Assembly: GCA_944391445.1 (NCBI GenBank)
Contig: CALXTL010000010.1
Coordinates: 1 to 64,000 of the forward strand
DNA length: 64,000 bases
DNA from: an uncultured Alphaproteobacteria bacterium
Lineage (GTDB): Bacteria > Pseudomonadota > Alphaproteobacteria > RF32 > CAG-239
Direction: 5' to 3'
Part shown: in pieces, positions 1 through 64,000 of the stretch
How the letters are laid out: the number at the start of each line of letters is the position of its first letter
How positions within the stretch are numbered: the first letter of the stretch is position 1
Made by a program: the position numbers and the translations under genes
The notes under the pieces: generated by a model
The model's input: only the letters and a program-made list of their open reading frames with translations
Told to the model about the DNA's origin: nothing
The model's database searches: none

Positions 1-6
1 TTGAAG

Positions 7-94
7 TGGCGGAGAGTACAGGACTCGAACCTGTGCATCGTTATTCACGATGACGGATTAGCAATCCGCTGCATTACCACTCTGCCAACTCTCC
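7..94 (-). tRNA. tRNA-Ser (anticodon GCT)
   Basis: On the minus strand an 88-nt cloverleaf can be drawn. The acceptor GGAGAGT pairs with ACTCTCC, the anticodon stem encloses a loop with GCT, a long variable arm typical of class II tRNAs is present, the T-loop reads GTTCGAGTC, and CCA is encoded at the 3' end. The anticodon and long variable arm identify a serine tRNA for AGC/AGU codons. Its terminator would lie outside the window. Confidence 0.95.
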
Positions 95-189
95 TTGGCA
101 ACACTTGAGTATATGTATATTATGTTTCTGCCAACGTCAATCATTTTTTTCCGAAATACAAAAGAAAAATCGGATGTTTCTCGGCCTCT

Positions 190-963
190 CTAATCCAAAA
201 CCATTGTCAGATATGTCATAAAAATAAATCCGGCAAAAACCGCCGCCGCCGACTTATTGGTTTCTTTCATACCATATGTCTCAGGCAAAATCTCATTAAT
301 AACAACAAATAAAAGCGTTCCTCCGGCCAGTGCCATCCCATAAGGAACAATATTAAACTGAATTTCCATAAAAAACAAACCGACAATAGCTCCAAGAGGC
401 TGCACCAAGCCAATAGCCGCGGCAGTCAAAGCTGCCCGCAAACGCGAATTTCCTGCGGCCACCAGAGAAATGGCAATGGTCAGCCCTTCGGGAATATTAT
501 GTGCGGCAATACCAACAACCAACGACAAAGGATTTGTCAGGTTTTCAGCGCCGTAAGCCACGCCGACCGCCAGCCCTTCCGGCAATTTATGCAATGTGAT
601 GGCAATAATAAACAACCAGGCTTTCTTCAAATCAAAATGCGGTCCGTGATGCCCCATGGCATTATGCTCATGCGGAATCAGCAAATTCAAAATCCACACC
701 AGCAGCACACCGGCAAAAACCGCCAAAGAATAATTCAAAGCACCGCGATAGAGATTGACGCTTTCAGTGACAATCTCTTCCATGGAAGGCACCAACAGCG
801 AAAAAAACGATGCCGCAAGCATAATACCGGCAGCCAAATTAAGAAGTTGGTTAATTTCAGCTTTAAGATATCTTTTTTTCAAAAAAATACAAAAGCCGCC
901 CAACCCGGTCACAAGCCCGGCCGCCAACGCGGCTAAAAATCCCTGAATAAATAACTGATGCAT
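190..963 (-). CDS. ZIP-family metal transporter
   Basis: This 257-residue polytopic inner-membrane protein belongs to the ZIP (ZupT/GufA-like) family, which moves Zn2+ or other divalent metals into the cytoplasm. About seven or eight hydrophobic segments are visible. The two ZIP metal-binding helices are recognisable as HKLPEG (about residue 125) and HNIPEG (about residue 155). A histidine-rich loop (HEHNAMGHHGPH, about residues 98-109) lies just before them, as is usual in the family. It follows mutL by 11 bases with an AAGGGA ribosome site, so it is probably the last gene of the lspA-to-mutL run. The substrate cannot be told from sequence alone. Confidence 0.88.
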   Translation of the reverse strand: MHQLFIQGFLAALAAGLVTGLGGFCIFLKKRYLKAEINQLLNLAAGIMLAASFFSLLVPSMEEIVTESVNLYRGALNYSLAVFAGVLLVWILNLLIPHEHNAMGHHGPHFDLKKAWLFIIAITLHKLPEGLAVGVAYGAENLTNPLSLVVGIAAHNIPEGLTIAISLVAAGNSRLRAALTAAAIGLVQPLGAIVGLFFMEIQFNIVPYGMALAGGTLLFVVINEILPETYGMKETNKSAAAVFAGFIFMTYLTMVLD

Positions 964-974
964 AAAATTTTCCC

Positions 975-2777
975 TTATCTGTCAAAGAGTTTGGCAATAT
1001 CGCTGATTTTCAGCTTCACATATGTCGGCCGGCCGTGATTACACTGACCGGAGTGCGGCGTATGCTCCATATCGCGCAATAATCTGTTCATTTCTTCAAC
1101 ATTCAGCCGCCGCCCGGCCCGAACCGAACCATGACAGGCGATTGTCGCACAAATCAGATGCAATTTCTCGGTCAGTTCAAAACCTGTTCCCCATTCGGCC
1201 ATTTGCTGCGCAATATCACGCACCAGAGCCTGAACATCACATTCGCCAAGTAAAGCCGGCGTTTCTCTGATAATCACCGCGGCCGGACCAAATTCCTCTA
1301 AAACCAAACCAAGCTTGGCCAAATCAGCCGCCGCAGCCAAAATTCTGTTTTTCTCAACAGGGTCAAGCTCAACAATTTCCGGTATCAGCAACATTTGCGC
1401 CGCGCTTTTTCCGCCGATTCGCAAATTTTCTTTCAGCCTTTCCATGACAATACGTTCATGAGCCGCATGCTGATCCGTGATAATCAAACTGTCTTCCGTC
1501 TGCGAAATAATGTAAGTATCATAAAACTGCGCTTTAGCCACGCCAAGCTCGCCCACATCATCGCAGGATGGCGCTTGCTCTTCCGTACGGACGGAGAACT
1601 TGCGTTCCAGCTCTGGCAAAACGCTTTGTTTGCCATAAGATGAAAACTTCGCCGGCCGAGACTGATATACATAAGCCGGCGCCTCTTCTTGCAACCAGGA
1701 AGATGACGTCTTGCCCTCAAAATCCGGAACATGATCAGCCACCAAAGCGGACAAATCGGTCACTTCGGCTGTATGATTGGCATGCAGCTGCAAACCGTTG
1801 CGAATGGCGCTGACCAGCAGCCCGCGCACCAAAGCACTGTCATAAAAACGAACTTCTGCTTTGGCCGGATGCACGTTCACATCCACATCTTTGGACGGCA
1901 CGTCAATAAACAACGCGCATACGGGATACCGTCCCGAGGCCAGAACATCCTGATACGCGCCTTTAATGGCGCCAAGCAAAAGCTTATCACGCACCGGTCG
2001 ATTGTTAACAAACAAAAATTGCGACAAGCTGTTGGCTTTGTTCAAAGTCGGCAGAGAAACATAACCGCTGATATGCACCCCGTCGCGCTCGGCATTAATT
2101 AAAATCGAATTAACTGCAAAATCACGCCCCATAATCGCGGATAAACGAGCCAAACGAGACTCAAATAAATCGCCCTGACAGGCCGGCAGAGAAATTTTCT
2201 TTTTTTCGCCGTCATACAGATAAAAAGCCACGCCGGCGTTAGCCAGAGCAATTCTGTTAAGAATATCAACACATTGCGCCGTCTCGCTTGCGGAAGCCTT
2301 TAAAAATTTGAGTCGCGCCGGCGTTGCATAAAACAAATCACGCACTTCAATTCTTGTTCCCCGCGGATGCGCCGCAGGACGCACATCAGATTTTTCGCCG
2401 CCTTCAACAATAATCTGCCAGGCATTTTCAGCATCTTTTGTCCGGCTGATTATACTCAGACGCGCCACCGAAGCAATCGAGGGCAGCGCCTCGCCGCGAA
2501 ACCCCAAATAACAGATATTGAACAGATTATCATCCGGCAGTTTGGATGTCGCATGCCGCTCAACCGCTAACGGCAGCTCTTCAGCAGACATCCCTTTGCC
2601 GTCATCCGTCACCGCAATCAGGCTCTTACCGCCGTCAATCAGCCGCACCTCCACCGATTGGGCACCGGCATCAAGTGCGTTTTCAACCAACTCCTTGACA
2701 ACAGAAGCCGGCCGCTCGACCACTTCGCCGGCGGCAATCTGATTAACCAGATTTGATGGCAGAATTCTAATCGGCAT
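975..2777 (-). CDS. mutL: DNA mismatch repair protein MutL, endonuclease type
   Basis: This 600-residue protein couples MutS mismatch recognition to downstream strand removal. The N-terminal GHKL ATPase shows NQIAAGEVVERP (about 12-23), the DDGKGM motif and GFRGEAL. The C-terminal half carries the nickase motif DQHA-x2-E-x4-E near residue 433, plus ACHGSVRAG (about 545) and CNHGRP (about 575), which complete the metal site. It therefore should have intrinsic endonuclease activity, as in most bacteria lacking MutH. Its ATG shares a base with the pgi stop (TAATG), which implies translational coupling. Length is normal for the family. Confidence 0.97.
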   Translation of the reverse strand: MPIRILPSNLVNQIAAGEVVERPASVVKELVENALDAGAQSVEVRLIDGGKSLIAVTDDGKGMSAEELPLAVERHATSKLPDDNLFNICYLGFRGEALPSIASVARLSIISRTKDAENAWQIIVEGGEKSDVRPAAHPRGTRIEVRDLFYATPARLKFLKASASETAQCVDILNRIALANAGVAFYLYDGEKKKISLPACQGDLFESRLARLSAIMGRDFAVNSILINAERDGVHISGYVSLPTLNKANSLSQFLFVNNRPVRDKLLLGAIKGAYQDVLASGRYPVCALFIDVPSKDVDVNVHPAKAEVRFYDSALVRGLLVSAIRNGLQLHANHTAEVTDLSALVADHVPDFEGKTSSSWLQEEAPAYVYQSRPAKFSSYGKQSVLPELERKFSVRTEEQAPSCDDVGELGVAKAQFYDTYIISQTEDSLIITDQHAAHERIVMERLKENLRIGGKSAAQMLLIPEIVELDPVEKNRILAAAADLAKLGLVLEEFGPAAVIIRETPALLGECDVQALVRDIAQQMAEWGTGFELTEKLHLICATIACHGSVRAGRRLNVEEMNRLLRDMEHTPHSGQCNHGRPTYVKLKISDIAKLFDR

Positions 2778-4429
2778 TATTGGCGCAAATCCTTAATCAG
2801 CTTGATCAAATGCGCGGTTGAGCCGTCATGGTCAGAAGTTGCCGCATTATTCTGCAATTCCGGCAAAATGCTGAGAGCCATTTGTTTGCCAAGCTCAACC
2901 CCCATTTGGTCAAAAGAGTCGATATTCCAAATAACGCCTTCAACAAAAGTTTTATGTTCATAAGCGGCAATCAGCATGCCAAGCGCATACGGATCCATTT
3001 TTTTGAAAACAAACGTATTAGACGGCCTGTTGCCGGAAAAGCTCTTGTATTTTTTCAAAGCGACCGCCTCTTCTCTGCTTTTGCCGGCCTTAATCATTTC
3101 TTCATAGGCCTCGGTTGTAGTTTTGCCGCGCATAAGCGCTTCGCCTTGCGCCAAAACATTTGCCAGCAGAATCTCATGATGCTCGCCGATTTCATTGTGT
3201 GAAATAGCCGGCACAATAAAATCACAGGGAATAACCGATGTCCCTTGATGAATCAGCTGAAAGAACGAATGCTGCACATCCGTCCCCGCACCGCCGAACA
3301 AAACCGGTGCCGTACCATATTTGACAAACTTCTCTTCATTATTGACCGATTTGCCGTTGCTTTCCATCACCAACTGCTGCAAATAAGCGGGAACATATTG
3401 CAAATACTGGTCATAAGGAATAACCGCCATTGCCCCGAATTTGAAGAAATCACGATACCAGATACTGAGCAAAGCCATCATCACCGGAATATTTTCGGCA
3501 AAACCGGCATTCTTAAAATGCATGTCCATGGCATAGGCACCATCAAGCATTTTTTCAAAATTATCCATACCGACCGCCAGCGCAATCGACAACCCTATCG
3601 CCGACCACATGGAATAGCGCCCGCCGACAAAATCCCAAAATTCAAACATATTTTCCACATCAATGCCAAATTTGGCAACTTCTTTGGCATTAGTTGACAC
3701 CGCGACAAAGTGTTTGGCAACAGCATGCTCGCCAAGTGCATCGACCAGCCATTTGCGACAGGTTTTGGCATTGGTCAGAGTTTCAATGGTGGTAAAAGTT
3801 TTTGAACAAATAATAAACAACGTCTCTTCCGGATCAATTTTATTTAAAACTTCAGCGCAGGCCGTGCCGTCGATATTGGAAATAAAATAACATTTCATGT
3901 CTTTGGCCCAGTAACGACGCAAAGCCTCGCAAGCCATTTTGGGACCAAGATCCGACCCGCCGATACCGATATTGACAATATTAGTCAGTTTTTTACCGGT
4001 ATGCCCGGTAAATTTACCAAGCCGGACAGCTTCGGAAAACTGACGCATTTTAGCCAAAACCTCATTAATTTTCGGCATGACGTTTTTGCCGTCGACATAA
4101 ATCGGCGCATGACCTCTGTTTCGCAAAGCCACATGCAAAACCGCGCGTTTTTCCGTCTGATTAATTTTCTCACCGGCAAACATGGCCTCAATTTTATCAC
4201 CAAGATTTCGCTCGGCCGCCAGTTGCAGCAATGCTTCTTTAATTTTATCATCAATCCTGTTTTTGGAATAGTCAAAAGTCAGATTTTCTAAAGAAATGCT
4301 GTATTTTTCGGCCCTGTGTGAATCTTTGGCAAACAAATCGCGCATTTGCGTTTTGGCAAATTTTTTATAACATTTTTCCAGATTCTTCCAGCTTTTAAGC
4401 TTATTTACTTCAAATTTTCTGCCAAACAT
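2777..4429 (-). CDS. pgi: Glucose-6-phosphate isomerase
   Basis: A 550-residue protein of the large, enterobacterial-type PGI class. It interconverts glucose-6-phosphate and fructose-6-phosphate in glycolysis and gluconeogenesis. The sugar-phosphate-binding SIS folds are recognisable: IGIGGSDLGP near residue 155, SNIDGT and CSKTFTT near residues 205-235, then VGGRYSMWSAIGL near 290, and the C-terminal conserved part near residue 500. The start ATG is preceded by a strong AAGGAG. The gene sits 18 bases after the M16 gene and overlaps mutL at the stop, so a metabolic enzyme is embedded in an envelope/repair operon. Confidence 0.97.
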   Translation of the reverse strand: MFGRKFEVNKLKSWKNLEKCYKKFAKTQMRDLFAKDSHRAEKYSISLENLTFDYSKNRIDDKIKEALLQLAAERNLGDKIEAMFAGEKINQTEKRAVLHVALRNRGHAPIYVDGKNVMPKINEVLAKMRQFSEAVRLGKFTGHTGKKLTNIVNIGIGGSDLGPKMACEALRRYWAKDMKCYFISNIDGTACAEVLNKIDPEETLFIICSKTFTTIETLTNAKTCRKWLVDALGEHAVAKHFVAVSTNAKEVAKFGIDVENMFEFWDFVGGRYSMWSAIGLSIALAVGMDNFEKMLDGAYAMDMHFKNAGFAENIPVMMALLSIWYRDFFKFGAMAVIPYDQYLQYVPAYLQQLVMESNGKSVNNEEKFVKYGTAPVLFGGAGTDVQHSFFQLIHQGTSVIPCDFIVPAISHNEIGEHHEILLANVLAQGEALMRGKTTTEAYEEMIKAGKSREEAVALKKYKSFSGNRPSNTFVFKKMDPYALGMLIAAYEHKTFVEGVIWNIDSFDQMGVELGKQMALSILPELQNNAATSDHDGSTAHLIKLIKDLRQ

Positions 4430-4447
4430 TTTTTTCTCCTTATTATT

Positions 4448-5854
4448 CTAAAAAGTACCGATTCTGGCGCTGACCATCTGCGGCACAAAATACTTGCGGG
4501 CGACACGGTTAACCTCTTCCAAAGTTAAAGCTCGGATATAATCGTTTCTTTTTTGTAAAAAATCCAAACCCAGATTATATTTCTGCATCGCGGTCAGCAT
4601 TGCCGCAACATTTTCAATTGAAGCAAAACGCAAATTATGCGAAGCCAGCAAATAATCTTTGGCCTTATCAAGTTCCTCTTCGCTCACCCCGTTTTGCCCA
4701 AAAGCAGACCACTCCTGCACAAACAGTTTTTCCGCCTCCGCATATTTATCTTCGGTGGAGGAAAAACCGGCCACAATCAGCGGCGCTTTGTCATCAACCT
4801 GCAAATAAGTATAAACACCGTATGTCAGCCCTTTTTCTTCGCGAATTTTTTGTGATAAACGCGATGTCAGCCCAGCACCACCCAAAATATGGTTGGCGAC
4901 AAATAACGGATAAAAATCCGCATCTGTCCGGGCAACGCCGCGCACGGCTTTCAGCGTGACATTTTGTCCTGTATTGCGGTTGATTTGCCGCACTCTGCCG
5001 TTAAAATCAATATCTGCCGGACGAACAAAGTTCACACTGCCTTTGCGGGGCAGACCGGCAAACATTTTGTCCAGCAGCGCAGACGCCTCCGCCGAGTCAA
5101 TATCTCCGGCAATCCCCACCAGCAAATTACCCGTAATCAGATTACGATGGACAAAACGCCGCAACTTTTTATCATCCGCAGCTAAAATATCTGCTTCTTT
5201 GCCAAGAGGATTCTGAGCATAAGGATGCCTACCGAACAATTCTTTGTTAAATTCCAAAGCCAAAACCTGATTGGGATTCTCCTGCTGCCGCAACAGCGCA
5301 TTAACCATCTGTTTTTGCACGCGGGCAATATCTTTTTTTTCAAAACGCGGCTTGGTCAGCATCAAATTAAGAAATTCTGCCGCTTTTTGCAGATTTTCTT
5401 TAGTAGTCAGCAGACTCCCGGTAAAATCGTCTTTACCCGCCGCAAAAGAAATTCTGATGCCCCGGTTTTCCAGCTCTTCTTTTAAGGCACTGCCTGCATA
5501 AGACCCCGCACCCTCACCAAGCAATACCGCAGTCATAACTGCAATTCCCTGCTCACGGGCATCATCGCCGGCATAACCGGCATTTTTAAATAAAAAATTG
5601 ATGCTGACGATCGGATTTTCCTTATCTGTCATCAGATAAGCGCTGACGCCGCTGCGCACACCGCTGACTTCCGATACTTTTGCATCAAAACGAACATTTT
5701 TGAGTGTCGATTGCTCAACCAAATTTTTCCATTTATTTTGCTCCGAATACGGAAACTCGGATTTCAAGAAATAAACACTGCCCAAAAGCAGCGCCGCCAC
5801 AATCACCCAATATCGCAAGACATGACGTCTTCGCCCTCTAAAGCGCATCGCCAT
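4448..5854 (-). CDS. M16 peptidase-like protein lacking the zinc motif
   Basis: A 468-residue protein with the two-domain M16 (pitrilysin/processing-peptidase) fold. An N-terminal membrane anchor (about residues 14-31) suggests periplasmic exposure. The HxxEH zinc motif is absent: the corresponding helix reads AVMTAVLLGEGAG. The C-terminal M16 domain (about 230-468) contains RLSQKIREEKGLTYG, the conserved substrate-contacting segment. Such subunits usually pair with a catalytic M16 partner, here the upstream gene, which it overlaps by 17 bases. A GGAGG lies six bases before the first ATG, supporting this start. The partnership is inferred from the known pairing of M16 subunits and from the gene overlap. 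Confidence 0.9.
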   Translation of the reverse strand: MAMRFRGRRRHVLRYWVIVAALLLGSVYFLKSEFPYSEQNKWKNLVEQSTLKNVRFDAKVSEVSGVRSGVSAYLMTDKENPIVSINFLFKNAGYAGDDAREQGIAVMTAVLLGEGAGSYAGSALKEELENRGIRISFAAGKDDFTGSLLTTKENLQKAAEFLNLMLTKPRFEKKDIARVQKQMVNALLRQQENPNQVLALEFNKELFGRHPYAQNPLGKEADILAADDKKLRRFVHRNLITGNLLVGIAGDIDSAEASALLDKMFAGLPRKGSVNFVRPADIDFNGRVRQINRNTGQNVTLKAVRGVARTDADFYPLFVANHILGGAGLTSRLSQKIREEKGLTYGVYTYLQVDDKAPLIVAGFSSTEDKYAEAEKLFVQEWSAFGQNGVSEEELDKAKDYLLASHNLRFASIENVAAMLTAMQKYNLGLDFLQKRNDYIRALTLEEVNRVARKYFVPQMVSARIGTF

Positions 5855-7184
5855 CTTTCACCTCCGGTTGCAGGATGCCCGTCACCTGCGGCGCATCAGA
5901 CATCATAGTTGCAGCAGCTTTCCGAACAGCATGATAATCAACCTCGCGGATTTTATCATCCTGACTTTCAATTTCCGCCAACGGCACCCCGGCACTGCGC
6001 ATAGCGCCTATAATGTAAGCGGCATCTTCGGGATTATCCCGCAGATAAATCAGCCCGGCCAGCATTTTTTGCTTCGTATTCTGTATTTCGTCAAGCGAAA
6101 GCTCGCGCAAAGATTCCTCCCATGCGGCTTGCAAAGCCTGTTCCAAGGTCTCAATGCGCACACCGGCGGCCGGTACGGCGCTGATACTAAAAATTCCATA
6201 ACTTTGCGACAACGGATCATAATCAACGCTGACGCTCAAAGCCTTTTTATCTCGCAAAACAAGTTTCTTATACAATTTTGAAGTTTCACCGCCGCCCATA
6301 TAAGCCGCCAAAAGCTGCAACGGATACACATCTTCCGGCTTATGCCCGTATGAAGAAACGGCAAAAAGCTTCAGCCAACGCGGTGTTTGCACATCTGGCA
6401 GCCGCATATCCACCCTGGCACGAATATTTTTAAGTTTTGGAAACACCTGCTCTGCAGATAAAACCTTGCCGGCATCCGGCGCTCCGTAATATTTTTCCGC
6501 CAAAGACCGGGCCACTGTCGCATCAAGATATCCCGACAAAACCAACACTGCCCGATTGGGAATATAATTCTGCCGATAATATGCTTCCACATCAGTCGGC
6601 GATAAATTCAAAATTTCTTCTTCCGTTCCTGTCACCGGCCGGCCATACGGGCTTCCCTGCCACAAAACTCGGCGCAATTCCTCGCCAAACTGAGCCAGAG
6701 GATTATTATCAATTCTCTGCTTGCGCTCCTGAAACACAATATCGCGTTCCAATGCAAAATCCTGCTTGTTGATCTGAAGATTTTGCATGCGATCGGCTTC
6801 CAAAGCCATTGCCAGTTCCAGTCGGCTGATATCCAAAAGCTGATGATAGGCCGTCACATCCAAACTTGTAAAAGCATTACTCTCGATCCCGTTTTCTTCC
6901 ATCAACCGGTTAAAAGTCTGTCCCGGCGTTTTTTTTGTACCGCGAAACATCAGATGTTCCAACAAATGCGCGCTGCCGCCCTTCCCCGGAGCTTCGCCGA
7001 CACTGCCGTTTTTATACCACAACATTTGTTTGACAATCGGTGCGCGCCGATTCGGCACGACAACAACTTCTAAACCGTTGTCCAGCACAAAAGTCTCCGC
7101 ATTAAAAAGCTTTGCTTGTGTGTCAAAACACACAAGCATCGCTGTTACAAAGGCCAAAAATATATTTAGTTTCCGAATACTCAA
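5838..7184 (-). CDS. Zinc-dependent M16 family peptidase, catalytic
   Basis: A 448-residue secreted M16 metallopeptidase. An N-terminal signal peptide (about residues 1-24) precedes the catalytic domain. The inverted zinc motif HLLEH is at residues 73-77, and E146/E153 lie at the spacing expected for the third zinc ligand. The C-terminal M16 domain contains the GGGETSKLYKKLVLRDKKAL segment. The start appears to be TTG, four bases after the preceding lipoprotein stop, with GGAGGGAG upstream; no ATG lies close by. It probably acts with the inactive subunit encoded next, degrading peptides or processing proteins in the periplasm. Confidence 0.93.
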   Translation of the reverse strand: MSIRKLNIFLAFVTAMLVCFDTQAKLFNAETFVLDNGLEVVVVPNRRAPIVKQMLWYKNGSVGEAPGKGGSAHLLEHLMFRGTKKTPGQTFNRLMEENGIESNAFTSLDVTAYHQLLDISRLELAMALEADRMQNLQINKQDFALERDIVFQERKQRIDNNPLAQFGEELRRVLWQGSPYGRPVTGTEEEILNLSPTDVEAYYRQNYIPNRAVLVLSGYLDATVARSLAEKYYGAPDAGKVLSAEQVFPKLKNIRARVDMRLPDVQTPRWLKLFAVSSYGHKPEDVYPLQLLAAYMGGGETSKLYKKLVLRDKKALSVSVDYDPLSQSYGIFSISAVPAAGVRIETLEQALQAAWEESLRELSLDEIQNTKQKMLAGLIYLRDNPEDAAYIIGAMRSAGVPLAEIESQDDKIREVDYHAVRKAAATMMSDAPQVTGILQPEVKDGDAL

Positions 7185-7187
7185 AAA

Positions 7188-7370
7188 CTATTCTCCCTCC
7201 CGCGGTTCGGCCACTGGTCGCAGATCATACTCCGGCGGCACCGAAAGCGGCTGTCTGACCGTAACCATATTCTCATCGGGCGCCTGTTTGGCAATGCCAA
7301 GCTTTTCCTTTGTCAGACCGCAGCCTGTCGTCACAAATACCATCATGATAACAAACAACAATTTTTTCAT
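7188..7370 (-). CDS. Small DUF3035/BamF-like lipoprotein
   Basis: This gene encodes 60 residues. A signal peptide ends in a lipobox-like TTGC with the acceptor Cys at position 17. The mature part has the pattern APDE...VTVRQPLSVPPEYDLRP, which matches the core of the alphaproteobacterial DUF3035 family. That family includes BamF, a lipoprotein subunit of the outer-membrane beta-barrel assembly machine. It is much shorter than typical members, keeping just the core motif. The ATG overlaps the lspA stop (ATGA), and LspA is the very enzyme that would mature this lipoprotein. A role in outer-membrane assembly is inference. Confidence 0.72.
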   Translation of the reverse strand: MKKLLFVIMMVFVTTGCGLTKEKLGIAKQAPDENMVTVRQPLSVPPEYDLRPVAEPREGE

Positions 7371-7837
7371 TTTTGTTTTTCCTCTTTTTCCGAAAGAATA
7401 CTTTGAACAATCAAAATAGCGGCACCGACACAAATAAAACTGTCGGCGACATTAAACGCCGGCCAATGAAAATCCATAATATAGAAGTCCAAAAAGTCAA
7501 AAACCGCACCAAGACGCACCCGGTCAATCACATTACCGATGGCACCGCCGATAATCATCCCGAGAGCTGCCTGCGACAACCGATTCTGCTCATCTTTCAG
7601 CCAAACCAGCAACGCAATGATAATGACGCCCGCAACAACCGAAAGCAAAACGGTCCCGAGATTTCCGTAATCATTAAACAAAGAAAAGCTGACCCCGGTA
7701 TTCCAGGCCCTCACAAGATTGAAAAAAGGCGTGATTTCAATCATAATCTGTTCACCCAGCACTTCATTTAAAACAAAATACTTGCTGAGCTGATCCAAAA
7801 CAACCGCCATTAAGGCAATACCCAATCCCGTAAACAC
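7367..7837 (-). CDS. lspA: Lipoprotein signal peptidase (signal peptidase II)
   Basis: A 156-residue inner-membrane aspartic protease that removes signal peptides from diacylglyceryl-modified prolipoproteins. Four transmembrane segments are visible. The conserved motifs are NTGVSFSLF, GNVIDR with catalytic D105, and FNVADS with catalytic D132. The start is GTG, supported by GGGAG six bases upstream. It is the first gene of the tight run leading through the DUF3035 lipoprotein, the M16 pair, pgi and mutL. Confidence 0.96.
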   Translation of the reverse strand: MFTGLGIALMAVVLDQLSKYFVLNEVLGEQIMIEITPFFNLVRAWNTGVSFSLFNDYGNLGTVLLSVVAGVIIIALLVWLKDEQNRLSQAALGMIIGGAIGNVIDRVRLGAVFDFLDFYIMDFHWPAFNVADSFICVGAAILIVQSILSEKEEKQK

Positions 7838-7930
7838 TTTGCACTCCCGATAATTAAATAAAAACTAGAAGGATTATAGCTGAAAATCAACAAATAAAAA
7901 GCAATATATCGAAGATATGCAAAGCTTTCT

Positions 7931-9355
7931 CTATATCAAAAAAGCCTGAGCCAGCCCCAAAAAGATAAAGAAACCGCCGGAATCGGTAATTGCAATCAGA
8001 AAAACACCCGAGGCAATGGCCGGATCAGCCTTAAGTTTATTCAAAGTCAGAGGGATTAAAATCCCGGCCAGAGAAGCAATCGTCAGATTAATCAGCATCG
8101 CCAAAGCAATGATGTATGGGATAACCTTGTATTCCGGAAACCAAAAATATGTAATCAAAGCAATCAGCCCCGCAAAAAGCAGTCCGTTCATCAAACCGAC
8201 CAAAAATTCCTTAAAAATCATACGCAGCGTATTGCCTGATGTCAGTTCTTTGGTCGCAAGTGCCCGCACCACAACAGCCAGCGTCTGCTGTCCGGTTGTT
8301 CCGCCCATCGAGGCTACAATCGGCATCAGCACCGCTAAAACCGAAATTTGGGCAATAATGGCCTGAAACTCTTTCACCACCGAAGCCGCAACAATTGTCG
8401 CACACAAGTTTGTAATCAACCAGACAATCCGCGAACGAAAAATTGACAACGGAGAACGAAACACATCGCCTTCTTCGGTTCCCGACATCAGCATAATATC
8501 TTCCGAAGCCTCTTCGTGAATAACCTCCATCACATCATCAATGGAAATCACACCGATCAAATGTTCCCGATTATCAACCACCATAGCCGACCGCCAGCCA
8601 TATTCGCGAAACATATGAGCTACTTCTTCCTGGTCGGTATCGACACTGATGGGCACAATCTCACCATCCATAATGTCAAACAGACTGTCCGACGGTTTGG
8701 CGCGCACCAGCTTGTCCAAGGCAATCTGCCCCGTCGGACGGAATTTTTCATCAGTCAGACAAATCTCATAAAAATCTTCGGGAAGATCTTCGCTCTTAAG
8801 CAGATATTCCTTCGCTTCTTTGACGCTCCACCAATCCGGCATGCTGACAAACGCACGTGACATCAGACGTCCGGCAGAATCTTCGGGATATGAAAGCGAT
8901 GACTGAACCTGATGTTGCAATTCCGGATCAAGTTTCTGGATGATGCTGTTTTGCTCATTTTCATCCATATGTTCCAAAATCTCGACAACTTCGTCAGAAT
9001 CAAGTTCATTGGCAATTTTGACAATCTGCGGTTCATTCAAACTGTCAATAACCTGTTCCTGAACAACGTCGTTTAATTCCGGAAAGACTTCGGGATTGAT
9101 TTTATCCCCGAGGATTTCAATCAGTTTCGTGCGCAAATGCCACGGCAAAGCCTCAATCAGGTGTGCCAGATCATATTCCGACAAACCTTCGACAATTTTG
9201 CGGACATGAATCGTATCATCATCACGCAAAGCATTCTTGACAGACCTGACAAATTTAGGGCCGAGACCCAGCGCCTGTTTATTTTTACTTTGTTTCTTTT
9301 TCTTGAAATTTTTTGATGACTTGGGAAGCGACTTGTGTTTGACACGTTTGCTCAT
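7931..9355 (-). CDS. mgtE: Magnesium transporter MgtE
   Basis: A 474-residue magnesium channel/transporter. The order is standard: a basic lysine-rich N-terminus, the superhelical MgtE N domain (about 40-150), two CBS domains (about 160-290) that sense cytoplasmic Mg2+, and five transmembrane helices (about 310-474). MPIVASMGGTTGQQTLAVVVR is the conserved pore-proximal segment, and ITDSGGFFIF near the end is also family-typical. GGAGGG precedes the ATG. The tRNA-Leu gene lies immediately upstream on the same strand, separated by a terminator-like hairpin. No magnesium riboswitch is evident in the short leader. Confidence 0.96.
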   Translation of the reverse strand: MSKRVKHKSLPKSSKNFKKKKQSKNKQALGLGPKFVRSVKNALRDDDTIHVRKIVEGLSEYDLAHLIEALPWHLRTKLIEILGDKINPEVFPELNDVVQEQVIDSLNEPQIVKIANELDSDEVVEILEHMDENEQNSIIQKLDPELQHQVQSSLSYPEDSAGRLMSRAFVSMPDWWSVKEAKEYLLKSEDLPEDFYEICLTDEKFRPTGQIALDKLVRAKPSDSLFDIMDGEIVPISVDTDQEEVAHMFREYGWRSAMVVDNREHLIGVISIDDVMEVIHEEASEDIMLMSGTEEGDVFRSPLSIFRSRIVWLITNLCATIVAASVVKEFQAIIAQISVLAVLMPIVASMGGTTGQQTLAVVVRALATKELTSGNTLRMIFKEFLVGLMNGLLFAGLIALITYFWFPEYKVIPYIIALAMLINLTIASLAGILIPLTLNKLKADPAIASGVFLIAITDSGGFFIFLGLAQAFLI

Positions 9356-9383
9356 CTGGCCCTCCCTGCGTCATAATATGGAA

Positions 9384-9411
9384 ACCGAAAAACCGACCGC
9401 AGCGTCGGTTA
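9384..9411 (-). terminator. Rho-independent terminator of tRNA-Leu
   Basis: On the minus strand, AACCGAC and GTCGGTT form a stem with a short GCTGCG loop followed by TTTTCGGTTT. It lies just after the tRNA-Leu 3' end. Confidence 0.65.
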
Positions 9412-9424
9412 AAGCAGGCTCTGA

Positions 9425-9510
9425 TGGTGCGGTCAAGAAGACTCGAACTTCCACGGGCTTAGCCCACAACCACCTCAAGGTTGCGCGTCTACCAATTTCG
9501 CCATGACCGC
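9425..9510 (-). tRNA. tRNA-Leu (anticodon GAG)
   Basis: An 86-nt class II tRNA on the minus strand. The acceptor GCGGTCA pairs with TGACCGC, and the anticodon loop is TTGAGGT with anticodon GAG. A long variable arm (GGGCTAAGCCC), the T-loop GTTCGAGTC and an encoded CCA are present. It reads CUC/CUU leucine codons. Confidence 0.95.
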
Positions 9511-9559
9511 CTCGCAACACCAAAGCTGTGCATACAAATAAAACACAACGCAAAAATAA

Positions 9560-10306
9560 TCAAGTCTTTTTTACGTCTGTTGAAAGTTTTTTAGAGTTTT
9601 TTGAACTTTTGGCAACTTTAGGCTCGACCAAACCACCCGTAACCACATATTTCAACCCGTCCTCCACGCTCATATCAAGCACCGTCACTTCTTCTTTGGG
9701 CACAAAGATCAGAAAACCGGAGGTTGGATTGGGCGTTGTCGGCACAAAAACACCAATCATTTCCGCATGAGCTAATTTATCTTTCACCTCACCCTGCAGT
9801 TCGGCGCTGACAAACCCCAAAACCCACAATCCTTTACGCGGATATTCCAACATAACCACTTGTTTAAAAGCTCTTGTTTTACTTGAAAAAAATGTTTCAA
9901 AAACTTGTTTTAACAGAGAATATACCGTTGAAACAAGCGGCATTTTATAAACCAGCCACTCCCCCAGCCGTAAAAAGAAACGTCCCAAAAAACCAGCCGC
10001 AAACATTCCAACCAAAATCAGCCCCGCAACCAGAATCACCAAGCCGATCCCCGGAATTGTCACAGGAAATATGGCATCAAATTTATAGGACGGCGGCAAA
10101 ATCTGGTTAACCAGTTTATCGACCCAAAAAATAAACTTATAGGCCATATAAAAAGTGATGGCGACCGGAGCCGTCACCAAAATACCGGTAAACAAATATG
10201 CCCGCAGCTTGGCTCCGAGTTTCATAAACACGGCTTTTTCGCGCTCTAAACGGATTCGCCTGATATTCAAAGCTCTTTTTCTGATCAGAGATTTATATTC
10301 CGCCAT
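9560..10306 (-). CDS. DUF502 family inner-membrane protein
   Basis: A 248-residue protein of the DUF502 family, whose biochemical role is not established. A basic N-terminus is followed by two transmembrane segments (about 33-60 and 80-115). Next comes the family-typical stretch MPLVSTVYSLLKQ (about 141-153) and the FVPTTPNPTSGFL motif (about 188-200), which is the best marker of the family. The C-terminal tail is Lys/Ser-rich. It starts 23 bases after the recJ stop and is probably co-transcribed with recJ. Confidence 0.88.
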   Translation of the reverse strand: MAEYKSLIRKRALNIRRIRLEREKAVFMKLGAKLRAYLFTGILVTAPVAITFYMAYKFIFWVDKLVNQILPPSYKFDAIFPVTIPGIGLVILVAGLILVGMFAAGFLGRFFLRLGEWLVYKMPLVSTVYSLLKQVFETFFSSKTRAFKQVVMLEYPRKGLWVLGFVSAELQGEVKDKLAHAEMIGVFVPTTPNPTSGFLIFVPKEEVTVLDMSVEDGLKYVVTGGLVEPKVAKSSKNSKKLSTDVKKT

Positions 10307-10329
10307 TTTACAGCACCTTTCACTTCGTC

Positions 10330-12111
10330 TTAATTGGAGCGTGTCCGCCGGATATCATGGATAATAAACTGCACATCGTTGCGCCCCTGCCATCTGTCCC
10401 GCCGCAATATGCCGACGACGTCAAAAGTTTCACCTTTGGCCGTCAGCATGGCTTGGCCGATATCATTATCTCCGACACGAAACGCCACCGCCTTCAAACT
10501 GCCGCCATTAGCCGAGGATAAAACACAACGCACATGCCCAACCCCGATCAACGCCGGCCGGATCAACCGGACATTTTTAAGCATAAGCAGCGGCTCGCGG
10601 TTACCGGCACCATACGGCTCAAGCTTTTCCAGACAATTCGCAAGTTCGGGCGTTGCACCGGCGGCATCCAGTACCGCATCAATTTCCAGCACCGGCGTAA
10701 TGGCTTCGGTGCCGATTTTCCCAATCACGTACTGTCCGACAAATTCACGAAAAGCATCAATCTGATCTTCTTCCAAAGAAAAACCGGCCGCCATAGTATG
10801 CCCGCCGCCTTTGGTAATCAGATTTTTTTCTTTGGCGGCAATAATCAATGCGCCAAGATCAACCTGCGGGATCGACCGGGCCGATCCTTTAACTTCATCA
10901 GCCTCAATTGACATGACAAATGCCGGAAGATTATAGCGTTCCTTAAGCTTTCCGGCAACTATGCCAATCACCCCCTGGTGCCAGTCCTTGCCGGCAACAA
11001 ACGCAATCGGATAAGTCTGCGGCACACCTTCCAGCATCTCAATCGCTTGCAGCAAAACATAATTTTCTATATCTTTGCGTGCCGTATTATATTCATTCAG
11101 CTTATCAGCCAAAATTTGTGCCTGATATCCGTCCCGGCAGCACAAAAGTTTATGGCTGATATCGGCATCGCCGACCCGACCGCTGGCATTAATACGCGGC
11201 CCCAGCACATAACCAAGATGGAAAGCCGTCGGTGCTTCGCTGAGATTGGCTTTGTCAATAAGCGCCGTCAAACCTATATTGCCGCGATTAGCCATCACTT
11301 TAAGCCCCTGACGCACATAAGCACGGTTCAATCCTTTTAACGGCACCACATCGCAAACCGTGCCTAAAGCAACCAGATCCAACCATTTTAACAAATCTGG
11401 CTCCGGCCGTGCCGCGGAATAAAACTTCAGATTTCGCAACTCGCGGTTAACGGCGGCCACAACCATAAACGCCACACCAACCGCCGCCATATACTTCAAA
11501 TATGGATAATTGTTGTTTTCATCAAGACGTTTGGGATTAACAACGGCATACACCTTCGGTAGTTTGGCTTCAGCCTCATGATGATCAATAACAATAGTGT
11601 CCAATCCCAGCGCTTCGGCATGCTCTAGCGGTTCAAAAGCCGTTGTACCGCAATCAACCGTAATCAGCAGCTGCGCACCTTGTGCCTTAAATTCTTCAAC
11701 CGCATGGACGCTCGGCCCATACCCCTCTTCACGTTCAGGGATATGGACCAGAGGCTTAGCACCGACTTCTTCCAAAAACAAACGCAAAACAGATGAGGAT
11801 GTTGCACCGTCAACATCATAATCGCCGATAATGGCAATCTGTTCCCCGGCTGCAATAGCCCGGGCAATCCGCGCGGCGGCTTTGTCCATATCTTTAAGCA
11901 CTTTGGGATCAGGCATCAATTTTTGGATTTTCGGCTCAAGAAAATTTTCCGCCTCATTTGTCAAAACACCGCGCAGCACCAAAACACGCGCCATCAGATA
12001 CGGCAAACCAAACCGTTGCATCATCAAATCGACTTCGCGGTCATCCGCCTGCAGTACTTTCCACAGATTACCACCGATTGATTTTTCCGTATTTTCCTCA
12101 GATGCAGACAA
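10330..12111 (-). CDS. recJ: Single-stranded-DNA-specific exonuclease RecJ
   Basis: A 593-residue 5'-to-3' ssDNA exonuclease used in recombination, mismatch and base-excision repair. The DHH phosphoesterase motifs are present: IGDYDVDG (96-102) binding Mn2+, VIDHHEA, and GRVGDADISHKLL. The DHHA1 domain with GGGHTMAAGFSL (about 425) follows, and a C-terminal OB-like domain closes the protein. The start seems to be TTG with AAGGTG upstream; no better ATG is visible. Downstream on the same strand lies the DUF502 gene. Confidence 0.96.
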   Translation of the reverse strand: MSASEENTEKSIGGNLWKVLQADDREVDLMMQRFGLPYLMARVLVLRGVLTNEAENFLEPKIQKLMPDPKVLKDMDKAAARIARAIAAGEQIAIIGDYDVDGATSSSVLRLFLEEVGAKPLVHIPEREEGYGPSVHAVEEFKAQGAQLLITVDCGTTAFEPLEHAEALGLDTIVIDHHEAEAKLPKVYAVVNPKRLDENNNYPYLKYMAAVGVAFMVVAAVNRELRNLKFYSAARPEPDLLKWLDLVALGTVCDVVPLKGLNRAYVRQGLKVMANRGNIGLTALIDKANLSEAPTAFHLGYVLGPRINASGRVGDADISHKLLCCRDGYQAQILADKLNEYNTARKDIENYVLLQAIEMLEGVPQTYPIAFVAGKDWHQGVIGIVAGKLKERYNLPAFVMSIEADEVKGSARSIPQVDLGALIIAAKEKNLITKGGGHTMAAGFSLEEDQIDAFREFVGQYVIGKIGTEAITPVLEIDAVLDAAGATPELANCLEKLEPYGAGNREPLLMLKNVRLIRPALIGVGHVRCVLSSANGGSLKAVAFRVGDNDIGQAMLTAKGETFDVVGILRRDRWQGRNDVQFIIHDIRRTRSN

Positions 12112-12206
12112 AATATTTCACCTTGTGAATTCAAAACAAAAAGCGCGGCAACGCGGAACAAAAATTCCGGCAAAGATGCCGCGCCCGAAAACACTGTTAC
12201 AACATC

Positions 12207-12962
12207 CTAATAAGAAATGTAAATTTCAGCGCGACGGTTCAACCTCTCACCTTCAGGCATTACCTCCAGATAAGCAGGCATGCTGTCGGAAACGGCTTCG
12301 GTTATAATTTTGCCGGCAGGCATTCCTGCTCTCCGCAAAGCGGCGGCAACACTCTGCGCCCGTTCCAAAGAGACCTTAAAATTAGCCAGTCTGTGCGTGG
12401 CCGGATCCGTATCACGGGTGCGGCTTGAAGCATGACCGTAAACAATCAGCGTCGCATTATTTTCTTTGGCCGTTTTGACAATTTTGCGCAGAGAGGCATT
12501 ATATTTCGGCTCGACGACAGAACTGCCGTTGTTAAAATATATCGTCTCAACCCGATAGCTGACACTCGGCGTATAAACCTCTTCCGCATCTTCCCCGGCC
12601 GGCTTTGCAGGAATAGTCACTTTATTATCATCGGAGTCGGCATCGGTCGGTGCATCAATCTCTCCGGCCACGACGGGCGTCGTCTCGGCAGCGGCAACTT
12701 CCTCTTCGCCGCTTTCACGGGTAGCAACATCTTCTTCCCCGTTATCTTCATCTTCGTCTTCATAAGCCGCATTCTCGCTGTCGGCTTCAAGCGAACTGCT
12801 TTCTTTTTTCAATTCTTGTTCAACCCGACCGCCTTCGGCAACGACAATCTCATCCTCATCCTCGTCAAAATCCGGAAAAACGGCGCTGGCACAAGCGTTC
12901 AACAACAAGGCAGAGACACAAATTCCACACCAGGTCAGTATATTTTTTCTCGCTCCAAACAT
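12207..12962 (-). CDS. OmpA-like lipoprotein
   Basis: A predicted 251-residue envelope lipoprotein. The signal sequence ends in LNAC with the acylated Cys at residue 24. A long acidic, low-complexity linker rich in Asp, Glu, Ser and Ala follows (about 30-145), and a C-terminal OmpA/MotB-type peptidoglycan-binding domain (about 155-251) contains YFNNGSSVV, VYGHAS and ERAQSVAAAL...NRRAEIYI. It probably tethers the outer membrane to peptidoglycan. The start chosen is the ATG directly before the signal peptide; an upstream extension would bury the signal. The acidic linker is unusually long. Confidence 0.88.
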   Translation of the reverse strand: MFGARKNILTWCGICVSALLLNACASAVFPDFDEDEDEIVVAEGGRVEQELKKESSSLEADSENAAYEDEDEDNGEEDVATRESGEEEVAAAETTPVVAGEIDAPTDADSDDNKVTIPAKPAGEDAEEVYTPSVSYRVETIYFNNGSSVVEPKYNASLRKIVKTAKENNATLIVYGHASSRTRDTDPATHRLANFKVSLERAQSVAAALRRAGMPAGKIITEAVSDSMPAYLEVMPEGERLNRRAEIYISY

Positions 12963-13115
12963 TGATTTTTCCCACTTAAAAAGTAACTTCAGTACCTCGC
13001 AAGATAACGTATTAATCCCCATAACACAAGAGCAAAAACACAGTTTTAAGCAAATTTATTCGTGATTATCTTTGAATATTTGTTTGTATTTACGCGAGGA
13101 TATATTATAATTCCG

Positions 13116-13679
13116 ATGTCATTTGTTGAAGATTTGAAGGAAAAAGCCATGAGCGGACCCGCTGCTGAATCTGTTCTGGACATTGCCGACTGGTTTTTCA
13201 AAAAAGCCGAAACCGCAGGAATCTATCTTGAGGAAGATAAGCTGCATCCGCTTGTTTTTTTGGCGCAGACGCATTATGCGCTTAAAAACAAGATGCGCTA
13301 TCTGGTGCCGGGGCTTTTTATTTGCGATGACAATGGCTTTCATGAGCCGAATCTCAAAAAAATTCTCAAATTTGGCCTGCCCTTAATGGGGAAGACGACC
13401 TTGTCCGAGCAGGTTTGCGCTTTTCTGGAGCTTGTTTGGCAAAAATATGGTCATAAAAATAGCTTTGAGCTTATCAGCATTGTCAGATCCTCGCCGGCTT
13501 ACCGCAAACACCATGCCAAAGGCCGCGCCGTGTTGGTTTCGCTTGAAGAAATGTCTGCCGATTTTGGCAGCACGCCACCCCCCGCCGATAAACAGAGCCA
13601 AAGGATTCTGGTCTCGCAGAACGGACCGGTCATGGTCTCTAAATGGCAGCCTCGAAAACTCAGTAATACCCCGAAATAA
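13116..13679 (+). CDS. Unknown protein, possibly Panacea/SocA-like
   Basis: This gene encodes 187 residues from the ATG at 13116; an upstream GTG would add 18 hydrophobic residues. The N-terminal half has the pattern VLDIADWFFKKAE...YLEEDKLHPLVFLAQTHY. It faintly resembles the DUF4065 (Panacea/SocA-like) fold found in phage-associated proteins and antitoxins. I would not assign a function from that. There are no membrane segments. No toxin-like partner lies next to it; the following gene is a DUF192 lipoprotein 21 bases away with its own ribosome site, suggesting a two-gene unit. Confidence 0.6.
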   Translation: MSFVEDLKEKAMSGPAAESVLDIADWFFKKAETAGIYLEEDKLHPLVFLAQTHYALKNKMRYLVPGLFICDDNGFHEPNLKKILKFGLPLMGKTTLSEQVCAFLELVWQKYGHKNSFELISIVRSSPAYRKHHAKGRAVLVSLEEMSADFGSTPPPADKQSQRILVSQNGPVMVSKWQPRKLSNTPK

Positions 13680-13700
13680 CCTGGAGGAAAAGATAAACTC

Positions 13701-14360
13701 ATGCTCAAATTTGCCCGATTATTTTTCCTGATGTTCTTGCTGGTCTCTTGTTCCTCGGAAGAAGAAACCAGACCGATGTCACCTTTGCTGATCAAAACCG
13801 CCAACGGCGATGTCCGTTTTTCGGTTGAAGTTGCCCAAACGCCGGAAGAACTCCAAAAAGGCCTCATGCACCGAACCAATCTCGGCTTTACCAACGGCAT
13901 GATCTTCAGCATCTACCCGGTTCGGCCGACAGCCATGTGGATGAAAGACACCAAAATCCCGTTAGATATGATCTTTGTCGCACCAGACGCCACCATTAGC
14001 ATGATCAAAGAAAATGCCGAACCAATGTCTGAAGAATTGATCATTTCGCGCGATCCGGTCCGCGCCGTCATTGAGATCAACGCCGGCCAGGTTCAACGCC
14101 ACGGCATCAAAGTTGGAGACAAAATCACTCACGCAATTCTCAATCCTATGCTTGATACCAAAACCCCTGGACCAGACAATGGCATTAATGCGCCTAAAGA
14201 TATGGCCCCTCAGGCAGATATCCCCGTCCCGGCCATGGGCAAAATTATCCCCAAAACCGGTGCCATCCAGCCCAAGCCCGGCGCTATTGTACCCAAAACT
14301 GGCGTTGCTGCACCGGGACAAACTGCCGGACCGATCAAATTACCGGTTCCTGCACCTTAA
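13701..14360 (+). CDS. DUF192 family lipoprotein
   Basis: A 219-residue exported protein. The signal sequence ends at LLVSC with the acceptor Cys at residue 17. A DUF192 domain (about 30-145) follows, with the markers GLMHRT, GMIFSI, AMWMKDTKIPLDMIF and VIEINAG. The C-terminal third (about 160-219) is a Pro/Lys/Gly-rich tail in which PKTG/PKPG units recur, probably an extended cell-wall-facing segment. The function of DUF192 is not established. GGAGG precedes the ATG and a strong terminator follows. Confidence 0.88.
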   Translation: MLKFARLFFLMFLLVSCSSEEETRPMSPLLIKTANGDVRFSVEVAQTPEELQKGLMHRTNLGFTNGMIFSIYPVRPTAMWMKDTKIPLDMIFVAPDATISMIKENAEPMSEELIISRDPVRAVIEINAGQVQRHGIKVGDKITHAILNPMLDTKTPGPDNGINAPKDMAPQADIPVPAMGKIIPKTGAIQPKPGAIVPKTGVAAPGQTAGPIKLPVPAP

Positions 14361-14367
14361 AAAACAA

Positions 14368-14402
14368 AAAAAACTCCGGATACATTGTCCGGAGTTTTTT
14401 TC
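14368..14402. terminator. Bidirectional terminator
   Basis: ACTCCGGA and TCCGGAGT form a stem around a short loop, flanked by a run of A on the left and T on the right. It lies between the converging DUF192 and gatB genes and can serve both. Confidence 0.9.
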
Positions 14403-14406
14403 AAGC

Positions 14407-15864
14407 TCAGCCAAGTTTCTGAGCCAACAGCTTATTAACCATGCCTGGGTTGGCTTTACCGCGCGATTCTTTCATCACTTGTCCGACAAACCATCCCATT
14501 AAAGCTGTTTTCCCGGCTTTGTAAGCCGCCACATTTTCAGGATTCGCCGTCAACACCATATCTATAATGGCCTCAATCGCGCCGGTATCTGTCACCTGCT
14601 TCAACCCCTTTTCCTCAACAATCTTATCCGGAGCTTCGCCGCTTTCGGCCATCAGTGCAAAAACATCTTTAGCCGTTTTACCGTTAATAACGCCCTCGGC
14701 AATCAAATCCACCAGCTTGCCGAGATTTGCAGGGGAAATCGGACTCTCTTCCAAACTAAGCTTTTTCTCATTCAAAAGAGCAAAGAAGTCCCCCATCATC
14801 CAGTTGGCCACTTTTTTGGCATCATGCCCCTGGGCGGCCTGTTCAAACCAATCAGCTGTTTCTTTATTTTCGCACAGAACGGAAGCATCATACCGCGTTA
14901 ATCCAAGTTCGCGGACAAAACGTTCTTGTCTGACATCAGGCAATTCAACCATTTCCGAGCGCACTTGTTCAATAAACGCCTCATCAATCACCAACGGAGG
15001 CAGATCAGGCTCGGGAAAATAGCGATAGTCATGAGCAAATTCCTTCTTACGCATAACTTTTGTCGTGCAACTGTTTGGATCAAACTGGCGTGTTTCCTGC
15101 TCAATTGTTCCGCCGTTTTCATAAGTTTCCACATGACGACGGGCTTCTGATTCAATCGCCTGCATCACAAATTTAACCGAATTGACATTTTTCATCTCAT
15201 TGCGGGTGCGGAATCCATCCTCACCGACCTTGCGTACCGACACATTGACATCACAACGCATAGACCCTTCATCCATATTGCCGTCACAAGTCCCAAGATA
15301 ACGCACAATCGAACGCAGCTTGCGCAAAAAAGCGCCAGCTTCCTCGGGAGAACGAAAATCTGGTTTGGTCACAATTTCCATCAGTCCGACCCCGGCCCGA
15401 TTCAAGTCAATAAAACTTTTATCAGGTGAAATGTCATGGATTGATTTTCCGGCATCTTGCTCAATATGAATGCGCTCAATACCGATCTCTTTGCTGCTGC
15501 CGTCATCCAGCTCGATTTTAACTTTCCCTTCACCAACCAACGGATATTTAAACTGTGTAATCTGATATCCCTGAGGCAAATCCGCATAAAAATAATTTTT
15601 ACGCGCGAACTCAGAATATTTATTAATTTTCGCATTCAGACCCAACCCGGTTTTCACTGCCTGTCTGACACATTCTTCGTTCAGCACCGGCAACATACCC
15701 GGCATTCCCGCATCAACAAAAGAAACATTTTCGTTCGGATCAGAACCATAATGTGTGGACGCACCGGAAAACATTTTCGATTTTGAAATAATCTGGCAAT
15801 GAATTTCCAAACCGCAGACAATCTCCCAACGCCCCGTTTTCCCTTCAATAATCATTCCGCTCAT
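14407..15864 (-). CDS. gatB: Asp/Glu-tRNA amidotransferase subunit B
   Basis: This 485-residue subunit of GatCAB binds mis-acylated Asp-tRNA(Asn) or Glu-tRNA(Gln) and activates the carboxyl group for amidation. The catalytic domain starts at [12 protein letters not shown], continues through [14 protein letters not shown] (about 153-166), and ends with a YqeY-like helical tail domain (about 340-485). Its ATG shares a base with the gatA stop (TAATG). Its presence implies that at least one of glutaminyl- or asparaginyl-tRNA is made indirectly in this organism. Confidence 0.97.
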
Positions 15865-17321
15865 TATTTCACACTCCCGAAATCAATATCCTGTTCTAAA
15901 GCCGAAGCAGCCTTAAAAACGGTTGCTTCGTCAAAGGCTTTGCCCACCAGCTGCATACCAAGCGGCAGCCCTTCCGCCGACAATCCGGCAGGCAGACTCA
16001 ATGCAGGCAACCCGGCCAAAGAAATTGACACGGTAAAAATATCATTAAGCCACATCTGAATCGGATTACTGTTCATGGATTTATCTCCGATCGGGAAAGC
16101 CGCACCCGGCGCCGTCGGCGTCAGGATCAGATCGCATTTTTCAAAAGCGCGTGCAAAATCATCGCGAATCAGACGCCGTACTTTTTGCGCTTTAAGATAA
16201 TAAGCGTCATAATATCCGGCAGACAAAACATAAGTCCCGATCATGATACGACGCTTAACCTCTGTGCCGAACCCGGCCGAACGCGAATTGATATACATAT
16301 CATCCAAATGTTTGCCGTCAACCCGGCAGCCATAGCGCAAACCGTCATAACGGGCCAAGTTTGAAGAAGCCTCTGCCGGAGCAATAATATAATATGTGGC
16401 CAGAGCATATTTGCTATGCGGCAAAGATATCTCAACCACTTCGGCCCCGCGTGAGCGAAGCATGTCAGTTGTTCTGTCCCAACAGGCAGCCACGTCGGCG
16501 TTCAGCCCCTCAACGCGAAACTCCTTTGGCAGTCCGACTTTTAATCCGCGGATATCTTGCCCCAAAAATTGTTCAAAATCCGGAACATTGATTTTAGCCG
16601 AAGTTGCGTCCTTGGCATCATATCCGGCCATATTTTTCAGCAAGATAGCGCAATCCCGGACATCTTTGGCAATCGGCCCGGCCTGATCCAACGATGAAGC
16701 AAACGCAACAATGCCATAGCGTGAACAGCGGCCATAAGTCGGTTTAATTCCCGTCACACCGCAAAAAGCCGAAGGCTGGCGGATTGAACCGCCGGTATCG
16801 GTACCGGTTGCCGCAGCACACATCCGAGCCGCAACCGCAGCGGCAGACCCGCCGGAAGAACCGCCGGCAACCAGCGGAACACCCTTGCTCCATGGATTAA
16901 TCACCGGTCCAAAAGCCGATGTCTCATTGCTGCCGCCCATAGCAAATTCATCCATATTAAGCTTACCCAGGAAGTTAGCTCCGGCCGCAAGCAATTTGAA
17001 AGTTACCGTCGATTCGTAAGGCGGCACAAACCCTTTCAAAATATTGGAGCAAGCTGTCGTCTGAATACCTTTGGTGCAAAACAAATCTTTAATGCCCAGC
17101 GAGATTCCTTCTAAATCTCCGCCCGTCCCCGCATCAATCTTTTTCTGGCTTTCTGCTGCCATATCCAGAGCCTGCTCCGGAGTTTCGCAAACATAAGCGT
17201 TCAACCCGCGTTTTTTCTCCATCCGAGCAATATAAGCTTTAGTCAGTTCGACAGCCGTAAACTCTTTTTTTCGCAAGCCGCTTCTAGCCTCGGCAATTGT
17301 CAATTTTGTCAAATCTGTCAT
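15864..17321 (-). CDS. gatA: Asp/Glu-tRNA amidotransferase subunit A
   Basis: A 485-residue amidase-signature enzyme that releases ammonia from glutamine for transamidation by GatB. The Lys-cisSer-Ser triad is visible in [10 protein letters not shown] (about 79-82), [13 protein letters not shown] (about 155) and [13 protein letters not shown] (about 175). Order, length and spacing are normal. It lies 45 bases after gatC and overlaps gatB, so the three subunits are co-transcribed. Confidence 0.97.
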
Positions 17322-17366
17322 CGTTTCTCTCGCACTTTTTATATCTGAAATATCTGCGCAATAAAA

Positions 17367-17654
17367 TTATTCCACCACTTTCGGCACGGCAAAATAACCA
17401 TATTCTTTCATCGGCGCATTAGCCAAAATCTCATCGGCAATATTACCGTCAGTCACTTCATCGTGACGGAGCTCAAGACGGCCTTCATTAACCGAGACCA
17501 ACGGCTCTGCTTGATCGGTATCAACCTCGGCAAGCTGATCCACCCATTGCAAAATCTTATTAAATTCTTCTTCCGCAGCCGCAATCTTGTCGTCTTCAAT
17601 TTTCAGACGCGACAAAAAAGCGATTCTTCTAACGGTTTGCGTATCTACAGCCAT
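17367..17654 (-). CDS. gatC: Asp/Glu-tRNA amidotransferase subunit C
   Basis: A 95-residue subunit that wraps the GatA-GatB interface. It shows the family pattern: an N-terminal helix VRRIAFLSRLKI, the EEFNKILQWVDQLAEVDTD stretch, and a C-terminal LRHDEVTDG followed by ANAPM...GYFAVPKVVE. It lies 15 bases after sppA and precedes gatA. Confidence 0.95.
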   Translation of the reverse strand: MAVDTQTVRRIAFLSRLKIEDDKIAAAEEEFNKILQWVDQLAEVDTDQAEPLVSVNEGRLELRHDEVTDGNIADEILANAPMKEYGYFAVPKVVE

Positions 17655-17669
17655 AACTTCTGTTCCTTT

Positions 17670-19478
17670 TCACTTAATGATAAACGGTCTCAGCACCGCA
17701 TCGTATTGCAGCCGTTTTAACATATCAACAGGCAAAATTTCAAGTCCTAATTCGGTTTTCAGCTGCGAGGAAGCAGAAACCTGCATATGGCTCATCAAAT
17801 CGCCGACTTTCTCCTGCCAGGTTCTGGGTTTGGGGTAAAAGAGCAAAGAAACTTTTTCTTCATCGCTGCCAAAAGCTTTTTGCCTTGCGGCATCAACAGC
17901 CTCGCTCAGCCCGCCGACATAATCGGCCAAATCATGGGCAACCGCCTCCGCGCCGAGCCAGACTCTTCCCCGGGCAAGTTTATCAAGTTCATCCGCGCTT
18001 TTACCGCGAGCCTGAGCCGTTTTTTGAACAAAATCGGCATAGACTCTGTCTAAAGAGCGATTAAACAATTCTTTTTGCCGGGCATTAAATGAACGGTTTG
18101 CGCTCATCACTCCGGCTGTCTCGCCGCTGTCAACCGCCAGCCACGACACACCAATCTTATTCCACAAATCAGCCAAAACGAATTTTCCGCCCAAAACGCC
18201 GATAGACCCGGTAAGCGTCCCCGGATCAGCCCAAATCTCATCGCCGGCCAGTGCAACAAAATAACCGCCGGAAGCCGCATAATTCCCCATAGAAACAATC
18301 AGCGGAATATTGCGCTCTTCTTTCAGACGAACAAGAGCATGGCGGATCTCATCCGAAGCACCGTAGCTGCCGCCCGGAGAATTAATTCTGATTACAACCG
18401 CTTTTATGCATTCATTTGCCGCTATTTCTTCTATCTGAGCCAGGACCGTATCTGCTCCGACCACCGCCTCGCCGCTGATCGGATTTTCAATGCTTTGCCC
18501 TTCGCTCAAAATTCCCTCCAGCACCAAAACCGCAATCTTGTTTTTTTCATCGCGTAAGCCGACATTAGCGGCATAATCGGCAAGTGCCACCGCTCCGCCC
18601 GAATATTTTTCGGCCAAATCGGCACGCCAGTCGGCTTCAAAAGCTTCTTCATCGATCAGCTTCAACCGGACAGCCTCTTCAGCCGGCAATGGCGCTTGAT
18701 TTTCCAGGCTTTGCATATCCGGCACCGCTTCTTTGGCAAAACGCATGCGGATAATGCCGTCTTTCATCTGTTTATTCAATTTCCCGACAAGACGGCTCAA
18801 CTCATTACGGAAATTTTCTGAAGCATTTGCATCGGTAAAAGAAGACATGGCTGTCTTAAATTCATGCCGTGTATAAAATTCCGGCCTGACACCAAGTTTA
18901 TCAAGCAGCGGACGGAAAAAAGGAACTTCAACGCTGATCCCGGTCAATCCGAGTTCCGAATTTGGCCGCATTGTAATTTTATCAAAGGCCGTTGCCAGAT
19001 AATATTCTGCCGTGCCGCCGCCGAATTCGCCAAACCCGCCCGAATACAGATAAGCTTTTTTGCCGCTGCTTCTGAATTTTTCAACCGCTCGGTGCAATTC
19101 CTGTATCTGAGCCAGACCAAGAGACGAATCACTGATTTTTGCAGCCAGCGCAGCAATACGTTCATCATCAGCCGCCGCCTCAAGACTAAGCAGCAGCTCG
19201 GCAAACGTAACCGGACGCATACCGCCCATTTCGGTCAACAGCGTATCCCTCCGGGTTTCGGGATAAATCTCATCCAAATGAATACTCAAAACAGCATCCT
19301 CCGGCACAACAACCGGCACGGTGGGATTTGTCAACAAACCGCAAAGCACAATCAACAACATAATAAACAGGAAACCAAACATGGCAAACGCATAAGTCAC
19401 CGATTTCAGTAAGATTCTAAGAGCAAACCTACGTTTCACCTGAACATTTTCCGGCGTTGCCGGATTTCCGAGATCCAT
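17670..19478 (-). CDS. sppA: Signal peptide peptidase SppA, 67K type
   Basis: A 602-residue inner-membrane serine protease that degrades cleaved signal peptides in the periplasm. One N-terminal transmembrane helix (about 28-50) is followed by two tandem S49 domains. The C-terminal domain has INSPGGSYGASDEI, then NYAASGGYFVAL with the catalytic Ser and GTLTGSIGVLGG. The N-terminal half supplies the Lys partner in this class. GGAGG six bases upstream supports the ATG at 19478; an upstream in-frame start would run back into the inverted repeat. Head-to-tail with fabI and gatC. Confidence 0.93.
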   Translation of the reverse strand: MDLGNPATPENVQVKRRFALRILLKSVTYAFAMFGFLFIMLLIVLCGLLTNPTVPVVVPEDAVLSIHLDEIYPETRRDTLLTEMGGMRPVTFAELLLSLEAAADDERIAALAAKISDSSLGLAQIQELHRAVEKFRSSGKKAYLYSGGFGEFGGGTAEYYLATAFDKITMRPNSELGLTGISVEVPFFRPLLDKLGVRPEFYTRHEFKTAMSSFTDANASENFRNELSRLVGKLNKQMKDGIIRMRFAKEAVPDMQSLENQAPLPAEEAVRLKLIDEEAFEADWRADLAEKYSGGAVALADYAANVGLRDEKNKIAVLVLEGILSEGQSIENPISGEAVVGADTVLAQIEEIAANECIKAVVIRINSPGGSYGASDEIRHALVRLKEERNIPLIVSMGNYAASGGYFVALAGDEIWADPGTLTGSIGVLGGKFVLADLWNKIGVSWLAVDSGETAGVMSANRSFNARQKELFNRSLDRVYADFVQKTAQARGKSADELDKLARGRVWLGAEAVAHDLADYVGGLSEAVDAARQKAFGSDEEKVSLLFYPKPRTWQEKVGDLMSHMQVSASSQLKTELGLEILPVDMLKRLQYDAVLRPFIIK

Positions 19479-19500
19479 AATTTCCTCCGCGGAATAAAAG

Positions 19501-19528
19501 ATGAGAGACATTTTGCAATGTCTCTCAT
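19501..19528. terminator. Perfect 12-bp inverted repeat between fabI and sppA
   Basis: ATGAGAGACATT and AATGTCTCTCAT form a perfect stem around a TTGC loop. On the minus strand it is followed by CTTTTATT. It lies between the fabI stop and the sppA start, so it can act as an attenuating terminator or as a protein-binding palindrome. Confidence 0.6.
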
Positions 19529-19581
19529 CTTAAAGTTTTTTCGGCTGTCCGACAACCGCAAAATCCAATTTTTTAGCAAAA

Positions 19582-20412
19582 TTATTCGCTTTTCAGAATC
19601 TCTGCGATTTCGGCCGTTTTCAAAATATTCATCATACCGACGGTATGGTAACCGCAGTCGACATGAATAACCTCGCCGGTAATGCCGGTGCCGCAGGCAG
19701 ACAACAAACCGAGAGCAGCCATACCGACTTCTTCCTGGGTCACATTACGCTGCAACGGCGCATTCAGCTCATTCCAATGCAGAATTTTGCGAAAATCACC
19801 GATTCCTGATGCAGCCAAAGTTTTAATCGGTCCTGCCGAGATGGCATTCACCCGGATACCCTGAGCACCGAGATCCGCCGCGGCATAACGTACGGAAGCC
19901 TCCAACGCAGCCTTGGCCACACCCATAATATTATAGTTTGGCAAAACCCGTTCACTCCCCATATAAGTCAGCGTTACAACAGAACCGCCTTCATTCATGA
20001 TTCCGGAAGCATATTTGCAGGCCTCAATGAACGAAAAGCAGGAAATATCCATGGTCATTGCAAAATTATCGCGGGTGGTATCGATTGTCCGCCCTTTAAG
20101 CTGATTTTTATCGGAAAAAGCAATGGCGTGAACCAAAAAATCAATTTTCCCCCATTTTTCGCCAAGTTCTTTGAAACAAGCTTCAACACTGGCCGAATCC
20201 GAAACATCGCATTTAATCAACAGCGACTCTTTATCAAGTTGTGCGGCCAAAGGCTGAACACGTTTTTCCAGCGCCTCGTTTTGATAAGAAATCGCAATCT
20301 GAGCACCTTGCGCGTTCAGAGCCTGCGCGATTCCCCAGGCAATCGATTTATCGTTGGCCAGCCCCATAATCAGGCCTTTTTTTCCGGCCATAAGGCCGCA
20401 AGTTTCAGTCAT
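19582..20412 (-). CDS. fabI: Enoyl-ACP reductase (NADH)
   Basis: A 276-residue short-chain dehydrogenase that catalyses the last reduction of each fatty-acid elongation cycle. It has GLANDKSIAWGIA (nucleotide-binding, about 17-29) and the FabI-type catalytic pattern Tyr-x6-Met-x3-Lys in NYNIMGVAKAAL. The ISAGPIKTLAASGI segment and a C-terminal GGYHTVG-like end are also present. ATG at 20412 has GAGGA eight bases upstream; an in-frame TTG earlier was rejected because it overlaps that ribosome site. It is the first gene before sppA-gatCAB. Confidence 0.96.
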   Translation of the reverse strand: MTETCGLMAGKKGLIMGLANDKSIAWGIAQALNAQGAQIAISYQNEALEKRVQPLAAQLDKESLLIKCDVSDSASVEACFKELGEKWGKIDFLVHAIAFSDKNQLKGRTIDTTRDNFAMTMDISCFSFIEACKYASGIMNEGGSVVTLTYMGSERVLPNYNIMGVAKAALEASVRYAAADLGAQGIRVNAISAGPIKTLAASGIGDFRKILHWNELNAPLQRNVTQEEVGMAALGLLSACGTGITGEVIHVDCGYHTVGMMNILKTAEIAEILKSE

Positions 20413-20536
20413 GACGTTTTTCCTCAACAGTTTTTACACAATACACAATCCAGTTAATATAACTTGAATTCTTACGGAGAGTTCTATAAAATTTGAAAAG
20501 ATTTGTAAATACTTTTTATCAGCGAAAGCCCCGGTG

Positions 20537-21478
20537 ATGAATAACTTTAGCATTCAACTGAGCCAATCCGTCAAATCCTGCGCCTCGGCCGTGGGAAATT
20601 TTATTGTTTTTCTGACCAGACGCGCTCGCAGCGATATGATTTTCCGGGTAGCCTCATCTTTAAGCTATACCTCCTTGATTGCGCTGGTACCGCTGTTGGC
20701 GGTTGGTTTGGCTATTTTTTCGGTTTTTCCGGTTTTTTCAGAGGTTCGCGTCCAATTTCAGGAACTTGTGCTCAAAAACTTTGTTCCCAACACCGAGCAG
20801 GAAATTGTCTTTTATCTAAATCAATTTGTCAGTGCTGCCGCCAAGCTGACCACTGTCGGCGTCATTGGCATTGTCATCACGGCAATTTTGCTGCTTTCCA
20901 CCATTGAAAACGGCCTGAACTTCATTTTCAAAGTATACAAACCGCGCAGCATTCGCACCAAAATTACGCTTTATTGGACAGTCATCACTCTGGGGCCTTT
21001 ACTGCTTGGCACGGCTTTTTCAATGCGCGGCTACGTCTTTGCGCTGCAAAAATTTATGCCGGACTACTTCATCAGCGCAGAACTGTTTTTTTCCACCATC
21101 ATGCCTAGTTTTCTGACCATTTTGTCGTTAGTCATCCTTTATGTACTGGTTCCCAACAAAAAAGTCAAAATAAGCAATGCTCTGGCCGGAGCTTTGATTG
21201 CCTCACTTCTGTTTTATCTGATTCGCAAAGTATTTGCCTTTGTCATGTCGTTTGACACAGTCTACACCACACTTTACGGTGCACTGGCCATTATTCCGAT
21301 CATGCTGATTTGGCTTTACCTCATCTGGGTGGTTGTTATTTTCGGCGCTGTTGTCACCGCAGCGCTGGGTGAATTTCGCGAAGGCCGCGACCTGCCTGAA
21401 AATCAGAGAATACAGCAAGCATACCGGGAAAAAATCCGCCAGCGGAACAAAAAACTCTTGCCAAGAGAACAAAAATAG
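20537..21478 (+). CDS. YihY/UPF0761 family membrane protein
   Basis: A 313-residue inner-membrane protein of the YihY/virulence factor BrkB family. About six transmembrane helices are seen. The marks of the family are ASSLSYTSLIALVPLLAVGLA near residue 45, NGLNFIFKV near 130, and a C-terminal LWLYLIWVVVIFGAVVTA. The tail is cytoplasmic and very basic. It is not an RNase despite old RNase BN annotations. A GTG three bases earlier is possible. The recA SOS box overlaps the end of this gene. Confidence 0.9.
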   Translation: MNNFSIQLSQSVKSCASAVGNFIVFLTRRARSDMIFRVASSLSYTSLIALVPLLAVGLAIFSVFPVFSEVRVQFQELVLKNFVPNTEQEIVFYLNQFVSAAAKLTTVGVIGIVITAILLLSTIENGLNFIFKVYKPRSIRTKITLYWTVITLGPLLLGTAFSMRGYVFALQKFMPDYFISAELFFSTIMPSFLTILSLVILYVLVPNKKVKISNALAGALIASLLFYLIRKVFAFVMSFDTVYTTLYGALAIIPIMLIWLYLIWVVVIFGAVVTAALGEFREGRDLPENQRIQQAYREKIRQRNKKLLPREQK

Positions 21479-21481
21479 AAC
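21467..21481. promoter_or_regulatory. Predicted LexA (SOS) box of recA
   Basis: The sequence reads GAAC, seven bases, GAAC, the direct-repeat operator used by alphaproteobacterial LexA (GAAC-N7-GAAC). It starts 58 bases before the recA ATG and overlaps the stop of the preceding gene. LexA repression of recA is the expected role. Confidence 0.8.
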
Positions 21482-21524
21482 ATATTATATCTGACGAAAA
21501 CTACTAACGGAGAAAAAACAAACT

Positions 21525-22553
21525 ATGGATAAAGATAAAGCACTGGACGCGGCAATGAGCCAAATTGAAAAAGCCTTTGGCAAAGGTTCCATCATGCGCC
21601 TCGGCCAAGACAACGCACATGTCGATATCGAAGGCATATCCACCGGATCGCTTGGTCTGGACATGGCGCTTGGCATCGGCGGGCTGCCCCGCGGCCGCAT
21701 TGTTGAGATTTACGGCCCTGAAAGCTCCGGTAAAACAACTCTGGCCTTAAGCGTCATCGCCCAGGCGCAGAAAAACGGCGGTACTTGTGCGTTCATTGAT
21801 GCCGAGCACGCGCTTGACCCTTCTTATGCCAAAAAAATCGGCGTTGACATTGAAAATCTGCTGATCTCTCAGCCCGATGCCGGCGAACAGGCGCTTGAAA
21901 TCACCGACACCTTGGTTCGTTCCGGTGCCATAGATGTTCTGGTTGTCGATTCGGTTGCTGCGCTGGTCCCCAAAGCGGAACTTGAAGGCGAGATGGGCGA
22001 TTCTCATATGGGGCTGCAAGCACGTCTGATGTCGCAGGCTCTGCGCAAACTGACCTCCACCATTGCCCGCTCCAATACTTTGGTCATTTTCATCAACCAA
22101 ATTCGCATGAAAATCGGCGTCATGTTTGGCAATCCGGAAACCACTACCGGCGGCAATGCTCTCAAATTTTACGCTTCTGTCCGCATTGACATCCGCAGCA
22201 TTGGCAAAATCAAAGACAAAGAAGACATCATCGGCAGCCAGACCCGTGTTAAGATTGTCAAAAACAAAGTCGCGCCTCCGTTCAAAGTTGTTGATTTTGA
22301 CATTATGTATGGCGAAGGCATTTCCAAAACCGGCGAACTGATTGACCTCGGCGTCAAAGCCAATGTGATTGAAAAATCCGGCGCCTGGTTTGCCTATAAC
22401 GGCGACAAGCTCGGTCAGGGGCGTGAAAATGCCAAATTATTTTTGAAAGAGCACCCTGAAATTGCTTTGGAAATTGAAAATAAGATCAAAGCCGATGCCG
22501 GACATCTGAGCTCGGAAATGATCGGCGACAACGAACCGGCCGCGGAAGAATAA
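21525..22553 (+). CDS. recA: Recombinase RecA
   Basis: A 342-residue DNA-dependent ATPase that forms the presynaptic filament, drives homologous recombination and triggers LexA self-cleavage. Walker A is GPESSGKT (64-71). LLVDSVAAL-type Walker B, the loop 1 and loop 2 segments ([20 protein letters not shown] and [16 protein letters not shown]) and the acidic C-terminal tail are all present. GGAG precedes the ATG, a LexA box lies upstream, and a hairpin terminator follows. Length is normal. Confidence 0.99.
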
Positions 22554-22585
22554 TCTTTTTTTCTGCAAAACGGCATTAAACTCCC

Positions 22586-22618
22586 GTTTTTTCTGCAAAG
22601 CGGGAGTTCTTTTATTTC
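22586..22618 (+). terminator. recA terminator
   Basis: AACTCCCG and CGGGAGTT pair around a loop of about 14 bases, followed by CTTTTATTT, 33 bases after the recA stop. Confidence 0.85.
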
Positions 22619-22716
22619 CAATGTCTTTTTGCTATGGATATCTTTGTCTTTTTGATATAATTTTCGCTCTGTTGCTTATATCATCTCGACATAAGCAAGA
22701 TAAAGGAGTTTTTTCC

Positions 22717-23832
22717 ATGAAACTGATGATTGTCAAGGATCGCAATGTCAACAGCCGCTTTGTCTGGGATTTTTGCAACATGCTGGCCAAACGCGGTCAT
22801 AAAGTCAATTTTGTTTTCGACAGCTATAAAAAACAAGAAAAACCGGAGAATCTTCTGCCGGAAGTAAAAGTTCTAAACCTTTGCGCTAAAACGGGAAATT
22901 TTCTGCAAGATAGCTGGACGGCATTGAAAAGCATTTTCCAAACGCCCTCATTTCGCTATGCCCGAGCCATTAAAACAATCAAACCGGATGCTGTCATTTG
23001 TTATTTTTTAAAAGACGTCTACAACGTCTGTTTTTTGCATAACTATGACATTCCGATCATTCTCATGGTGCATAATCATCCGCCGGTTTTCTTTGCACCG
23101 TTGCGCCGCAAGCCGATCCGTTACCGGATTATGAAAAAACAGTTAGCCAAAGTTGCTGCCTATGACCTGCTGCTTGAAAGTTTCAAAGGCAGCATCGGCA
23201 GCGACTATCCCTGTCGCGAAGAAGTTGTCATCGGCAACATCATCAAGCAGATTGCGCCGGCTGAACGCACCGACCTCAGCCACGAAAAGAAAAAAATTGC
23301 TTACATCGGCCGTGTAGACAAAACACAAAAGCGCCAGCATCTGCTGATTGAAGCTTTTGGCAAAATTGCCCGCGATTTTCCTGACTGGACGGTTGAAATA
23401 TACGGCGGCATCAAACATCCAGACTACCACCGGGAGCTGCTGGCGCAGATTAAACGCCTGGGTCTGGAGAAACAAGTTGTATTCATGGGTTATGTAGACG
23501 CACCGCAAATATACGGCAACGTCGACTTTCTGGCCTGGCCGGCTGCTTATGAAGGTTTGTCGATTGCATTGGCCGACGGCCAGGCCCGCGGCCTGCCGGC
23601 AATAGGCTTTGCCGACGCTCCGTCCGTCAACGAAGTCATCATTGACGGCGTCAACGGCTTTTTAGCCAAAGATATTGACGACTTTGCCGCCAAAATGGCC
23701 ATCCTGATGCAAGATAAAAACCTCCGCATCAAAATGGGACAAGAAGCCGTCAAAACCGTTGCGCGCTATGCCGAAGAAAATATTGCTGATGCCTGGGAAG
23801 CCCTGCTCCGCCGTCTGACCGGAAAACAATAA
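22717..23832 (+). CDS. GT4 family glycosyltransferase
   Basis: A 371-residue GT-B fold glycosyltransferase, probably acting on a lipopolysaccharide or capsule precursor at the cytoplasmic face of the membrane. The C-terminal Rossmann domain begins at IAYIGRVDKTQKRQHLLIEAF (about 192), with FMGYVD and the nucleotide-sugar site YEGLSIALADGQARGLP near residue 288, where the EX7E pattern is seen. AAGGAG lies upstream of the ATG. It is separated from the minus-strand glycan operon by the ankyrin gene. Donor and acceptor cannot be told. Confidence 0.9.
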   Translation: MKLMIVKDRNVNSRFVWDFCNMLAKRGHKVNFVFDSYKKQEKPENLLPEVKVLNLCAKTGNFLQDSWTALKSIFQTPSFRYARAIKTIKPDAVICYFLKDVYNVCFLHNYDIPIILMVHNHPPVFFAPLRRKPIRYRIMKKQLAKVAAYDLLLESFKGSIGSDYPCREEVVIGNIIKQIAPAERTDLSHEKKKIAYIGRVDKTQKRQHLLIEAFGKIARDFPDWTVEIYGGIKHPDYHRELLAQIKRLGLEKQVVFMGYVDAPQIYGNVDFLAWPAAYEGLSIALADGQARGLPAIGFADAPSVNEVIIDGVNGFLAKDIDDFAAKMAILMQDKNLRIKMGQEAVKTVARYAEENIADAWEALLRRLTGKQ

Positions 23833-23840
23833 TCTGATTT

Positions 23841-24719
23841 CTATGGCTCTTTGCGAATGATATCATAGCGGCTGCCGCGCCGTTCTTGCGTATATAATAA
23901 TCCGTTTTTGTTGCGAATTTTCGGATTCGCACCGGCATTAATCAACAAACGGATTGCCTCGTTGTTATCAGCGGCAATAGCCGAAAACAACGGTGTATTG
24001 CCATTATTATCGCGAATATCCAGATCGGCTTTACGACTGATCAGATATTTCAAAGGCTCCAGACTTTCGCCTTTCGACACATTGGCGGCCAGATGCAGCG
24101 GCGCCAAACCGCCGGCATCCTGAGCATTAATATCGGCGCCGTTTTCAACTAAAAGTTTGATCACCTCCATAATATACGGCATCTGCGCTTCCCGAATTTG
24201 CTTAAACACATCACGATAAACCCCGCGCACGGCTTTGCGGTCTCGTTCGCTGACCTGGCTGCACGGTTTAGCAGAAAGAATCCCCGGTACTTCGCATGTA
24301 CCGTTTGTCTGTTTCAATTTACTATCCACCGCGTCAATAAAATCCCGCTCCTGAATTTCCGATTGCGTAAGCAAAGAGATCGTCCAGCTCAGCGGTGCCA
24401 TTGTCCCTGTCTGACAAGGCTGTTTGTTGACATCGGCGCCGCCGGCAATCAGAATTCTGATTTTGGCCACAGCATCCTCCGGCAAACTGAGATTCGGCCC
24501 GTTTTCGGTTATAACAATGCTCTGAATAGCCGTGTTCAGCAATGTCCGGCAATCATAAACCTGGTTCAGCAATGCCGGCGTCGCAACCCGAGCCAAATCG
24601 CCGACACTGCCGCTATAAATAAGCTGTTCCGCCTGAACAAAATTCTGACCGACACTGACAGCCCACGCTTTTCCGGAAAGCAACGCGCCCAGTGCCGCCG
24701 CAAGCAAAAACTTTTTCAT
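23841..24719 (-). CDS. Secreted ankyrin-repeat protein
   Basis: A 292-residue protein with a cleavable signal peptide (about 1-20, ending KAWA). A Cys-containing central region of unknown fold follows (about 30-185). Three ankyrin repeats (about 180-280) are marked by NGADINAQDAGGLAPLHLAA, KADLDIRDNNGNTPLFSAI and AGANPKIRNKNG. Ankyrin repeats mediate protein-protein contacts; in host-associated bacteria such proteins can be effectors, but a signal peptide suggests a periplasmic role here. It converges with the GT4 gene, with only 8 bases between them. Confidence 0.88.
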   Translation of the reverse strand: MKKFLLAAALGALLSGKAWAVSVGQNFVQAEQLIYSGSVGDLARVATPALLNQVYDCRTLLNTAIQSIVITENGPNLSLPEDAVAKIRILIAGGADVNKQPCQTGTMAPLSWTISLLTQSEIQERDFIDAVDSKLKQTNGTCEVPGILSAKPCSQVSERDRKAVRGVYRDVFKQIREAQMPYIMEVIKLLVENGADINAQDAGGLAPLHLAANVSKGESLEPLKYLISRKADLDIRDNNGNTPLFSAIAADNNEAIRLLINAGANPKIRNKNGLLYTQERRGSRYDIIRKEP

Positions 24720-24791
24720 GAATCAATCTCTTAAACAACAATGTTGATTCTTTTAAATAACAAAAAATATTTAATTCACGCTTAACAAAGC

Positions 24792-24825
24792 AATAAAAGA
24801 CGCCCTCATGAGGGCGTCTTTTATT
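24792..24825. terminator. Terminator of the glycan operon
   Basis: AATAAAAGACGCCCTC and GAGGGCGTCTTTTATT form a perfect 16-bp stem around a TAT/ATG-type loop. It lies downstream of the minus-strand glycan genes. Confidence 0.9.
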
Positions 24826-24942
24826 GCCGGAAACTACTTAAGGTTAATCGCATAGCGAAATTCCCCTTTCATAATTTCTTTACCAGTGCGATATTTCCCG
24901 CAAAACGGGTCACCCCAAAGAAAAAACAAAGACTTAAAAAAT

Positions 24943-27135
24943 TTATTTATATTGATTTCTGAATTTTCTGCGCTTTTGTTTATTAAAAATAAAACAGGAA
25001 ATTATCCGAGCCAAAAAATTTCTAAATTTAACAATCTGCATATTCCGCTTCATCTTTCGTTTGTTATTCGGCGCAATCTCTAATGCATCTTTCAACCAAT
25101 TCAAACTAAATATTCTAAAAGCGTCAATTTTTTTGTTAACTTCCGACCAATTAATTTGCATATGAGCAACGGCATCGGCAATTTCTTTCTCTGAACACAC
25201 GATCAAACGTTCATCCAAACCGAACTTTGTCAACAACGATTTAGCGCGTTCATTATCCTCGCCGGGCTTAGCCAGATAAACAAATGGCCGGTTATACAAC
25301 AAACTAAAACAAATACCGTGAAAAGAAGAAGTAATAACCAGCGCCGCATTTTGAATCAGCGCCAACCACTGAGCAAATGAGCGTGAATGGTTGCTTCCGT
25401 CTTTAAAAGCATTATATAGCGGCATATCTAGGCAGACATCATACGGATTAAATTTCCAAAAGGTATAGTAGACCGCATATTTTCCACAAGGAATCTCAAC
25501 TTTACCATCATCAATAATACATTGATAATCTTTCGGATGCAGCAACAAAGACGGATCAATAACATGGGTGGCATCAATACCGGCATAATCCCGGCAAATA
25601 TCAATACCGCTTTTCTCCCGAACAGAAACAGCATCAAACCGCCGCATGCAGCCGCGTTTATACCAATCCGGCGCCGGTTGTTGATTTTCGCAAAAAGAAG
25701 CTCCATAGGCAATCAATGTCTTTTTACCTTTAATCCAATCGGCAAAATAGACATATTCCCTCGTATCTTTCCAAATAACATCACTGCCGAAAATAAACTT
25801 TTCAAACATATTGTTAAATTGCTTCAAATCGCGTTTTTCTACCGCAAAACCTGACAAAGTAAGATATTTTTCCCTGAACTTCCACATTGCGCTTTGCGGA
25901 TCAAAATTCATTGTGATCGGATTCTTGTAATAATTAATCGTATATGGCTCATAGCCAAGATCTCTGACCACTTTTTCCATTGCAAAAGCCAGCAACAAAG
26001 CGCCGTAATTATCACGCGGATAATTAAAATTCATCAAGCCTACTTTTTTGTTTTTAATAGCCTGCTCAAAGGGTAATTCTGCAGCAAAACGTTCAAGTAT
26101 CTCTTCCCGATCCGGCGCAATTGCGGGAATATTACCATTGATTTTGTTCAAAGGACTGTTGCAGCGACTGTCCAAATCAAAATGATGCATCATTTGCCAA
26201 TGCGTATGTTTCAGCAACATTTCGGCTTTTGGAGAATTGACAATAAACAATGAAATTCCTTTGTTTCGTTCTTTGGCAGCCCATTTTGCCCAAACATCGC
26301 CAACAATAATATCGGCATTTCTAACCCGCCCCATAAACGGACAAACCAAACAGCAGTCACGCTTGGTCTTTCCTTGCATATACAGGGGTACATACTCGTT
26401 TTCTTTGTTAATATCCTCAACCTTATGCGTTCCATCGGCAAAGGTAAAAATAATTTTGCCTTTTGCATTTTGCATTTTGCACTCGGCCGGCCGCTTACCA
26501 TATTTGCGGCCGGCAAACTCAAGATAGCTCTGCCAAACTATTGGCGCTCCGCCGCCATGACATAAAATTTCAAGCGTTATCAAATTATCGGGATCTTCAC
26601 CCAGAAAAGCATATAAACCGGCAATTTGACATGGTGTTCCCGAATAAAAAACCATGTGGCCTGCTTTTAAAGCCGCCGCGGTTTCTGTATATGAATTACC
26701 TGTGCTGCCCCATACATATTTAGAGCCACGCATTTTTTCAACTGTTGCCAAATCATTTGTCAAAACCGTTTCAGGTAAAAAATCTTCATTCCATATTGTA
26801 CCGGCAATAAAAATTTTCTGTGTCGTCTGGAAAAAACACTCCGGCTTTGTAAGCAGACTTTTTGCCAAATTAAAAAAAGCTCCGCCGGAAGCGCTGTTCT
26901 CTGCACCGTCGGCTCGCACAACCACGGCTTTTTTAACTGGCGCTCTCTGAATTTTCCGTGTCAATACCGGACAATGCTCAACACACTGGTTGCAATTAAC
27001 ACAAATCTCCTCATCAACCTGCGGCCGCAAAAAACCATACTTATCCCGAACCATATTAATAGCTTTAACGGGACAAACTGCCGCACAGGAACCACAACCA
27101 AAACACAATTCAGTCTGCACTTTTTTGGTAATCAT
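24943..27135 (-). CDS. Ferredoxin/FrhB-like and polysaccharide pyruvyl transferase fusion
   Basis: A 730-residue two-enzyme fusion. Residues 1-60 hold two 4Fe-4S clusters (CFGCGSCAAVC and CVNCNQCVEHC). Residues about 60-370 resemble the FrhB (F420 hydrogenase/dehydrogenase beta) family, with SGGAF and YSGTPCQIAGLYAFLG. Residues about 380-700 are a polysaccharide pyruvyl transferase domain starting VGLMNFNYPRDNYGALLLAF. The combination is seen in bacterial glycan loci, suggesting a redox-linked modification of a surface sugar. The gene overlaps the acyltransferase by 26 bases, with AGGGAG ahead of its ATG. A heptamer repeat lies at about residue 220. Confidence 0.85.
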   Translation of the reverse strand: MITKKVQTELCFGCGSCAAVCPVKAINMVRDKYGFLRPQVDEEICVNCNQCVEHCPVLTRKIQRAPVKKAVVVRADGAENSASGGAFFNLAKSLLTKPECFFQTTQKIFIAGTIWNEDFLPETVLTNDLATVEKMRGSKYVWGSTGNSYTETAAALKAGHMVFYSGTPCQIAGLYAFLGEDPDNLITLEILCHGGGAPIVWQSYLEFAGRKYGKRPAECKMQNAKGKIIFTFADGTHKVEDINKENEYVPLYMQGKTKRDCCLVCPFMGRVRNADIIVGDVWAKWAAKERNKGISLFIVNSPKAEMLLKHTHWQMMHHFDLDSRCNSPLNKINGNIPAIAPDREEILERFAAELPFEQAIKNKKVGLMNFNYPRDNYGALLLAFAMEKVVRDLGYEPYTINYYKNPITMNFDPQSAMWKFREKYLTLSGFAVEKRDLKQFNNMFEKFIFGSDVIWKDTREYVYFADWIKGKKTLIAYGASFCENQQPAPDWYKRGCMRRFDAVSVREKSGIDICRDYAGIDATHVIDPSLLLHPKDYQCIIDDGKVEIPCGKYAVYYTFWKFNPYDVCLDMPLYNAFKDGSNHSRSFAQWLALIQNAALVITSSFHGICFSLLYNRPFVYLAKPGEDNERAKSLLTKFGLDERLIVCSEKEIADAVAHMQINWSEVNKKIDAFRIFSLNWLKDALEIAPNNKRKMKRNMQIVKFRNFLARIISCFIFNKQKRRKFRNQYK
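26454..26481. repeat. Heptanucleotide tandem repeat inside a CDS
   Basis: Four consecutive 7-base units read TTTTGCM on the plus strand: three are identical TTTTGCA and one is TTTTGCC. Seven is not a multiple of three, so gain or loss of a unit would shift the reading frame of the FrhB/pyruvyl transferase gene. Confidence 0.85.
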
Positions 27136-27860
27136 AAATTGTCTCCCTGTGATGTTTAACATGGTGTCTGATAACTTTTGCGGGATTTCCGGCCACAATT
27201 ATATAAGGCTCATCAAATTTAGATGTTACAACCGAACCGCTGCCAACAATTGTATCATGCGGCAAAACAACATTTTTATTAATAATGCTGCGCAACCCGA
27301 TCCAACAAGAATTTCCTATAACGCAAGGATTTTTTTGTTGGTTGAGAACATGACTTGTCCCTTCTTCGACAATAGTATGCCCATCTGTTGTGCGGATAAT
27401 GATTTCATATGAAAAACGACAGTCATCACCGATAAAACATTTACTGCCATTACCAAGCCAGATCTTGGTCCCATTCATACCGGTACGCTTGCCAATTCGA
27501 AGCTCACTACCTTCCCCCGGCAAAAAAATCGCCTCCATATCCAACCCGGCGCTGTCTCCAGAATCTTCAAGCACGCAAAGACTATTGACACATCTTTCTG
27601 AAAAAGAAAGACACACGTGTCGACATTTCAGATTTTTGTGAATTTTCACCACATTATACCCCCCCCCGGGTACTTGAATTGATAATTGACAGATTTTTAG
27701 GCAGATCACTTTGCCGCGTTATTCTGACCTCGGACCGATCATCAAACAAATAAACTTCTGTCAACAATTTTTTCGAACGAAACTTAACCTTAAAGCCAAA
27801 AATACTCAAAATTTTATGCCCGCCGTCACGCGAATCTGCAAAGCCAAACCATTTACTCAT
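27110..27860 (-). CDS. Hexapeptide-repeat acyltransferase, frameshifted at a G9 tract
   Basis: Two overlapping minus-strand frames together look like one acyltransferase. The N-terminal frame (from the ATG at 27860, overlapping the glycosyltransferase stop as ATGA) runs about 67 codons and then stops just after a G9 tract. The C-terminal frame continues with the left-handed beta-helix repeats (EGSELRIGKRTGMNGTKIWL onward) and ends with CWIGLRSIIN and IVAGNPAKVI, typical of xenobiotic/maltose-type acetyltransferases. With G8 (one base less) the frames join into about 249 residues. As drawn here the gene is off. It would O- or N-acetylate a glycan. Confidence 0.82.
27659..27667. repeat. Homopolymer G9 (minus strand) slippage tract
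   Basis: Nine consecutive C on the plus strand (G on the coding strand) sit exactly where the acyltransferase reading frame breaks. Poly-G tracts of this length are classical slipped-strand mispairing sites. Confidence 0.9.
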
Positions 27861-29104
27861 TTTGATAATTTCCCCAATAAATGTCCGCAAAAACTGTCTT
27901 TGTGAATACTAAGTATTTTCCGCCCCAAAAAATAAAAACGAATTCGCTTTCCACCTGTTGGCAACTCTTTTTCAAATATATAAAAAAACCAAGAGCATTT
28001 ATGGAACATCTTCCGAGGGCGTTTACAAAATTCATCAGCCATGGCCAATACTTCTGCCCGTTCACGTTCCGGCGTGCCCAAACTAATATATTGTTGCCGT
28101 GTTGCACGCTGCATGGCTGATAAAATTTCTCTTGATTTCTCTGACAAAAATTTCATTGCCGCATACAAGGCGTTCTCATCGCCAGCTTTAACAATCAAAC
28201 CACCCTTTCCGTCATCAATTAAATAATTGGCGCCAACTTTATCAGTCGTAATCATAATCTTGCCATACATACAACCTTCTATCGCCGTCAAACCGGAAGG
28301 CTCATCTAACGACGGCACCACCAAAACATCAATATCGTCAAAAAATTTTTGCTTCTCTGCGCTTTCAATTTCGCCAAGCCAAACCGCGTTTTTTGTATTT
28401 TTAAAAATTTTACATCCGTAAGTATGATTATAATTTCCGGCAATCGTCAGCGTAACATTTTTATTTTCTTTCGCTAACCTGTCAAAAGCTCTGGTCAGCA
28501 CATCCACTCCTTTAACCGGAATAATTGAACCTATGTAACCGAAACGGAGTTTTTTCCCAATCGGAGTAAAGTGCTCAAACATATCAGCCACGGCATTATT
28601 GATAACGCGAACATGAGGATTATACTTTCTTACAACATCAGCAGCATAATCAGATACAGTGTAAATATTCTCAAAACGGGAAAACAAAGAAGCAAATGTC
28701 GGATTTCCGGTCATTGCATCATCCACAAGCTTAGTTTCACGAATAAACCACACAAGCGGAATTCCCGTCCGCCGTAAAACATCAACATATTTATAAGTTT
28801 CGGTTGTATTACAGAGAATAAAGCTATAATCTTTAGTTGATAAACGCCAAGCTTTTATAATTTTCCAATATGTATCTGTTTTAAAAATGAGCGGTTCAAA
28901 ACCTGCTTCTTGATACTTGGATAATAGTTTTCCGCCTCTGATTGTCCAAACGTCAACCTTATAACCAGCCGCCGAAAAATATTTTGCCTGCCGTAATAAT
29001 GAATTTGGTGCCCCACTGATACTAAGCTCATGTGAAATTAATAAAATTTTCTTATTTTTAACACCCATATCTGATTCCGGCTTTTTTTGGCTAAACTCAA
29101 CCAT
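27857..29104 (-). CDS. GT4 family glycosyltransferase, first gene of the glycan operon
   Basis: A 415-residue GT-B glycosyltransferase. The N-terminal acceptor domain has SHELSISGAPNSLLRQAKY (about 25-43). The C-terminal domain begins at LRFGYIGSIIPVKGVDVL (about 180) and has the nucleotide-sugar site PSLDEPSGLTAIEGCMYGK near 272. A short tail after residue 365 contains RIRFYFLGRKIL, a segment type also found in the adjacent acyltransferase N-terminus. No clear ribosome site is seen before the ATG at 29104; an internal ATG 12 codons later is possible. Its stop overlaps the next gene. Confidence 0.88.
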   Translation of the reverse strand: MVEFSQKKPESDMGVKNKKILLISHELSISGAPNSLLRQAKYFSAAGYKVDVWTIRGGKLLSKYQEAGFEPLIFKTDTYWKIIKAWRLSTKDYSFILCNTTETYKYVDVLRRTGIPLVWFIRETKLVDDAMTGNPTFASLFSRFENIYTVSDYAADVVRKYNPHVRVINNAVADMFEHFTPIGKKLRFGYIGSIIPVKGVDVLTRAFDRLAKENKNVTLTIAGNYNHTYGCKIFKNTKNAVWLGEIESAEKQKFFDDIDVLVVPSLDEPSGLTAIEGCMYGKIMITTDKVGANYLIDDGKGGLIVKAGDENALYAAMKFLSEKSREILSAMQRATRQQYISLGTPERERAEVLAMADEFCKRPRKMFHKCSWFFYIFEKELPTGGKRIRFYFLGRKILSIHKDSFCGHLLGKLSK

Positions 29105-29244
29105 TGAATAATAGTAAAATTATAATATCTTATGTAAAGAAAAAGACAAGTCAAAAGTTAAAAACATAAAATCATTGTGAATAACGGTTCTTATTTTTCT
29201 CTCTCAAAAACGTCAGATAGTAAGAAAATTTCCAAAGGCCGCAA

Positions 29245-29281
29245 AAAAAAGAACTCTCCTTTGAGGAGAGCTCTTTCAAAA
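29245..29281 (-). terminator. Terminator after the small membrane protein
   Basis: AGAGCTCTCCTC and GAGGAGAGTTCT-type arms form a strong stem followed by a T run on the minus strand, right after the 64-residue membrane protein. Confidence 0.85.
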
Positions 29282-29290
29282 AACGGCAGA

Positions 29291-29485
29291 TCAAAAGAAA
29301 CTGCGACGCCGGCGCAAATGCCATAACCCCGCCGCACTGAGCGCAACATCGGCGGCCACGCCTGCAGTTGCGAACGAAACGGCGGCGGCATCTTCATGGC
29401 CGTTAAAACCAAATACCCAAAACAAAACAATGCCCAACGCAGCGATCGTCAAAAATGTCCACCAGATTTTTTCTAATTTTTTCAT
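29291..29485 (-). CDS. Small two-helix membrane protein
   Basis: A 64-residue protein starting MKKLEKIW. Two hydrophobic helices (about 9-28 and 33-55) are separated by a short acidic turn (GHEDAA) and followed by a positively charged end (RRRRSFF), as expected for a small inner-membrane protein with the tail in the cytoplasm. There is no strong ribosome site. A terminator follows directly. No homologue is recognised, so function is unknown. Confidence 0.55.
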   Translation of the reverse strand: MKKLEKIWWTFLTIAALGIVLFWVFGFNGHEDAAAVSFATAGVAADVALSAAGLWHLRRRRSFF

Positions 29486-29642
29486 AATACATCAGGTTTC
29501 TTTACAGAGGGGGCACCCTTTGATGCTTCCTGTTCCCTCCTTATAATTAAATAAACAATACTTAAAATACAAAAAGTATTATATCACAATTTTTCAAAAT
29601 TCAAACCCCCTATCTGCCTCAAAAAAACTTTTACTTATTTTC

Positions 29643-31025
29643 TTAAAACTCATCACTCAAAATTTTCATCATCTCTTCCCAAACTTTTTCATAGATAGTT
29701 TTCTGCCGATACGGATCATAGTTATTGGTTTGCAAGAGATGCGGAGGAAACAATCTGTAACACGGGTTTCTTCTAGTTGCATCCGGAATTTCAACCATAC
29801 ATACAATTACTTCCTGTAAGTTATAGTCTTCTCCACGATTTGCAGTCAAAGGAGTGTCATAACGCAAAGAATTTGTATAATGCCGATCATTGGCAAATTT
29901 ATAATTAAAGAAATGAGCCAACTTTTGACTGTCGCTTAATCTTCCGCCCTCTTCCGTTTTAAGCAAAGCTATTTCACGTTTATACTTATCAAAATAAGCA
30001 CGCATGATATAAGCAACAAAATATACATACGGCGCATGTTTATAAAGAGTCCATCCGCACATCACTTTATGCACTTGCTCAAATATACGCCTAAAATCTC
30101 GGAGGCTTAAATCAAAAATAAATCCAAGGTTATTTAACAAATTAACCAAGAAATCATTCTCCGCAAACATCATAAAATCATATTCGCGAATTAATGATCG
30201 GATATAATTTTTATAATCTCCCAGCGGCAGATAAAACTCAAAATCAACAATTCTCTTTAAATAACCAGCTGCATTTTTTGCTCCGTAAAATTGTTGTATT
30301 GTTGATTTTAACTGTTCGTCATCAACTGCCAAGATAAATGTTATACCTTTAATATTAAACAAGTGCTTAATATAATCTAGTAATCTAACGGCAAAATCAG
30401 CTTTACACCTATCTAAATCATCAATAAAAACAACCAAAGGAAATTCTTTCCTTTGAGTATCAACTAACTGACTTAAAGCATGACGAAATTCGCTAATAAC
30501 ATTTTCGCGATTTAGCTCAATATCTAATACATCATTACAAAGCTTTTGTACCTGCTGTGAATGATCATCCACATCTTGAGCAAAATCACAAGCTGCATCT
30601 ATCAGCTTATCTGTATCTATGCCTATATATTTTCCAACAAAAGCACCCAAACAGTATTTCAGCATTGCCGGAATATTGTTTACAACTAACTTTTGAGCAG
30701 CCGCCTTAAACCCGGCGCTGTTAGGAGAAGTTTCAAAATGTCTGATAAAAATGCTGCAAAAAGAGATAAAAGCATCTTGAGCATAATCATGCTGCCAAGC
30801 ATTATAATATAATGTTTTATACCCTTTTTGTTCTAAATGCTTTTTAAGAAGATTGACAAAAAATGTCTTTCCACTGCCAAATTGCCCCGAAATTTGCAAA
30901 ACAAAATTATCATCTTTCTCTGAAAAAATCAATTTTTCTATGGATGAAAGATATTTATAGCGTTCAAATTTATCCTCGTGTTTCAGATCATCCAAACTTA
31001 GCACATCATAATTACGTTCTATCAT
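29643..31025 (-). CDS. KAP family P-loop NTPase
   Basis: A 460-residue protein of the KAP P-loop NTPase class. Walker A is GQFGSGKT (about residue 46), and Walker B is LVVFIDDLDRC (about 198-208). The helical KAP insert precedes Walker B. The usual transmembrane helices inside the KAP domain are not obvious here, so it may be a soluble variant. AAGGA precedes the ATG. The KAP class includes membrane-associated regulators and several phage-defence proteins; which applies here is not known. The gene is distinctly more AT-rich than the housekeeping genes around it, consistent with lateral acquisition. Confidence 0.85.
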   Translation of the reverse strand: MIERNYDVLSLDDLKHEDKFERYKYLSSIEKLIFSEKDDNFVLQISGQFGSGKTFFVNLLKKHLEQKGYKTLYYNAWQHDYAQDAFISFCSIFIRHFETSPNSAGFKAAAQKLVVNNIPAMLKYCLGAFVGKYIGIDTDKLIDAACDFAQDVDDHSQQVQKLCNDVLDIELNRENVISEFRHALSQLVDTQRKEFPLVVFIDDLDRCKADFAVRLLDYIKHLFNIKGITFILAVDDEQLKSTIQQFYGAKNAAGYLKRIVDFEFYLPLGDYKNYIRSLIREYDFMMFAENDFLVNLLNNLGFIFDLSLRDFRRIFEQVHKVMCGWTLYKHAPYVYFVAYIMRAYFDKYKREIALLKTEEGGRLSDSQKLAHFFNYKFANDRHYTNSLRYDTPLTANRGEDYNLQEVIVCMVEIPDATRRNPCYRLFPPHLLQTNNYDPYRQKTIYEKVWEEMMKILSDEF

Positions 31026-31056
31026 TTTTCTTTTCCTTGTTTTTTTGACAATACCG

Positions 31057-31320
31057 CTAAAAGAACTTCTTTATATTAGAAACAAAATATGAGCCAAATA
31101 TCAAAAAAATAAAAAAAACAAACGTTTTATATGCTCTTTTAAGCAGTGAAAAATCAATTTCACCTTTCATAAACGGACTATAATTAAACGACTTTGCCCC
31201 GCCTTTTGTATCAACATCTTCTTTTCGAATTGTTTTATTCCATAAAAAATTATTCAGAGAATCAAAAGAATATGGATAACAAACCCGTCCAACATCAAAG
31301 ATACAAAATCTTATGGCCAT
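31057..31320 (-). pseudogene. Truncated HAD-superfamily-like fragment
   Basis: An 87-codon frame. Its first 60 or so residues read like the start of a HAD phosphatase: IRFCIFDVGRVCYPYSFDSLN, then a KGGAKSFNYSPFMKGEIDFSLL stretch typical of the cap entry. After that it runs into an unrelated hydrophobic stretch and stops. The catalytic core beyond motif I is missing, so it is probably the 5' end of a deleted gene next to the KAP NTPase. The alternative is a novel small membrane protein. Confidence 0.45.
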
Positions 31321-31522
31321 TTTTAATTACCTGTAACATATTTAATTCAAGAAATATTAAAATACAGAAGTTAACCAGTTACAAGCTTTTTGAATAATAT
31401 CTAAACATCTTATCCTTAGGATTATTTAGTTAAAAACAATAACTTTTGTATTTATTCGTTCCCCCCAAAAAAAATGATATTTTTTCAAAAAACATAACAT
31501 CAAAACTCAGTTAAACGCTTGA

Positions 31523-31555
31523 TAAAAAAACAGCCCCTGCAATAGGAGCTGTTAA
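31523..31555 (-). terminator. Terminator of the CAT tRNA
   Basis: On the minus strand AACAGCTCC pairs with GGGGCTGTT around TATTGCA, followed by TTTTTTATC. It lies immediately after the tRNA 3' end. Confidence 0.88.
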
Positions 31556-31558
31556 TGA

Positions 31559-31635
31559 TGGTGGGCCCAGATGGACTCGAACCAACGACCAGACCGTTAT
31601 GAGCGGCCCGCTCTAACCAACTGAGCTATGGGCCC
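31559..31635 (-). tRNA. tRNA with CAT anticodon (Met elongator or Ile2)
   Basis: A 77-nt tRNA on the minus strand. The acceptor GGGCCCA pairs with TGGGCCC, the D-arm is GCTCAGTTGGTTAGAGC, the anticodon loop is CTCATAA, the T-loop is GTTCGAGTC, and CCA is encoded. The anticodon is CAT. The acceptor sequence looks more like the lysidine-modified isoleucine tRNA (AUA) than elongator methionine, but the two cannot be separated by eye. Confidence 0.92.
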
Positions 31636-31735
31636 GAAATTTACCTGTTCGGCAAACCCAAACTGCTCAGAAAATAAGTCAAAACCCAAACTTAGTCAAG
31701 AGCTTTTTGCCCAAAACACTGCCTTAAAAAATATA

Positions 31736-31764
31736 TAGACAAAAATGCGTTTTTGCATTATATT
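31736..31764 (+). promoter_or_regulatory. Promoter of the 31802 gene, with internal palindrome
   Basis: TAGACA and TATATT sit 17 bases apart, a good sigma-70 match. GACAAAAAT and ATTTTTGTC form an inverted repeat across the same stretch (31738-31770), which may be a repressor site. Confidence 0.6.
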
Positions 31765-31801
31765 TTTGTCAAAATCATTAACGCATTGAGGAAATCCCGC
31801 C

Positions 31802-32359
31802 ATGAAAAACATATATCGTGTTGTCTGTAGCGAAAATCAACGTTTATACCCCGGCAAAACATTTATCGACATCTACCCCGCCGGCAGTATGCGCCCGGAA
31901 AACAGCCTCACTCACGACTGCCTGTTACAAATGCGACGGATGGCCTCCCCCGGCGTTGACAAAATTGAATCCGGCATTTTACTGACTGAATTGGATAATG
32001 GCGAAATCTCTCTGCAATATGAAAAAAGAACAAATTATCGTTTACGGCGCTATCAGGAGCATCTTCGTCAACGGTTAGACCCGAAAATCATTGCAACATT
32101 CAAAGAAATGAAAAGCCAAAACAAAGATCGTACGCTGGAAGTAAGCCTGGTTCATATGGCCATAATGTTTGATCTTTTCAATACTGAAAAAGACAAACCT
32201 CTCAGCGCGCGGGAAGATGCCTTGATTCGAGAAAATATGCGCCAAAAAAGACAAGCGGCTAAGCGCCGGGAACTTATTGCCCGTCAGGCTGCAGGCAAAT
32301 ATGCCGCTCATCCGGAAATTATGCTTGCCTGGAAACAGGCTCTCTATCGAGGAGACTAA
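31802..32359 (+). CDS. Unknown protein, paralogue of the gene at 52701
   Basis: This gene encodes 185 residues, with GAGGAA ahead of the ATG and a recognisable promoter upstream. It is soluble, with a basic C-terminal third rich in Arg, Lys and Ala (about 140-180) that may form a helix. It shares with the product at 52701 an N-terminal signature (YRVVCSEN here, FRVVCTED there) and a terminal YRGD motif. I recognise no known family. A terminator hairpin follows the stop. Both genes stand alone, suggesting a dispersed, lineage-specific family. Confidence 0.7.
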   Translation: MKNIYRVVCSENQRLYPGKTFIDIYPAGSMRPENSLTHDCLLQMRRMASPGVDKIESGILLTELDNGEISLQYEKRTNYRLRRYQEHLRQRLDPKIIATFKEMKSQNKDRTLEVSLVHMAIMFDLFNTEKDKPLSAREDALIRENMRQKRQAAKRRELIARQAAGKYAAHPEIMLAWKQALYRGD

Positions 32360-32361
32360 AA

Positions 32362-32393
32362 ACCGGCTGTTTCAAATGAAACAACCGGTCTTT
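32362..32393. terminator. Bidirectional terminator
   Basis: ACCGG-TGTTTC and GAAACA-CCGGT form a stem around AAAT with one mismatch bulge on each side, between the converging genes at 31802 and 32410. Confidence 0.7.
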
Positions 32394-32409
32394 GGTTCTG
32401 CTCGGAAAA

Positions 32410-32820
32410 TTATCCGATCAGGGTCACCTTACCATCTTTACGCAAATAACGACGTCCGTCATCCATACAAAAACTTTCGCCGTCTTTAATTTCCTGAAAA
32501 TGAAAATCTCTGTCTGCAACCACATGCATTTTAGTCATGGTCGGATCGCGCTGAGCAAAAGACTTAACATAAACAACAGCCTTAACGGCTTTATCGTATC
32601 CGGGAATATACCCTTCATAGTCCGCCACATAACACGGGCACCCGACTCTGCCTCGGGCATCCTTGTTACGGGAAAACCAACCATACCGGATCAGATACTG
32701 AGGATGTTCATCCTGCACATTTTTCGTCACCAGATCATTGTCCAACATGTTTGCCGCCAAAAAAGCCAGCATCAGCTTGAGCGCTTGCTCATCTGAGGAA
32801 ACTTTCAAATCTTTTCTCAT
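32410..32820 (-). CDS. Unknown small cytoplasmic protein
   Basis: A 136-residue protein with no signal peptide and no transmembrane segment. Its first half is a helical stretch (LMLAFLAANML), and the second half carries Cys, Asp and Gly-rich segments (GRVGCPCYVADYEG, CMDDGRRYLRKDG). No strong ribosome site is visible. I recognise no family. It is divergent in style from both neighbours and could be an orphan accessory gene. Confidence 0.55.
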   Translation of the reverse strand: MRKDLKVSSDEQALKLMLAFLAANMLDNDLVTKNVQDEHPQYLIRYGWFSRNKDARGRVGCPCYVADYEGYIPGYDKAVKAVVYVKSFAQRDPTMTKMHVVADRDFHFQEIKDGESFCMDDGRRYLRKDGKVTLIG

Positions 32821-32857
32821 AATTTGATATTTTAAGGTGAAACATAACGGCGGAAAA

Positions 32858-33676
32858 TCAATATTTGATCAGCCCTGCCGCCTTCATAATAATTTCGAAA
32901 TCATCTTTGAAACAAATAAGATAAGGTTTTCTTACCTTGCATTGGGATGTAAACCATTTCTCCGAAAAGCGGTCGATCTCCGCACCCGTTTCACAGTCAT
33001 AAAGCCCCATGCCTAAAGCTTTCACAACAGCCATACCGCCGGCAATATCCCATAAATTAGCCCGCAATACAGCACCACGAAGACGCTTCTGAGCAATAAA
33101 CAAGAAATAAATGACCGCCGAAAAATAATCTTCCCAGATAAACTCACCTGGTTTTTGTCCGCTGACAAACCATGAATGTCCCATCAGCACACGGGAATCA
33201 GATTTGACATTTTTAGGCAAAATAGACGTTCTGCCGTCCTTTTCCAGATACACGCTCTGACCATTGGTATAAACCAACTCGCCAAGCGCCGGCGCATACA
33301 AATACCCCTCCTGCATAAAGCCGTTCTTCATCACGGCAACCGAAATACCATACAAAGGCATTCCCGCGGCGTAGTTAACCGTACCGTCAATCGGATCAAT
33401 GATAAATTGATAATCTCTTTCCCCGGCCTTTTCAAAAACACGGTTTTCCAAACTGCCGATAGTTTCTTCATCAATAATCATATGGCTCAGATGCGCGTAA
33501 TGCTCAGCCACAAAGGACTTGAACATTCGACTGATTTCCAGGTCGACTTCCGTCACCAAAAAATTCGCCTGATTGTCGTGTCCTTTAAAAGTCTGCTCAT
33601 GCCGGGCATTCCTTTTCTCAAGCGAAAATCTGCCGGCTTCCAGCACGAATTGTTTCAATTCTCCAAAATGTTTCAT
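32858..33676 (-). CDS. Inositol monophosphatase family protein
   Basis: A 272-residue phosphatase of the IMPase/SuhB/HisN superfamily. Motif one is IDEET (metal ligand Glu), motif two is DPIDGTVNY (about residue 91), and the C-terminal motif is WDIAGG (about 212). Members dephosphorylate inositol phosphate, histidinol phosphate or 3'-phosphoadenosine phosphates; the substrate here cannot be assigned. ATG at 33676 was chosen over an earlier TTG. No clear ribosome site is seen. Confidence 0.9.
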   Translation of the reverse strand: MKHFGELKQFVLEAGRFSLEKRNARHEQTFKGHDNQANFLVTEVDLEISRMFKSFVAEHYAHLSHMIIDEETIGSLENRVFEKAGERDYQFIIDPIDGTVNYAAGMPLYGISVAVMKNGFMQEGYLYAPALGELVYTNGQSVYLEKDGRTSILPKNVKSDSRVLMGHSWFVSGQKPGEFIWEDYFSAVIYFLFIAQKRLRGAVLRANLWDIAGGMAVVKALGMGLYDCETGAEIDRFSEKWFTSQCKVRKPYLICFKDDFEIIMKAAGLIKY

Positions 33677-33762
33677 ATACAAAATTGTTTTTAAAATAGT
33701 AAATAATCAGGACTATGAAACTACTCCACTAAACCAAATTTGTCAATCAATCCCCAGAATGA

Positions 33763-34206
33763 TCAAAGCAGATTTTCAACGCTTTTATGCCCGGTAGCAA
33801 AGTCTTTAACCAAAAAAGTTGTTGTTTCAGCCGCTGAATGCTTGCGAAATAGCAGTCCGTGCCCCAAACACAAACCGACATCTATATTAAAATCTGTTTT
33901 TTCTTTATTCAGAAATTCAGCCTGAGCCACCGGATCACAACTTGGTCCTGAAAGTTCACTGCAGATATCCTGCCCTTTCAAACCGCTTTCTTTACAGTTA
34001 ACGGCCGCCACATCAAACCCTGCTTCGCAAAGCAATTGCGCCAGTCTATCAGCATAAGGCTGTACGCCGATGCAGTTGGCAATGCCTATTTTTTGGAATC
34101 CGGACAGCCGTAAATAATCAATCAGCTCCTTCAACCGTGATTTATGACGAGCCTTGGCCGATATCTTCATAATTTCAACATCTTGAGAATTATAAAACGC
34201 AGTCAT
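33763..34206 (-). CDS. DUF1847-like protein, lacking the N-terminal cysteine cluster
   Basis: A 147-residue protein. Its body (about 25-147) reads like the DUF1847 family: FQKIGIANCIGVQPYADRLA, then CDPVAQAEFLNKEKTDFNI, VGLCLGHGLLFRKHS and VKDFATGHKSV. Usual members are around 200 residues and open with a metal-binding Cys cluster that is absent here. AGGGGA lies ahead of the ATG at 34206. Function unknown. It sits just after the rpoD terminator on the same strand. Confidence 0.8.
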   Translation of the reverse strand: MTAFYNSQDVEIMKISAKARHKSRLKELIDYLRLSGFQKIGIANCIGVQPYADRLAQLLCEAGFDVAAVNCKESGLKGQDICSELSGPSCDPVAQAEFLNKEKTDFNIDVGLCLGHGLLFRKHSAAETTTFLVKDFATGHKSVENLL

Positions 34207-34222
34207 GATAGTCCCCTGCATG

Positions 34223-34247
34223 AAAAAATCCCCCCGGAGGGGGATCT
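34223..34247 (-). terminator. rpoD terminator
   Basis: GATCCCCCTCC and GGGGGGATT-type arms form a strong stem on the minus strand followed by TTTTTTC, just after the rpoD stop. Confidence 0.85.
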
Positions 34248-34254
34248 TTATAAA

Positions 34255-36333
34255 TTATTGATCCAAAAAGCTTCTCAACTTACGCGAGCGGCTCGGATGC
34301 TTCAATTTCCGCAGCGCCTTGGCTTCAATCTGGCGGATACGTTCGCGCGTAACATTAAATTGCTGACCGACTTCCTCCAGCGTGTGATCTGTATTCATAC
34401 CTATACCAAAACGCATGCGCAAAACGCGCTCTTCGCGAGGTGTCAACGATGACAAAATACGGGTGCAGGTCTCTTTCAGGTTGGAATGAATTGCAGAATC
34501 AAGAGGCTGCAATGCACTGTCATCGGCAATAAAATCGCCCAGAGAAGAATCTTCTTCGTCACCGACCGGCGCCTCCAAAGAAACAGGCTCTTTGGCAATT
34601 TTCATAACTTTGCGCACTTTTTCAAGCGGCATCGACAAACGTTTGGCCAACTCCTCCGGCACGGGTTCGCGCCCCATTTCAGCCAGCATCTGCCGCGATG
34701 TCCGCACCAGTTTATTAATAGTCTCAATCATATGAACCGGAATACGGATTGTCCGTGCCTGGTCTGCAATCGAGCGGGTAATGGCCTGGCGGATCCACCA
34801 GGTCGCATAAGTTGAAAACTTATATCCGCGGCGATATTCAAATTTGTCAACCGCCTTCATCAGACCGATGTTACCTTCCTGAATTAAATCAAGAAACTGC
34901 AAACCGCGATTCGTATATTTCTTAGCAATGGAAATAACCAGGCGCAGATTGGCTTCAATCATTTCTTTCTTGGCACGGTCGGCTTCGCGTTCGCCTTTTT
35001 TGATGGTATCCACCATCCGGCGGTATTCCGAAATCGGCAAACCGCATTCCTGAGCCATATGCGCAACGGAATCCCTCAGTTCAACAATCTCCGAACCATA
35101 TTTTTCAACAAAAGTTTTCCAATGCTTGTCTGTTTTCTTAGAAACTTTCTCCAACCATGCCGGATCCAGTTCTGATTTCTGATACGCTTCCAGAAAATCC
35201 TCGCGTTTGATTTTGCAGGAAAGAGCATAGCGCAACAACTTGCCTTCCAAGCCCATCAGACGCTTGTTCAAACCGTTAAGCTGCTCAACCAATTGTTCAA
35301 CTCGGGTTGCATTCAGATGGATGGAGCTCATCAGCTCAACCAGTTCTTTCTTCACCTGCAGATAATGTTTTTCAACAGCCGGCGTTGCCTGTTTCCCGGC
35401 AAGAATGGCGTCAACGCGTTTATTCTGAATCTTTTTCAAATCGTCATAATAACTGGAAATTTTGTTCAGAATATCCAACACCGGCTCTTTAAGAGCTTCC
35501 TCCATGGCAGAAACAGAAGCCGAAGACCGACCGGCACCGCCGTCAAGATCCTCATCGCCATCAACACTGCCGCTTTCTTCGCCCTCTGCCATATCATCGG
35601 CGCTGTCTTCTTCCTCCGGTTCGTCATCAACCGTATCGTCAAGCTCCATATCATCGTCTTCGATATCTTCATCAATATCGTCAAGGCTTTCTTTTTTGGC
35701 GAGTTCTTCAGCAACTTTGTCCAAATCTTCGGGAGCCTGGGCATCATCCTCGTCGAACTCAAGTCCCTCGACATCGCCGCCATACATCATCTCCAGATCA
35801 ACAATATCTCGCAGCTGCATGGTGCCGTTGATCAGTTCGTCGCGCCAGCCGGCAATGGCTTTAATCGTCATCGGACTTTCGCACAAACCGTCGATCATAA
35901 CTGTCTTTCCGGCCTCAATACGTTTGGCAATTGCAATTTCGCCATCGCGGGAAAGCAGTTCCACCGTGCCCATCTCTTTCAGATACATGCGAACCGGATC
36001 GTCGCTGCGCCCCATCTCCTTTTCGTCAAAATTACCGCTTTCTTCCTCTTCGTCATCATAATTGTCGTCGTCGACGGCATCGGCCTCAAAACCGTCAACA
36101 TCGGCCTCGGCAATGATACTGATACCCATATCGGAAATATCAGTCATGATGTCTTCAATATTTTCGGAAGTCTCCTTTTCCGGAGGAAGAGCCTTATTAA
36201 GCTCTTCAACGGTAATATAGCCTCGGACTTTGCCTTTCTCAATCAAACGTTTGACCGCACTGCCGAGAGAATCAATCAGCGGTGCGTCTGCAGACGAACC
36301 ATCATACAGATCGGAATTTTCAATATCTGACAT
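34255..36333 (-). CDS. rpoD: RNA polymerase sigma-70 factor RpoD
   Basis: The 692-residue housekeeping sigma factor. Region 1.1 is N-terminal ([20 protein letters not shown] onward). Region 1.2 has [12 protein letters not shown] (about 111-122). A non-conserved, extremely acidic insert (about 190-265, runs of Asp and Glu) follows. Region 2 with [22 protein letters not shown] and the -10 recognition helix [11 protein letters not shown], region 3, and region 4 with the helix-turn-helix [23 protein letters not shown] complete the protein. It follows dnaG in the macromolecular synthesis order yqeY-dnaG-rpoD. Confidence 0.98.
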
Positions 36334-36491
36334 TAACGTTCCCTAAAAACCGGTTTTTTGATAAATTTTCAGCTAGTGCACTTTTTAATAATTTTTATCC
36401 GTAATGTCAAGCACAGAGTAAATTTTTTTCATGTAAAAAAAGCATATTTTTTGACGATTCGTCGGCAAAGCAGAATTTTCCGAGTTTTTCT

Positions 36492-38318
36492 TTAATCCGC
36501 ATGCTGCGACTTCAACAAAGCGTCGCGCTCGTTTTTTAGGCTTTCATAATGCCGGAAAGCCTCTTCATCAAACGATTCGGCCTGCATTCTGCCGACACAT
36601 TCCCTGATTTCGGCATCAAGCTGTTGCAGCTGCAGTTCGACGAGTCGCTCATCCAGACTGGAACGCATTTTGATAATATCGGGATTCTGCTTAACCATGG
36701 CAGCATATTCGCTCCGCTCTTTGGCGCTGCTTTTAAACCCGCGGGCAGCAAGCTTGACTTCCAGATCGGCAGAATTTTCAGACGCTCCTTCCTCATGCGT
36801 AATATCCAAAATCGTTTCATACAAATTTTTCAGTCTTTGGTCTTTAATATCAAAGCTCAGCAACCGTTCTTCATATTCCTCGATCAGCTGTGGATAGCAG
36901 ATAAACGCCGATACGATATAACGCGCCACCAAGTCGTCCAGATCCGTTTTTATAAACCCGGCCAAAGACACCATACCGCACCTTTCGGATTTAAAACTTT
37001 CTTTCTGCCCGCGTTCTTTTTTTCGAAAATCCGGCTGTCTTTTCCAAAAGTGCTGACCAAGTTCGTGATACACGCGGCTCCGCATTTCCTGAGCATAATA
37101 TCCGCGCACGGTTTCATCTGTGATTTTGGCCACCTCTTCTTTAATGTTTTTTTCAATCAATGCTTTTTGTTCCGGAGTATCCAGAGGCTGTCCTTCCAAA
37201 GTTTTGCGCCATAAAAGATCTTTTAAGGCCACCGTGTCATCAATCACTTTCAAAAATTCATCCTGCCCTTTGGCTTTCAAGAATTCATCAGGATCCATTT
37301 TGTCGGGAAGAAAAGCATATTTCAGAGAATATCCGGGTTTCAAAATCGGCAGCACCCGATCAACCGAACGTGTCGCCGCACGCACCCCGGCACCATCTCC
37401 GTCGAAACAGCACACGGGCTCATTCACCACTTTCCAGGCTTCGGCAATCTGATCTTCGGTCAGGGCCGTGCCAAGCGGCGCCACGGCATACCCGATACCA
37501 TACTTATCCATAGCGATCACATCCATATAGCCTTCGCAGATAATCAGACGTTTGGCTTCATAACCGGCATCGCGGGCATGGTTCAGATTATAAAGCACCC
37601 GCCTTTTGTTAAACACCGGTGTTTCCGGAGAATTCAAATATTTCGGCTGGCTGCCGTCCATCACCCGGCCGCCGAAAGCAATCACTTTGCCGCGCTTGTC
37701 AATAATCGGAATCATCACCCGGTTGCGAAAAAAATCGTGCGGGCGTTTACCTTCCGGTTGCGCGATCAACCCCAGCTCAGTCATTTCGGCATCACTAACC
37801 CCTTTGGCGGCCAGCTGCGCGCGCAGTCCGTTTCCTGACGGAGCATAGCCCAACCTGAACTTAGCGATAATATTATCATCAAATCCACGATTATATAAAT
37901 AATCCAAGGCTTCGCGGCCGGCCGTCAGCCGCAGATTCTTTTCAAAAAAGCGGGCGGCCATTTCCATAATATCATAGGCTGTATTGCGTTTTTCGGTCTG
38001 CTCTCGGCTCTCGTGACTGAACCGCGGAAGCTCCATTCCGACCTTATGCGCCAGTTTCTCCACCGCATCAATAAAACTCAGGCCGTTGGCGTCCATCTCA
38101 AACTTAATAATATCACCATGCGCACCACAGCCGAAACAATGGTAAAAACCCTTCGCCTCATTCACCGTAAAAGATGGCGTTTTCTCATTATGAAACGGAC
38201 ACAAACCGGTATATTCCCGCCCTTTTCGGGTCAGCTTAACCTTTGCGCCGACCACTTCAGCCACCGATATTTTTGCCCGCAGTTCGTCGCAAAACTTTTG
38301 TAAATCCGTCGAAGCCAT
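36492..38318 (-). CDS. dnaG: DNA primase DnaG
   Basis: A 608-residue primase that lays RNA primers at the replication fork. The N-terminal CHC2 zinc ribbon is CPFHNEKTPSF...CFGCG, the TOPRIM core has EGYMDVIAMDKYG (about 262-274) and CFDGDGAG, and the C-terminal helical domain binds the replicative helicase DnaB. ATG at 38318 was preferred to a TTG five codons earlier, with GGA six bases upstream. It lies between yqeY and rpoD. Confidence 0.97.
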   Translation of the reverse strand: MASTDLQKFCDELRAKISVAEVVGAKVKLTRKGREYTGLCPFHNEKTPSFTVNEAKGFYHCFGCGAHGDIIKFEMDANGLSFIDAVEKLAHKVGMELPRFSHESREQTEKRNTAYDIMEMAARFFEKNLRLTAGREALDYLYNRGFDDNIIAKFRLGYAPSGNGLRAQLAAKGVSDAEMTELGLIAQPEGKRPHDFFRNRVMIPIIDKRGKVIAFGGRVMDGSQPKYLNSPETPVFNKRRVLYNLNHARDAGYEAKRLIICEGYMDVIAMDKYGIGYAVAPLGTALTEDQIAEAWKVVNEPVCCFDGDGAGVRAATRSVDRVLPILKPGYSLKYAFLPDKMDPDEFLKAKGQDEFLKVIDDTVALKDLLWRKTLEGQPLDTPEQKALIEKNIKEEVAKITDETVRGYYAQEMRSRVYHELGQHFWKRQPDFRKKERGQKESFKSERCGMVSLAGFIKTDLDDLVARYIVSAFICYPQLIEEYEERLLSFDIKDQRLKNLYETILDITHEEGASENSADLEVKLAARGFKSSAKERSEYAAMVKQNPDIIKMRSSLDERLVELQLQQLDAEIRECVGRMQAESFDEEAFRHYESLKNERDALLKSQHAD

Positions 38319-38347
38319 TTGTTTCCAGCCCAAGCGCGCCGCAAACG

Positions 38348-38800
38348 CTATCCCAAAAGAGTCTTAATGATACCGTTAGCCCGTCCCATATCCATCTGCC
38401 CGGCATATTGAGATTTGAGCGCTCCCATAATTTTACCCATATCTTTCATGGAAGAAGCCCCAGTCGAACTGATAATCCCCTTAATGGCGGCCTCCATTTC
38501 CTGTTCGTTCATTTGTTTGGGCAAAAAACGTTCAATCACTTTAATTTCTGCCATTTCTTTATCAGCCAAATCCTGTCTGTGGCCGTCAACATACATCTTA
38601 ATTGAATCATGACGCTGCTTAATCATCCCCTGCATCATTGACAACAATTCGGCGTCTGTCGCCTCTTTGGCTCCCTTACCGCGAGCCTCAACGTCTTTTT
38701 CTTTCTGCCCGGCAATAATCAGGCGGACGGCGCCGGTTGTCACCGCATCATGCGCCAGCATGGCTTCTTTCAGAGCTTTTTGCAGATTTTCACGTAGCAT
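38348..38800 (-). CDS. yqeY: YqeY/GatB-tail-like protein
   Basis: A 150-residue helical protein matching the YqeY family, which resembles the tRNA-binding tail of GatB. Features are KALKEAMLAHDAVTTGAVRLI at the start, ERFLPKQMNEQEMEAAI in the middle and MGALKSQYAGQMDMGRAN near the end. AAGGAG precedes the ATG at 38800. Its place ahead of dnaG-rpoD is standard in alphaproteobacteria, where rpsU of the enteric operon is replaced by other genes. Confidence 0.93.
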   Translation of the reverse strand: MLRENLQKALKEAMLAHDAVTTGAVRLIIAGQKEKDVEARGKGAKEATDAELLSMMQGMIKQRHDSIKMYVDGHRQDLADKEMAEIKVIERFLPKQMNEQEMEAAIKGIISSTGASSMKDMGKIMGALKSQYAGQMDMGRANGIIKTLLG

Positions 38801-38918
38801 GTTTTTTCTCCTTATCATAACAAACTGTTGCCAAGCATACACGCTTAGTCCGAAAAAATCAATTGCCTTTATGCAGCAAAAAGAGTATCTTCTAATCCGT
38901 CATCAAAGGAGAATAGTC

Positions 38919-39641
38919 ATGAAGAAACTTTTGTTTTGTATTGCCTGCGTAGTGTCCTTTCCGGCTCATGCCGCAGATTCTCTCAATGAAGATATCCAAA
39001 AAAGCCTGGCCCAAACACAAACGGCCATGGAAGAATCCGTTGCCGGGATGGAGCAGCAAATGCAGCAAATGATGCCTGTCGTTGCCGATAATATTTCACA
39101 AATGATGCAAAATTTCTTTCAGACAATTCCGCCGCTGATGAAATCATTGGAAGATAATCGTTTCTTTTCCCAAACTGCAAAAAAACTCAATCAGGAAATT
39201 AACGCGCAAACAGCCGAGCTTCGCCGGGAACTTAGCAAAAAAACAACCGCGCAGCCGCAGACAAAAGCCGAAGAAGAATTTGTCATCGCCGGCAGCCGTA
39301 ATGATAACGGCAAAAAACTCAACTTCAATTTTTCACAAAATACCGCCGCATTAAAAGAGTTGCAACAGGCTTTTGACATCAAAACCAGTCCTGACGGCGG
39401 CAAAACATTTTCCCTGCGCGACTTAAATAATCGCGAACTTCCCGGCAGCGGTTTCAAATTGCGCATCATCAACGGGCAAAATTATCTGTTTTATGATGAC
39501 GGAACCAATTACTGCTATGTCACGGGCATTATCAATGGCAACATCATTTTGCGCCTGCTCGCCACGGGTGAAAATGCCGCCGAGCGCGCCCGTGCTTTTG
39601 TCCGCAACAGCAATCGGAGTTTTTCCCGGAATCAGAAATAA
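38919..39641 (+). CDS. Unknown exported, coiled-coil rich protein
   Basis: A 240-residue protein with a cleavable signal peptide (about 1-18, ending AHA). A Gln/Met-rich helical stretch (about 25-115) likely forms a coiled coil. A C-terminal globular part (about 130-240) contains LRIINGQNYLFYDDGTNYCYVTG. AAGGAG lies upstream. The protein is probably periplasmic; no known family is recognised. Its 3' end overlaps the convergent DUF4105 gene by 10 bases. Confidence 0.72.
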   Translation: MKKLLFCIACVVSFPAHAADSLNEDIQKSLAQTQTAMEESVAGMEQQMQQMMPVVADNISQMMQNFFQTIPPLMKSLEDNRFFSQTAKKLNQEINAQTAELRRELSKKTTAQPQTKAEEEFVIAGSRNDNGKKLNFNFSQNTAALKELQQAFDIKTSPDGGKTFSLRDLNNRELPGSGFKLRIINGQNYLFYDDGTNYCYVTGIINGNIILRLLATGENAAERARAFVRNSNRSFSRNQK

Positions 39642-41464
39642 TGCCGCAGGCCGAACAAGCTTTCTTCAACATCGCAGCCATAATTTTGTTCATATTCATA
39701 ACTGGCCGCCAGTGCCCAGTTGCGGCTGAGACTGTATGTCCCCTCGACATAATAGACATTTTGGCTTTTCCATTTCAGACTGGCGTATATTTTTTCTGCC
39801 TTCAGCCACAAGCGCCATTTATCATAAGAAGCTAATACACCGGTTTCAGCACTGACGGCACCATAAAAGTTGTCAGGTAAAAATCCGCCGTAACCGGCCA
39901 AAGCATTAAGCATGACATAGCCCATGATTTCATCATTCAAGCGCGCCGTTGCTCCGCCGCCGGTCTTCAGTTTTGTCACATAACCTTCTTTATCTGTGCG
40001 CGGATTATAATCCCGCTCAAAATTCCATAAAATCTGAAAAGAAACCGGAGCAAACATCTGATCAATTGGCGCAATTGAACGCAAACTCAAAATATCCAAA
40101 TTCTGCAGCACATATTTATTGCGGTTATCATAATGCCGCAGGCTTGCATCCAAAAAATTAATCTCTGCCCCGCGCACAAAACCATAACTGTCATCAGTCC
40201 AGGAATGATAAGCCGGCCGCAGAGAAATTTGTTCAAAAACCTCGCCATTGCGGACGCCAGCCCCAAGCATCACACGCATGGCATCATGCCCCTGCATCGG
40301 CACCTCATTCCATTTCAGCTCTTCAATATGGCCTTTTTCGCGGAGTTTGTTGCGTTCTTTAAGCAAGGCAAAACTTTCTTTACGATAAGCGGCCAAATCG
40401 GTTTTTCCCGCCACATACTGATACTGCACATATTGATAAGCCGTTTCCAGCACATCCGCCTGTTCCGCGGGAGACAGTCCGGCCGCCTGATAATCTTGGT
40501 TTTTGATGGCACGCAGATACGCTTTTTTCTGCGCATCGTTCATCATTTTGTATCGATGACGAATTTTGCTTTGCCGCGACGGCCGATAATTGATTCCTTT
40601 ATTCAGACCGGGAATAGCCTGCACGGCTTTCATTGTATCCAGCGGGATAGTCTGCACCGGAAATTTTTCGGCCAATTTCAAACTGGGTCGCACCGCATCC
40701 AGATTTTCCAACAGCAGATACGAACAATTGCGGGTCAGGAAATAATAGCGGGATTGCGCCTGCCCCACTTCCCAGGTATGCGCAATAAAATAGTCCAGCT
40801 CCTCGCGGGAAAAATCAAGATTCACTTCCCAGACATCACGATTTTCAATATTATTATAAGTATTGACAACCTCATAATAAGGCTTAACCGTAAACCCGCC
40901 GTAATACCCGCCGAACAATCCGAGCAACGGGTACAGCGGCCCGGGATTTTCCCCCATAAAAGCGCCATAGGTCACGCCATGGCCCAAAAGCTGTGTTCCT
41001 TTGCGCGCCGTATCAATTCGGATCATCGTATGCCCGAACAACGACGACGGATTGTTCATATTGGCATCGGTAAACAGCAATGTAATGCCGCGCGGCCGCA
41101 AATCATGATAAAATTGTTCATATTCTTTGCATTTCGGGAAAGCCCCCTGAATCAGGCCGCGTTTTTTCAAAAACAGATATCTGGCGGGAAACAGACACTG
41201 TTTTTCATAATCATTGCTTTGAAACAAGGCGATACTGGCATCAAGTTCATCTTCCGGATGATATTTTCCGTTCCGGCTCAGAAAAAAATTCGGCGTATCA
41301 ATGGTGCTTTCATAAGTGCCGCTCCACGTTTTATGATAATGCCCGAGCGCCAGCCACGCCGGTGTTTTAGCCACATCCGCCACACCGCCGGCCGCGCCGG
41401 AAAACCAAATGGCAAAGCATAAAAAAACGGAGCGGAAAAAACAACGTCTTTTGCCTTTGCGCAT
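39632..41464 (-). CDS. DUF4105 outer-membrane-associated protein
   Basis: A 610-residue exported protein. After the signal peptide (about 1-30), a periplasmic domain of the DUF4105/Lnb type (about 90-300) shows TLLFTDANMNNPSSLFGHTMIRID, YGGFTVKPYYE and the conserved RNCSYLL with Asn-Cys. The C-terminal 220 residues alternate aromatic and polar residues and end in RHYF, consistent with a beta-barrel. GGAGG precedes the ATG at 41464. It is adjacent to a DUF3015 gene, a pair that recurs in other bacteria. Function unknown; a lipid or peptidoglycan role is possible. Confidence 0.85.
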   Translation of the reverse strand: MRKGKRRCFFRSVFLCFAIWFSGAAGGVADVAKTPAWLALGHYHKTWSGTYESTIDTPNFFLSRNGKYHPEDELDASIALFQSNDYEKQCLFPARYLFLKKRGLIQGAFPKCKEYEQFYHDLRPRGITLLFTDANMNNPSSLFGHTMIRIDTARKGTQLLGHGVTYGAFMGENPGPLYPLLGLFGGYYGGFTVKPYYEVVNTYNNIENRDVWEVNLDFSREELDYFIAHTWEVGQAQSRYYFLTRNCSYLLLENLDAVRPSLKLAEKFPVQTIPLDTMKAVQAIPGLNKGINYRPSRQSKIRHRYKMMNDAQKKAYLRAIKNQDYQAAGLSPAEQADVLETAYQYVQYQYVAGKTDLAAYRKESFALLKERNKLREKGHIEELKWNEVPMQGHDAMRVMLGAGVRNGEVFEQISLRPAYHSWTDDSYGFVRGAEINFLDASLRHYDNRNKYVLQNLDILSLRSIAPIDQMFAPVSFQILWNFERDYNPRTDKEGYVTKLKTGGGATARLNDEIMGYVMLNALAGYGGFLPDNFYGAVSAETGVLASYDKWRLWLKAEKIYASLKWKSQNVYYVEGTYSLSRNWALAASYEYEQNYGCDVEESLFGLRHYF

Positions 41465-41499
41465 GTTGTCCTCCGCTCCGCCAGTCATCAAAAAGACTT

Positions 41500-41964
41500 T
41501 TAGCCGATCTGATGAGCCAAATCAATCATGGCCAGTGTCACCGAAACGGCATCGGCGTTTTCATCGGCAAAAATACTTGCGAAATGCGCTTGCGTCTGAG
41601 CACCGAGCTCTTCACTGTCAACATTCAAAATACCGGCAAGCGTATCAATCGTCTCCCCGCGGCCGGCAGCGGCATCCATGGCAAACTGCTCCATATTGTT
41701 TTCCAAAAAGGCCAAAGCCATTTTGCCGGTACCGCCGGAAACGCGGCCGTTCGGGTCACAACCGGACGTTCCGAAAGTAATTCCGAAAGTCTGTGTGCCG
41801 AAAGTATTGTTGGTCGTCACGGCCAAAACCTGCGGCCCGATACCGCGTTCGCCTTTCCAGGCCATCGAGCCCAAACCGCAGCCCGTGCTGTCAAGGGCAA
41901 AAGCGGAGGAAGACATCATCACCGATCCCAGAACGGCAGCCGCCAAATAGAGTTTTTTCATCAT
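41500..41964 (-). CDS. DUF3015 family exported protein
   Basis: A 154-residue protein with a signal peptide (about 1-23, ending SAFA). The mature part opens with STGCGLGSMAWKGE (about 26-39) and shows FGTSGCDPNGRV and ENNMEQFAMDAAAGRGE, the best marks of the DUF3015 family. GGAGA precedes the ATG. It is probably co-transcribed with the DUF4105 gene 35 bases downstream. Function is not established. Confidence 0.87.
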   Translation of the reverse strand: MMKKLYLAAAVLGSVMMSSSAFALDSTGCGLGSMAWKGERGIGPQVLAVTTNNTFGTQTFGITFGTSGCDPNGRVSGGTGKMALAFLENNMEQFAMDAAAGRGETIDTLAGILNVDSEELGAQTQAHFASIFADENADAVSVTLAMIDLAHQIG

Positions 41965-42131
41965 TTTTCTCCAATTAGAAATTTTTCACGCTTCAAATTT
42001 AACAACATTAACCGCGAATGTATAGAAAAATTATGATATATCCACTTGAAAACGCCGCTGCCGCAAAACGGCTCAGAAAGTTCTTGATTTATTTTTTTAT
42101 AATGCTAAATTATATGCCAGATAACAAATTT

Positions 42132-42176
42132 AACGGGCTGTGAAAGAGGTCTTCCTCTCTCGCAGTTCGTTTTTTC
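42132..42176 (+). promoter_or_regulatory. Leader hairpin with T-run upstream of greA
   Basis: AACGGGCTGTGAAAGAGG and CCTCTCTCGCAGTTCGTT-type arms pair around TCTT, followed by TTTTTTC. It lies in the greA leader, 30 bases before the start codon. It looks like an intrinsic attenuator or the terminator of a very short leader RNA. Confidence 0.65.
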
Positions 42177-42206
42177 TAAACTCTGAAATAATTTAAGGTG
42201 ATTGAA

Positions 42207-42680
42207 ATGGAAAAATTCCCGTTAACCAAACAGGGGTACATTGCCCTTGAAGCCGAGCTTAAAAATCTGAAAGGCGTTGAGCGTCCCAATATCATCGCCG
42301 CCATTGATGAAGCGCGTTCGCACGGAGACTTGTCCGAAAATGCCGAATATTCCGCCGCCAAAGAAAAACAGAGTTTCATTGAAGGGCGCATTCAGGATCT
42401 GGAAGCTGTGCTAAGCCGTGCGCAGGTCATTGACGTTGCCAATACGCACTATGACGTTGTCCGTTTCGGCGCAACGGTTTTGGTCGCGGATGAAGACACG
42501 GATGAAGAAAAAAGCTATCAGATTGTTGGTGATTATGAAGCTGATATTGAGAAAAACAAAATCTCGCTTTCTTCTCCTCTGGCCAAAGCGCTGATTGGCA
42601 AAGAAGTCGGCGACACGGCTGAATATACTGCGCCCGGCGGCCGCAAATCTTTTGAAATTCTGGAAATAAACTATATTTAA
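42207..42680 (+). CDS. greA: Transcript cleavage factor GreA
   Basis: A 157-residue factor that binds the RNA polymerase secondary channel and stimulates hydrolysis of backtracked transcripts. The N-terminal coiled coil has VERPNIIAAIDEARSHGDLSENAEY, including the acidic tip Asp-Leu-Ser-Glu-Asn. The C-terminal FKBP-like domain ends GGRKSFEILEI. ATG at 42207 has AAGGTG six bases upstream; an in-frame GTG three codons earlier was rejected because it is inside that site. A terminator follows. Confidence 0.97.
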   Translation: MEKFPLTKQGYIALEAELKNLKGVERPNIIAAIDEARSHGDLSENAEYSAAKEKQSFIEGRIQDLEAVLSRAQVIDVANTHYDVVRFGATVLVADEDTDEEKSYQIVGDYEADIEKNKISLSSPLAKALIGKEVGDTAEYTAPGGRKSFEILEINYI

Positions 42681-42703
42681 TTCCGGCATTGGACGCTTAT
42701 ATC

Positions 42704-42734
42704 AAAACAGGCATTTGAAAAAATGCCTGTTTTT
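42704..42734 (+). terminator. greA terminator
   Basis: AACAGGCATTT and AAATGCCTGTT form a stem around a short GAAA loop, followed by TTTTCATAG. Confidence 0.88.
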
Positions 42735-42787
42735 CATAGACAAAAGGCCGATTCTTAACCTCTTGCATAAATACAAGGAGAGACCTC

Positions 42788-43732
42788 ATGGCTCAGTATA
42801 ATACCCCTGTTCTCATCATCGGCTCCGGTCCTGCAGGCTACACGGCCGGCATCTACGCGGCACGCGCCGGTCTCAGCCCGATCATTGTTTCCGGAGATCA
42901 GATCGGCGGCCAGCTGACCATCACCAACCTGGTAGAAAACTACCCCGGCTTTCCCGACCCCATACTCGGAGCCAAATTAATGGAAAATATGCGGCTTCAG
43001 GCGCTCAATGTCGGCGCAAAAATCATTGATGATAAAATTGTCGAAATCGATTTTGGCGCCAGCCCCTTTGAATGCAGCTCCGAAAGACATAATCTTTTTT
43101 CCGGCGAAACACTGATCATCGCCACCGGCGCTTCTGCCCGCTGGCTTGGTCTGCCCAATGAGGCCAGATACCGCGGATTTGGCGTTTCTGTTTGTGCCAC
43201 TTGCGACGGATTCTTTTTCAAAGACAAAAATGTCGCCGTTGTCGGCGGTGGCAACACCGCCGCGGAAGAAGCTTTGTTTTTGAGCAACTTTGCGGCTTCG
43301 GTCACGCTGATTCACCGTCGCGACACCCTGCGCGCAGATAAAGCCCTGCAGGAAAAACTTCGCCAAAACCATAAGATAAACTTTGAATGGGATTCTGTAG
43401 TTGAAGATATTTCCGGCACTGAAGCCCCGTTAGCGGTCACCGGCATCAACATCAAAAATGTCAAAACCGACCGCCGCAAAACACTCAACGTCAGCGGCGT
43501 ATTCATCGCCATCGGCCACAAACCAAACACCGATCTGTTCAAAGGCCGGCTGGATATGGACGACCAAGGCTACCTCGTCACGGCGGCAGACAGCACCAAG
43601 ACAAGCCTGCCGGGCGTTTTTGCCGCCGGAGATGTCCAAAATAAGCGTTTCCGCCAGGCAATTGTTGCCGCGGGGTCAGGCTGTATGGCCGCCATGGAGG
43701 CCGAAGCCTACCTGCTGAAACAAAAAGACTAA
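42788..43732 (+). CDS. trxB: Thioredoxin reductase
   Basis: A 314-residue FAD/NADPH enzyme that reduces thioredoxin. The FAD site is GSGPAGYTAG (12-21), the active-site disulfide is CATC (about 138-141) and the NADPH site is GGGNTAAEEA. The C-terminal FAD motif GVFAAGDVQ is followed by AIVAAGSGCMAA. AAGGAG precedes the ATG. The 3' end overlaps the end of fmt by four bases in opposite orientation. Confidence 0.98.
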   Translation: MAQYNTPVLIIGSGPAGYTAGIYAARAGLSPIIVSGDQIGGQLTITNLVENYPGFPDPILGAKLMENMRLQALNVGAKIIDDKIVEIDFGASPFECSSERHNLFSGETLIIATGASARWLGLPNEARYRGFGVSVCATCDGFFFKDKNVAVVGGGNTAAEEALFLSNFAASVTLIHRRDTLRADKALQEKLRQNHKINFEWDSVVEDISGTEAPLAVTGINIKNVKTDRRKTLNVSGVFIAIGHKPNTDLFKGRLDMDDQGYLVTAADSTKTSLPGVFAAGDVQNKRFRQAIVAAGSGCMAAMEAEAYLLKQKD

Positions 43733-44625
43733 AACTTATATCCGCGCAAAAAGTCGCTGACAGGCATCGGCTTTTTTCCTGATCTTTGAATCAGCAAAAT
43801 CTCGAGTTGCCCCTCGCCGCAGGCAATTTGAAGATTTTTTCCGTCACACCAGAGGCTTCCCGGCGCCGCATTGCTCTTTTCGTTAATAACGCGGGCCGAA
43901 AGCACCTTGAGCCGTTCGCCGTTATGTTCAAAATAAGTTGCCGGATACGGGTTAAACGCGCGGATCTTCCGTTCCAGCGCCGCCGCCGGCAGCCTGAAGT
44001 CGAGCAAAGATTCGCTTTTATCAATCTTGGCGGCATAAGTGGCAAGTTTCTCATCCTGAGGCTCAGGGCAGATACCGTCCAACTCTGCCAAAACCTCTGT
44101 CATCAATTTGGCGCCGAGCATGGCAATCTGATCATGCAGCAAACCGCCGGTTGTTTCCGGGGTAATTTCAATTTCGCCTTTTCGATACATAGCGCCGGCA
44201 TCCAGTTGTTCCACAATCTGCATAATGGTCACGCCGCTTTTTTCATCACCGGCCTCAATGGCGCGCTGCACCGGTGCCGCCCCGCGCCAGCGCGGCAGCA
44301 GCGACCCGTGCACATTCAAACATCCTTTCGGAAAAGCCTCAATCACCGCCTTGGGCAGAATCAGCCCGTAAGCGGCCACAACGGCAATATCGGCATGAAG
44401 CGCGGCAAACTTGCGTTGTTCCTCTTCAGAGCGCAGGCTTTTAGGCGTACGCACCTCAATTCCTCTGCTCTCGGCAAAAAGCTGTACCGGAGATTTCCGG
44501 AGTTTTTGCCCTCTGCCGGCTTCTTTCGGCGCCTGACAATAAACACATATCACCTGATGCCTTTCGCATAAAGCCTGCAATGTCGGCAAAGCAAAATCAG
44601 GCGTTCCCATAAAAACGATTTTCAA
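43729..44625 (-). CDS. fmt: Methionyl-tRNA formyltransferase
   Basis: A 298-residue enzyme that formylates initiator Met-tRNA using 10-formyltetrahydrofolate. It has FMGTPDFALPTL (about 4-15), AAYGLILP and the catalytic segment NVHGSLLPRWRGAAPVQRAI with the Asn and His ligands (about 107-126). A C-terminal OB-like domain (about 205-298) binds tRNA. It follows def, 54 bases downstream, matching the common def-fmt pairing. Confidence 0.96.
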   Translation of the reverse strand: MKIVFMGTPDFALPTLQALCERHQVICVYCQAPKEAGRGQKLRKSPVQLFAESRGIEVRTPKSLRSEEEQRKFAALHADIAVVAAYGLILPKAVIEAFPKGCLNVHGSLLPRWRGAAPVQRAIEAGDEKSGVTIMQIVEQLDAGAMYRKGEIEITPETTGGLLHDQIAMLGAKLMTEVLAELDGICPEPQDEKLATYAAKIDKSESLLDFRLPAAALERKIRAFNPYPATYFEHNGERLKVLSARVINEKSNAAPGSLWCDGKNLQIACGEGQLEILLIQRSGKKPMPVSDFLRGYKF

Positions 44626-44679
44626 TTTTCCGCTCCCTGTTTTGTTAAGAAAACCGGACGCATGGCCGCCCGGCTGCGG

Positions 44680-45192
44680 TTAAGCGCGTGTTTTTTGCGA
44701 TTTTTTATATTTCTTCAGCAGCATTTGCCGTTTCAGCCGACTGAGATGATCGATATACAAAATACCGTCCAAATGGTCGAGTTCATGCTGAGCCGCCACC
44801 GCTAAAAAATCTTCGGCGGCAAGTTCGCATTCCTGCCCGTCATAATCCAGATAGCGGATTTTCACCCGGGCGGGCCGTTCCACTTCGGCGCGCATTTCCG
44901 GCACCGACAAGCACCCTTCTTCGCAAACTTCGTATTCATCCGATGCCCAAACAATCTCCGGATTAGCCATAAAAATCGGCGCTGGTTTTTCGCCTTCTCT
45001 GGCAATATCAATCACCACCATCCGTTTCAAAATACCAACCTGCGGCGCAGCCAGACCGCAGCCGTTTTCAGCATACATTGTTTCCAGCATATCATCAAAC
45101 AACCGGCGCAGCTCATCATCCACGACGGCAACTTTTTCGGCCTTTTGTTTGAGCACCGGATGCGGATATTCATATACTTTTAATTTTGCCAT
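44680..45192 (-). CDS. def: Peptide deformylase
   Basis: A 170-residue metalloenzyme that removes the formyl group from nascent proteins. The three motifs are NGCGLAAPQ (43-51), EEGCLSVPE with metal ligand Cys94, and QHELDHLDG with His136, Glu137 and His140. The first motif has Cys in place of the more common Val or Ile. AAGGA lies ahead of the ATG. Confidence 0.97.
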   Translation of the reverse strand: MAKLKVYEYPHPVLKQKAEKVAVVDDELRRLFDDMLETMYAENGCGLAAPQVGILKRMVVIDIAREGEKPAPIFMANPEIVWASDEYEVCEEGCLSVPEMRAEVERPARVKIRYLDYDGQECELAAEDFLAVAAQHELDHLDGILYIDHLSRLKRQMLLKKYKKSQKTRA

Positions 45193-45225
45193 TTACATTC
45201 CTTCAATAAGCGCGCAAACACGTGT

Positions 45226-45717
45226 TCAGCGAATGGCCTTGGCGATTGTATCCAACAGGGCATTCACCATCTTAGGTTCGTTTTTGCTGAAAAAGGCATA
45301 GGCCAGATCAACATATTCCTTAACAATCACGGCGGCGTCGACATCGGTTGTGTAAGCAAGCTCATAAGCCGCGCAAACAAGCAGCGCGCGCAGTGTGCCG
45401 TCAAAGCGTTCAAATGACCAACCTTCGCGCAGATAATGCGCCAAAGATTTTTCCAGTTCTTCCTTATGCGCGTGCACCTGCTTGGTCAGGTTGGTAAAAT
45501 AGGCTTTGTCCATATCCTCAATACGAACAAGTTCTTCTTTTTCGGCAAAGCCGTCTTGCTCTTCCTCGATGGCATAGCGCCCGACTTCGTCATTAACAAA
45601 GTCTCTGATGACTTCGTCCACCGGCAGTTGTCCATATTCGATCATATAAGTTGCCTGCACGGCGGCCAGACGCGCCGCCGACTTCATCCTGATTTTTTCC
45701 GAAACAAAACTTCCCAT
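45226..45717 (-). CDS. nusB: Transcription antitermination factor NusB
   Basis: A 163-residue all-helical RNA-binding protein that with NusE binds boxA RNA in rRNA antitermination. The N-terminus has RLAAVQATYMIEYGQ, and the C-terminus has LLVCAAYELAYTTDVDAAVIVKEYVDLA and NALLDTIAK, the best marks of the family. Its ATG shares a base with the nrdR stop (TAATG). It is somewhat longer than enteric NusB owing to an insertion near residue 50. Confidence 0.95.
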   Translation of the reverse strand: MGSFVSEKIRMKSAARLAAVQATYMIEYGQLPVDEVIRDFVNDEVGRYAIEEEQDGFAEKEELVRIEDMDKAYFTNLTKQVHAHKEELEKSLAHYLREGWSFERFDGTLRALLVCAAYELAYTTDVDAAVIVKEYVDLAYAFFSKNEPKMVNALLDTIAKAIR

Positions 45718-46193
45718 TATTCCACATCTCCTTGGGGTTTGGCCATTCGATCAATGGTTTCCACAAAATCTTCAAAATCTTTCACCTCGCGAAAATCGCG
45801 ATAAACCGAGGCAAAGCGTATATACGCCACATGGTCGAGGTTAGCCAGCGTTTCCATCACATACTCACCGATTTTGGTAGAAGGAATCTCCGTTTCGCCG
45901 GAGCTTTCCAGACGGCGCTGGATGGCAGTCACCACTTTTTCCACCCTTTCGTTGCTGACCGGGCGTTTACGCACCGCCAGATAAATTGAGCGGGCCAGTT
46001 TGTCGCGGTCAAACATAACCTTGTCGCCGTTTTTCTTGACCACAATCAGATCGCGCAGCTGCACGCGTTCAAAAGTTGTAAACCGCGAACCGCATTCGGC
46101 ACACTCGCGCCGACGGCGGATGGCCGTTGAGTCATCCGTTTCGCGGGAATCTTTAACCTGCGTGTCTTCGCATCCGCAGAAAGGACATTTCAT
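45717..46193 (-). CDS. nrdR: Transcriptional repressor NrdR
   Basis: A 158-residue regulator of ribonucleotide reductase genes. The zinc ribbon is CPFCG...CAECG (3-34), followed by an ATP-cone domain (about 45-140) with [23 protein letters not shown] overlaps the murF stop (ATGA), so it is translationally coupled. Order murF-nrdR-nusB-def-fmt is compact; nrdR-nusB adjacency is common in alphaproteobacteria, but murF upstream is less so. Confidence 0.97.
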
Positions 46194-47521
46194 TGCGGCA
46201 ACTTTCCTTTTTCCAGCAGTGCATCAGTCACCTGATACAGTTTTGAAGAATATCTTGCTCCTTTTATAAGGACAATATCATTATTTTGCAATAGCTTATT
46301 TAACAAAAAACTGTCCAAACCGTCTTTATTTTCGAAATAATACTGTTCTTTGGAGGGCGGAAGCTGTGCCAGCATATCTTTCATCTCCGGGCAGACGCCG
46401 ATCACCACGTCAACGGAGCTTGCCGCCACCACCCGGCCGATTTCAATATGGCGGGCTTTGGAAGTTTCGCCCAGTTCGGCCATTTTGCCGAGCACAACCA
46501 CCTTACGTCCGTTTGTTTTCATCTTATCCAGAGTTTCGATGGCAATTTTCATGGCCTCGGGCTGGCCGGAATAGCTGTCGTCAATCAGGGTAAAAGAGCC
46601 GCCGGCAGGCAGCTTCAACACATGTTTGGCGCCGCGCCCGGCCAAAGCTTTGAAGCCGGATAGATGTTTTGCCGCCCGGAAGACATCAAGCCCCAGTGCC
46701 TGAATCAGGCTCAAAACGCACCAGGCATTATAATAGTTATGTTCGCCCTCTTCTGCCAGTTTCAGCGGAACATCCGGGTGCGCATTTTTCCCAAAGCGGA
46801 CAATTTTGGCGCCGTTTTCAAGAGCGCGCTGAACCAGCAACCCGGCAAAATTTGTATCTTCGTTGATCACGGCCAGACCGCCTTTTTTGAGCGATTTAAA
46901 GATTTCAGCCTTGGCTTCGGCGATTGCCTCAAAATTCGGAAAAAATTCGATATGCATCGGATAAACATTGGTGATAAGGGCAATATCCGGCTGCACATAA
47001 GAGACAAGCTCCTCAATCTCTCCTTTGGCGCTCATCCCCATTTCAATCACGGCATAATCGGCGTTCATATCCAGTTCGCAAAGAGTCTGCGGCACGCCGA
47101 CAAGATTATTGTGGTTTCCGTCGGTGGCAAAAGTTTTGCCAAACAGGCTCAGAGCAAAACGCAATTCTTCTTTGGTGGTGGTTTTGCCGGCAGACCCGGT
47201 CAGGCCGATCACCTTTCCCTTAAACAGCGATCGGTTATAAGCGCCGATAAGCCCATAGGCCTTTAGAGCGGAGGGCACCACGATCTGCCGCTCGGGCGGA
47301 ATGCCGTCCACCAAATGTTCGACAACCGCCAAAGCGGCGCCTTTTTTCAAAACATCGGGCACAAAGTCGTGCGCATCAAACTTATCGCCTTTCAGGGCAA
47401 TAAACAAATCGCCGGGACGGATACGTCGGCTGTCGGTAGATACGCCGGTAAGGGTTGCTTCGGCAACCGGCTGATGATAATCCAAAACGGCGCATAATTT
47501 CCGTGATGAAATTTTTTCCAT
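46190..47521 (-). CDS. murF: UDP-MurNAc-tripeptide D-alanyl-D-alanine ligase
   Basis: A 443-residue Mur ligase that adds D-Ala-D-Ala to complete the peptidoglycan precursor pentapeptide. The N-terminal substrate domain has [21 protein letters not shown] (about 24-44). The ATP site is [15 protein letters not shown] (about 104-118), with [11 protein letters not shown] close by. The C-terminal ligase domain has [19 protein letters not shown]. It is the first gene of the murF-to-fmt run. Upstream lie intergenic tandem repeats. Confidence 0.96.
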
Positions 47522-47597
47522 GCCATTCTCCTAAAATCTGGCGGTAAGTATAGAAAAAAAAGATAAATATTTTCTTTATTTTTTCCCCTCGTCCGAA

Positions 47598-47709
47598 CAT
47601 CATTTAAGACACGTCGCCCCCGCCGGCACGGTCATGTTCGGACTTGATCCGGACATCATTTAGGGCACGTCGCCCCCGCCGGCACCGTCATGTTCGGACT
47701 TGATCCGGA
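47598..47709. repeat. Tandem intergenic repeat, 56-bp period
   Basis: Two near-identical 56-bp units each run from CATCATTTA through CGTCGCCCCCGCCGG and end GGACTTGATCCGGA. The block lies upstream of murF. The unit ends recall the short palindromic repeats seen in many alphaproteobacterial intergenic regions. Confidence 0.85.
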
Positions 47710-47710
47710 C

Positions 47711-47747
47711 ATCCAGGTCAAAAATATAGCTATATTAATCCCTGGAT
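47711..47747. repeat. Palindrome flanked by ATCCAGG and CCTGGAT
   Basis: ATCCAGG at the left and CCTGGAT at the right form an inverted repeat around an AT-rich loop, between the two tandem repeat families. Confidence 0.6.
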
Positions 47748-47763
47748 CCCCGGGTCTATTCTT

Positions 47764-47860
47764 CGCTTCGCTCAGGCCCGAGGATGACAAAAGAAAGGGC
47801 TCGCTTCGCTCAGGCCCGAGGATGACAAAAGAAAGGGCTCGCTTCGCTCAGGTTTGATGA
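47764..47860. repeat. Tandem intergenic repeat, 38-bp period
   Basis: About two and a half copies of a 38-bp unit beginning CGCTTCGCTCAGG and containing CGAGGATGACAAAAGAAAGG; the last copy is diverged. Such GGATGAC-type repeats are spread over many alphaproteobacterial genomes. Confidence 0.85.
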
Positions 47861-48129
47861 TGACAAAAAAAGAAACCTCACTGACGTTCAAACCCGAGGA
47901 TGACATTCCTTTACCCGTCACACGCCGTCAACAAAGAAAAAGTGGATAAAACAAACATAATCAATTGCCCAGAACTGTTTCTGTGTTACACTCTCTTCGG
48001 CTTTTGAACGGCCGAATATACACATAAAGCCAGAATCCCGACAATCACGGTTGCCGGGAGCGAGCATTTTTTTATTAAAAAAGGGTCGTCCACAATATGC
48101 AAACGCATATTGTTCAGACAACAGTGACG

Positions 48130-48263
48130 ACAGTCTCGGTTTTGTTTGGTCTTCTTCCGAGAACAACAGTAACAATTCTTGGAATTTGAACACCAATAAT
48201 GGCAATCGCAACAATAACAATAAGAACAACAATAACGCGGTTCGTTGTTTCCAGCTTTTTTGA
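48130..48263 (+). other. DGR template-repeat-like sequence
   Basis: In the frame starting at 48051, the stretch GFVWSSSE is followed by 25 codons of which 17 are AAC or AAT (Asn), then AVRCF and a stop at 48263. The core 48161-48240 has about 38 adenines in 80 bases. Template repeats of diversity-generating retroelements look like this, because adenine positions are the ones randomised on copying; a W-S-S-E lead-in and a V-R end are typical of C-type-lectin or Fib-succ-like variable domains. It is probably not translated itself. The minus-strand Leu-rich frame opposite is its shadow. Confidence 0.72.
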
Positions 48264-48310
48264 TAAAAAATATCCGTCCGGCGCCAACCAATTAGGAGAA
48301 ACAGACCAAG

Positions 48311-48470
48311 GTGCAGTATGAGCTTTTTGAGCAGCCCGCAACCGGACAAATTGCTCTGGAAGATGTTTTCAGAGCATATTACGATTGCCGCCGGCGCAAA
48401 TCAAATACCGCCTGCGTCGCCAAAAACAATATCGCCGCGCCCGGCACAAACAACTTCTGGCAACAGCCGC
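48311..48470 (+). pseudogene. Reverse-transcriptase-like gene fragment (N-terminus)
   Basis: From a GTG at 48311 with AGGAG 12 bases upstream, the frame reads LEDVFRAYYDCRRRKSNTA near codons 17-35. That pattern (aromatic, Asp/Cys, basic run, Asn-Thr) opens DGR and retron-type reverse transcriptases. After codon 36 the resemblance stops, and the frame runs into the convergent glyA 3' end. No catalytic YxDD-type motif is seen in the window. It is thus a truncated remnant, probably of the RT that served the adjacent template repeat. Confidence 0.62.
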
Positions 48471-49727
48471 TTAGCGATATATCGGAAAGCGCCGGCACAA
48501 GGCAACCGCCTCTTGCCCGACACGGGCAATAACCGCCTCGGCATTGCCGGTTGAAAGCGCCTCCACCACATCGGCAATCCAATGGCCGATCTGTGTAAAC
48601 TCTTGTTCCTTAAAGCCGCGCGTTGTGCCGGCCGGCGTGCCGACGCGGATGCCGGAAGTAATTTTCGGCGGCATCGGATCAAACGGCACGGCATTTTTGT
48701 TGCAGGTAATATGCGCTTTATCCAAAGCATCGGCCGCGGCCGCGCCGGTCACGTTTTTCGAACGCAGATCAGCCAGCAGCAAATGCGTATCCGTCCCGCC
48801 CGAAACCAGCGTCACCCCTCTGGCGGCAAGAGCCTCTCCCAAAGCTTTGGCATTTTTGACAACCTGCGCTGCATAGTCGGCAAACTGCGGCGTCAGCGCT
48901 TCTTTAAAGCAAACGGCCTTGGCGGCAATCACATGCATCAGCGGCCCGCCCTGCGCCCCGGGAAAAACAGCCGAGTTGATTTTTTTGGCCAGATCTTCGC
49001 GATTGGTCAGGATCATGCCGCCGCGCGGGCCGCGCAATGTCTTGTGTGTTGTGGTGGTCACCACGTCGGCCCACTGCAGCGGATTGGGATGGACACCGCC
49101 GGCAACCAGACCGGCAAAATGCGCCATGTCCACCATCAGATACGCCCCGACTTTGTCGGCAATCCGCCGGAAACGCGCAAAGTCGATCTGCCGCGGATAA
49201 GCCGAGCCGCCGGCAATAATCAGCTTGGGGCGATGTGCAAGTGCCAGTTTTTCCGCCTCGTCATAGTCAATCAGCCCGTCTTCGGCGCGCACGCCATAAG
49301 CCACGGCCTGCAGCCATTTGCCCGAAAGCGAAACTTTTGCGCCGTGCGTCAGATGGCCGCCGGCATCCAGGCTCATACCCATAATAACATCATGCGGCTG
49401 CAACAAAGCCAGATACACCGCCGTGTTGGCCTGACTTCCCGAATGCGGCTGCACATTGGCAAACCCGCTGTTGAAGAGTTTTTTGGCGCGCTCAATAGCC
49501 AGATTTTCTGCCTCATCAACAAATTCGCAGCCGTGATAATAACGCCGGCCGGGATACCCTTCCGCATATTTATTGGTCAGAACCGACCCCTGCGCTTCCA
49601 TCACCGCCGACGACACAATATTTTCAGAAGCAATCAGCTCGATCTGCTCTTGCTGGCGCTCAAGCTCTTTGGTGAGAACGGCAAAAATTTCCGGATCTTC
49701 ATGTTGCAAATTTTCCTTAAAATCCAT
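48471..49727 (-). CDS. glyA: Serine hydroxymethyltransferase
   Basis: A 418-residue PLP enzyme that converts serine and tetrahydrofolate to glycine and methylene-tetrahydrofolate. It has [10 protein letters not shown] near residue 30, the substrate loop [18 protein letters not shown] (about 55), and the PLP lysine in [13 protein letters not shown] (about residue 225). The ATG at 49727 lies one base after the rpiB TGA stop, with GGAG in the end of rpiB. An upstream in-frame extension was rejected. It ends 1 base after the RT-like fragment. Confidence 0.97.
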
Positions 49728-49728
49728 C

Positions 49729-50166
49729 TCATTCTCCTTTATTGTCAATCTCATCGATTCGTCGCTGATGACGTCCGCCTTCAAAAGATGCCGACAAGAA
49801 AATATCCAAATAGCGGACAACATCTTCCGGCTTCTGAGTTCGTCCGCCGAAGACCGCCACATTGGCATTGTTATGCTCTCTGGCCAGACGCGCCGCATCA
49901 TCGCCGTACAAAAGCGCCGCACGGATACCTTGATGCCGGTTGGCCGCAATCGAGATACCGATTCCCGTCCCACAGATCAGAATCCCGAGCTCGGCACGCC
50001 CGGCCAGAAGATACCGGCACAAAGCATCGGCAATCAGCGGATAATCGCAGGATTCTTCGCTGTGTGTTCCTAAATCTTCAAACACCACATCATGATTGTG
50101 ATAATGCGTCAGCAGGTAATTTTTCAGGGTAAAACCGCCATGGTCGGAAGCAATGGCAACCTTCAT
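49729..50166 (-). CDS. rpiB: Ribose-5-phosphate isomerase B
   Basis: A 145-residue sugar isomerase that interconverts ribose-5-phosphate and ribulose-5-phosphate. DHGG (8-11) and the catalytic Cys in ILICGTGIG (about 65) with [10 protein letters not shown] form the active site; HNNANV follows. The last codons run directly into glyA. AAGGAG lies ahead of the ATG. rpiB-glyA adjacency is common in alphaproteobacteria. Confidence 0.96.
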
Positions 50167-50254
50167 TCAAAAAGCTCCTTTCGCGCGCAAATTCAAACTT
50201 TCGCTATCATATAACAAAGTTGTGATAAAAAAACAAATTTTTTAAAAAAATGTG

Positions 50255-50284
50255 TTGACGTGGGAAAAAATTATTGTATATATA
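50255..50284 (+). promoter_or_regulatory. Promoter of the tRNA-Cys/tRNA-Asn pair
   Basis: TTGACG is followed 16 to 18 bases later by TATATATA. The tRNA-Cys 5' end lies about 30 bases beyond, so the match is consistent with a strong stable-RNA promoter. Confidence 0.7.
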
Positions 50285-50314
50285 AAGGCACCGATTGAGA
50301 GACGGTAACCAGTT

Positions 50315-50389
50315 GGCCGGTTGGCAGAGTGGCTCATGCAGAGGACTGCAAATCCTTGTACATCGGTTCAATTCCGGTACCGGCCTCCA
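50315..50389 (+). tRNA. tRNA-Cys (anticodon GCA)
   Basis: A 75-nt tRNA. GGCCGGT pairs with ACCGGCC, the anticodon loop is CTGCAAA with GCA, the T-loop is GTTCAATTC, the discriminator is T, and CCA is encoded. All fit tRNA-Cys. Confidence 0.96.
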
Positions 50390-50407
50390 AAAAACATACC
50401 GTTTTAT

Positions 50408-50482
50408 TCCGGCTTAGCTCAGCGGTAGAGCAATCGGCTGTTAACCGATTGGTCGCCTGTTCGAATCAGGCAGCCGGAGCCA
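50408..50482 (+). tRNA. tRNA-Asn (anticodon GTT)
   Basis: A 75-nt tRNA. TCCGGCT pairs with AGCCGGA, the anticodon loop is CTGTTAA with GTT, the T-loop is GTTCGAATC, and CCA is encoded. It is 18 bases after tRNA-Cys, hence one transcript. Its 3' end is repeated at 50717. Confidence 0.96.
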
Positions 50483-50546
50483 TAAAAAAAGACCACCCGA
50501 AAGGGTGGTTTTTTTTTATGGTTTTTGCTCTCCTGACGAACAGGCA
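50472..50546. repeat. Direct repeat copy 1: tRNA-Asn end, terminator and flank
   Basis: This 75-base segment starts with the last 11 bases of tRNA-Asn, contains a hairpin terminator (ACCACCC-GAAA-GGGTGGT between A and T runs, 50484-50518), and ends with CTCTCCTGACGAACAGGCA. It matches 50717-50790 with one base change and one T-run length change. Confidence 0.9.
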
Positions 50547-50572
50547 CCCCTGTGAAGAATCAGCTCGAGGAT

Positions 50573-50598
50573 AAAAACGCCGCCGGTGCGGCGTTTTT
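50573..50598. terminator. Second hairpin terminator between repeat copies
   Basis: AAAAACGCCGC and GCGGCGTTTTT pair around a short loop. It lies in the 170-base spacer between the two direct repeat copies. Confidence 0.7.
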
Positions 50599-50716
50599 AC
50601 CGCAAGAGGCGAAGTTTTGTAGACTTGCACGGGAAGCGACAGCAACCAAAGCAAGGCGTACAAGACAAGTGACCGACGCGCGGTTGGCAAGCCAAAAGCT
50701 TGCTTACCAAGCTAGA

Positions 50717-50790
50717 AGCCGGAGCCATAAAAAAAGACCACCCGAAAGGGTGGTTTTTTTTATGGCTTTTGCTCTCCTGACGAACAGGCA
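50717..50790. repeat. Direct repeat copy 2: tRNA-Asn end remnant and terminator
   Basis: The second copy of the segment at 50472. It keeps the 11-base tRNA end and the ACCACCC-GAAA-GGGTGGT hairpin, whose symmetric A and T runs allow it to terminate the minus-strand autotransporter gene that ends at 50800. Confidence 0.9.
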
Positions 50791-50799
50791 TCAAACATC

Positions 50800-52566
50800 T
50801 CAAAAACTAATCTTCAATCCCAAAGATCCTTCCACCGGGATGCGAACCGATTTGTTGCCAAACATTGTGGCAATATTGGCAAAACCTTCCGCATGTTCGC
50901 TCAGATGAACATTCATTCCCGCCCCAAGTCGGAATGACGTTCCACTGATATTTTCCGTAAACGTCCAGTCGGAAACCGTAATCTTGCTCTTGCCGGAAAA
51001 TTCTCGCAGCAAACTGGCCGTTGCGTAAATTTCTGCCTTATCATTCCAGTTTTTGCCAAGAGCAAACCCGGCGCGGCCGACGGCTGATGTTTGTTTTTTT
51101 CCTCTGACCGGCGTATTGAAAGAAGTGCGATAATCGACATCATCAATATCCATAAAAAACATTTGCAGCTGCGGTTCAATAAAATAGCCATTGTTCAGCA
51201 GAAACCGACGACCAATCTCCGCAGACAGACTATATGCATCCAGATCATATTTGGAATCTACCGGCAATCCGGAAGGAACATGGCTGCGAATTTTTTGTTT
51301 GTGCCGATAATATGAAGCCACTAAATCCAAATAAAAATTTTGTTGGCTGACAGCCGTTGCATAAACCGAAAAAGAATAAGTCTCGCCATCGCCGCGGCCA
51401 AAGCGGACATATTTTTGCGAAGCATCCGTATAACCGCCGCCGGCACCAATTTTCAAACGGGACAGCCCGCCAAGCGGCACAACATAGTCCGCACCAAACT
51501 GCCCACCGTAGACATCAACATCAACCTTGCTGCCTTCGCCCAAGTCAAACTTGATCTCCCGACCCAAAGATCTAACCCAAAGCCCGCTTTTAGGAGTCAT
51601 GCGCGTTTCACTCAGACGGGCATGTATATTATCCAAATGCGTATAAAAAATTGAGCTCAGTGTCGCATAGGTATCTTTGGCAATAACAGACGTATCCGTA
51701 TAATCATAAGTCCTCTGCAAATACCATCTGCCGGCATCTTCCAAAAGCGTATACTGAAACGCGCCAATATCCATCGCGCCGCCAACCAGATAAAAATTTT
51801 CCGTATTGTCTGCCGTCCTGGACAATAAATCAATCTGATCGGGAAATTCGCTTTCCGAACTGTAATCAGCCACCACCAGGCCGAAATTGCCGCTGCCTTT
51901 GCTTACGTTGAGAATATCATTATTGCCGCTGCCAAAATTCGTCCGGATGTTAAAACGTCCGTTGCCTTGCAGCTCGGCAATATCCACCTGAATTGGTGCG
52001 CCGCCGAAAGAATTAAATGTTATCTCGGCGTTATCCAGGCTCAATCTGTCAAACTGATTATCGCCGACAACAGTAAGCGCGGCATTCGTCAACGAAACAT
52101 CACCTTGCATACGCCCGCCTTCATAAAGCGCAATCACCCCGCCGCCGGCTGTCAGTATATCGGAAACGGCGCCGGGAAGAATCATTACCCCGCCGCCGTA
52201 CAAAGACAAATTTTCAATCAAACCGCTGTCTAAATTGACAAAACCGTCATACAGTACTGTGTCATACGCCGTCCCGCCGTGCACAACCAGCTCACCGCCG
52301 CGAATAACCGTATCATAAGCCACACCGCCGGCAGAAATATATTGCCCGCCGCCGGAAATAATCTGACTGCCGTTGGCCGTGCCGCCGGCGCCGATATCCT
52401 GAACCCCGCCAATCTCAAAATTATTAGCCGTGCCATAAACATTTTGCCGGTCCCCTGCGCCAATACTGCCGTCTGCAACCGTCGTGCCGGCCGGCACGTT
52501 TGTCACGCTGGCCGCCGCATCAAAAGAAATCAGTGCCAGGAAAAAAATCCATTGTCCCTTGCGCAT
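50800..52566 (-). CDS. AIDA-type autotransporter
   Basis: A 588-residue outer-membrane protein. A signal peptide (about 1-19) precedes a Gly-rich passenger of degenerate AIDA-like repeats (GGxAYDTVxxGG, about 45-150). A beta-helix and linker follow (about 150-300), and a C-terminal autotransporter barrel (about 320-588) ends in GLKISF, the terminal Phe expected for BAM recognition. The passenger is short, pointing to an adhesin or a surface-shaping factor. GGAGG lies upstream of the ATG at 52566. Confidence 0.9.
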   Translation of the reverse strand: MRKGQWIFFLALISFDAAASVTNVPAGTTVADGSIGAGDRQNVYGTANNFEIGGVQDIGAGGTANGSQIISGGGQYISAGGVAYDTVIRGGELVVHGGTAYDTVLYDGFVNLDSGLIENLSLYGGGVMILPGAVSDILTAGGGVIALYEGGRMQGDVSLTNAALTVVGDNQFDRLSLDNAEITFNSFGGAPIQVDIAELQGNGRFNIRTNFGSGNNDILNVSKGSGNFGLVVADYSSESEFPDQIDLLSRTADNTENFYLVGGAMDIGAFQYTLLEDAGRWYLQRTYDYTDTSVIAKDTYATLSSIFYTHLDNIHARLSETRMTPKSGLWVRSLGREIKFDLGEGSKVDVDVYGGQFGADYVVPLGGLSRLKIGAGGGYTDASQKYVRFGRGDGETYSFSVYATAVSQQNFYLDLVASYYRHKQKIRSHVPSGLPVDSKYDLDAYSLSAEIGRRFLLNNGYFIEPQLQMFFMDIDDVDYRTSFNTPVRGKKQTSAVGRAGFALGKNWNDKAEIYATASLLREFSGKSKITVSDWTFTENISGTSFRLGAGMNVHLSEHAEGFANIATMFGNKSVRIPVEGSLGLKISF

Positions 52567-52650
52567 GAGTACATCCTCCGTCCACCAGATATAATCTGCA
52601 AACACCGCATTTAAACCCAGACAAACATAATACGCCATGCAAAAAGAAAC

Positions 52651-52679
52651 TTGTCTTTAGACAAATTTTGTGATAATAC
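52651..52679 (+). promoter_or_regulatory. Probable promoter of the 52701 gene
   Basis: TTGTCT and TAATAC lie 17 bases apart. TTGTCT also forms a palindrome with the nearby AGACAA. The paralogous gene at 31802 likewise has GACAAA-type repeats around its promoter. Confidence 0.5.
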
Positions 52680-52700
52680 CCGAACAGCAAAGGAGAAATA

Positions 52701-53210
52701 ATGACAATTTTTCGCGTTGTATGCACGGAAGATTCCGCACAGAACAATAAAATCTATATTGATTTTGCCGCCGCCGATGTTGGTGTCGCCAGATTAACGC
52801 ATTATCAATTATTGAAACTGCGTCAGTACGAAACACCTATGGCCGCGCAGATTTTGCCGCCCGTTAACTTGGAAGATGACGCCGGCAAACTCACGCTTGC
52901 GTTTGACAAACCGGAAAAAGCCTCTGTTAAAGAAAAAACTAAATTACAGCAGCTTGACAGCCGCATTAAACTTGAATATCAAAAATTCAAACACAAAGAT
53001 CAATATACATCCATAGAACTTACCGACGAAAACTTCGCCTGCATATATGACTTTATTGATCCATACAAACCGGCTCACAGCGCGGAAGAAGAAAATCTTT
53101 ATAAAAAAATCCGCCATTCTTTATGGCTTCAGGGACACAAAAACGCCGCACGCAGCCCAAAAACAAAAATGACCCTGGCCGAGCGCCTTGCCCGCTACCG
53201 CGGAGATTAA
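52701..53210 (+). CDS. Unknown protein, paralogue of the gene at 31802
   Basis: A 169-residue soluble protein, preceded by AAGGAG. It starts FRVVCTED and ends ERLARYRGD; the 31802 product starts YRVVCSEN and ends ALYRGD. The middle is charged, with a Lys-rich helix (about 75-100). The two share layout, size class and both ends, so they are likely distant paralogues. The family is not one I recognise; function unknown. It converges with the tautomerase-like gene. Confidence 0.7.
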   Translation: MTIFRVVCTEDSAQNNKIYIDFAAADVGVARLTHYQLLKLRQYETPMAAQILPPVNLEDDAGKLTLAFDKPEKASVKEKTKLQQLDSRIKLEYQKFKHKDQYTSIELTDENFACIYDFIDPYKPAHSAEEENLYKKIRHSLWLQGHKNAARSPKTKMTLAERLARYRGD

Positions 53211-53212
53211 AA

Positions 53213-53548
53213 CTATCCCAAAAGCCGGCCGCCGATAGCGACATCCGCCGCATGCAAATCAACAAACTCAACATTAACAAACGATTGTTCGACATCCAGC
53301 CGGCGAACGACAAATTCGGTCAACTGCAACGCCAGAGCAGCCTTGTCACCAAAGCCGACAGACTTCATCGTGATCAACGCACCTTTATTATCCCTGGCGC
53401 CGCCAAAGGTCATATCCTGCCCAGCACGCACCGTTGTCACCACATAAGAAATCGGTTTGCCGAGCGCTTTGGCAACCAAGGCGGCAGCCTCTTCACCCAA
53501 ATTTGTGTCTTTGTTTATGGCATTTGTTTCAATTGTTAAAAAAGGCAT
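53213..53548 (-). CDS. MIF/tautomerase superfamily protein
   Basis: A 111-residue protein. Translation from the ATG at 53548 (GGAGG upstream) yields M-P-F-L-T, placing Pro at position 2, which becomes the catalytic N-terminal proline in tautomerases. It further shows FGGARDNKGALITMKSVGF. The length and pattern fit the MIF/phenylpyruvate tautomerase fold rather than 4-oxalocrotonate tautomerase. The natural substrate is unknown. Confidence 0.8.
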   Translation of the reverse strand: MPFLTIETNAINKDTNLGEEAAALVAKALGKPISYVVTTVRAGQDMTFGGARDNKGALITMKSVGFGDKAALALQLTEFVVRRLDVEQSFVNVEFVDLHAADVAIGGRLLG

Positions 53549-53568
53549 CGTTTCCTCCGTTTTGCAAG

Positions 53569-54036
53569 TTATAAATGAGCCAAGACATAATGCACGCTCC
53601 AGGCAATCAGGCACCCCAGCGCAAAACCGGCAATGACTTCTTTAGGCGTATGGCCGAGCAATTCTTTAAGCTGTGCAGACTTTGTTTTCATGGTCGATTT
53701 GTAAAAATCCCGGATAATCTGATTCAACAACCGCGCCATATCACCAGCATCACGACGCAAACCGGCGGCATCATGCATCACCACCAATGCATAACCGCCG
53801 CTGACGGCAAACAACAATGAGTCAAAACCGCCGATCAACCCGACAGACATGCTCAAAGCACAAACCCCGGCACTGTGCGAACTCGGCATTCCGCCGGTTG
53901 TTGCCAGTTTTTCAAAATCAATCTGTTTCATTTGAAGATAAAATGTCAGAACTTTCAGCAATTGTGCCATAAAAACCGCCAGCAGCCCGCTCAAAATGGC
54001 CTCAAAACCCGTATTAAAAATCATAACAGTCCTCAT
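53569..54036 (-). CDS. DUF212 divergent PAP2-family membrane protein
   Basis: A 155-residue polytopic protein of the YuiD/DUF212 group, called divergent PAP2. The marker motifs are GGMPSSHSAGVCALSM (about 48-63) and AVSGGYALVVMHDAAGLRRDAG (about 78-99), then ELLGHTPKEVIAGFALG (about 125-141). They resemble the phosphatase motifs of PAP2 enzymes, but activity is unproven. It lies just after gyrA on the same strand. Confidence 0.88.
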   Translation of the reverse strand: MRTVMIFNTGFEAILSGLLAVFMAQLLKVLTFYLQMKQIDFEKLATTGGMPSSHSAGVCALSMSVGLIGGFDSLLFAVSGGYALVVMHDAAGLRRDAGDMARLLNQIIRDFYKSTMKTKSAQLKELLGHTPKEVIAGFALGCLIAWSVHYVLAHL

Positions 54037-54077
54037 CAGAAACGGACGGACAGCTTTAGCGTCCGTCCGCGTCGTTC

Positions 54078-56870
54078 TTATTCTTCAGCCTCGACATCAG
54101 GTTCTTCAACGGATGATTCCTCTGTATCCTCATCCGCATCAGCAACACTCTCGCCCAAGACTTCAGATCCGGTTTCATCTTCAAGTTCTTCATCATCACC
54201 GGCGTCCGCATCCAGCCAGGTCACCGAAACGACCTTTTCGCCTTCAGCCGTCCTGAACAAAATCACGCCCTGCGTCTTACGCCCGGCAATACGAATATCG
54301 CTCACCGGCATCCGGATAAGTTTACCGGCATCGGTCACCATCATAATCTGATTATTGTCCTCAATCGGAAATGAACTGGCAATTTCCTTATTGCGGGCAG
54401 ACATTTCCATATTGGCAATTCCCTGCCCGCCGCGTCCTGTCACGCGATATTCATAAGATGAAGACCTTTTGCCATAACCGGTCGTCGTGACCGAAAGAAT
54501 AAATTGTTCTTCGGCCTTCATCTGCTCGTATGTTTCGCGGCTCATATGGCTAAAGTCAGGTGTTTGGTCGTCGTTCTCCATACGTTTGAGACGGAAATAT
54601 TCTTCCCGTTCCTCGGTTGTCGCCTCACAATGCTTCAGTATCGACATGGAAATGACGTCGTCTCCCTCCGCCAATTTGATACCGCGTACACCGGTTGAGT
54701 TTCGTCCGACAAATACACGCACGTCGGTCACCGGGAAACGGATGCATTTACCGCTGCGCGCGGCCAGCATAACATCGTTGTCTTCCTGGCAAATACGAAC
54801 ATTAATCAGTTTGTCGCCGTCATCAAGCTTCATGGCAATCTTGCCGTTGGACTGGATATTAACAAAATCCGTCAACATATTGCGGCGAACATTACCTTTT
54901 CGGGTAGCAAACATAATCGACATATTCTGGCATTCAGCCTCGTTTTCCGGAAGTTTCATCACGGTTGTAATCGTCTCACCCGGATCCAGCGGCAGCAGAT
55001 TGATAAACGGTTTGCCTTTGGATGTTGGCGATCCGAGCGGCAGTTTGTAAACCTTCATTTTATATACATACCCGAGCGATGAGAAAAACAGCACCGGCGT
55101 ATGCGTTGAAGCCACGAACAAACGGGTAACAAAATCCTCATCCTTGGTAGACATCCCAGACTTTCCTTTGCCGCCGCGTTTTTGCGCTTTATACGCATTC
55201 AAAGGCACACGTTTAATATAACCGGCCTCTGTCACCGTCACCACCATTTCCTCGCGCTGGATCAGAGATTCAACATCGGTATCATACTCAATATCTTCAA
55301 TCTTGGAACGGCGCGGTGTCGCGTATTCATCTTTAATAACAACCAGCTCATCGCGCATAATTGCATAGAGCTTCTCGCGGGAAGACAAAATGGACAGACA
55401 TTCTTTGATCTCATCGCCAAGAGATACCAATTCCTCATGAATTTTATCACGCTCAAGCCCTGTCAACCGTTGTAGTTTCAAATCCAAAATCGCGCGGGCT
55501 TGCGCTTCCGACAAACGATACGTACCGTTCTCAACTTTGCGATCCGGTTCGTCAATCAGTTTGACCAACGCTTCGACATCGCCGGCCGGCCAGGCTTTGG
55601 CCAACAAAGCGTCTTTTGCCTCTTGCGGGTTCGGCGAAGTGCGGATCAGCTCAATCACGGGATCAATATTTTCAACCGCAATAGCCAATCCCACCAAGGT
55701 ATGCGCCCGATCGCGCGCCTTGCCAAGCTCAAAAATCGTCCGCCGGCGGATAACCTCCTCGCGAAACTCAATAAAGGCGGCAATAATTTCTTTCAAATTC
55801 ATCATCATCGGCCGGCCGTTATAAATAGCCAGCATATTCATACCGAAACTGGTTTGCAGCGAAGTATATTTATAAAGCTGATTCAACACCACATCGGCCT
55901 GAAAATCGCGTTTAACCTCAATTACCACGCGCACTCCTTGACGATCGGACTCATCGCGAATTTCTGCAATGCCTTCAATCTTCTTTTCTTTTACCAGCTC
56001 GGCAATACGGGTGATCATCGCCGCTTTATTGACCTGATAAGGAATTTCATGAACAATGATCGCTTCTTTGTCTTTATGCAATTCCTCAATGGTGCATTTA
56101 GCGCGCATCACCACTGAACCACGGCCGGTTAGATAAGCAGATTTAGCGCCGGCATAGCCCAAAATCAAACCACCCGTCGGGAAATCAGGTCCGGGTATAA
56201 TTTTGATCATATCTTCAATCGGGATATCGGGATTATCAATATAAGCACAACAGGCGTCAATCACTTCGCCAAGATTGTGCGGCGGAATATTCGTGGCCAT
56301 ACCCACCGCAATACCATTGGCTCCGTTAACCAGCAGATTGGGATACCGCGCCGGTAAAACGGAAGGTTCTTGCAGACTTTCGTCATAGTTGGGCATAAAG
56401 TCGACAGTATCCTTGTCAATATCATCAATCAGGGCATGCGCTACTTTGGCCAGTCTTGCCTCGGTATAACGCATGGCGGCGGCACTGTCGCCGTCCATTG
56501 ACCCGAAGTTGCCCTGTCCGTCGATCAGCGGCACCCGCATTGAAAACGGCTGAGCCATGCGCACCATAGCTTCATAAACCGAAGAATCGCCGTGCGGATG
56601 ATATTTACCAAGCACATCACCGACAATACGCGCCGACTTGCGAAACGGACGATTATAATCATAACCGTTTTCATATGCCGAATAAATAATGCGGCGGTGG
56701 ACCGGTTTTAAGCCGTCGCGGACGTCGGGCAGCGCGCGCGACACAATCACACTCATTGCGTAATCAAGATACGAGCGTCGCATTTCCTCGGAAATTTCAA
56801 TCGGAGAAATATCTTTGCCGACATCAATCGGATTGACGGCCAACGCCTTGTTTTCGGTCTCTTCAGTCAC
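54078..56870 (-). CDS. gyrA: DNA gyrase subunit A
   Basis: A 930-residue type II topoisomerase subunit. The N-terminal breakage-reunion domain has [19 protein letters not shown], with Ser and Glu at the positions linked to quinolone resistance in other bacteria, and the catalytic Tyr in [10 protein letters not shown] (about 130). The C-terminal pinwheel domain begins with the GyrA box in [10 protein letters not shown]. An acidic tail ends the protein. The start is GTG with AAGGG upstream. The Ser/Glu pair is the wild-type-like arrangement. Confidence 0.98.
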
Positions 56871-56990
56871 TTTTTCATCCCTTTATCTAAAATTACAAAC
56901 TGGCGGCATTTTAGCAAAATATTGCCATCCGCACCAACAAATAATCAGACTTATGCCCAAGATAAAATGCCATTTTCGTGTCTGTGGTCA

Positions 56991-57037
56991 AAAAAAAGGC
57001 CTTAAAATCGATATTAGATTTTAAAGCCTCAAAAAAA
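56991..57037. terminator. Bidirectional terminator
   Basis: AGGC-TTAAAATC and GATTTTAA-GCCT form a stem around ATATTA-type bases, flanked by A and T runs. It lies between gyrA and the 57076 gene, both on the minus strand. Confidence 0.8.
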
Positions 57038-57075
57038 GTTAACGCCAAAACATCTCAGGCGCCGTTTTTTCCCCC

Positions 57076-58839
57076 TTAGCGGCCGCCTCGTTCTTTAGCG
57101 GCAACATTGGTCTGTACCGCACCGGCAGAAGCATTTTCCTGTTTCTCCCTTTTTTCACGCTCCTTCGCACGCAAAGCAGTAATGCTCTGCGGCTCCTGAA
57201 ATTGTGAATAAGACAAAACCCGGCCGCCGGAAGAAACATAAAAACGCGCATCCGGTTCAATATCAATAGCTGCGGTCGAATTACTTTCTTTGGCGTGCTC
57301 CTGCTGGTGTTTGGTCAGCTTTTCTTTGTCCGGCGCCTTAAACTCGACAAATAACAAGAAATTCCGCCCGTCATTAATATCTGTCTTTGGATCAAGCTGA
57401 GCAGCCATTTTCACCGGAACTTTATGATGCATGTTAATCTCAAACGGCTTGTTTATTCCTTCAAAATTCGGATTATAATCTCCGCGCTGACACAGGGCCT
57501 CAACCCATTTGTCATAATAAGCGCCAAAACCGTTTTTCTGAAAATCACTGCTGACCGAGCGATAAACCTTGGTACATTCGGTTGCAAAATCTTTATAATC
57601 CGAATATTGCTCCTGAAAATAATTTTTCCAAACCCGTGGCAAAACCGTCAGATGGTCAGTTTTAACCGCCTTAAATTCCAATGCCTTGGCAGCTTCGTTA
57701 ATTGTTTTGCCCTTGTCAAGTTCCTGAGCAAACAAATGGCCGACCGCCAGCATCAAACCAACTTTCTGCGCCTGTTTCTGATACGGAGAAACAATATCTT
57801 CATCTCGGCAGATATCTCTGAGATACGTCGGTTTGCCGTTCTGATTGGCGGCATTCCACTCTTTTTGCAAAACCCGGGCCGCATCAAAACTGTTCATATA
57901 AGGAAAATCGCTCTCGGAAAGGCCGCTGCTTTTCAATTTGCGTTTTACCTTCTCTTTGACATCCGCACCATATGTCCCCTGAATAATATCCAGCATATCA
58001 TTTACGTTCAAGGAAGGCGGCGTGTTTTCGCTTTTTGTTTTTTTCTTGCTTTTGATATTATAAACATTTCCGTAATGCTGTACGAAATAATCGCTGTACT
58101 GTGCCGATGAAAATTGTTTTCCCGGCAAATAAAAACATCCCGCCGCCATACAACGAAACAGATGATTATCCGCGCCAAACGTACTGCCCTGAGAAACTGA
58201 ACTCATATATCTTTCTAAAATGGCATCAAGATCCAATCCGGGCGATTTCCGTTTACGTTCGTCCAGTTTCTCCAGTAAAAGAGCCTGCGCCGATTTATAA
58301 TCAATAGAACGTTTCAACACTTCATTAAGATGCGTCAGTTTTTCAATGATCATCTTGTCAAAGGCCGGATTCTTAGCCGGATAATCGGCACACATATAAT
58401 CGGCGAGCAGAGTCAGATATTTATCGGCCCAACCGCCGAGCTGACCGCCCGGCCCCCACAATTTACCGGCAACCATATCACCCCAGCGCAACATTTGCTG
58501 TTCCTGCGTCTGCGGTTCTTGTTTGATTTTCCTTTTGCGTTTGCCGCCGAGCAGCTCTTCCATATTGGCAGCCAGATCTTTGCCGGAAGATTTGAAATAT
58601 TCATTAAAATCGTTCCACCAGGTCTTTTCTTGTTCCCTTAATTTGTCGCATTTATCAAGAGCCTCATAATGCGCATCAACATCATATGTTGGATCTTTTT
58701 GTTTGTCCTTGGCTTTTTCGCTCGTGCAGATCTGTTCGTTTCGGCGAAGCTCATCGCCCCAATACCGCAGATCAATCAGCATACTCACCACATACAGGCG
58801 TTGTGTCTGAGGCGTATAAAAAGTGGTTGACGTATTCAT
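57076..58839 (-). CDS. Large unknown protein with an HNH-like C-terminus
   Basis: A 587-residue protein with no signal peptide and no transmembrane segment. It is very charged, with Lys/Glu-rich parts (about 40-120) and a helical middle. Near residue 475 the pattern NMHHKVPVKMAAQL is followed by DGRNFLLF (about 495-502) and KHQQEHAKES (about 518-527). This His-His, Asn and His-x3-His arrangement fits an HNH-type metal site. ATG at 58839 has CGGAG upstream. No known family; a nuclease or toxin-like effector is possible but unproven. Neighbours give no clear partner. Confidence 0.7.
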   Translation of the reverse strand: MNTSTTFYTPQTQRLYVVSMLIDLRYWGDELRRNEQICTSEKAKDKQKDPTYDVDAHYEALDKCDKLREQEKTWWNDFNEYFKSSGKDLAANMEELLGGKRKRKIKQEPQTQEQQMLRWGDMVAGKLWGPGGQLGGWADKYLTLLADYMCADYPAKNPAFDKMIIEKLTHLNEVLKRSIDYKSAQALLLEKLDERKRKSPGLDLDAILERYMSSVSQGSTFGADNHLFRCMAAGCFYLPGKQFSSAQYSDYFVQHYGNVYNIKSKKKTKSENTPPSLNVNDMLDIIQGTYGADVKEKVKRKLKSSGLSESDFPYMNSFDAARVLQKEWNAANQNGKPTYLRDICRDEDIVSPYQKQAQKVGLMLAVGHLFAQELDKGKTINEAAKALEFKAVKTDHLTVLPRVWKNYFQEQYSDYKDFATECTKVYRSVSSDFQKNGFGAYYDKWVEALCQRGDYNPNFEGINKPFEINMHHKVPVKMAAQLDPKTDINDGRNFLLFVEFKAPDKEKLTKHQQEHAKESNSTAAIDIEPDARFYVSSGGRVLSYSQFQEPQSITALRAKEREKREKQENASAGAVQTNVAAKERGGR

Positions 58840-58930
58840 CTTTTTCAAACTCCGTATCTGTTATTTCTATCATACAGGATAAATCACTTGGTCGCAACAT
58901 TTTTAGCCAAAATATACAAAAAAAATATTA

Positions 58931-58959
58931 TTGACAAAAACCTGCAAATAAGCTATAGT
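58931..58959 (+). promoter_or_regulatory. Near-consensus sigma-70 promoter
   Basis: TTGACA, 17 bases, TATAGT. This is a perfect -35 and nearly perfect -10 with ideal spacing. The start site would be near 58966, so the coding start of the downstream gene must be after that, at 58994. Confidence 0.85.
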
Positions 58960-58993
58960 GGCGCCTGGTAAAAAATTATTAAAAAATAATAAA

Positions 58994-59362
58994 ATGAAAA
59001 AGAAAAAACCAAACTTCTTTACCAAGAAGTTTTTTTCAAGAACTTTTAACTTGCCGGAAAACAAAGTCGGACAATGGGGCATCCTCAAAAATGAAGGCAA
59101 ATTATCCCCTTGCCTGATGTTGCGCAAAGAGCAAAACGTCATCGACCTGCTCGCCGGGGAGTTTAAAACCTGCAAAGACCTGTCCTGGACAAAAACCTTT
59201 GCTGAACCGGCACAAATCAGCCGTGAAAAAAACGAGATTATCTTTACCGCAAAAATCAAAGGTGAAGAGGTCTCGGTAAAATTTGAAAAAAAGTTATTGG
59301 AAGAAATATATACCCGCCGCACATACCTGCCGGGTATAACCGAGAAAATAACTTTTTTCTAA
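58994..59362 (+). CDS. Unknown small basic protein
   Basis: A 122-residue protein that opens with Lys-rich MKKKKPNFF. It has no signal peptide. The middle (about 25-80) contains VGQWGILKNEGKLSPCLML and a single Cys pair separated by 21 residues; the end is Lys/Glu-rich and ends ITEKITFF. There is no ribosome site before the ATG, so translation may be leader-limited; the promoter upstream is strong. The product may be an abundant basic protein. No family recognised. Confidence 0.65.
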   Translation: MKKKKPNFFTKKFFSRTFNLPENKVGQWGILKNEGKLSPCLMLRKEQNVIDLLAGEFKTCKDLSWTKTFAEPAQISREKNEIIFTAKIKGEEVSVKFEKKLLEEIYTRRTYLPGITEKITFF

Positions 59363-59364
59363 AA

Positions 59365-59408
59365 AAAACGGAGCTTCCGCCTTCCCGGGCTGAAACTCCG
59401 TTTTTTTT
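59365..59408. terminator. Bidirectional terminator
   Basis: AACGGAG and CTCCGTT form a stem with a larger GC-rich internal part, flanked by A and T runs, between the 58994 gene and ssb. Confidence 0.85.
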
Positions 59409-59421
59409 AATTTAAAATATA

Positions 59422-59895
59422 TCAGAACGGAATATCATCATCCAGATCGGCTGCCGGCGCCGCACCTCCTGCCGGTGCGGAATCCCAACCGGAAGAAGAA
59501 CCTGTGGAAAAGACATCATTGCCGCCAGCCGGAACACCGTCACCTTTGGCATCAAGCAACACCAGATTACCGCTAAAATTTTGCAAAACAACTTCGGTGG
59601 TATAACGTTCCTGACCATTGGGATCTTCCCACTTACGGGTCTGCAATTGTCCTTCCAGATAAACTTTCGAACCTTTATGCAGATATTTTTCTGCCACATC
59701 AGCCAGCTGTGGGTTAAAAATCACCACCCGGTGCCATTCAGTGCGATCGCGCCGCTCTCCGGAGAGCTTATCTCTCCAGGTATCGGAAGTTGCAACATTC
59801 AGATTAACAATTTTTGTACCGCTCTGCGTATTGCTTACTTTGGGATCGGCGCCCAAATTGCCGACCAGAATCACTTTATTGATGCTTCCTGCCAT
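59422..59895 (-). CDS. ssb: Single-stranded DNA-binding protein
   Basis: A 157-residue SSB. The OB fold covers the N-terminal ~110 residues and begins SINKVILVGNLGADPKV. A Gly/Ala-rich linker follows, and the protein ends DLDDDIPF, the acidic tail that docks repair and replication partners. No clear LexA box lies upstream. Confidence 0.97.
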   Translation of the reverse strand: MAGSINKVILVGNLGADPKVSNTQSGTKIVNLNVATSDTWRDKLSGERRDRTEWHRVVIFNPQLADVAEKYLHKGSKVYLEGQLQTRKWEDPNGQERYTTEVVLQNFSGNLVLLDAKGDGVPAGGNDVFSTGSSSGWDSAPAGGAAPAADLDDDIPF

Positions 59896-59968
59896 TGTCT
59901 TTATACCTTTACATACGCGTTAAAACTTTTTCCACTATACATGATTCTTTTGAGATTAAAACACTCTT

Positions 59969-61081
59969 TCAATAAACCTGTGTATATTCTTTGCCGCGAA
60001 AACCGTAAATGCCGTAAGGTGCCGGAGAAGCGGAAGTTCCGGAAGCAAAGCTGATATTTCCCCAGGGCAGACCGATTTTTCCTGATCCGGCTGTTGCAAC
60101 AACTTTGTCATAATCAAAGGTTTCGGCCTTCAATACCAGGCTTTTCCACAAACTCACGCTCAGATAGCCGTAAACACCGAGCCCGCGCGGCTCAAGCCCG
60201 TGCAAACGCAGCCTCACCAGTGTCGGCGCAAAGCGCGGATTGTCTTTCAGGCTGTCCAGTCCGAGAAAATACAATTCTTTTTGCCCGGCATCAACAATAT
60301 CGGCATAGTCTTCTCGCAGATTATAGCGGTCCGTAAAGACCGGCGTGCCGTTTTTCATATCTCCGATTTCATGCGTCAGCCGGGCCGTTTCTTCCGATTC
60401 TCCAAGGATATATACAACCTGACCGATCTGTAATATATCGCGGGCCAGACGGGCATAATCGTTGCCATAATGAGCAAAATTATAGCTGACAAGCCGCCCA
60501 GACATTCCTGCATCAGCAAATTTCTGCTGTAAAACAGCCGCAATTTCTACTGCCGAACGGATATCTCCGTCATAAACCACGGCCACATTCCAATTCATGA
60601 ATTTCATCTTGTAATATTCAAAAAATTTATCGGCCTGCGCGCTGCGGCGTCCGGTAAGTCTGAGCAGCCCGGCATACGGCACCGTCAGTTTTTCGTCATC
60701 CGCCGGCAACGGCATAATTTGCAGGATTTTCCCTTTGGCATAAATACCGGCCACTTCCGCAAACTGATTGGCGCAATAAGGACCAATAACCAGGCTCATT
60801 TTATCTTCCGCCGAAGAATTAACCGCCATCATCTGCGCCATGGAGATATTAAACCGGTCATCGCATTGATCGTCTACCTCTATCAGATTGATGCTTTGCC
60901 CGAGCAGTCCGCCCTGCGCATTAATTTCGGCAACAGCCGCCCGTACGCCGGCAGCCAAATCTGCGGCCGTCACGCTGTAATCGCCGCTTTTAGGCGCAAT
61001 CACTGCAATATTGACCGCTGCTGAAACCGCCCGGCCCCAACACAACCCGGCCATCAAAGTAAAAATAAATTTTTTTATCAT
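59969..61081 (-). CDS. Periplasmic binding protein, Leu/Ile/Val type
   Basis: A 370-residue exported protein. A signal peptide (about 1-21) precedes a periplasmic binding fold of the Peripla_BP_6 class, with VNIAVIAPKSGDYSVTAADLAAGV, VIGPYCANQ and VVYDGDIRSAV as marks. The C-terminus contains GLEPRGLGVYGYLSVSLW. Such proteins feed ABC uptake systems for branched-chain amino acids or amides, but no permease or ATPase genes accompany it here, so it may serve a distant transporter or be a sensor. ATG at 61081 was chosen to start the signal peptide. Confidence 0.85.
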   Translation of the reverse strand: MIKKFIFTLMAGLCWGRAVSAAVNIAVIAPKSGDYSVTAADLAAGVRAAVAEINAQGGLLGQSINLIEVDDQCDDRFNISMAQMMAVNSSAEDKMSLVIGPYCANQFAEVAGIYAKGKILQIMPLPADDEKLTVPYAGLLRLTGRRSAQADKFFEYYKMKFMNWNVAVVYDGDIRSAVEIAAVLQQKFADAGMSGRLVSYNFAHYGNDYARLARDILQIGQVVYILGESEETARLTHEIGDMKNGTPVFTDRYNLREDYADIVDAGQKELYFLGLDSLKDNPRFAPTLVRLRLHGLEPRGLGVYGYLSVSLWKSLVLKAETFDYDKVVATAGSGKIGLPWGNISFASGTSASPAPYGIYGFRGKEYTQVY

Positions 61082-61229
61082 AAAAACAATATACTGGTTA
61101 CGGATAACCGGCATAGTAGCACCGGATTTCGTTTTTGCAAGTTTTTTTATTAAACCGGACGTTTACGTATCTTAAATATTGCCTTCTGCAAGAAAATTGG
61201 CTATATTGAGCGGCCGAGGAGAAAAAGAC

Positions 61230-64000
61230 ATGAGCAGCGATTATATCGAAATCAAAGGAGCCCGTGAACACAATTTGAAAAACGTCAGCCTCTGTATTCC
61301 TAAAAACAAGCTGACCGTCATCACCGGGCTGTCCGGATCAGGCAAATCATCTCTTGCTTTTGACACAATTTATGCTGAAGGTCAGCGTCGTTATGTCGAA
61401 AGTTTGTCTTCTTACGCACGGCAATTTCTCGATCTGATGAAAAAGCCCGACGTCGATTCGCTTGAAGGTTTGTCTCCGGCCATCTCGATTGAACAAAAGA
61501 CCACCTCGCATAATCCGCGCTCGACCGTCGGCACCGTTACCGAAATTTATGACTACATGCGTCTGCTTTGGGCGCGTGCCGGCACGCCGTACTCTCCCGC
61601 CACCGGCCTGCCAATTGAATCGCAAACAGTCTCGCAAATGGTAGACCGGATACTGGCCATGCCCGAAGGCACCAAACTTTTGCTGCTGGCACCGATTGCC
61701 CGCGGAAAAAAAGGTGAATTCAAAAAAGAAATTGAAACTCTGCAAAAACGAGGCTTTCAACGTCTTAAAATCGACGGACAAATTTATGATATTGAGGAAG
61801 CTCCCGAGCTGAACAAAAATCAAAAACACGATATTGAAGTCGTTGTTGACCGCCTCATCGTCAAAGACGGTTTAGCTGAACGCTTGGCCCAGTCGGTTGA
61901 AACAGCGCTTGGTCTGAGCGATGGTCTGTTATTTGCCGAAAATGCCCTTACCGGCGAACGCACCACTTTTTCTTCCAAATTTGCCTGTCCTGTTTCCGGA
62001 TTTACAATTGAAGAAATTGAACCACGCCTCTTCTCTTTCAACAACCCCTATGGCGCCTGCCCGCATTGCGAAGGGATCGGAGCCAAACTTTATATGGACC
62101 CGCAATTGGTTGTCCCGAACGTGAATTTATCAATTGCCAAAGGCGCAATTGCACCTTGGTTTAACCGTCGCCACGGTTTTTTCACCGATACGCTGTCTTC
62201 TCTGTGCCGCTATCTCGAAATTTCCGAAGAGACCCCGTGGAAAGATCTTCCGCAACAAGCCAAAGACATCATTTTATACGGTTCCGGCAACGAACCCGTG
62301 CCAATGTTTTTTCCGCATTTTCAAACATACAAGCCATTTGAAGGTGTCATCCCCAACATGGAGCGTCGTTTTCTGGAGACGGATTCTATGGCTTCTCGTG
62401 AAGAATTGGCGCGTTATCAATCGGCCGCCCCTTGCGAATTCTGCGGCGGCAAACGCCTCAAACCTGAAGCTCTGGCTGTTAAAATTGGCGGTCTCGACAT
62501 TATCGAAGCTTCAGAACTCTCCATCAAAAAAGCACTGGTGTGGTTCCGCGGGATCGGCCCGACGCTCTCACCCAAAAAGCAGGAAATTGCCGCCAAGATC
62601 CTCAAAGAAATCATTGAACGACTCAGCTTTTTAAACAATGTCGGCCTGGATTATCTGAATCTTTCCCGCCAGTCGGGTACACTGTCTGGCGGTGAAGCCC
62701 AGCGTATTCGTCTGGCTTCGCAGATCGGTTCGGGTTTAACCGGCGTGCTCTATGTCTTGGACGAACCATCCATCGGTCTGCACCAACGCGACAATGATCG
62801 TCTATTGGAAACGCTCACCCGTTTGCGCGACATCGGCAACACCGTCATTGTTGTCGAACATGATGAAGACGCCATTCGCACCGCCGACTATCTGGTTGAC
62901 ATGGGTCCGGGAGCCGGCAGTCAGGGCGGAGAAATCGTTGCCAAAGGCACGCCGACGGAAGTCTTCAAAAACAAAAACAGTCTCACCGCTCAATATCTCA
63001 ATGGTGAAAAAGTCATCACCATTCCGGCCAAACGCCGCAAAGGCAACGGCAAATTCATCGGTCTCAAAGGCGCGCGCACCAATAATCTTAAAAATGTGGA
63101 TGTCAAAATTCCGCTTGGCACATTCACCTGTGTCACCGGTGTTTCCGGAGGCGGGAAATCATCGTTAATTCTGGAAACTTTGTGCAAAGCGCTAAATAAA
63201 GAAATCAACGGTTCGCGCGAACCGGCCGGTATTTATGACAAGCTGACCGGCGCCGAAAATATTGACAAAATCATCAACATCGATCAGTCGCCGATCGGTC
63301 GTACACCACGGTCCAACCCGGCCACATACACCGGATTGTTTGATCACATCCGCACCTGGTTTTCCGGCTTGCCTGAAGCCAAAGCCCGTGGTTATTCGGC
63401 CGGGCGTTTTTCTTTCAATGTGCCGGGCGGCCGCTGTGAAGCCTGCAAAGGCGACGGCGTCACCAAAATAGAAATGAATTTTATGGCCGACGTCTACGTT
63501 GAATGTGATGTCTGCAAAGGCAAACGCTTCAACCGTGAGACTTTGGAAATACGCTACAAAGACAAATCCATTGCCGACGTACTGGACATGACCGTTGATG
63601 AAGCTTTTGACTTTTTCAATGCCATCCCGGCCATCAAAAACAGACTTGAGCTTCTGCGCAAAGTCGGCCTCGGCTATATCAAGCTCGGCCAGCCGGCCAC
63701 CACGCTTTCCGGCGGAGAGGCTCAGCGTGTCAAATTGTCCAAAGAACTGTCCAAACGCGCCACCGGCAAAACGCTGTATATTCTCGACGAGCCGACCACC
63801 GGCCTGCATTTCGAAGACATCAACAAACTGCTTAAGGTCCTGCAGGCGCTGGTTGACCAGGGCAATTCGATTATCGTAATCGAGCATAATCTGGACGTCA
63901 TCAAAGTAGCCGATCACATCATTGATCTCGGCCCGGAAGGTGGTGACGGCGGCGGCAAAATCATTGCCCAAGGCACACCCGAAGAAGTATCTAAATCCGA
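61230..64000 (+). CDS. uvrA: Excinuclease ABC subunit A (partial, 3' end missing)
   Basis: UvrA, the damage-scanning ATPase of nucleotide excision repair, about 923 of an expected ~950 residues. First ABC: Walker [10 protein letters not shown] (about 31-39) and signature LSGGEAQRI. Second ABC: Walker [10 protein letters not shown] (about 635) and [10 protein letters not shown] zinc site CEACKGDG...CDVCKG lies in the second half. At about residue 251 the first zinc site reads Cys-Pro-Val-Ser instead of Cys-x2-Cys, the usual alphaproteobacterial variant. GAGGAG precedes the ATG. No LexA box is seen in the leader. It is open at the right edge of the window. Confidence 0.98.

What the first reader, a model, noticed from the sequence alone, without database searches (positions are those of the whole stretch)
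27110..27860. Acyltransferase split by a G9 tract: candidate phase-variable glycan gene
Two frames that read as N- and C-terminal parts of one hexapeptide acyltransferase meet exactly at nine G. With one G less they fuse into a ~249-residue protein. G-tract slippage is a known way to switch surface-modifying enzymes on and off, and this gene sits in a glycan operon. The current state is off.
Basis: partly seen in the sequence, partly recalled or inferred. Interest (0 to 1): 0.75.

Follow-up and report, generated by a model that had tools for sequence, protein, structure and literature searches.

The report
Slippage-prone G9 tract splits sugar acetyltransferase
A run of nine Gs breaks the reading frame of a gene whose product resembles enzymes that add acetyl groups to surface sugars; similar runs sit in surface-sugar genes, flagellin upstream regions and phage tail genes across this bacterial family, so it is probably a reversible genetic on/off switch of a kind known mainly from pathogens.

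Summary
In detail: window 27659-27667 is C9 on the + strand (G9 on the coding strand). It ends a 68-codon frame within a few bases, while a hexapeptide acyltransferase frame continues in another phase; in this assembly the gene is OFF. The genome has 29 runs of exactly six G, none of seven, two of eight, but four of nine or more; three of those four are on a phage contig beside tail-fibre genes.

The strongest support lies outside the window. A 34%-identical homologue in another genus (L237) is split, also out of frame, by a C9 tract about seven codons from the same point. Tractless homologues are intact. The genus has 77 G9+ tracts: in LicD, glycosyltransferase, acyltransferase and FdtA genes, in -35/-10 spacers, and upstream of flagellins. 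Of 50 coding tracts in the family, 24 read ON and 26 OFF.

Best reading: slipped-strand phase variation of a polysialate-O-acetyltransferase-like enzyme. It works like NeuO, but with a mononucleotide tract. Length variation within the species could not be tested. The N-terminal frame is not recognised by the homologues' profile; its link rests on codon use, geometry and a glycosyltransferase-associated motif. The gene is a new member of a known kind; the family-wide repertoire is the larger point.

The parts
27659..27667 (-). G9 homopolymer (C9 on +), the candidate slippage site
   Evidence: only G9+ run outside phage contig C20 in the assembly
27654..27860 (-). N-terminal frame of the split gene, 68 codons plus stop; ATG overlaps the upstream stop (ATGA); residues 3-31 carry a glycosyltransferase-associated motif
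27110..27709 (-). C-terminal frame: left-handed beta-helix (hexapeptide) acyltransferase; homology begins right after the tract at YNVVKIH
   Evidence: Pfam Hexapep; PDB OatWY and NeuO; alignment of homologues
27857..29104 (-). upstream group-1 glycosyltransferase of the same operon
   Evidence: Pfam Glycos_transf_1, E 3e-23
24943..27135 (-). downstream ferredoxin/FrhB - polysaccharide pyruvyl transferase fusion; its ATG lies inside the end of the acyltransferase frame
   Evidence: Pfam PS_pyruv_trans E 1e-27, FrhB_FdhB_C E 1e-14; start read

Best explanation
A translational phase-variation (contingency) locus. The G9 tract lies inside the coding sequence of a predicted sugar or polysaccharide O-acyltransferase in a short glycan operon. 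Slipped-strand mispairing during replication adds or removes G. In one of three phases the two frames join into an enzyme of about 250 residues that would modify the cell's glycan; in the other two, including the G9 assembled here, translation stops just after the tract and the catalytic beta-helix is not made from that start. Shown: the tract, the frames, the enzyme family of the C-terminal part, the operon layout, an independently split homologue, and tracts in surface genes across the family. Inferred: that the tract changes length in this species, that the N-terminal frame belongs to the same protein, that the enzyme acts on a surface glycan, and that switching is selected (phage or host recognition).
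For: Frames meet at the tract and the gene is closely packed with both neighbours. Excess of G9+ runs over the genome's own fall-off. Homologue L237 of another genus is split out of frame by C9 near the same point, beside a LicD gene. Intact tractless homologues exist, with 61-67 residues from Met to the shared G-x-N-N motif where the start is clear; the window N frame gives 65. 77 G9+ tracts in 33 genus genomes. Glycan genes among coding hosts with Pfam hits: 10 of 18 against 1 of 14 for G7 controls, p 0.005 (0.008 without the window). Mixed states, 24 ON and 26 OFF. Near-identical copies with different tract lengths, e.g. G15/G13 and G10/G9. N frame is coding-like, +0.278 bits per codon, no stops. 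Nearest solved structures are OatWY and NeuO, and NeuO is phase-variable (PMC13001214).
Against: No length variation observed in this species: no reads, one genome. The homologues' profile does not recognise the N-terminal frame (29 of 200 shuffles score as high; 81 of 200 with flexible junctions), though it recognises most homologues' N-termini. Three of the genome's four G9+ tracts are on a phage contig. Some genus tracts lie in frame in housekeeping genes (L127 looks like FtsH, L128 like RNase R, by eye), so not every tract is a switch. Tracts of nine are near the short end for hypermutability.
Confidence: 0.72

Rival explanations
1. Decaying pseudogene: the frame was lost once by an insertion in a G-run and the gene is not switched back.
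For: The gene is OFF here; the N-terminal frame has diverged beyond recognition by the homologues' profile; no variation was observed.
Against: Both frames are otherwise open and coding-like with no second lesion. The homologue L237 is split by a tract of the other base near the same site. Tracts concentrate in glycan genes and 24 of 50 coding tracts in the family are in frame.
Confidence: 0.12
2. Assembly or sequencing error in a homopolymer: the true tract has another length and the gene is simply intact.
For: Homopolymers are error-prone and the reads behind this assembly were not available.
Against: Even if the length is off by one, a run of eight or nine G is rare in this genome. Long runs recur in surface genes of many independently assembled genus genomes and in promoter spacers, which errors would not arrange.
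Confidence: 0.06
3. Transcriptional slippage or ribosomal frameshifting at the tract makes some full-length protein from the G9 allele, so the gene is leaky rather than off.
For: Slippage on homopolymers during transcription is reported to rescue frameshifted genes in Buchnera (PMC2831843; poly-A there).
Against: Nothing here tests it; reported cases known to me are mostly A/T runs. It would not explain why both in-frame and out-of-frame states occur across the family.
Confidence: 0.05
4. Two separate genes: the C-terminal frame starts on its own (a GTG lies 6 bases after the G-run, which might serve as a ribosome-binding site), giving a shortened acyltransferase of about 180 residues.
For: The GTG frame is open for 180 residues; a G-run pairs in part with the anti-Shine-Dalgarno sequence; the N-terminal frame lacks profile similarity to homologues.
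Against: Homologues carry 61-67 residues before this point where the start is clear; the short form would begin inside the first conserved strand; the N frame has the expected length and stops only because of the phase.
Confidence: 0.03
5. The tract is a promoter spacer (as in L092, L093, L096, L097) and the G9-TATAAT drives the downstream genes.
For: The window tract is followed directly by TATAAT, as in those four copies.
Against: The promoter scan reports no site here; TATAAT also encodes the Y-N of the homologous YNVVKIH stretch; the tract sits exactly at a frame junction.
Confidence: 0.02

Closest known systems
NeuO, phase-variable polysialic acid O-acetyltransferase of E. coli K1 (prophage CUS-3)
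   Same: Hexapeptide O-acetyltransferase with sequence similarity (3jqy, E 6e-13) whose frame is set by a slippage-prone repeat (PMC13001214)
   Different: NeuO uses a heptanucleotide array in the 5' region of the gene on a prophage; here a mononucleotide G9 after about 65 codons, in a chromosomal glycan operon; the substrate is unknown
OatWY, polysialic acid O-acetyltransferase of Neisseria meningitidis (2wlc)
   Same: Nearest solved relative by sequence (E 4e-18 over residues 69-189)
   Different: Its N-terminal part is not matched; substrate not shown here; whether OatWY is phase-variable was not examined
Poly-G contingency genes of Neisseria and Campylobacter
   Same: G tracts in surface-structure genes, some in frame and some not; tracts in promoters too (general knowledge; PMC5084427 lists 115 candidate genes in N. 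meningitidis)
   Different: Another class of Proteobacteria; no length variation measured here
Campylobacter phages with hypermutable poly-G tracts (cited in PMC11868660)
   Same: G9/G10 tracts beside tail-fibre-like genes on this genome's phage contig C20
   Different: Here the tracts lie in short gaps upstream of the fibre genes; no variation seen, and no relatives were found in viral contigs

Membership tests
SSR-mediated phase-variable locus | Repeat longer than expected from genome composition | tested here: met
   G6 29, G7 0, G8 2, G9+ 4; weaker if the three phage tracts are set aside
SSR-mediated phase-variable locus | Length change of the repeat alters the reading frame or promoter of a gene | tested here: met
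   The two frames meet at the tract, on the assumption that they belong to one protein
SSR-mediated phase-variable locus | Reversible, high-frequency length variation within the species | not testable with these tools
   No reads and no second genome of the species
Hexapeptide (LbH) acyltransferase | Hexapeptide-repeat beta-helix with the acetyltransferase motifs | tested here: met
   Hexapep E 3e-5, just below Pfam's cut-off; PDB matches to OatWY, NeuO, MAT, GAT
Polysialic acid O-acetyltransferase (NeuO/OatWY) | Acts on polysialic acid | not testable with these tools
   Sequence match covers only the catalytic domain; sialic acid genes were not looked for in this genome
Polysialic acid O-acetyltransferase (NeuO/OatWY) | Heptanucleotide array at the 5' end (NeuO) | tested here: not met
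   The repeat here is a G9 homopolymer; NeuO's is AAGACTC. It works like NeuO but is not filed as NeuO

The most novel reading that the evidence does not exclude
A family of alphaproteobacteria with genomes of about 1.5 Mb runs a multi-locus poly-G/C phasome covering glycan enzymes (LicD, and O-acetyltransferases with independently gained tracts at nearly the same site), flagellins, promoter spacers, a DNA methylase and prophage tail fibres: a multi-locus phase-variation repertoire in a lineage for which I found no published report.
Probability: 0.6. Interest if true: 0.72.

Novelty: new member of a known kind. Interest (0 to 1): 0.55.

Why it matters
[quoted passage not shown] A genus of about 1.5-Mb alphaproteobacterial genomes with up to about 14 G9+ tracts per genome (G031), and a relative in the same family with 32 exact-G9 tracts (G038), makes that question testable from existing reads. 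Tracts near the same site in two genera's acetyltransferases, plus tracts beside prophage fibre genes, suggest slippage on both sides of a phage-host surface contest that could be read out in metagenomes (inference).

Tried and rejected
Same-species variation: a genome-contig scan for the acyltransferase found no relative; the genome search holds one genome per species, and genus homologues are at most 41% identical. Tract variation in the phage: three viral-contig scans, with a tract-flank pattern and two fibre proteins, found no relatives. N-terminal homology: blastp, profile with shuffles and flexible junctions were all negative; only the short glycosyltransferase-associated motif was found. 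Promoter reading of G9-TATAAT at the window: no site in the scan.

Full report
OBSERVATION. On the + strand the window reads C9 at 27659-27667, i.e. G9 on the minus strand. The upstream frame starts with ATG at 27860, overlapping the stop of a group-1 glycosyltransferase (27857-29104; ATGA), and reads MSKWFGFADSRDGGHKILSIFGFKVKFRSKK...INSSTRGGV*, stopping a few bases after the tract. The acyltransferase frame (27110-27709) is in another phase, and its similarity to relatives begins at YNVVKIH, directly after the tract. One G fewer, or two more, would put the two in register. The next gene, a ferredoxin/FrhB-polysaccharide pyruvyl transferase fusion, starts at ATG 27135, inside the end of the acyltransferase frame, so this looks like a tightly packed operon.

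IS IT MORE THAN CHANCE? In the whole 1.45-Mb genome there are 29 runs of exactly six G, none of seven, two of eight and four of nine or more. Extrapolating the window's fall-off gives 0.07-0.25 expected, P about 1e-6 to 1e-4 for four; with a slow fall-off (0.34) P is about 0.1. Three of the four are on contig C20, which is phage (PHROG major head, head-tail adaptor and tail proteins), each in the gap upstream of a tail-fibre-like gene. The own-genome statistic alone is therefore not decisive for the window tract.

WHAT THE GENE IS. The C frame matches Pfam Hexapep (E 3e-5, 23.9 bits against a cut-off of 27) and, in the PDB, OatWY (2wlc, E 4e-18) and NeuO (3jqy, E 6e-13), both polysialic acid O-acetyltransferases. 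NeuO is itself phase-variable through a heptanucleotide array (PMC13001214). Homologues in the genus, including two more in the same genome, are uninterrupted. The closest ones with a clear first Met have 61-67 residues before a G-x-N-N motif; the window N frame supplies 65, counted from the sequence.

THE N-TERMINAL FRAME. A profile of 13 homologues scores it no better than shuffles (29 of 200 reach it; 81 of 200 with flexible junctions), although the same kind of test recognises the N-termini of most homologues. It does look coding: +0.278 bits per codon and no stops, against 4 and 9 stops in the other sense frames. Residues 3-31 resemble a motif (FSIKNSKDKKHKVITILGIKFKFKRKK) found at the end of, or between domains of, glycosyltransferases in the family (best phmmer E 3.7e-6, within fetched loci that were partly chosen by this query). 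I take it as the diverged N-terminus of a real glycan enzyme, with moderate confidence.

INDEPENDENT RECURRENCE. Searching the family for the acyltransferase gave a 34%-identical homologue in another genus (G054, L237). Its N and C frames are split by C9 on the coding strand at L237:1463-1471, shortly after the same motif (FEGNNNIVKLY|PPP), again out of frame, with a glycosyltransferase before it and a gene that reads as LicD after it (LicD by eye). A tract of the other base at nearly the same site argues against one inherited accident.

THE GENUS AND FAMILY. 33 genus genomes hold 77 distinct G9+ tracts, against 57 runs of exactly G8 and more than 150 of exactly G7: the count does not keep falling beyond eight, a modest excess. 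Coding hosts include LicD (two), GT2 (L079, L145, L136), a GT1-like protein, FdtA, acyltransferase-3, an SDR-pyruvyl transferase fusion, a methyltransferase and a C5 DNA methylase. Among hosts with Pfam hits 10 of 18 are glycan genes, against 1 of 14 in a random G7 control; p=0.005, or 0.008 without the window (the first version had slightly wrong counts). The classing was mine and not blinded, the G9+ hosts were picked partly by frame length, and three in-frame housekeeping or phage hosts recognised only by eye (L127-L129) are not counted. Other tracts look regulatory: four copies of TTGACT-N10-G9/10-TATAAT before ribosome-binding sites in one genome; about eight copies of TTGAC/TTGC-G9 elements with a -10-like hexamer 10-11 bases after the tract; and tracts upstream of flagellin genes in five genomes. 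Near-identical contexts differ in tract length, e.g. G15/G13 and G10/G9. Across 50 coding-type tracts of the family 24 are in frame and 26 not. In the family sample 13 of 16 genera have exact-G9 runs and one genome has 32.

MECHANISM AND RIVALS. Slipped-strand mispairing at the G tract switching an O-acyltransferase fits all of this. A pseudogene, an assembly error, transcriptional or ribosomal slippage, separate initiation after the tract, and a promoter-spacer role are ranked as rivals; no promoter site was found at the window tract. The one feature that defines phase variation, reversible length change within the species, could not be tested.

KNOWN OR NEW. The gene is a new member of a known kind: it works like NeuO and like poly-G contingency genes of Neisseria and Campylobacter (partly general knowledge). 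What I did not find described, in eight searches of an open-access library, is a multi-locus poly-G/C repertoire in this alphaproteobacterial lineage; absence from that library is weak evidence of novelty. [quoted passage not shown] The lineage itself is only placed as alphaproteobacterial, from RecA.

Noticed in passing
L016 (G000:C20) 1142-1150, 1890-1899, 4282-4290: Three G9/G10 tracts on a phage contig of the same genome, each in the gap upstream of a tail-fibre-like gene; two share the same downstream flank (TAAAGGCCTAAGGCCGGCAAG).
   Followed up: partly
L092, L093, L096, L097 (genome G010), tracts at 3501: Four copies of TTGACT-N10-G9/10-TATAAT upstream of different genes: a repeated promoter with a poly-G spacer of varying length.
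   Followed up: partly
L081, L087, L088, L089, L091, L095, L122, L124: A second repeated element, TTGAC/TTGC fused to G9 with a -10-like hexamer 10-11 bases after the tract, in genomes G004, G009, G010 and G027.
   Followed up: partly
L082, L094, L098, L099, L106, L107, L134: Poly-C tracts about 30-170 bases upstream of flagellin genes in five genomes; L099 was not tested with Pfam.
   Followed up: partly
L109 (G017:C2), tract at 3501: G9 splits a C5 cytosine DNA methylase out of frame, a possible phase-variable methylase.
   Followed up: no
L258 and L259 (G038:C4:34000-68000): 17 runs of eight or more G/C in 34 kb, in genes for KAS-III, SDR, transketolase, DegT aminotransferase, LuxC and a glycosyltransferase; G038 has 32 exact-G9 runs in all.
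   Followed up: partly
L086 (G008:C26), tract at 3501: G9-TATAAT directly before the ATG of a gene reading as methionyl-tRNA formyltransferase; the G-run may act as a ribosome-binding site.
   Followed up: no
window 24000-32000: Low-GC stretch (0.34-0.42 against about 0.47 around it) between recA and rpoD-like genes, holding the glycan operon and a KAP P-loop NTPase gene (29643-31025); may be horizontally acquired.
   Followed up: no
L017 (G000:C14) 3057-3064: G8 between repeated genes with shared C-terminal domains (MYNKTKFVLMLTGGLLG... proteins); not examined.
   Followed up: no

Follow-up and report, generated by a model that had tools for sequence, protein, structure and literature searches.

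The window analyzed here, a 64,000-nt stretch of DNA, very probably carries at positions 48029 to 48453 the relic of a chromosomal diversity-generating retroelement (DGR) once ordered as leader, template repeat (TR) and reverse transcriptase (RT), perhaps with a trailing Avd gene, which has lost its RT core and is unable to diversify. The relic lies between murF (46190-47521, minus strand) and glyA (48471-49727, minus strand), whose stop codon abuts it, in the 25-contig, 1.45-Mb assembly (100% estimated completeness) of an uncultured alphaproteobacterium from the animal gut. The original prediction of a decayed TR-RT half of a DGR between these two genes is borne out by homology to intact DGRs of the same genus. 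Over roughly 48014-48405 the window is collinear with G005 and G007, two genomes of that genus, and the shared succession of leader, TR and RT start marks descent from a complete DGR. This reading is based on the homology of the leader, TR and RT N-terminus, on the parts missing from the assembly, on covariation in the leader and on the adenine bias of the relatives' repeats.

The TR core (48146-48257, plus strand) is homologous to the TRs of G007 and G005, and adenine accounts for 40 of the 112 aligned nucleotides. It lies in an open reading frame (48051-48263) in which 17 of the 25 codons of NNSNNSWNLNTNNGNRNNNNKNNNN encode Asn, with the WSSSE lead-in and AVRCF end that had been noted from the sequence. 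Leader and TR together matched two other genomes of the genus (E values of 1e-38 and approximately 1e-53), the better match being 81% identical across 216 nt. Since this homology extends well beyond the A-rich part, a chance origin as Asn-rich low-complexity sequence, for which only the A-rich tract speaks, can be set aside. A BLAST search of 48100-48480 within the genus recovered the TR at 83% identity in G005 and 80% in G007, with the RT start as a second piece in G005. In both genomes the near-copy is followed by a full DGR RT, and the Asn run can thus be taken as a DGR template, as had been proposed. The G007 TR, moreover, has an adenine-specific variable repeat (VR).

The translated TR stretch also resembles positions 63 to 115 of the C-type-lectin-like Lcl_C domain (E value of 4e-5), the type of domain that DGRs target, as would be expected if the stretch were instead a VR or pseudogene of an Lcl_C target gene. 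However, it is preceded by a DGR leader and not by the rest of the domain, its adenines are intact as in templates, and an RT start follows exactly as in G005 and G007. We therefore find a target-gene origin hardly credible and regard the stretch as a template. Its location had been correctly predicted; the start of the element had been placed at 48130, whereas it actually lies at 48029, as approximately 100 nt of structured leader precede the TR.

Alignment to related genomes recovered an intact locus in G007, which comprises leader and TR, a 445-amino-acid RT (L032:7041-8378) and Avd (8365-8712). In G005 and G007, the TR is followed by a full RT starting with LEDVFRAYY.CRR.K..T and then by Avd; the order among relatives is either leader-TR-RT-Avd or Avd-(leader-TR)n-RT. 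Pfam identified RVT_1 (E value of 3e-16) and bAvd (E value of 2e-16) in G007, and bAvd is present in other relatives as well. The G007 RT matched the reverse transcriptase in PDB entry 8ub7, which we take to be the BPP-1 DGR enzyme, with an E value of 2e-30. The scores of the intact homologue against the curated NCBIfam models group_II_RT_mat (91 bits; cut-off, 300), retron St85 (65; cut-off, 235) and Drt3a (55; cut-off, 200) all fell below the cut-offs, giving no assignment as a group II intron, retron or DRT enzyme. Intact RTs occur in G007, L129, L130, G016 and G012, and those of six relatives carry IGNLTSQ or IGNLSSQ together with YGRYVDD. Mismatches between TR and VR fell at adenines in 20 of 21 cases in G007, 15 of 15 between L132 and L133 (Fisher P = 4e-8) and 13 of 15 in G016 (P = 2e-5).

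In these respects (a TR, an RT with IGxxxSQ and YxDD, Avd, adenine-specific TR-VR differences) and in their Lcl_C targets, the relatives' elements match BPP-1-type DGRs, whereas the relic differs in its broken RT and in having no target that could be found. Inferred from DGR biology (PMC12875486), the transcript of an intact element would fold its 5' leader, RT and Avd would make a cDNA of the TR that is error-prone at adenines, and this cDNA would overwrite VRs in the Lcl_C domain of surface proteins. A phage origin gained no support, as there was no DNA match to phage records and RT identity was below 60%. A second, distant RT (approximately 27% identity) was found at L025 (G007, contig C136) and L026 (G017, contig C2) beside a gene ending in GARGRSLPKRMPN; this locus is probably a prophage DGR with a phage target. 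In the G007 target (L175:41-1148), an in-frame TGA separates the signal-peptide part from the Lcl_C part and may reflect a pseudogene, a sequencing error or recoding.

Of the RT itself, two pieces are left in the window. When the 1735 stop-to-stop frames in the window were all compared with a profile made from the relatives' RTs only, the first match was the open reading frame 48296-48529 (RT residues 11 to 47; 31.5 bits; E value of 8e-9). This agrees with the original assignment of the frame at 48311, which opens with MQYELFEQPATGQIALEDVFRAYYDCRRRKSNT, as the start of a DGR-type RT, and with the profile match expected of it; approximately 33 codons of the RT N-terminus remain (48311-48409, plus strand). 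The second-best match among the 1735 frames (8.7 bits, with an E value of 0.067 over the whole window; the next scored 4.3 bits) was the frame 48331-48471, which carries AQIKYRLRRQKQYRRARHKQ and resembles profile positions 416 to 435 of the RT C-terminus. This probable C-terminal piece (48394-48453, plus strand) directly adjoins the N-terminal one in the right order but out of frame. At the DNA level, its match did not rise above shuffles, and the short RT fragment alone was not recognized by Pfam, PHROGs or NCBIfam. No intact DGR-type RT with IGxxxSQ and YxDD is present in the relic. The arrangement of the two pieces suggests that the RT was probably deleted internally rather than merely truncated, with the junction probably within about 48394-48409 and some 370 codons, including the catalytic core, lost. 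The catalytic core had been correctly described as absent from the window, while the probable C-terminal piece had gone unseen. In the order of losses that we infer, the deletion would have brought codons ~43 and ~414 of the RT together in different frames, and Avd would have been lost, with no target left in the assembled sequence.

The remaining components are missing as well. There is no room for Avd in the window, because the glyA stop codon follows directly at 48471; Avd is, however, not universal in DGRs. The RT family PF00078 yielded no candidates in the window's genome. The A-biased near-copies of 48130-48263 that had been anticipated elsewhere in the genome were not found in its assembly, either by a pattern search allowing three mismatches or by blastn at an E value of 10; near-copies exist in the relatives, and these, together with the RT profile match, uphold the DGR identification. 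The only Lcl_C match in the assembly is the TR itself, with no second target domain. Given a genome with no RT, no VR and no other Lcl_C domain, the first of two options left open by the original prediction, decay or targets elsewhere, fits better. With the RT deleted, Avd lost and no target in the assembly, the element can therefore no longer diversify anything.

The absence of target and RT is not absolute, as flagellin genes break contigs in this assembly and a target could thus lie in one of its gaps. Indeed, all that the assembly shows of flagellin is a C-terminal stub of 26 residues where a contig begins (C23:3-80), despite an intact flagellar apparatus, and the leader and TR are well kept, as would be the case if an RT and targets, such as flagellins, hidden in such gaps were still using the TR in trans. 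We nevertheless consider use in trans improbable, since no RT occurs in 1.45 Mb at 100% estimated completeness and since in the relatives RT and Avd adjoin the TR, the very place where they are deleted at the relic. Loss of the target through loss of flagella was also considered and dropped, given the intact apparatus and the position of the flagellin end at a contig edge.

Upstream of the TR, the relic has retained a structured leader RNA of the DGR template transcript (48029-48132, plus strand), scoring 94.1 bits (E value of 2.3e-20) with R1, a covariance model built without the window sequence. The same architecture was found in 12 leader-TR units from the window genome and relatives. Across the family, the model detected leaders in 24 of 152 genomes, which represent 9 of 16 genera. 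Hairpin P1 (48036-48059, plus strand; UCCCG.CAAU / GUUG.CCGGGA) is closed by a GC pairing of 48029-48030 with 48064-48065, and 8 of its 10 pairs show compensatory changes among 43 distinct sequences. Hairpin P4 (48092-48113, plus strand; ACAAUAUGC-AAAC-GCAUAUUGU), with compensatory changes in 8 of 9 pairs, forms a perfect 9-bp helix in the relic. It is enclosed by helix P3 (48085-48131, plus strand; 48085-48090 with 48126-48131), for which compensatory changes were seen among G000, G005, G007, L129 to L132 and G016. Folding of 48029-48125 was far more stable than that of shuffled sequences (z = -4.3). Across P1 to P4, 18 pairs were compensatory, and the covariation score was 0.417 versus 0.193 in shuffled alignments (0 of 500). 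In the alignment of the 43 distinct leaders, which is fitted to the covariance model and hence biased towards it, pairing in P1 and P4 (closing GC pairs included) reached 96%, both-side changes numbered 212 and the covariation score was 0.631 versus 0.215 when shuffled.

A long-range helix, P2 (48068-48270, plus strand; 48068-48083 with 48255-48270), would loop the TR. Almost every one of the 12 sequences had it in its minimum-energy fold, with 77% of cells paired and compensatory changes in 3 of 16 pairs; it is A/U rich and weaker than P1 and P4, and the alignment is out of register in G012 and G032. Pairing of the leader with the TR tail is therefore suggestive only. Rfam matches to CrcZ, SNORD109A and SpF66 were dismissed as chance matches, A-rich or weak. 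The first hairpin of the Rfam RT-7 RNA (RF03028) aligned to P1 from the same first base (E value of 7e-5), although only 48 nt aligned and the score of 27.7 bits was below the cut-off of 116.8; RT-7-like first hairpins were seen at 48029-48076 of the window and at L226:3935-3985. It is conceivable that RT-7 represents the leader of template RNAs in DGRs. The reading from sequence that preceded this analysis had correctly recognized a DGR, whereas the leader RNA, the C-terminal piece of the RT and the array and flagellin context had escaped it.

The state of the leader bears on how long the element has been dead. Its score of 94 bits is within the range of the other copies (42 to 106 bits). With a score near that of live copies and with 38 of the 42 template adenines in common with G007 still present, either the decay is recent or something is still selected. 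To our knowledge, dead DGRs are rarely caught with their RNA scaffold intact. Retention of the leader-TR transcript for a different role, as a structured RNA that outlived the RT, would account for this score and for the perfect P4. Recent death, however, accounts equally for the conservation, the element diverges faster than expected, and no convincing forward promoter pattern was found; such a role is therefore very improbable, and the retained fold would instead reflect recent death. Identity to G007 is 75.6% for the relic versus 79.5% for L130, a record that matches G095, a genome outside the genus. This suggests relaxed constraint on the relic, although the distances would look alike had the DGR been transferred horizontally.

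The genomic site seems to be the relic's own. The murF-glyA spacing is 13 to 121 bp in ten relatives and 359 to 1145 bp in others, the wider gaps often holding a small lipoprotein-like gene, and no DGR was found in any relative whose gap was readable. In G005 and G007, the DGR sits behind rsmB, where the window genome has no DGR trace. An ancestral DGR site between murF and glyA is thus unsupported. In the left flank (47592-47910, no strand assigned) lie dispersed intergenic repeats of 56-nt and 38-nt units, CGTCATGTTCGGACTTGATCCGGACATC and CGCTCAGGCCCGAGGATGACA, which recur at L182:150-300, near the flagellin stub and, in similar form, after Avd in G007. On the other side of the relic, a 612-amino-acid autotransporter-like protein (50800-52638, minus strand) has, judged from its sequence only, a repetitive passenger and a beta-barrel-like C-terminus.

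In several relatives, leader and TR form a cassette that is tandemly repeated between Avd and RT, with seven units in G066 (L215:5306-7038), four in G127 (L216:802-1676), three each in G012 (L034:7108-7891), G097 and G068, and two in G032; the templates within the arrays of G066, G127 and G012 differ. Each of the three G012 templates has its own targets, as the other templates fit clearly worse under symmetric scoring (adenine plus other mismatches: L241-TR1, 12+1; L231-TR2, 15+1; L249-TR3, 14+4). Lcl_C matches numbered 28 in G012 and 27 in G032, a few of them being the templates themselves. The DGR of Stenotrophomonas SKA14 has two TRs, six VRs and DUF1566 targets (PMC6642488). It likewise combines more than one TR with several targets of related domain type; the relatives described here differ in that their templates, as many as seven, follow one another in strict tandem and that every template has a covarying leader of its own.

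In G016, L129 and L133, the gene adjoining Avd encodes a flagellin-like protein. Pfam and NCBIfam both recognize the N- and C-termini of flagellin in L036, which L129 and L133 match. In these targets (L036:4520-6880, minus strand; L129:9228-10649, where the contig ends inside the VR; L133:1232-3562), the VR lies in a central Lcl_C insert. For flagellin-like targets next to RT or Avd, TR-VR differences are exclusively or almost exclusively at adenines, and three relatives thus appear to diversify a flagellin-like protein. Flagellin has been named once in a list of DGR targets (PMC6642488), and we found no detailed account of it as a DGR target in the literature. In G134, from another genus of the family, a leader and truncated TR run straight into a flagellin C-terminus (L224:5910-6196), an apparent second DGR relic. 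Flagellin-Lcl_C fusions also occur in G014, G003 and G017 (L007, L008, L009, L015 and L044), with 13 Lcl_C matches in G014; no leader was found in these three genomes, nor any RT in G003 and G014. The fusions may once have been DGR targets, or gene conversion may diversify them.

The relic itself is an ordinary decayed DGR that shows loss by deletion of the RT core; its lineage, with folded template cassettes, tandem arrays and flagellin targets, stands out as a novel form of DGR. In BPP-1, a 3' spacer is described as the structured, RT-recruiting part (PMC12875486), whereas the relatives have their conserved structured RNA on the 5' side of the TR and only a short TR-RT spacer. Tentatively, and with something short of even confidence, we propose that this lineage uses self-contained template cassettes, in which every TR comes with a folded 5' leader of its own and a helix between leader and tail closes it, and in which this leader, not a long 3' spacer as in BPP-1, would recruit, and perhaps prime, RT-Avd. 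If so, templates could be duplicated into arrays, with as many as seven members, to supply many surface proteins, flagellin filaments among them. Model R1 provides a searchable marker by which DGR templates can be recognized even after loss of the RT, and the comparison reveals templates arrayed in tandem and, in gut bacteria, flagellin among the diversified targets. As flagellin is both a major antigen and a receptor for phages, metagenomes would allow a direct test of its programmed variation.
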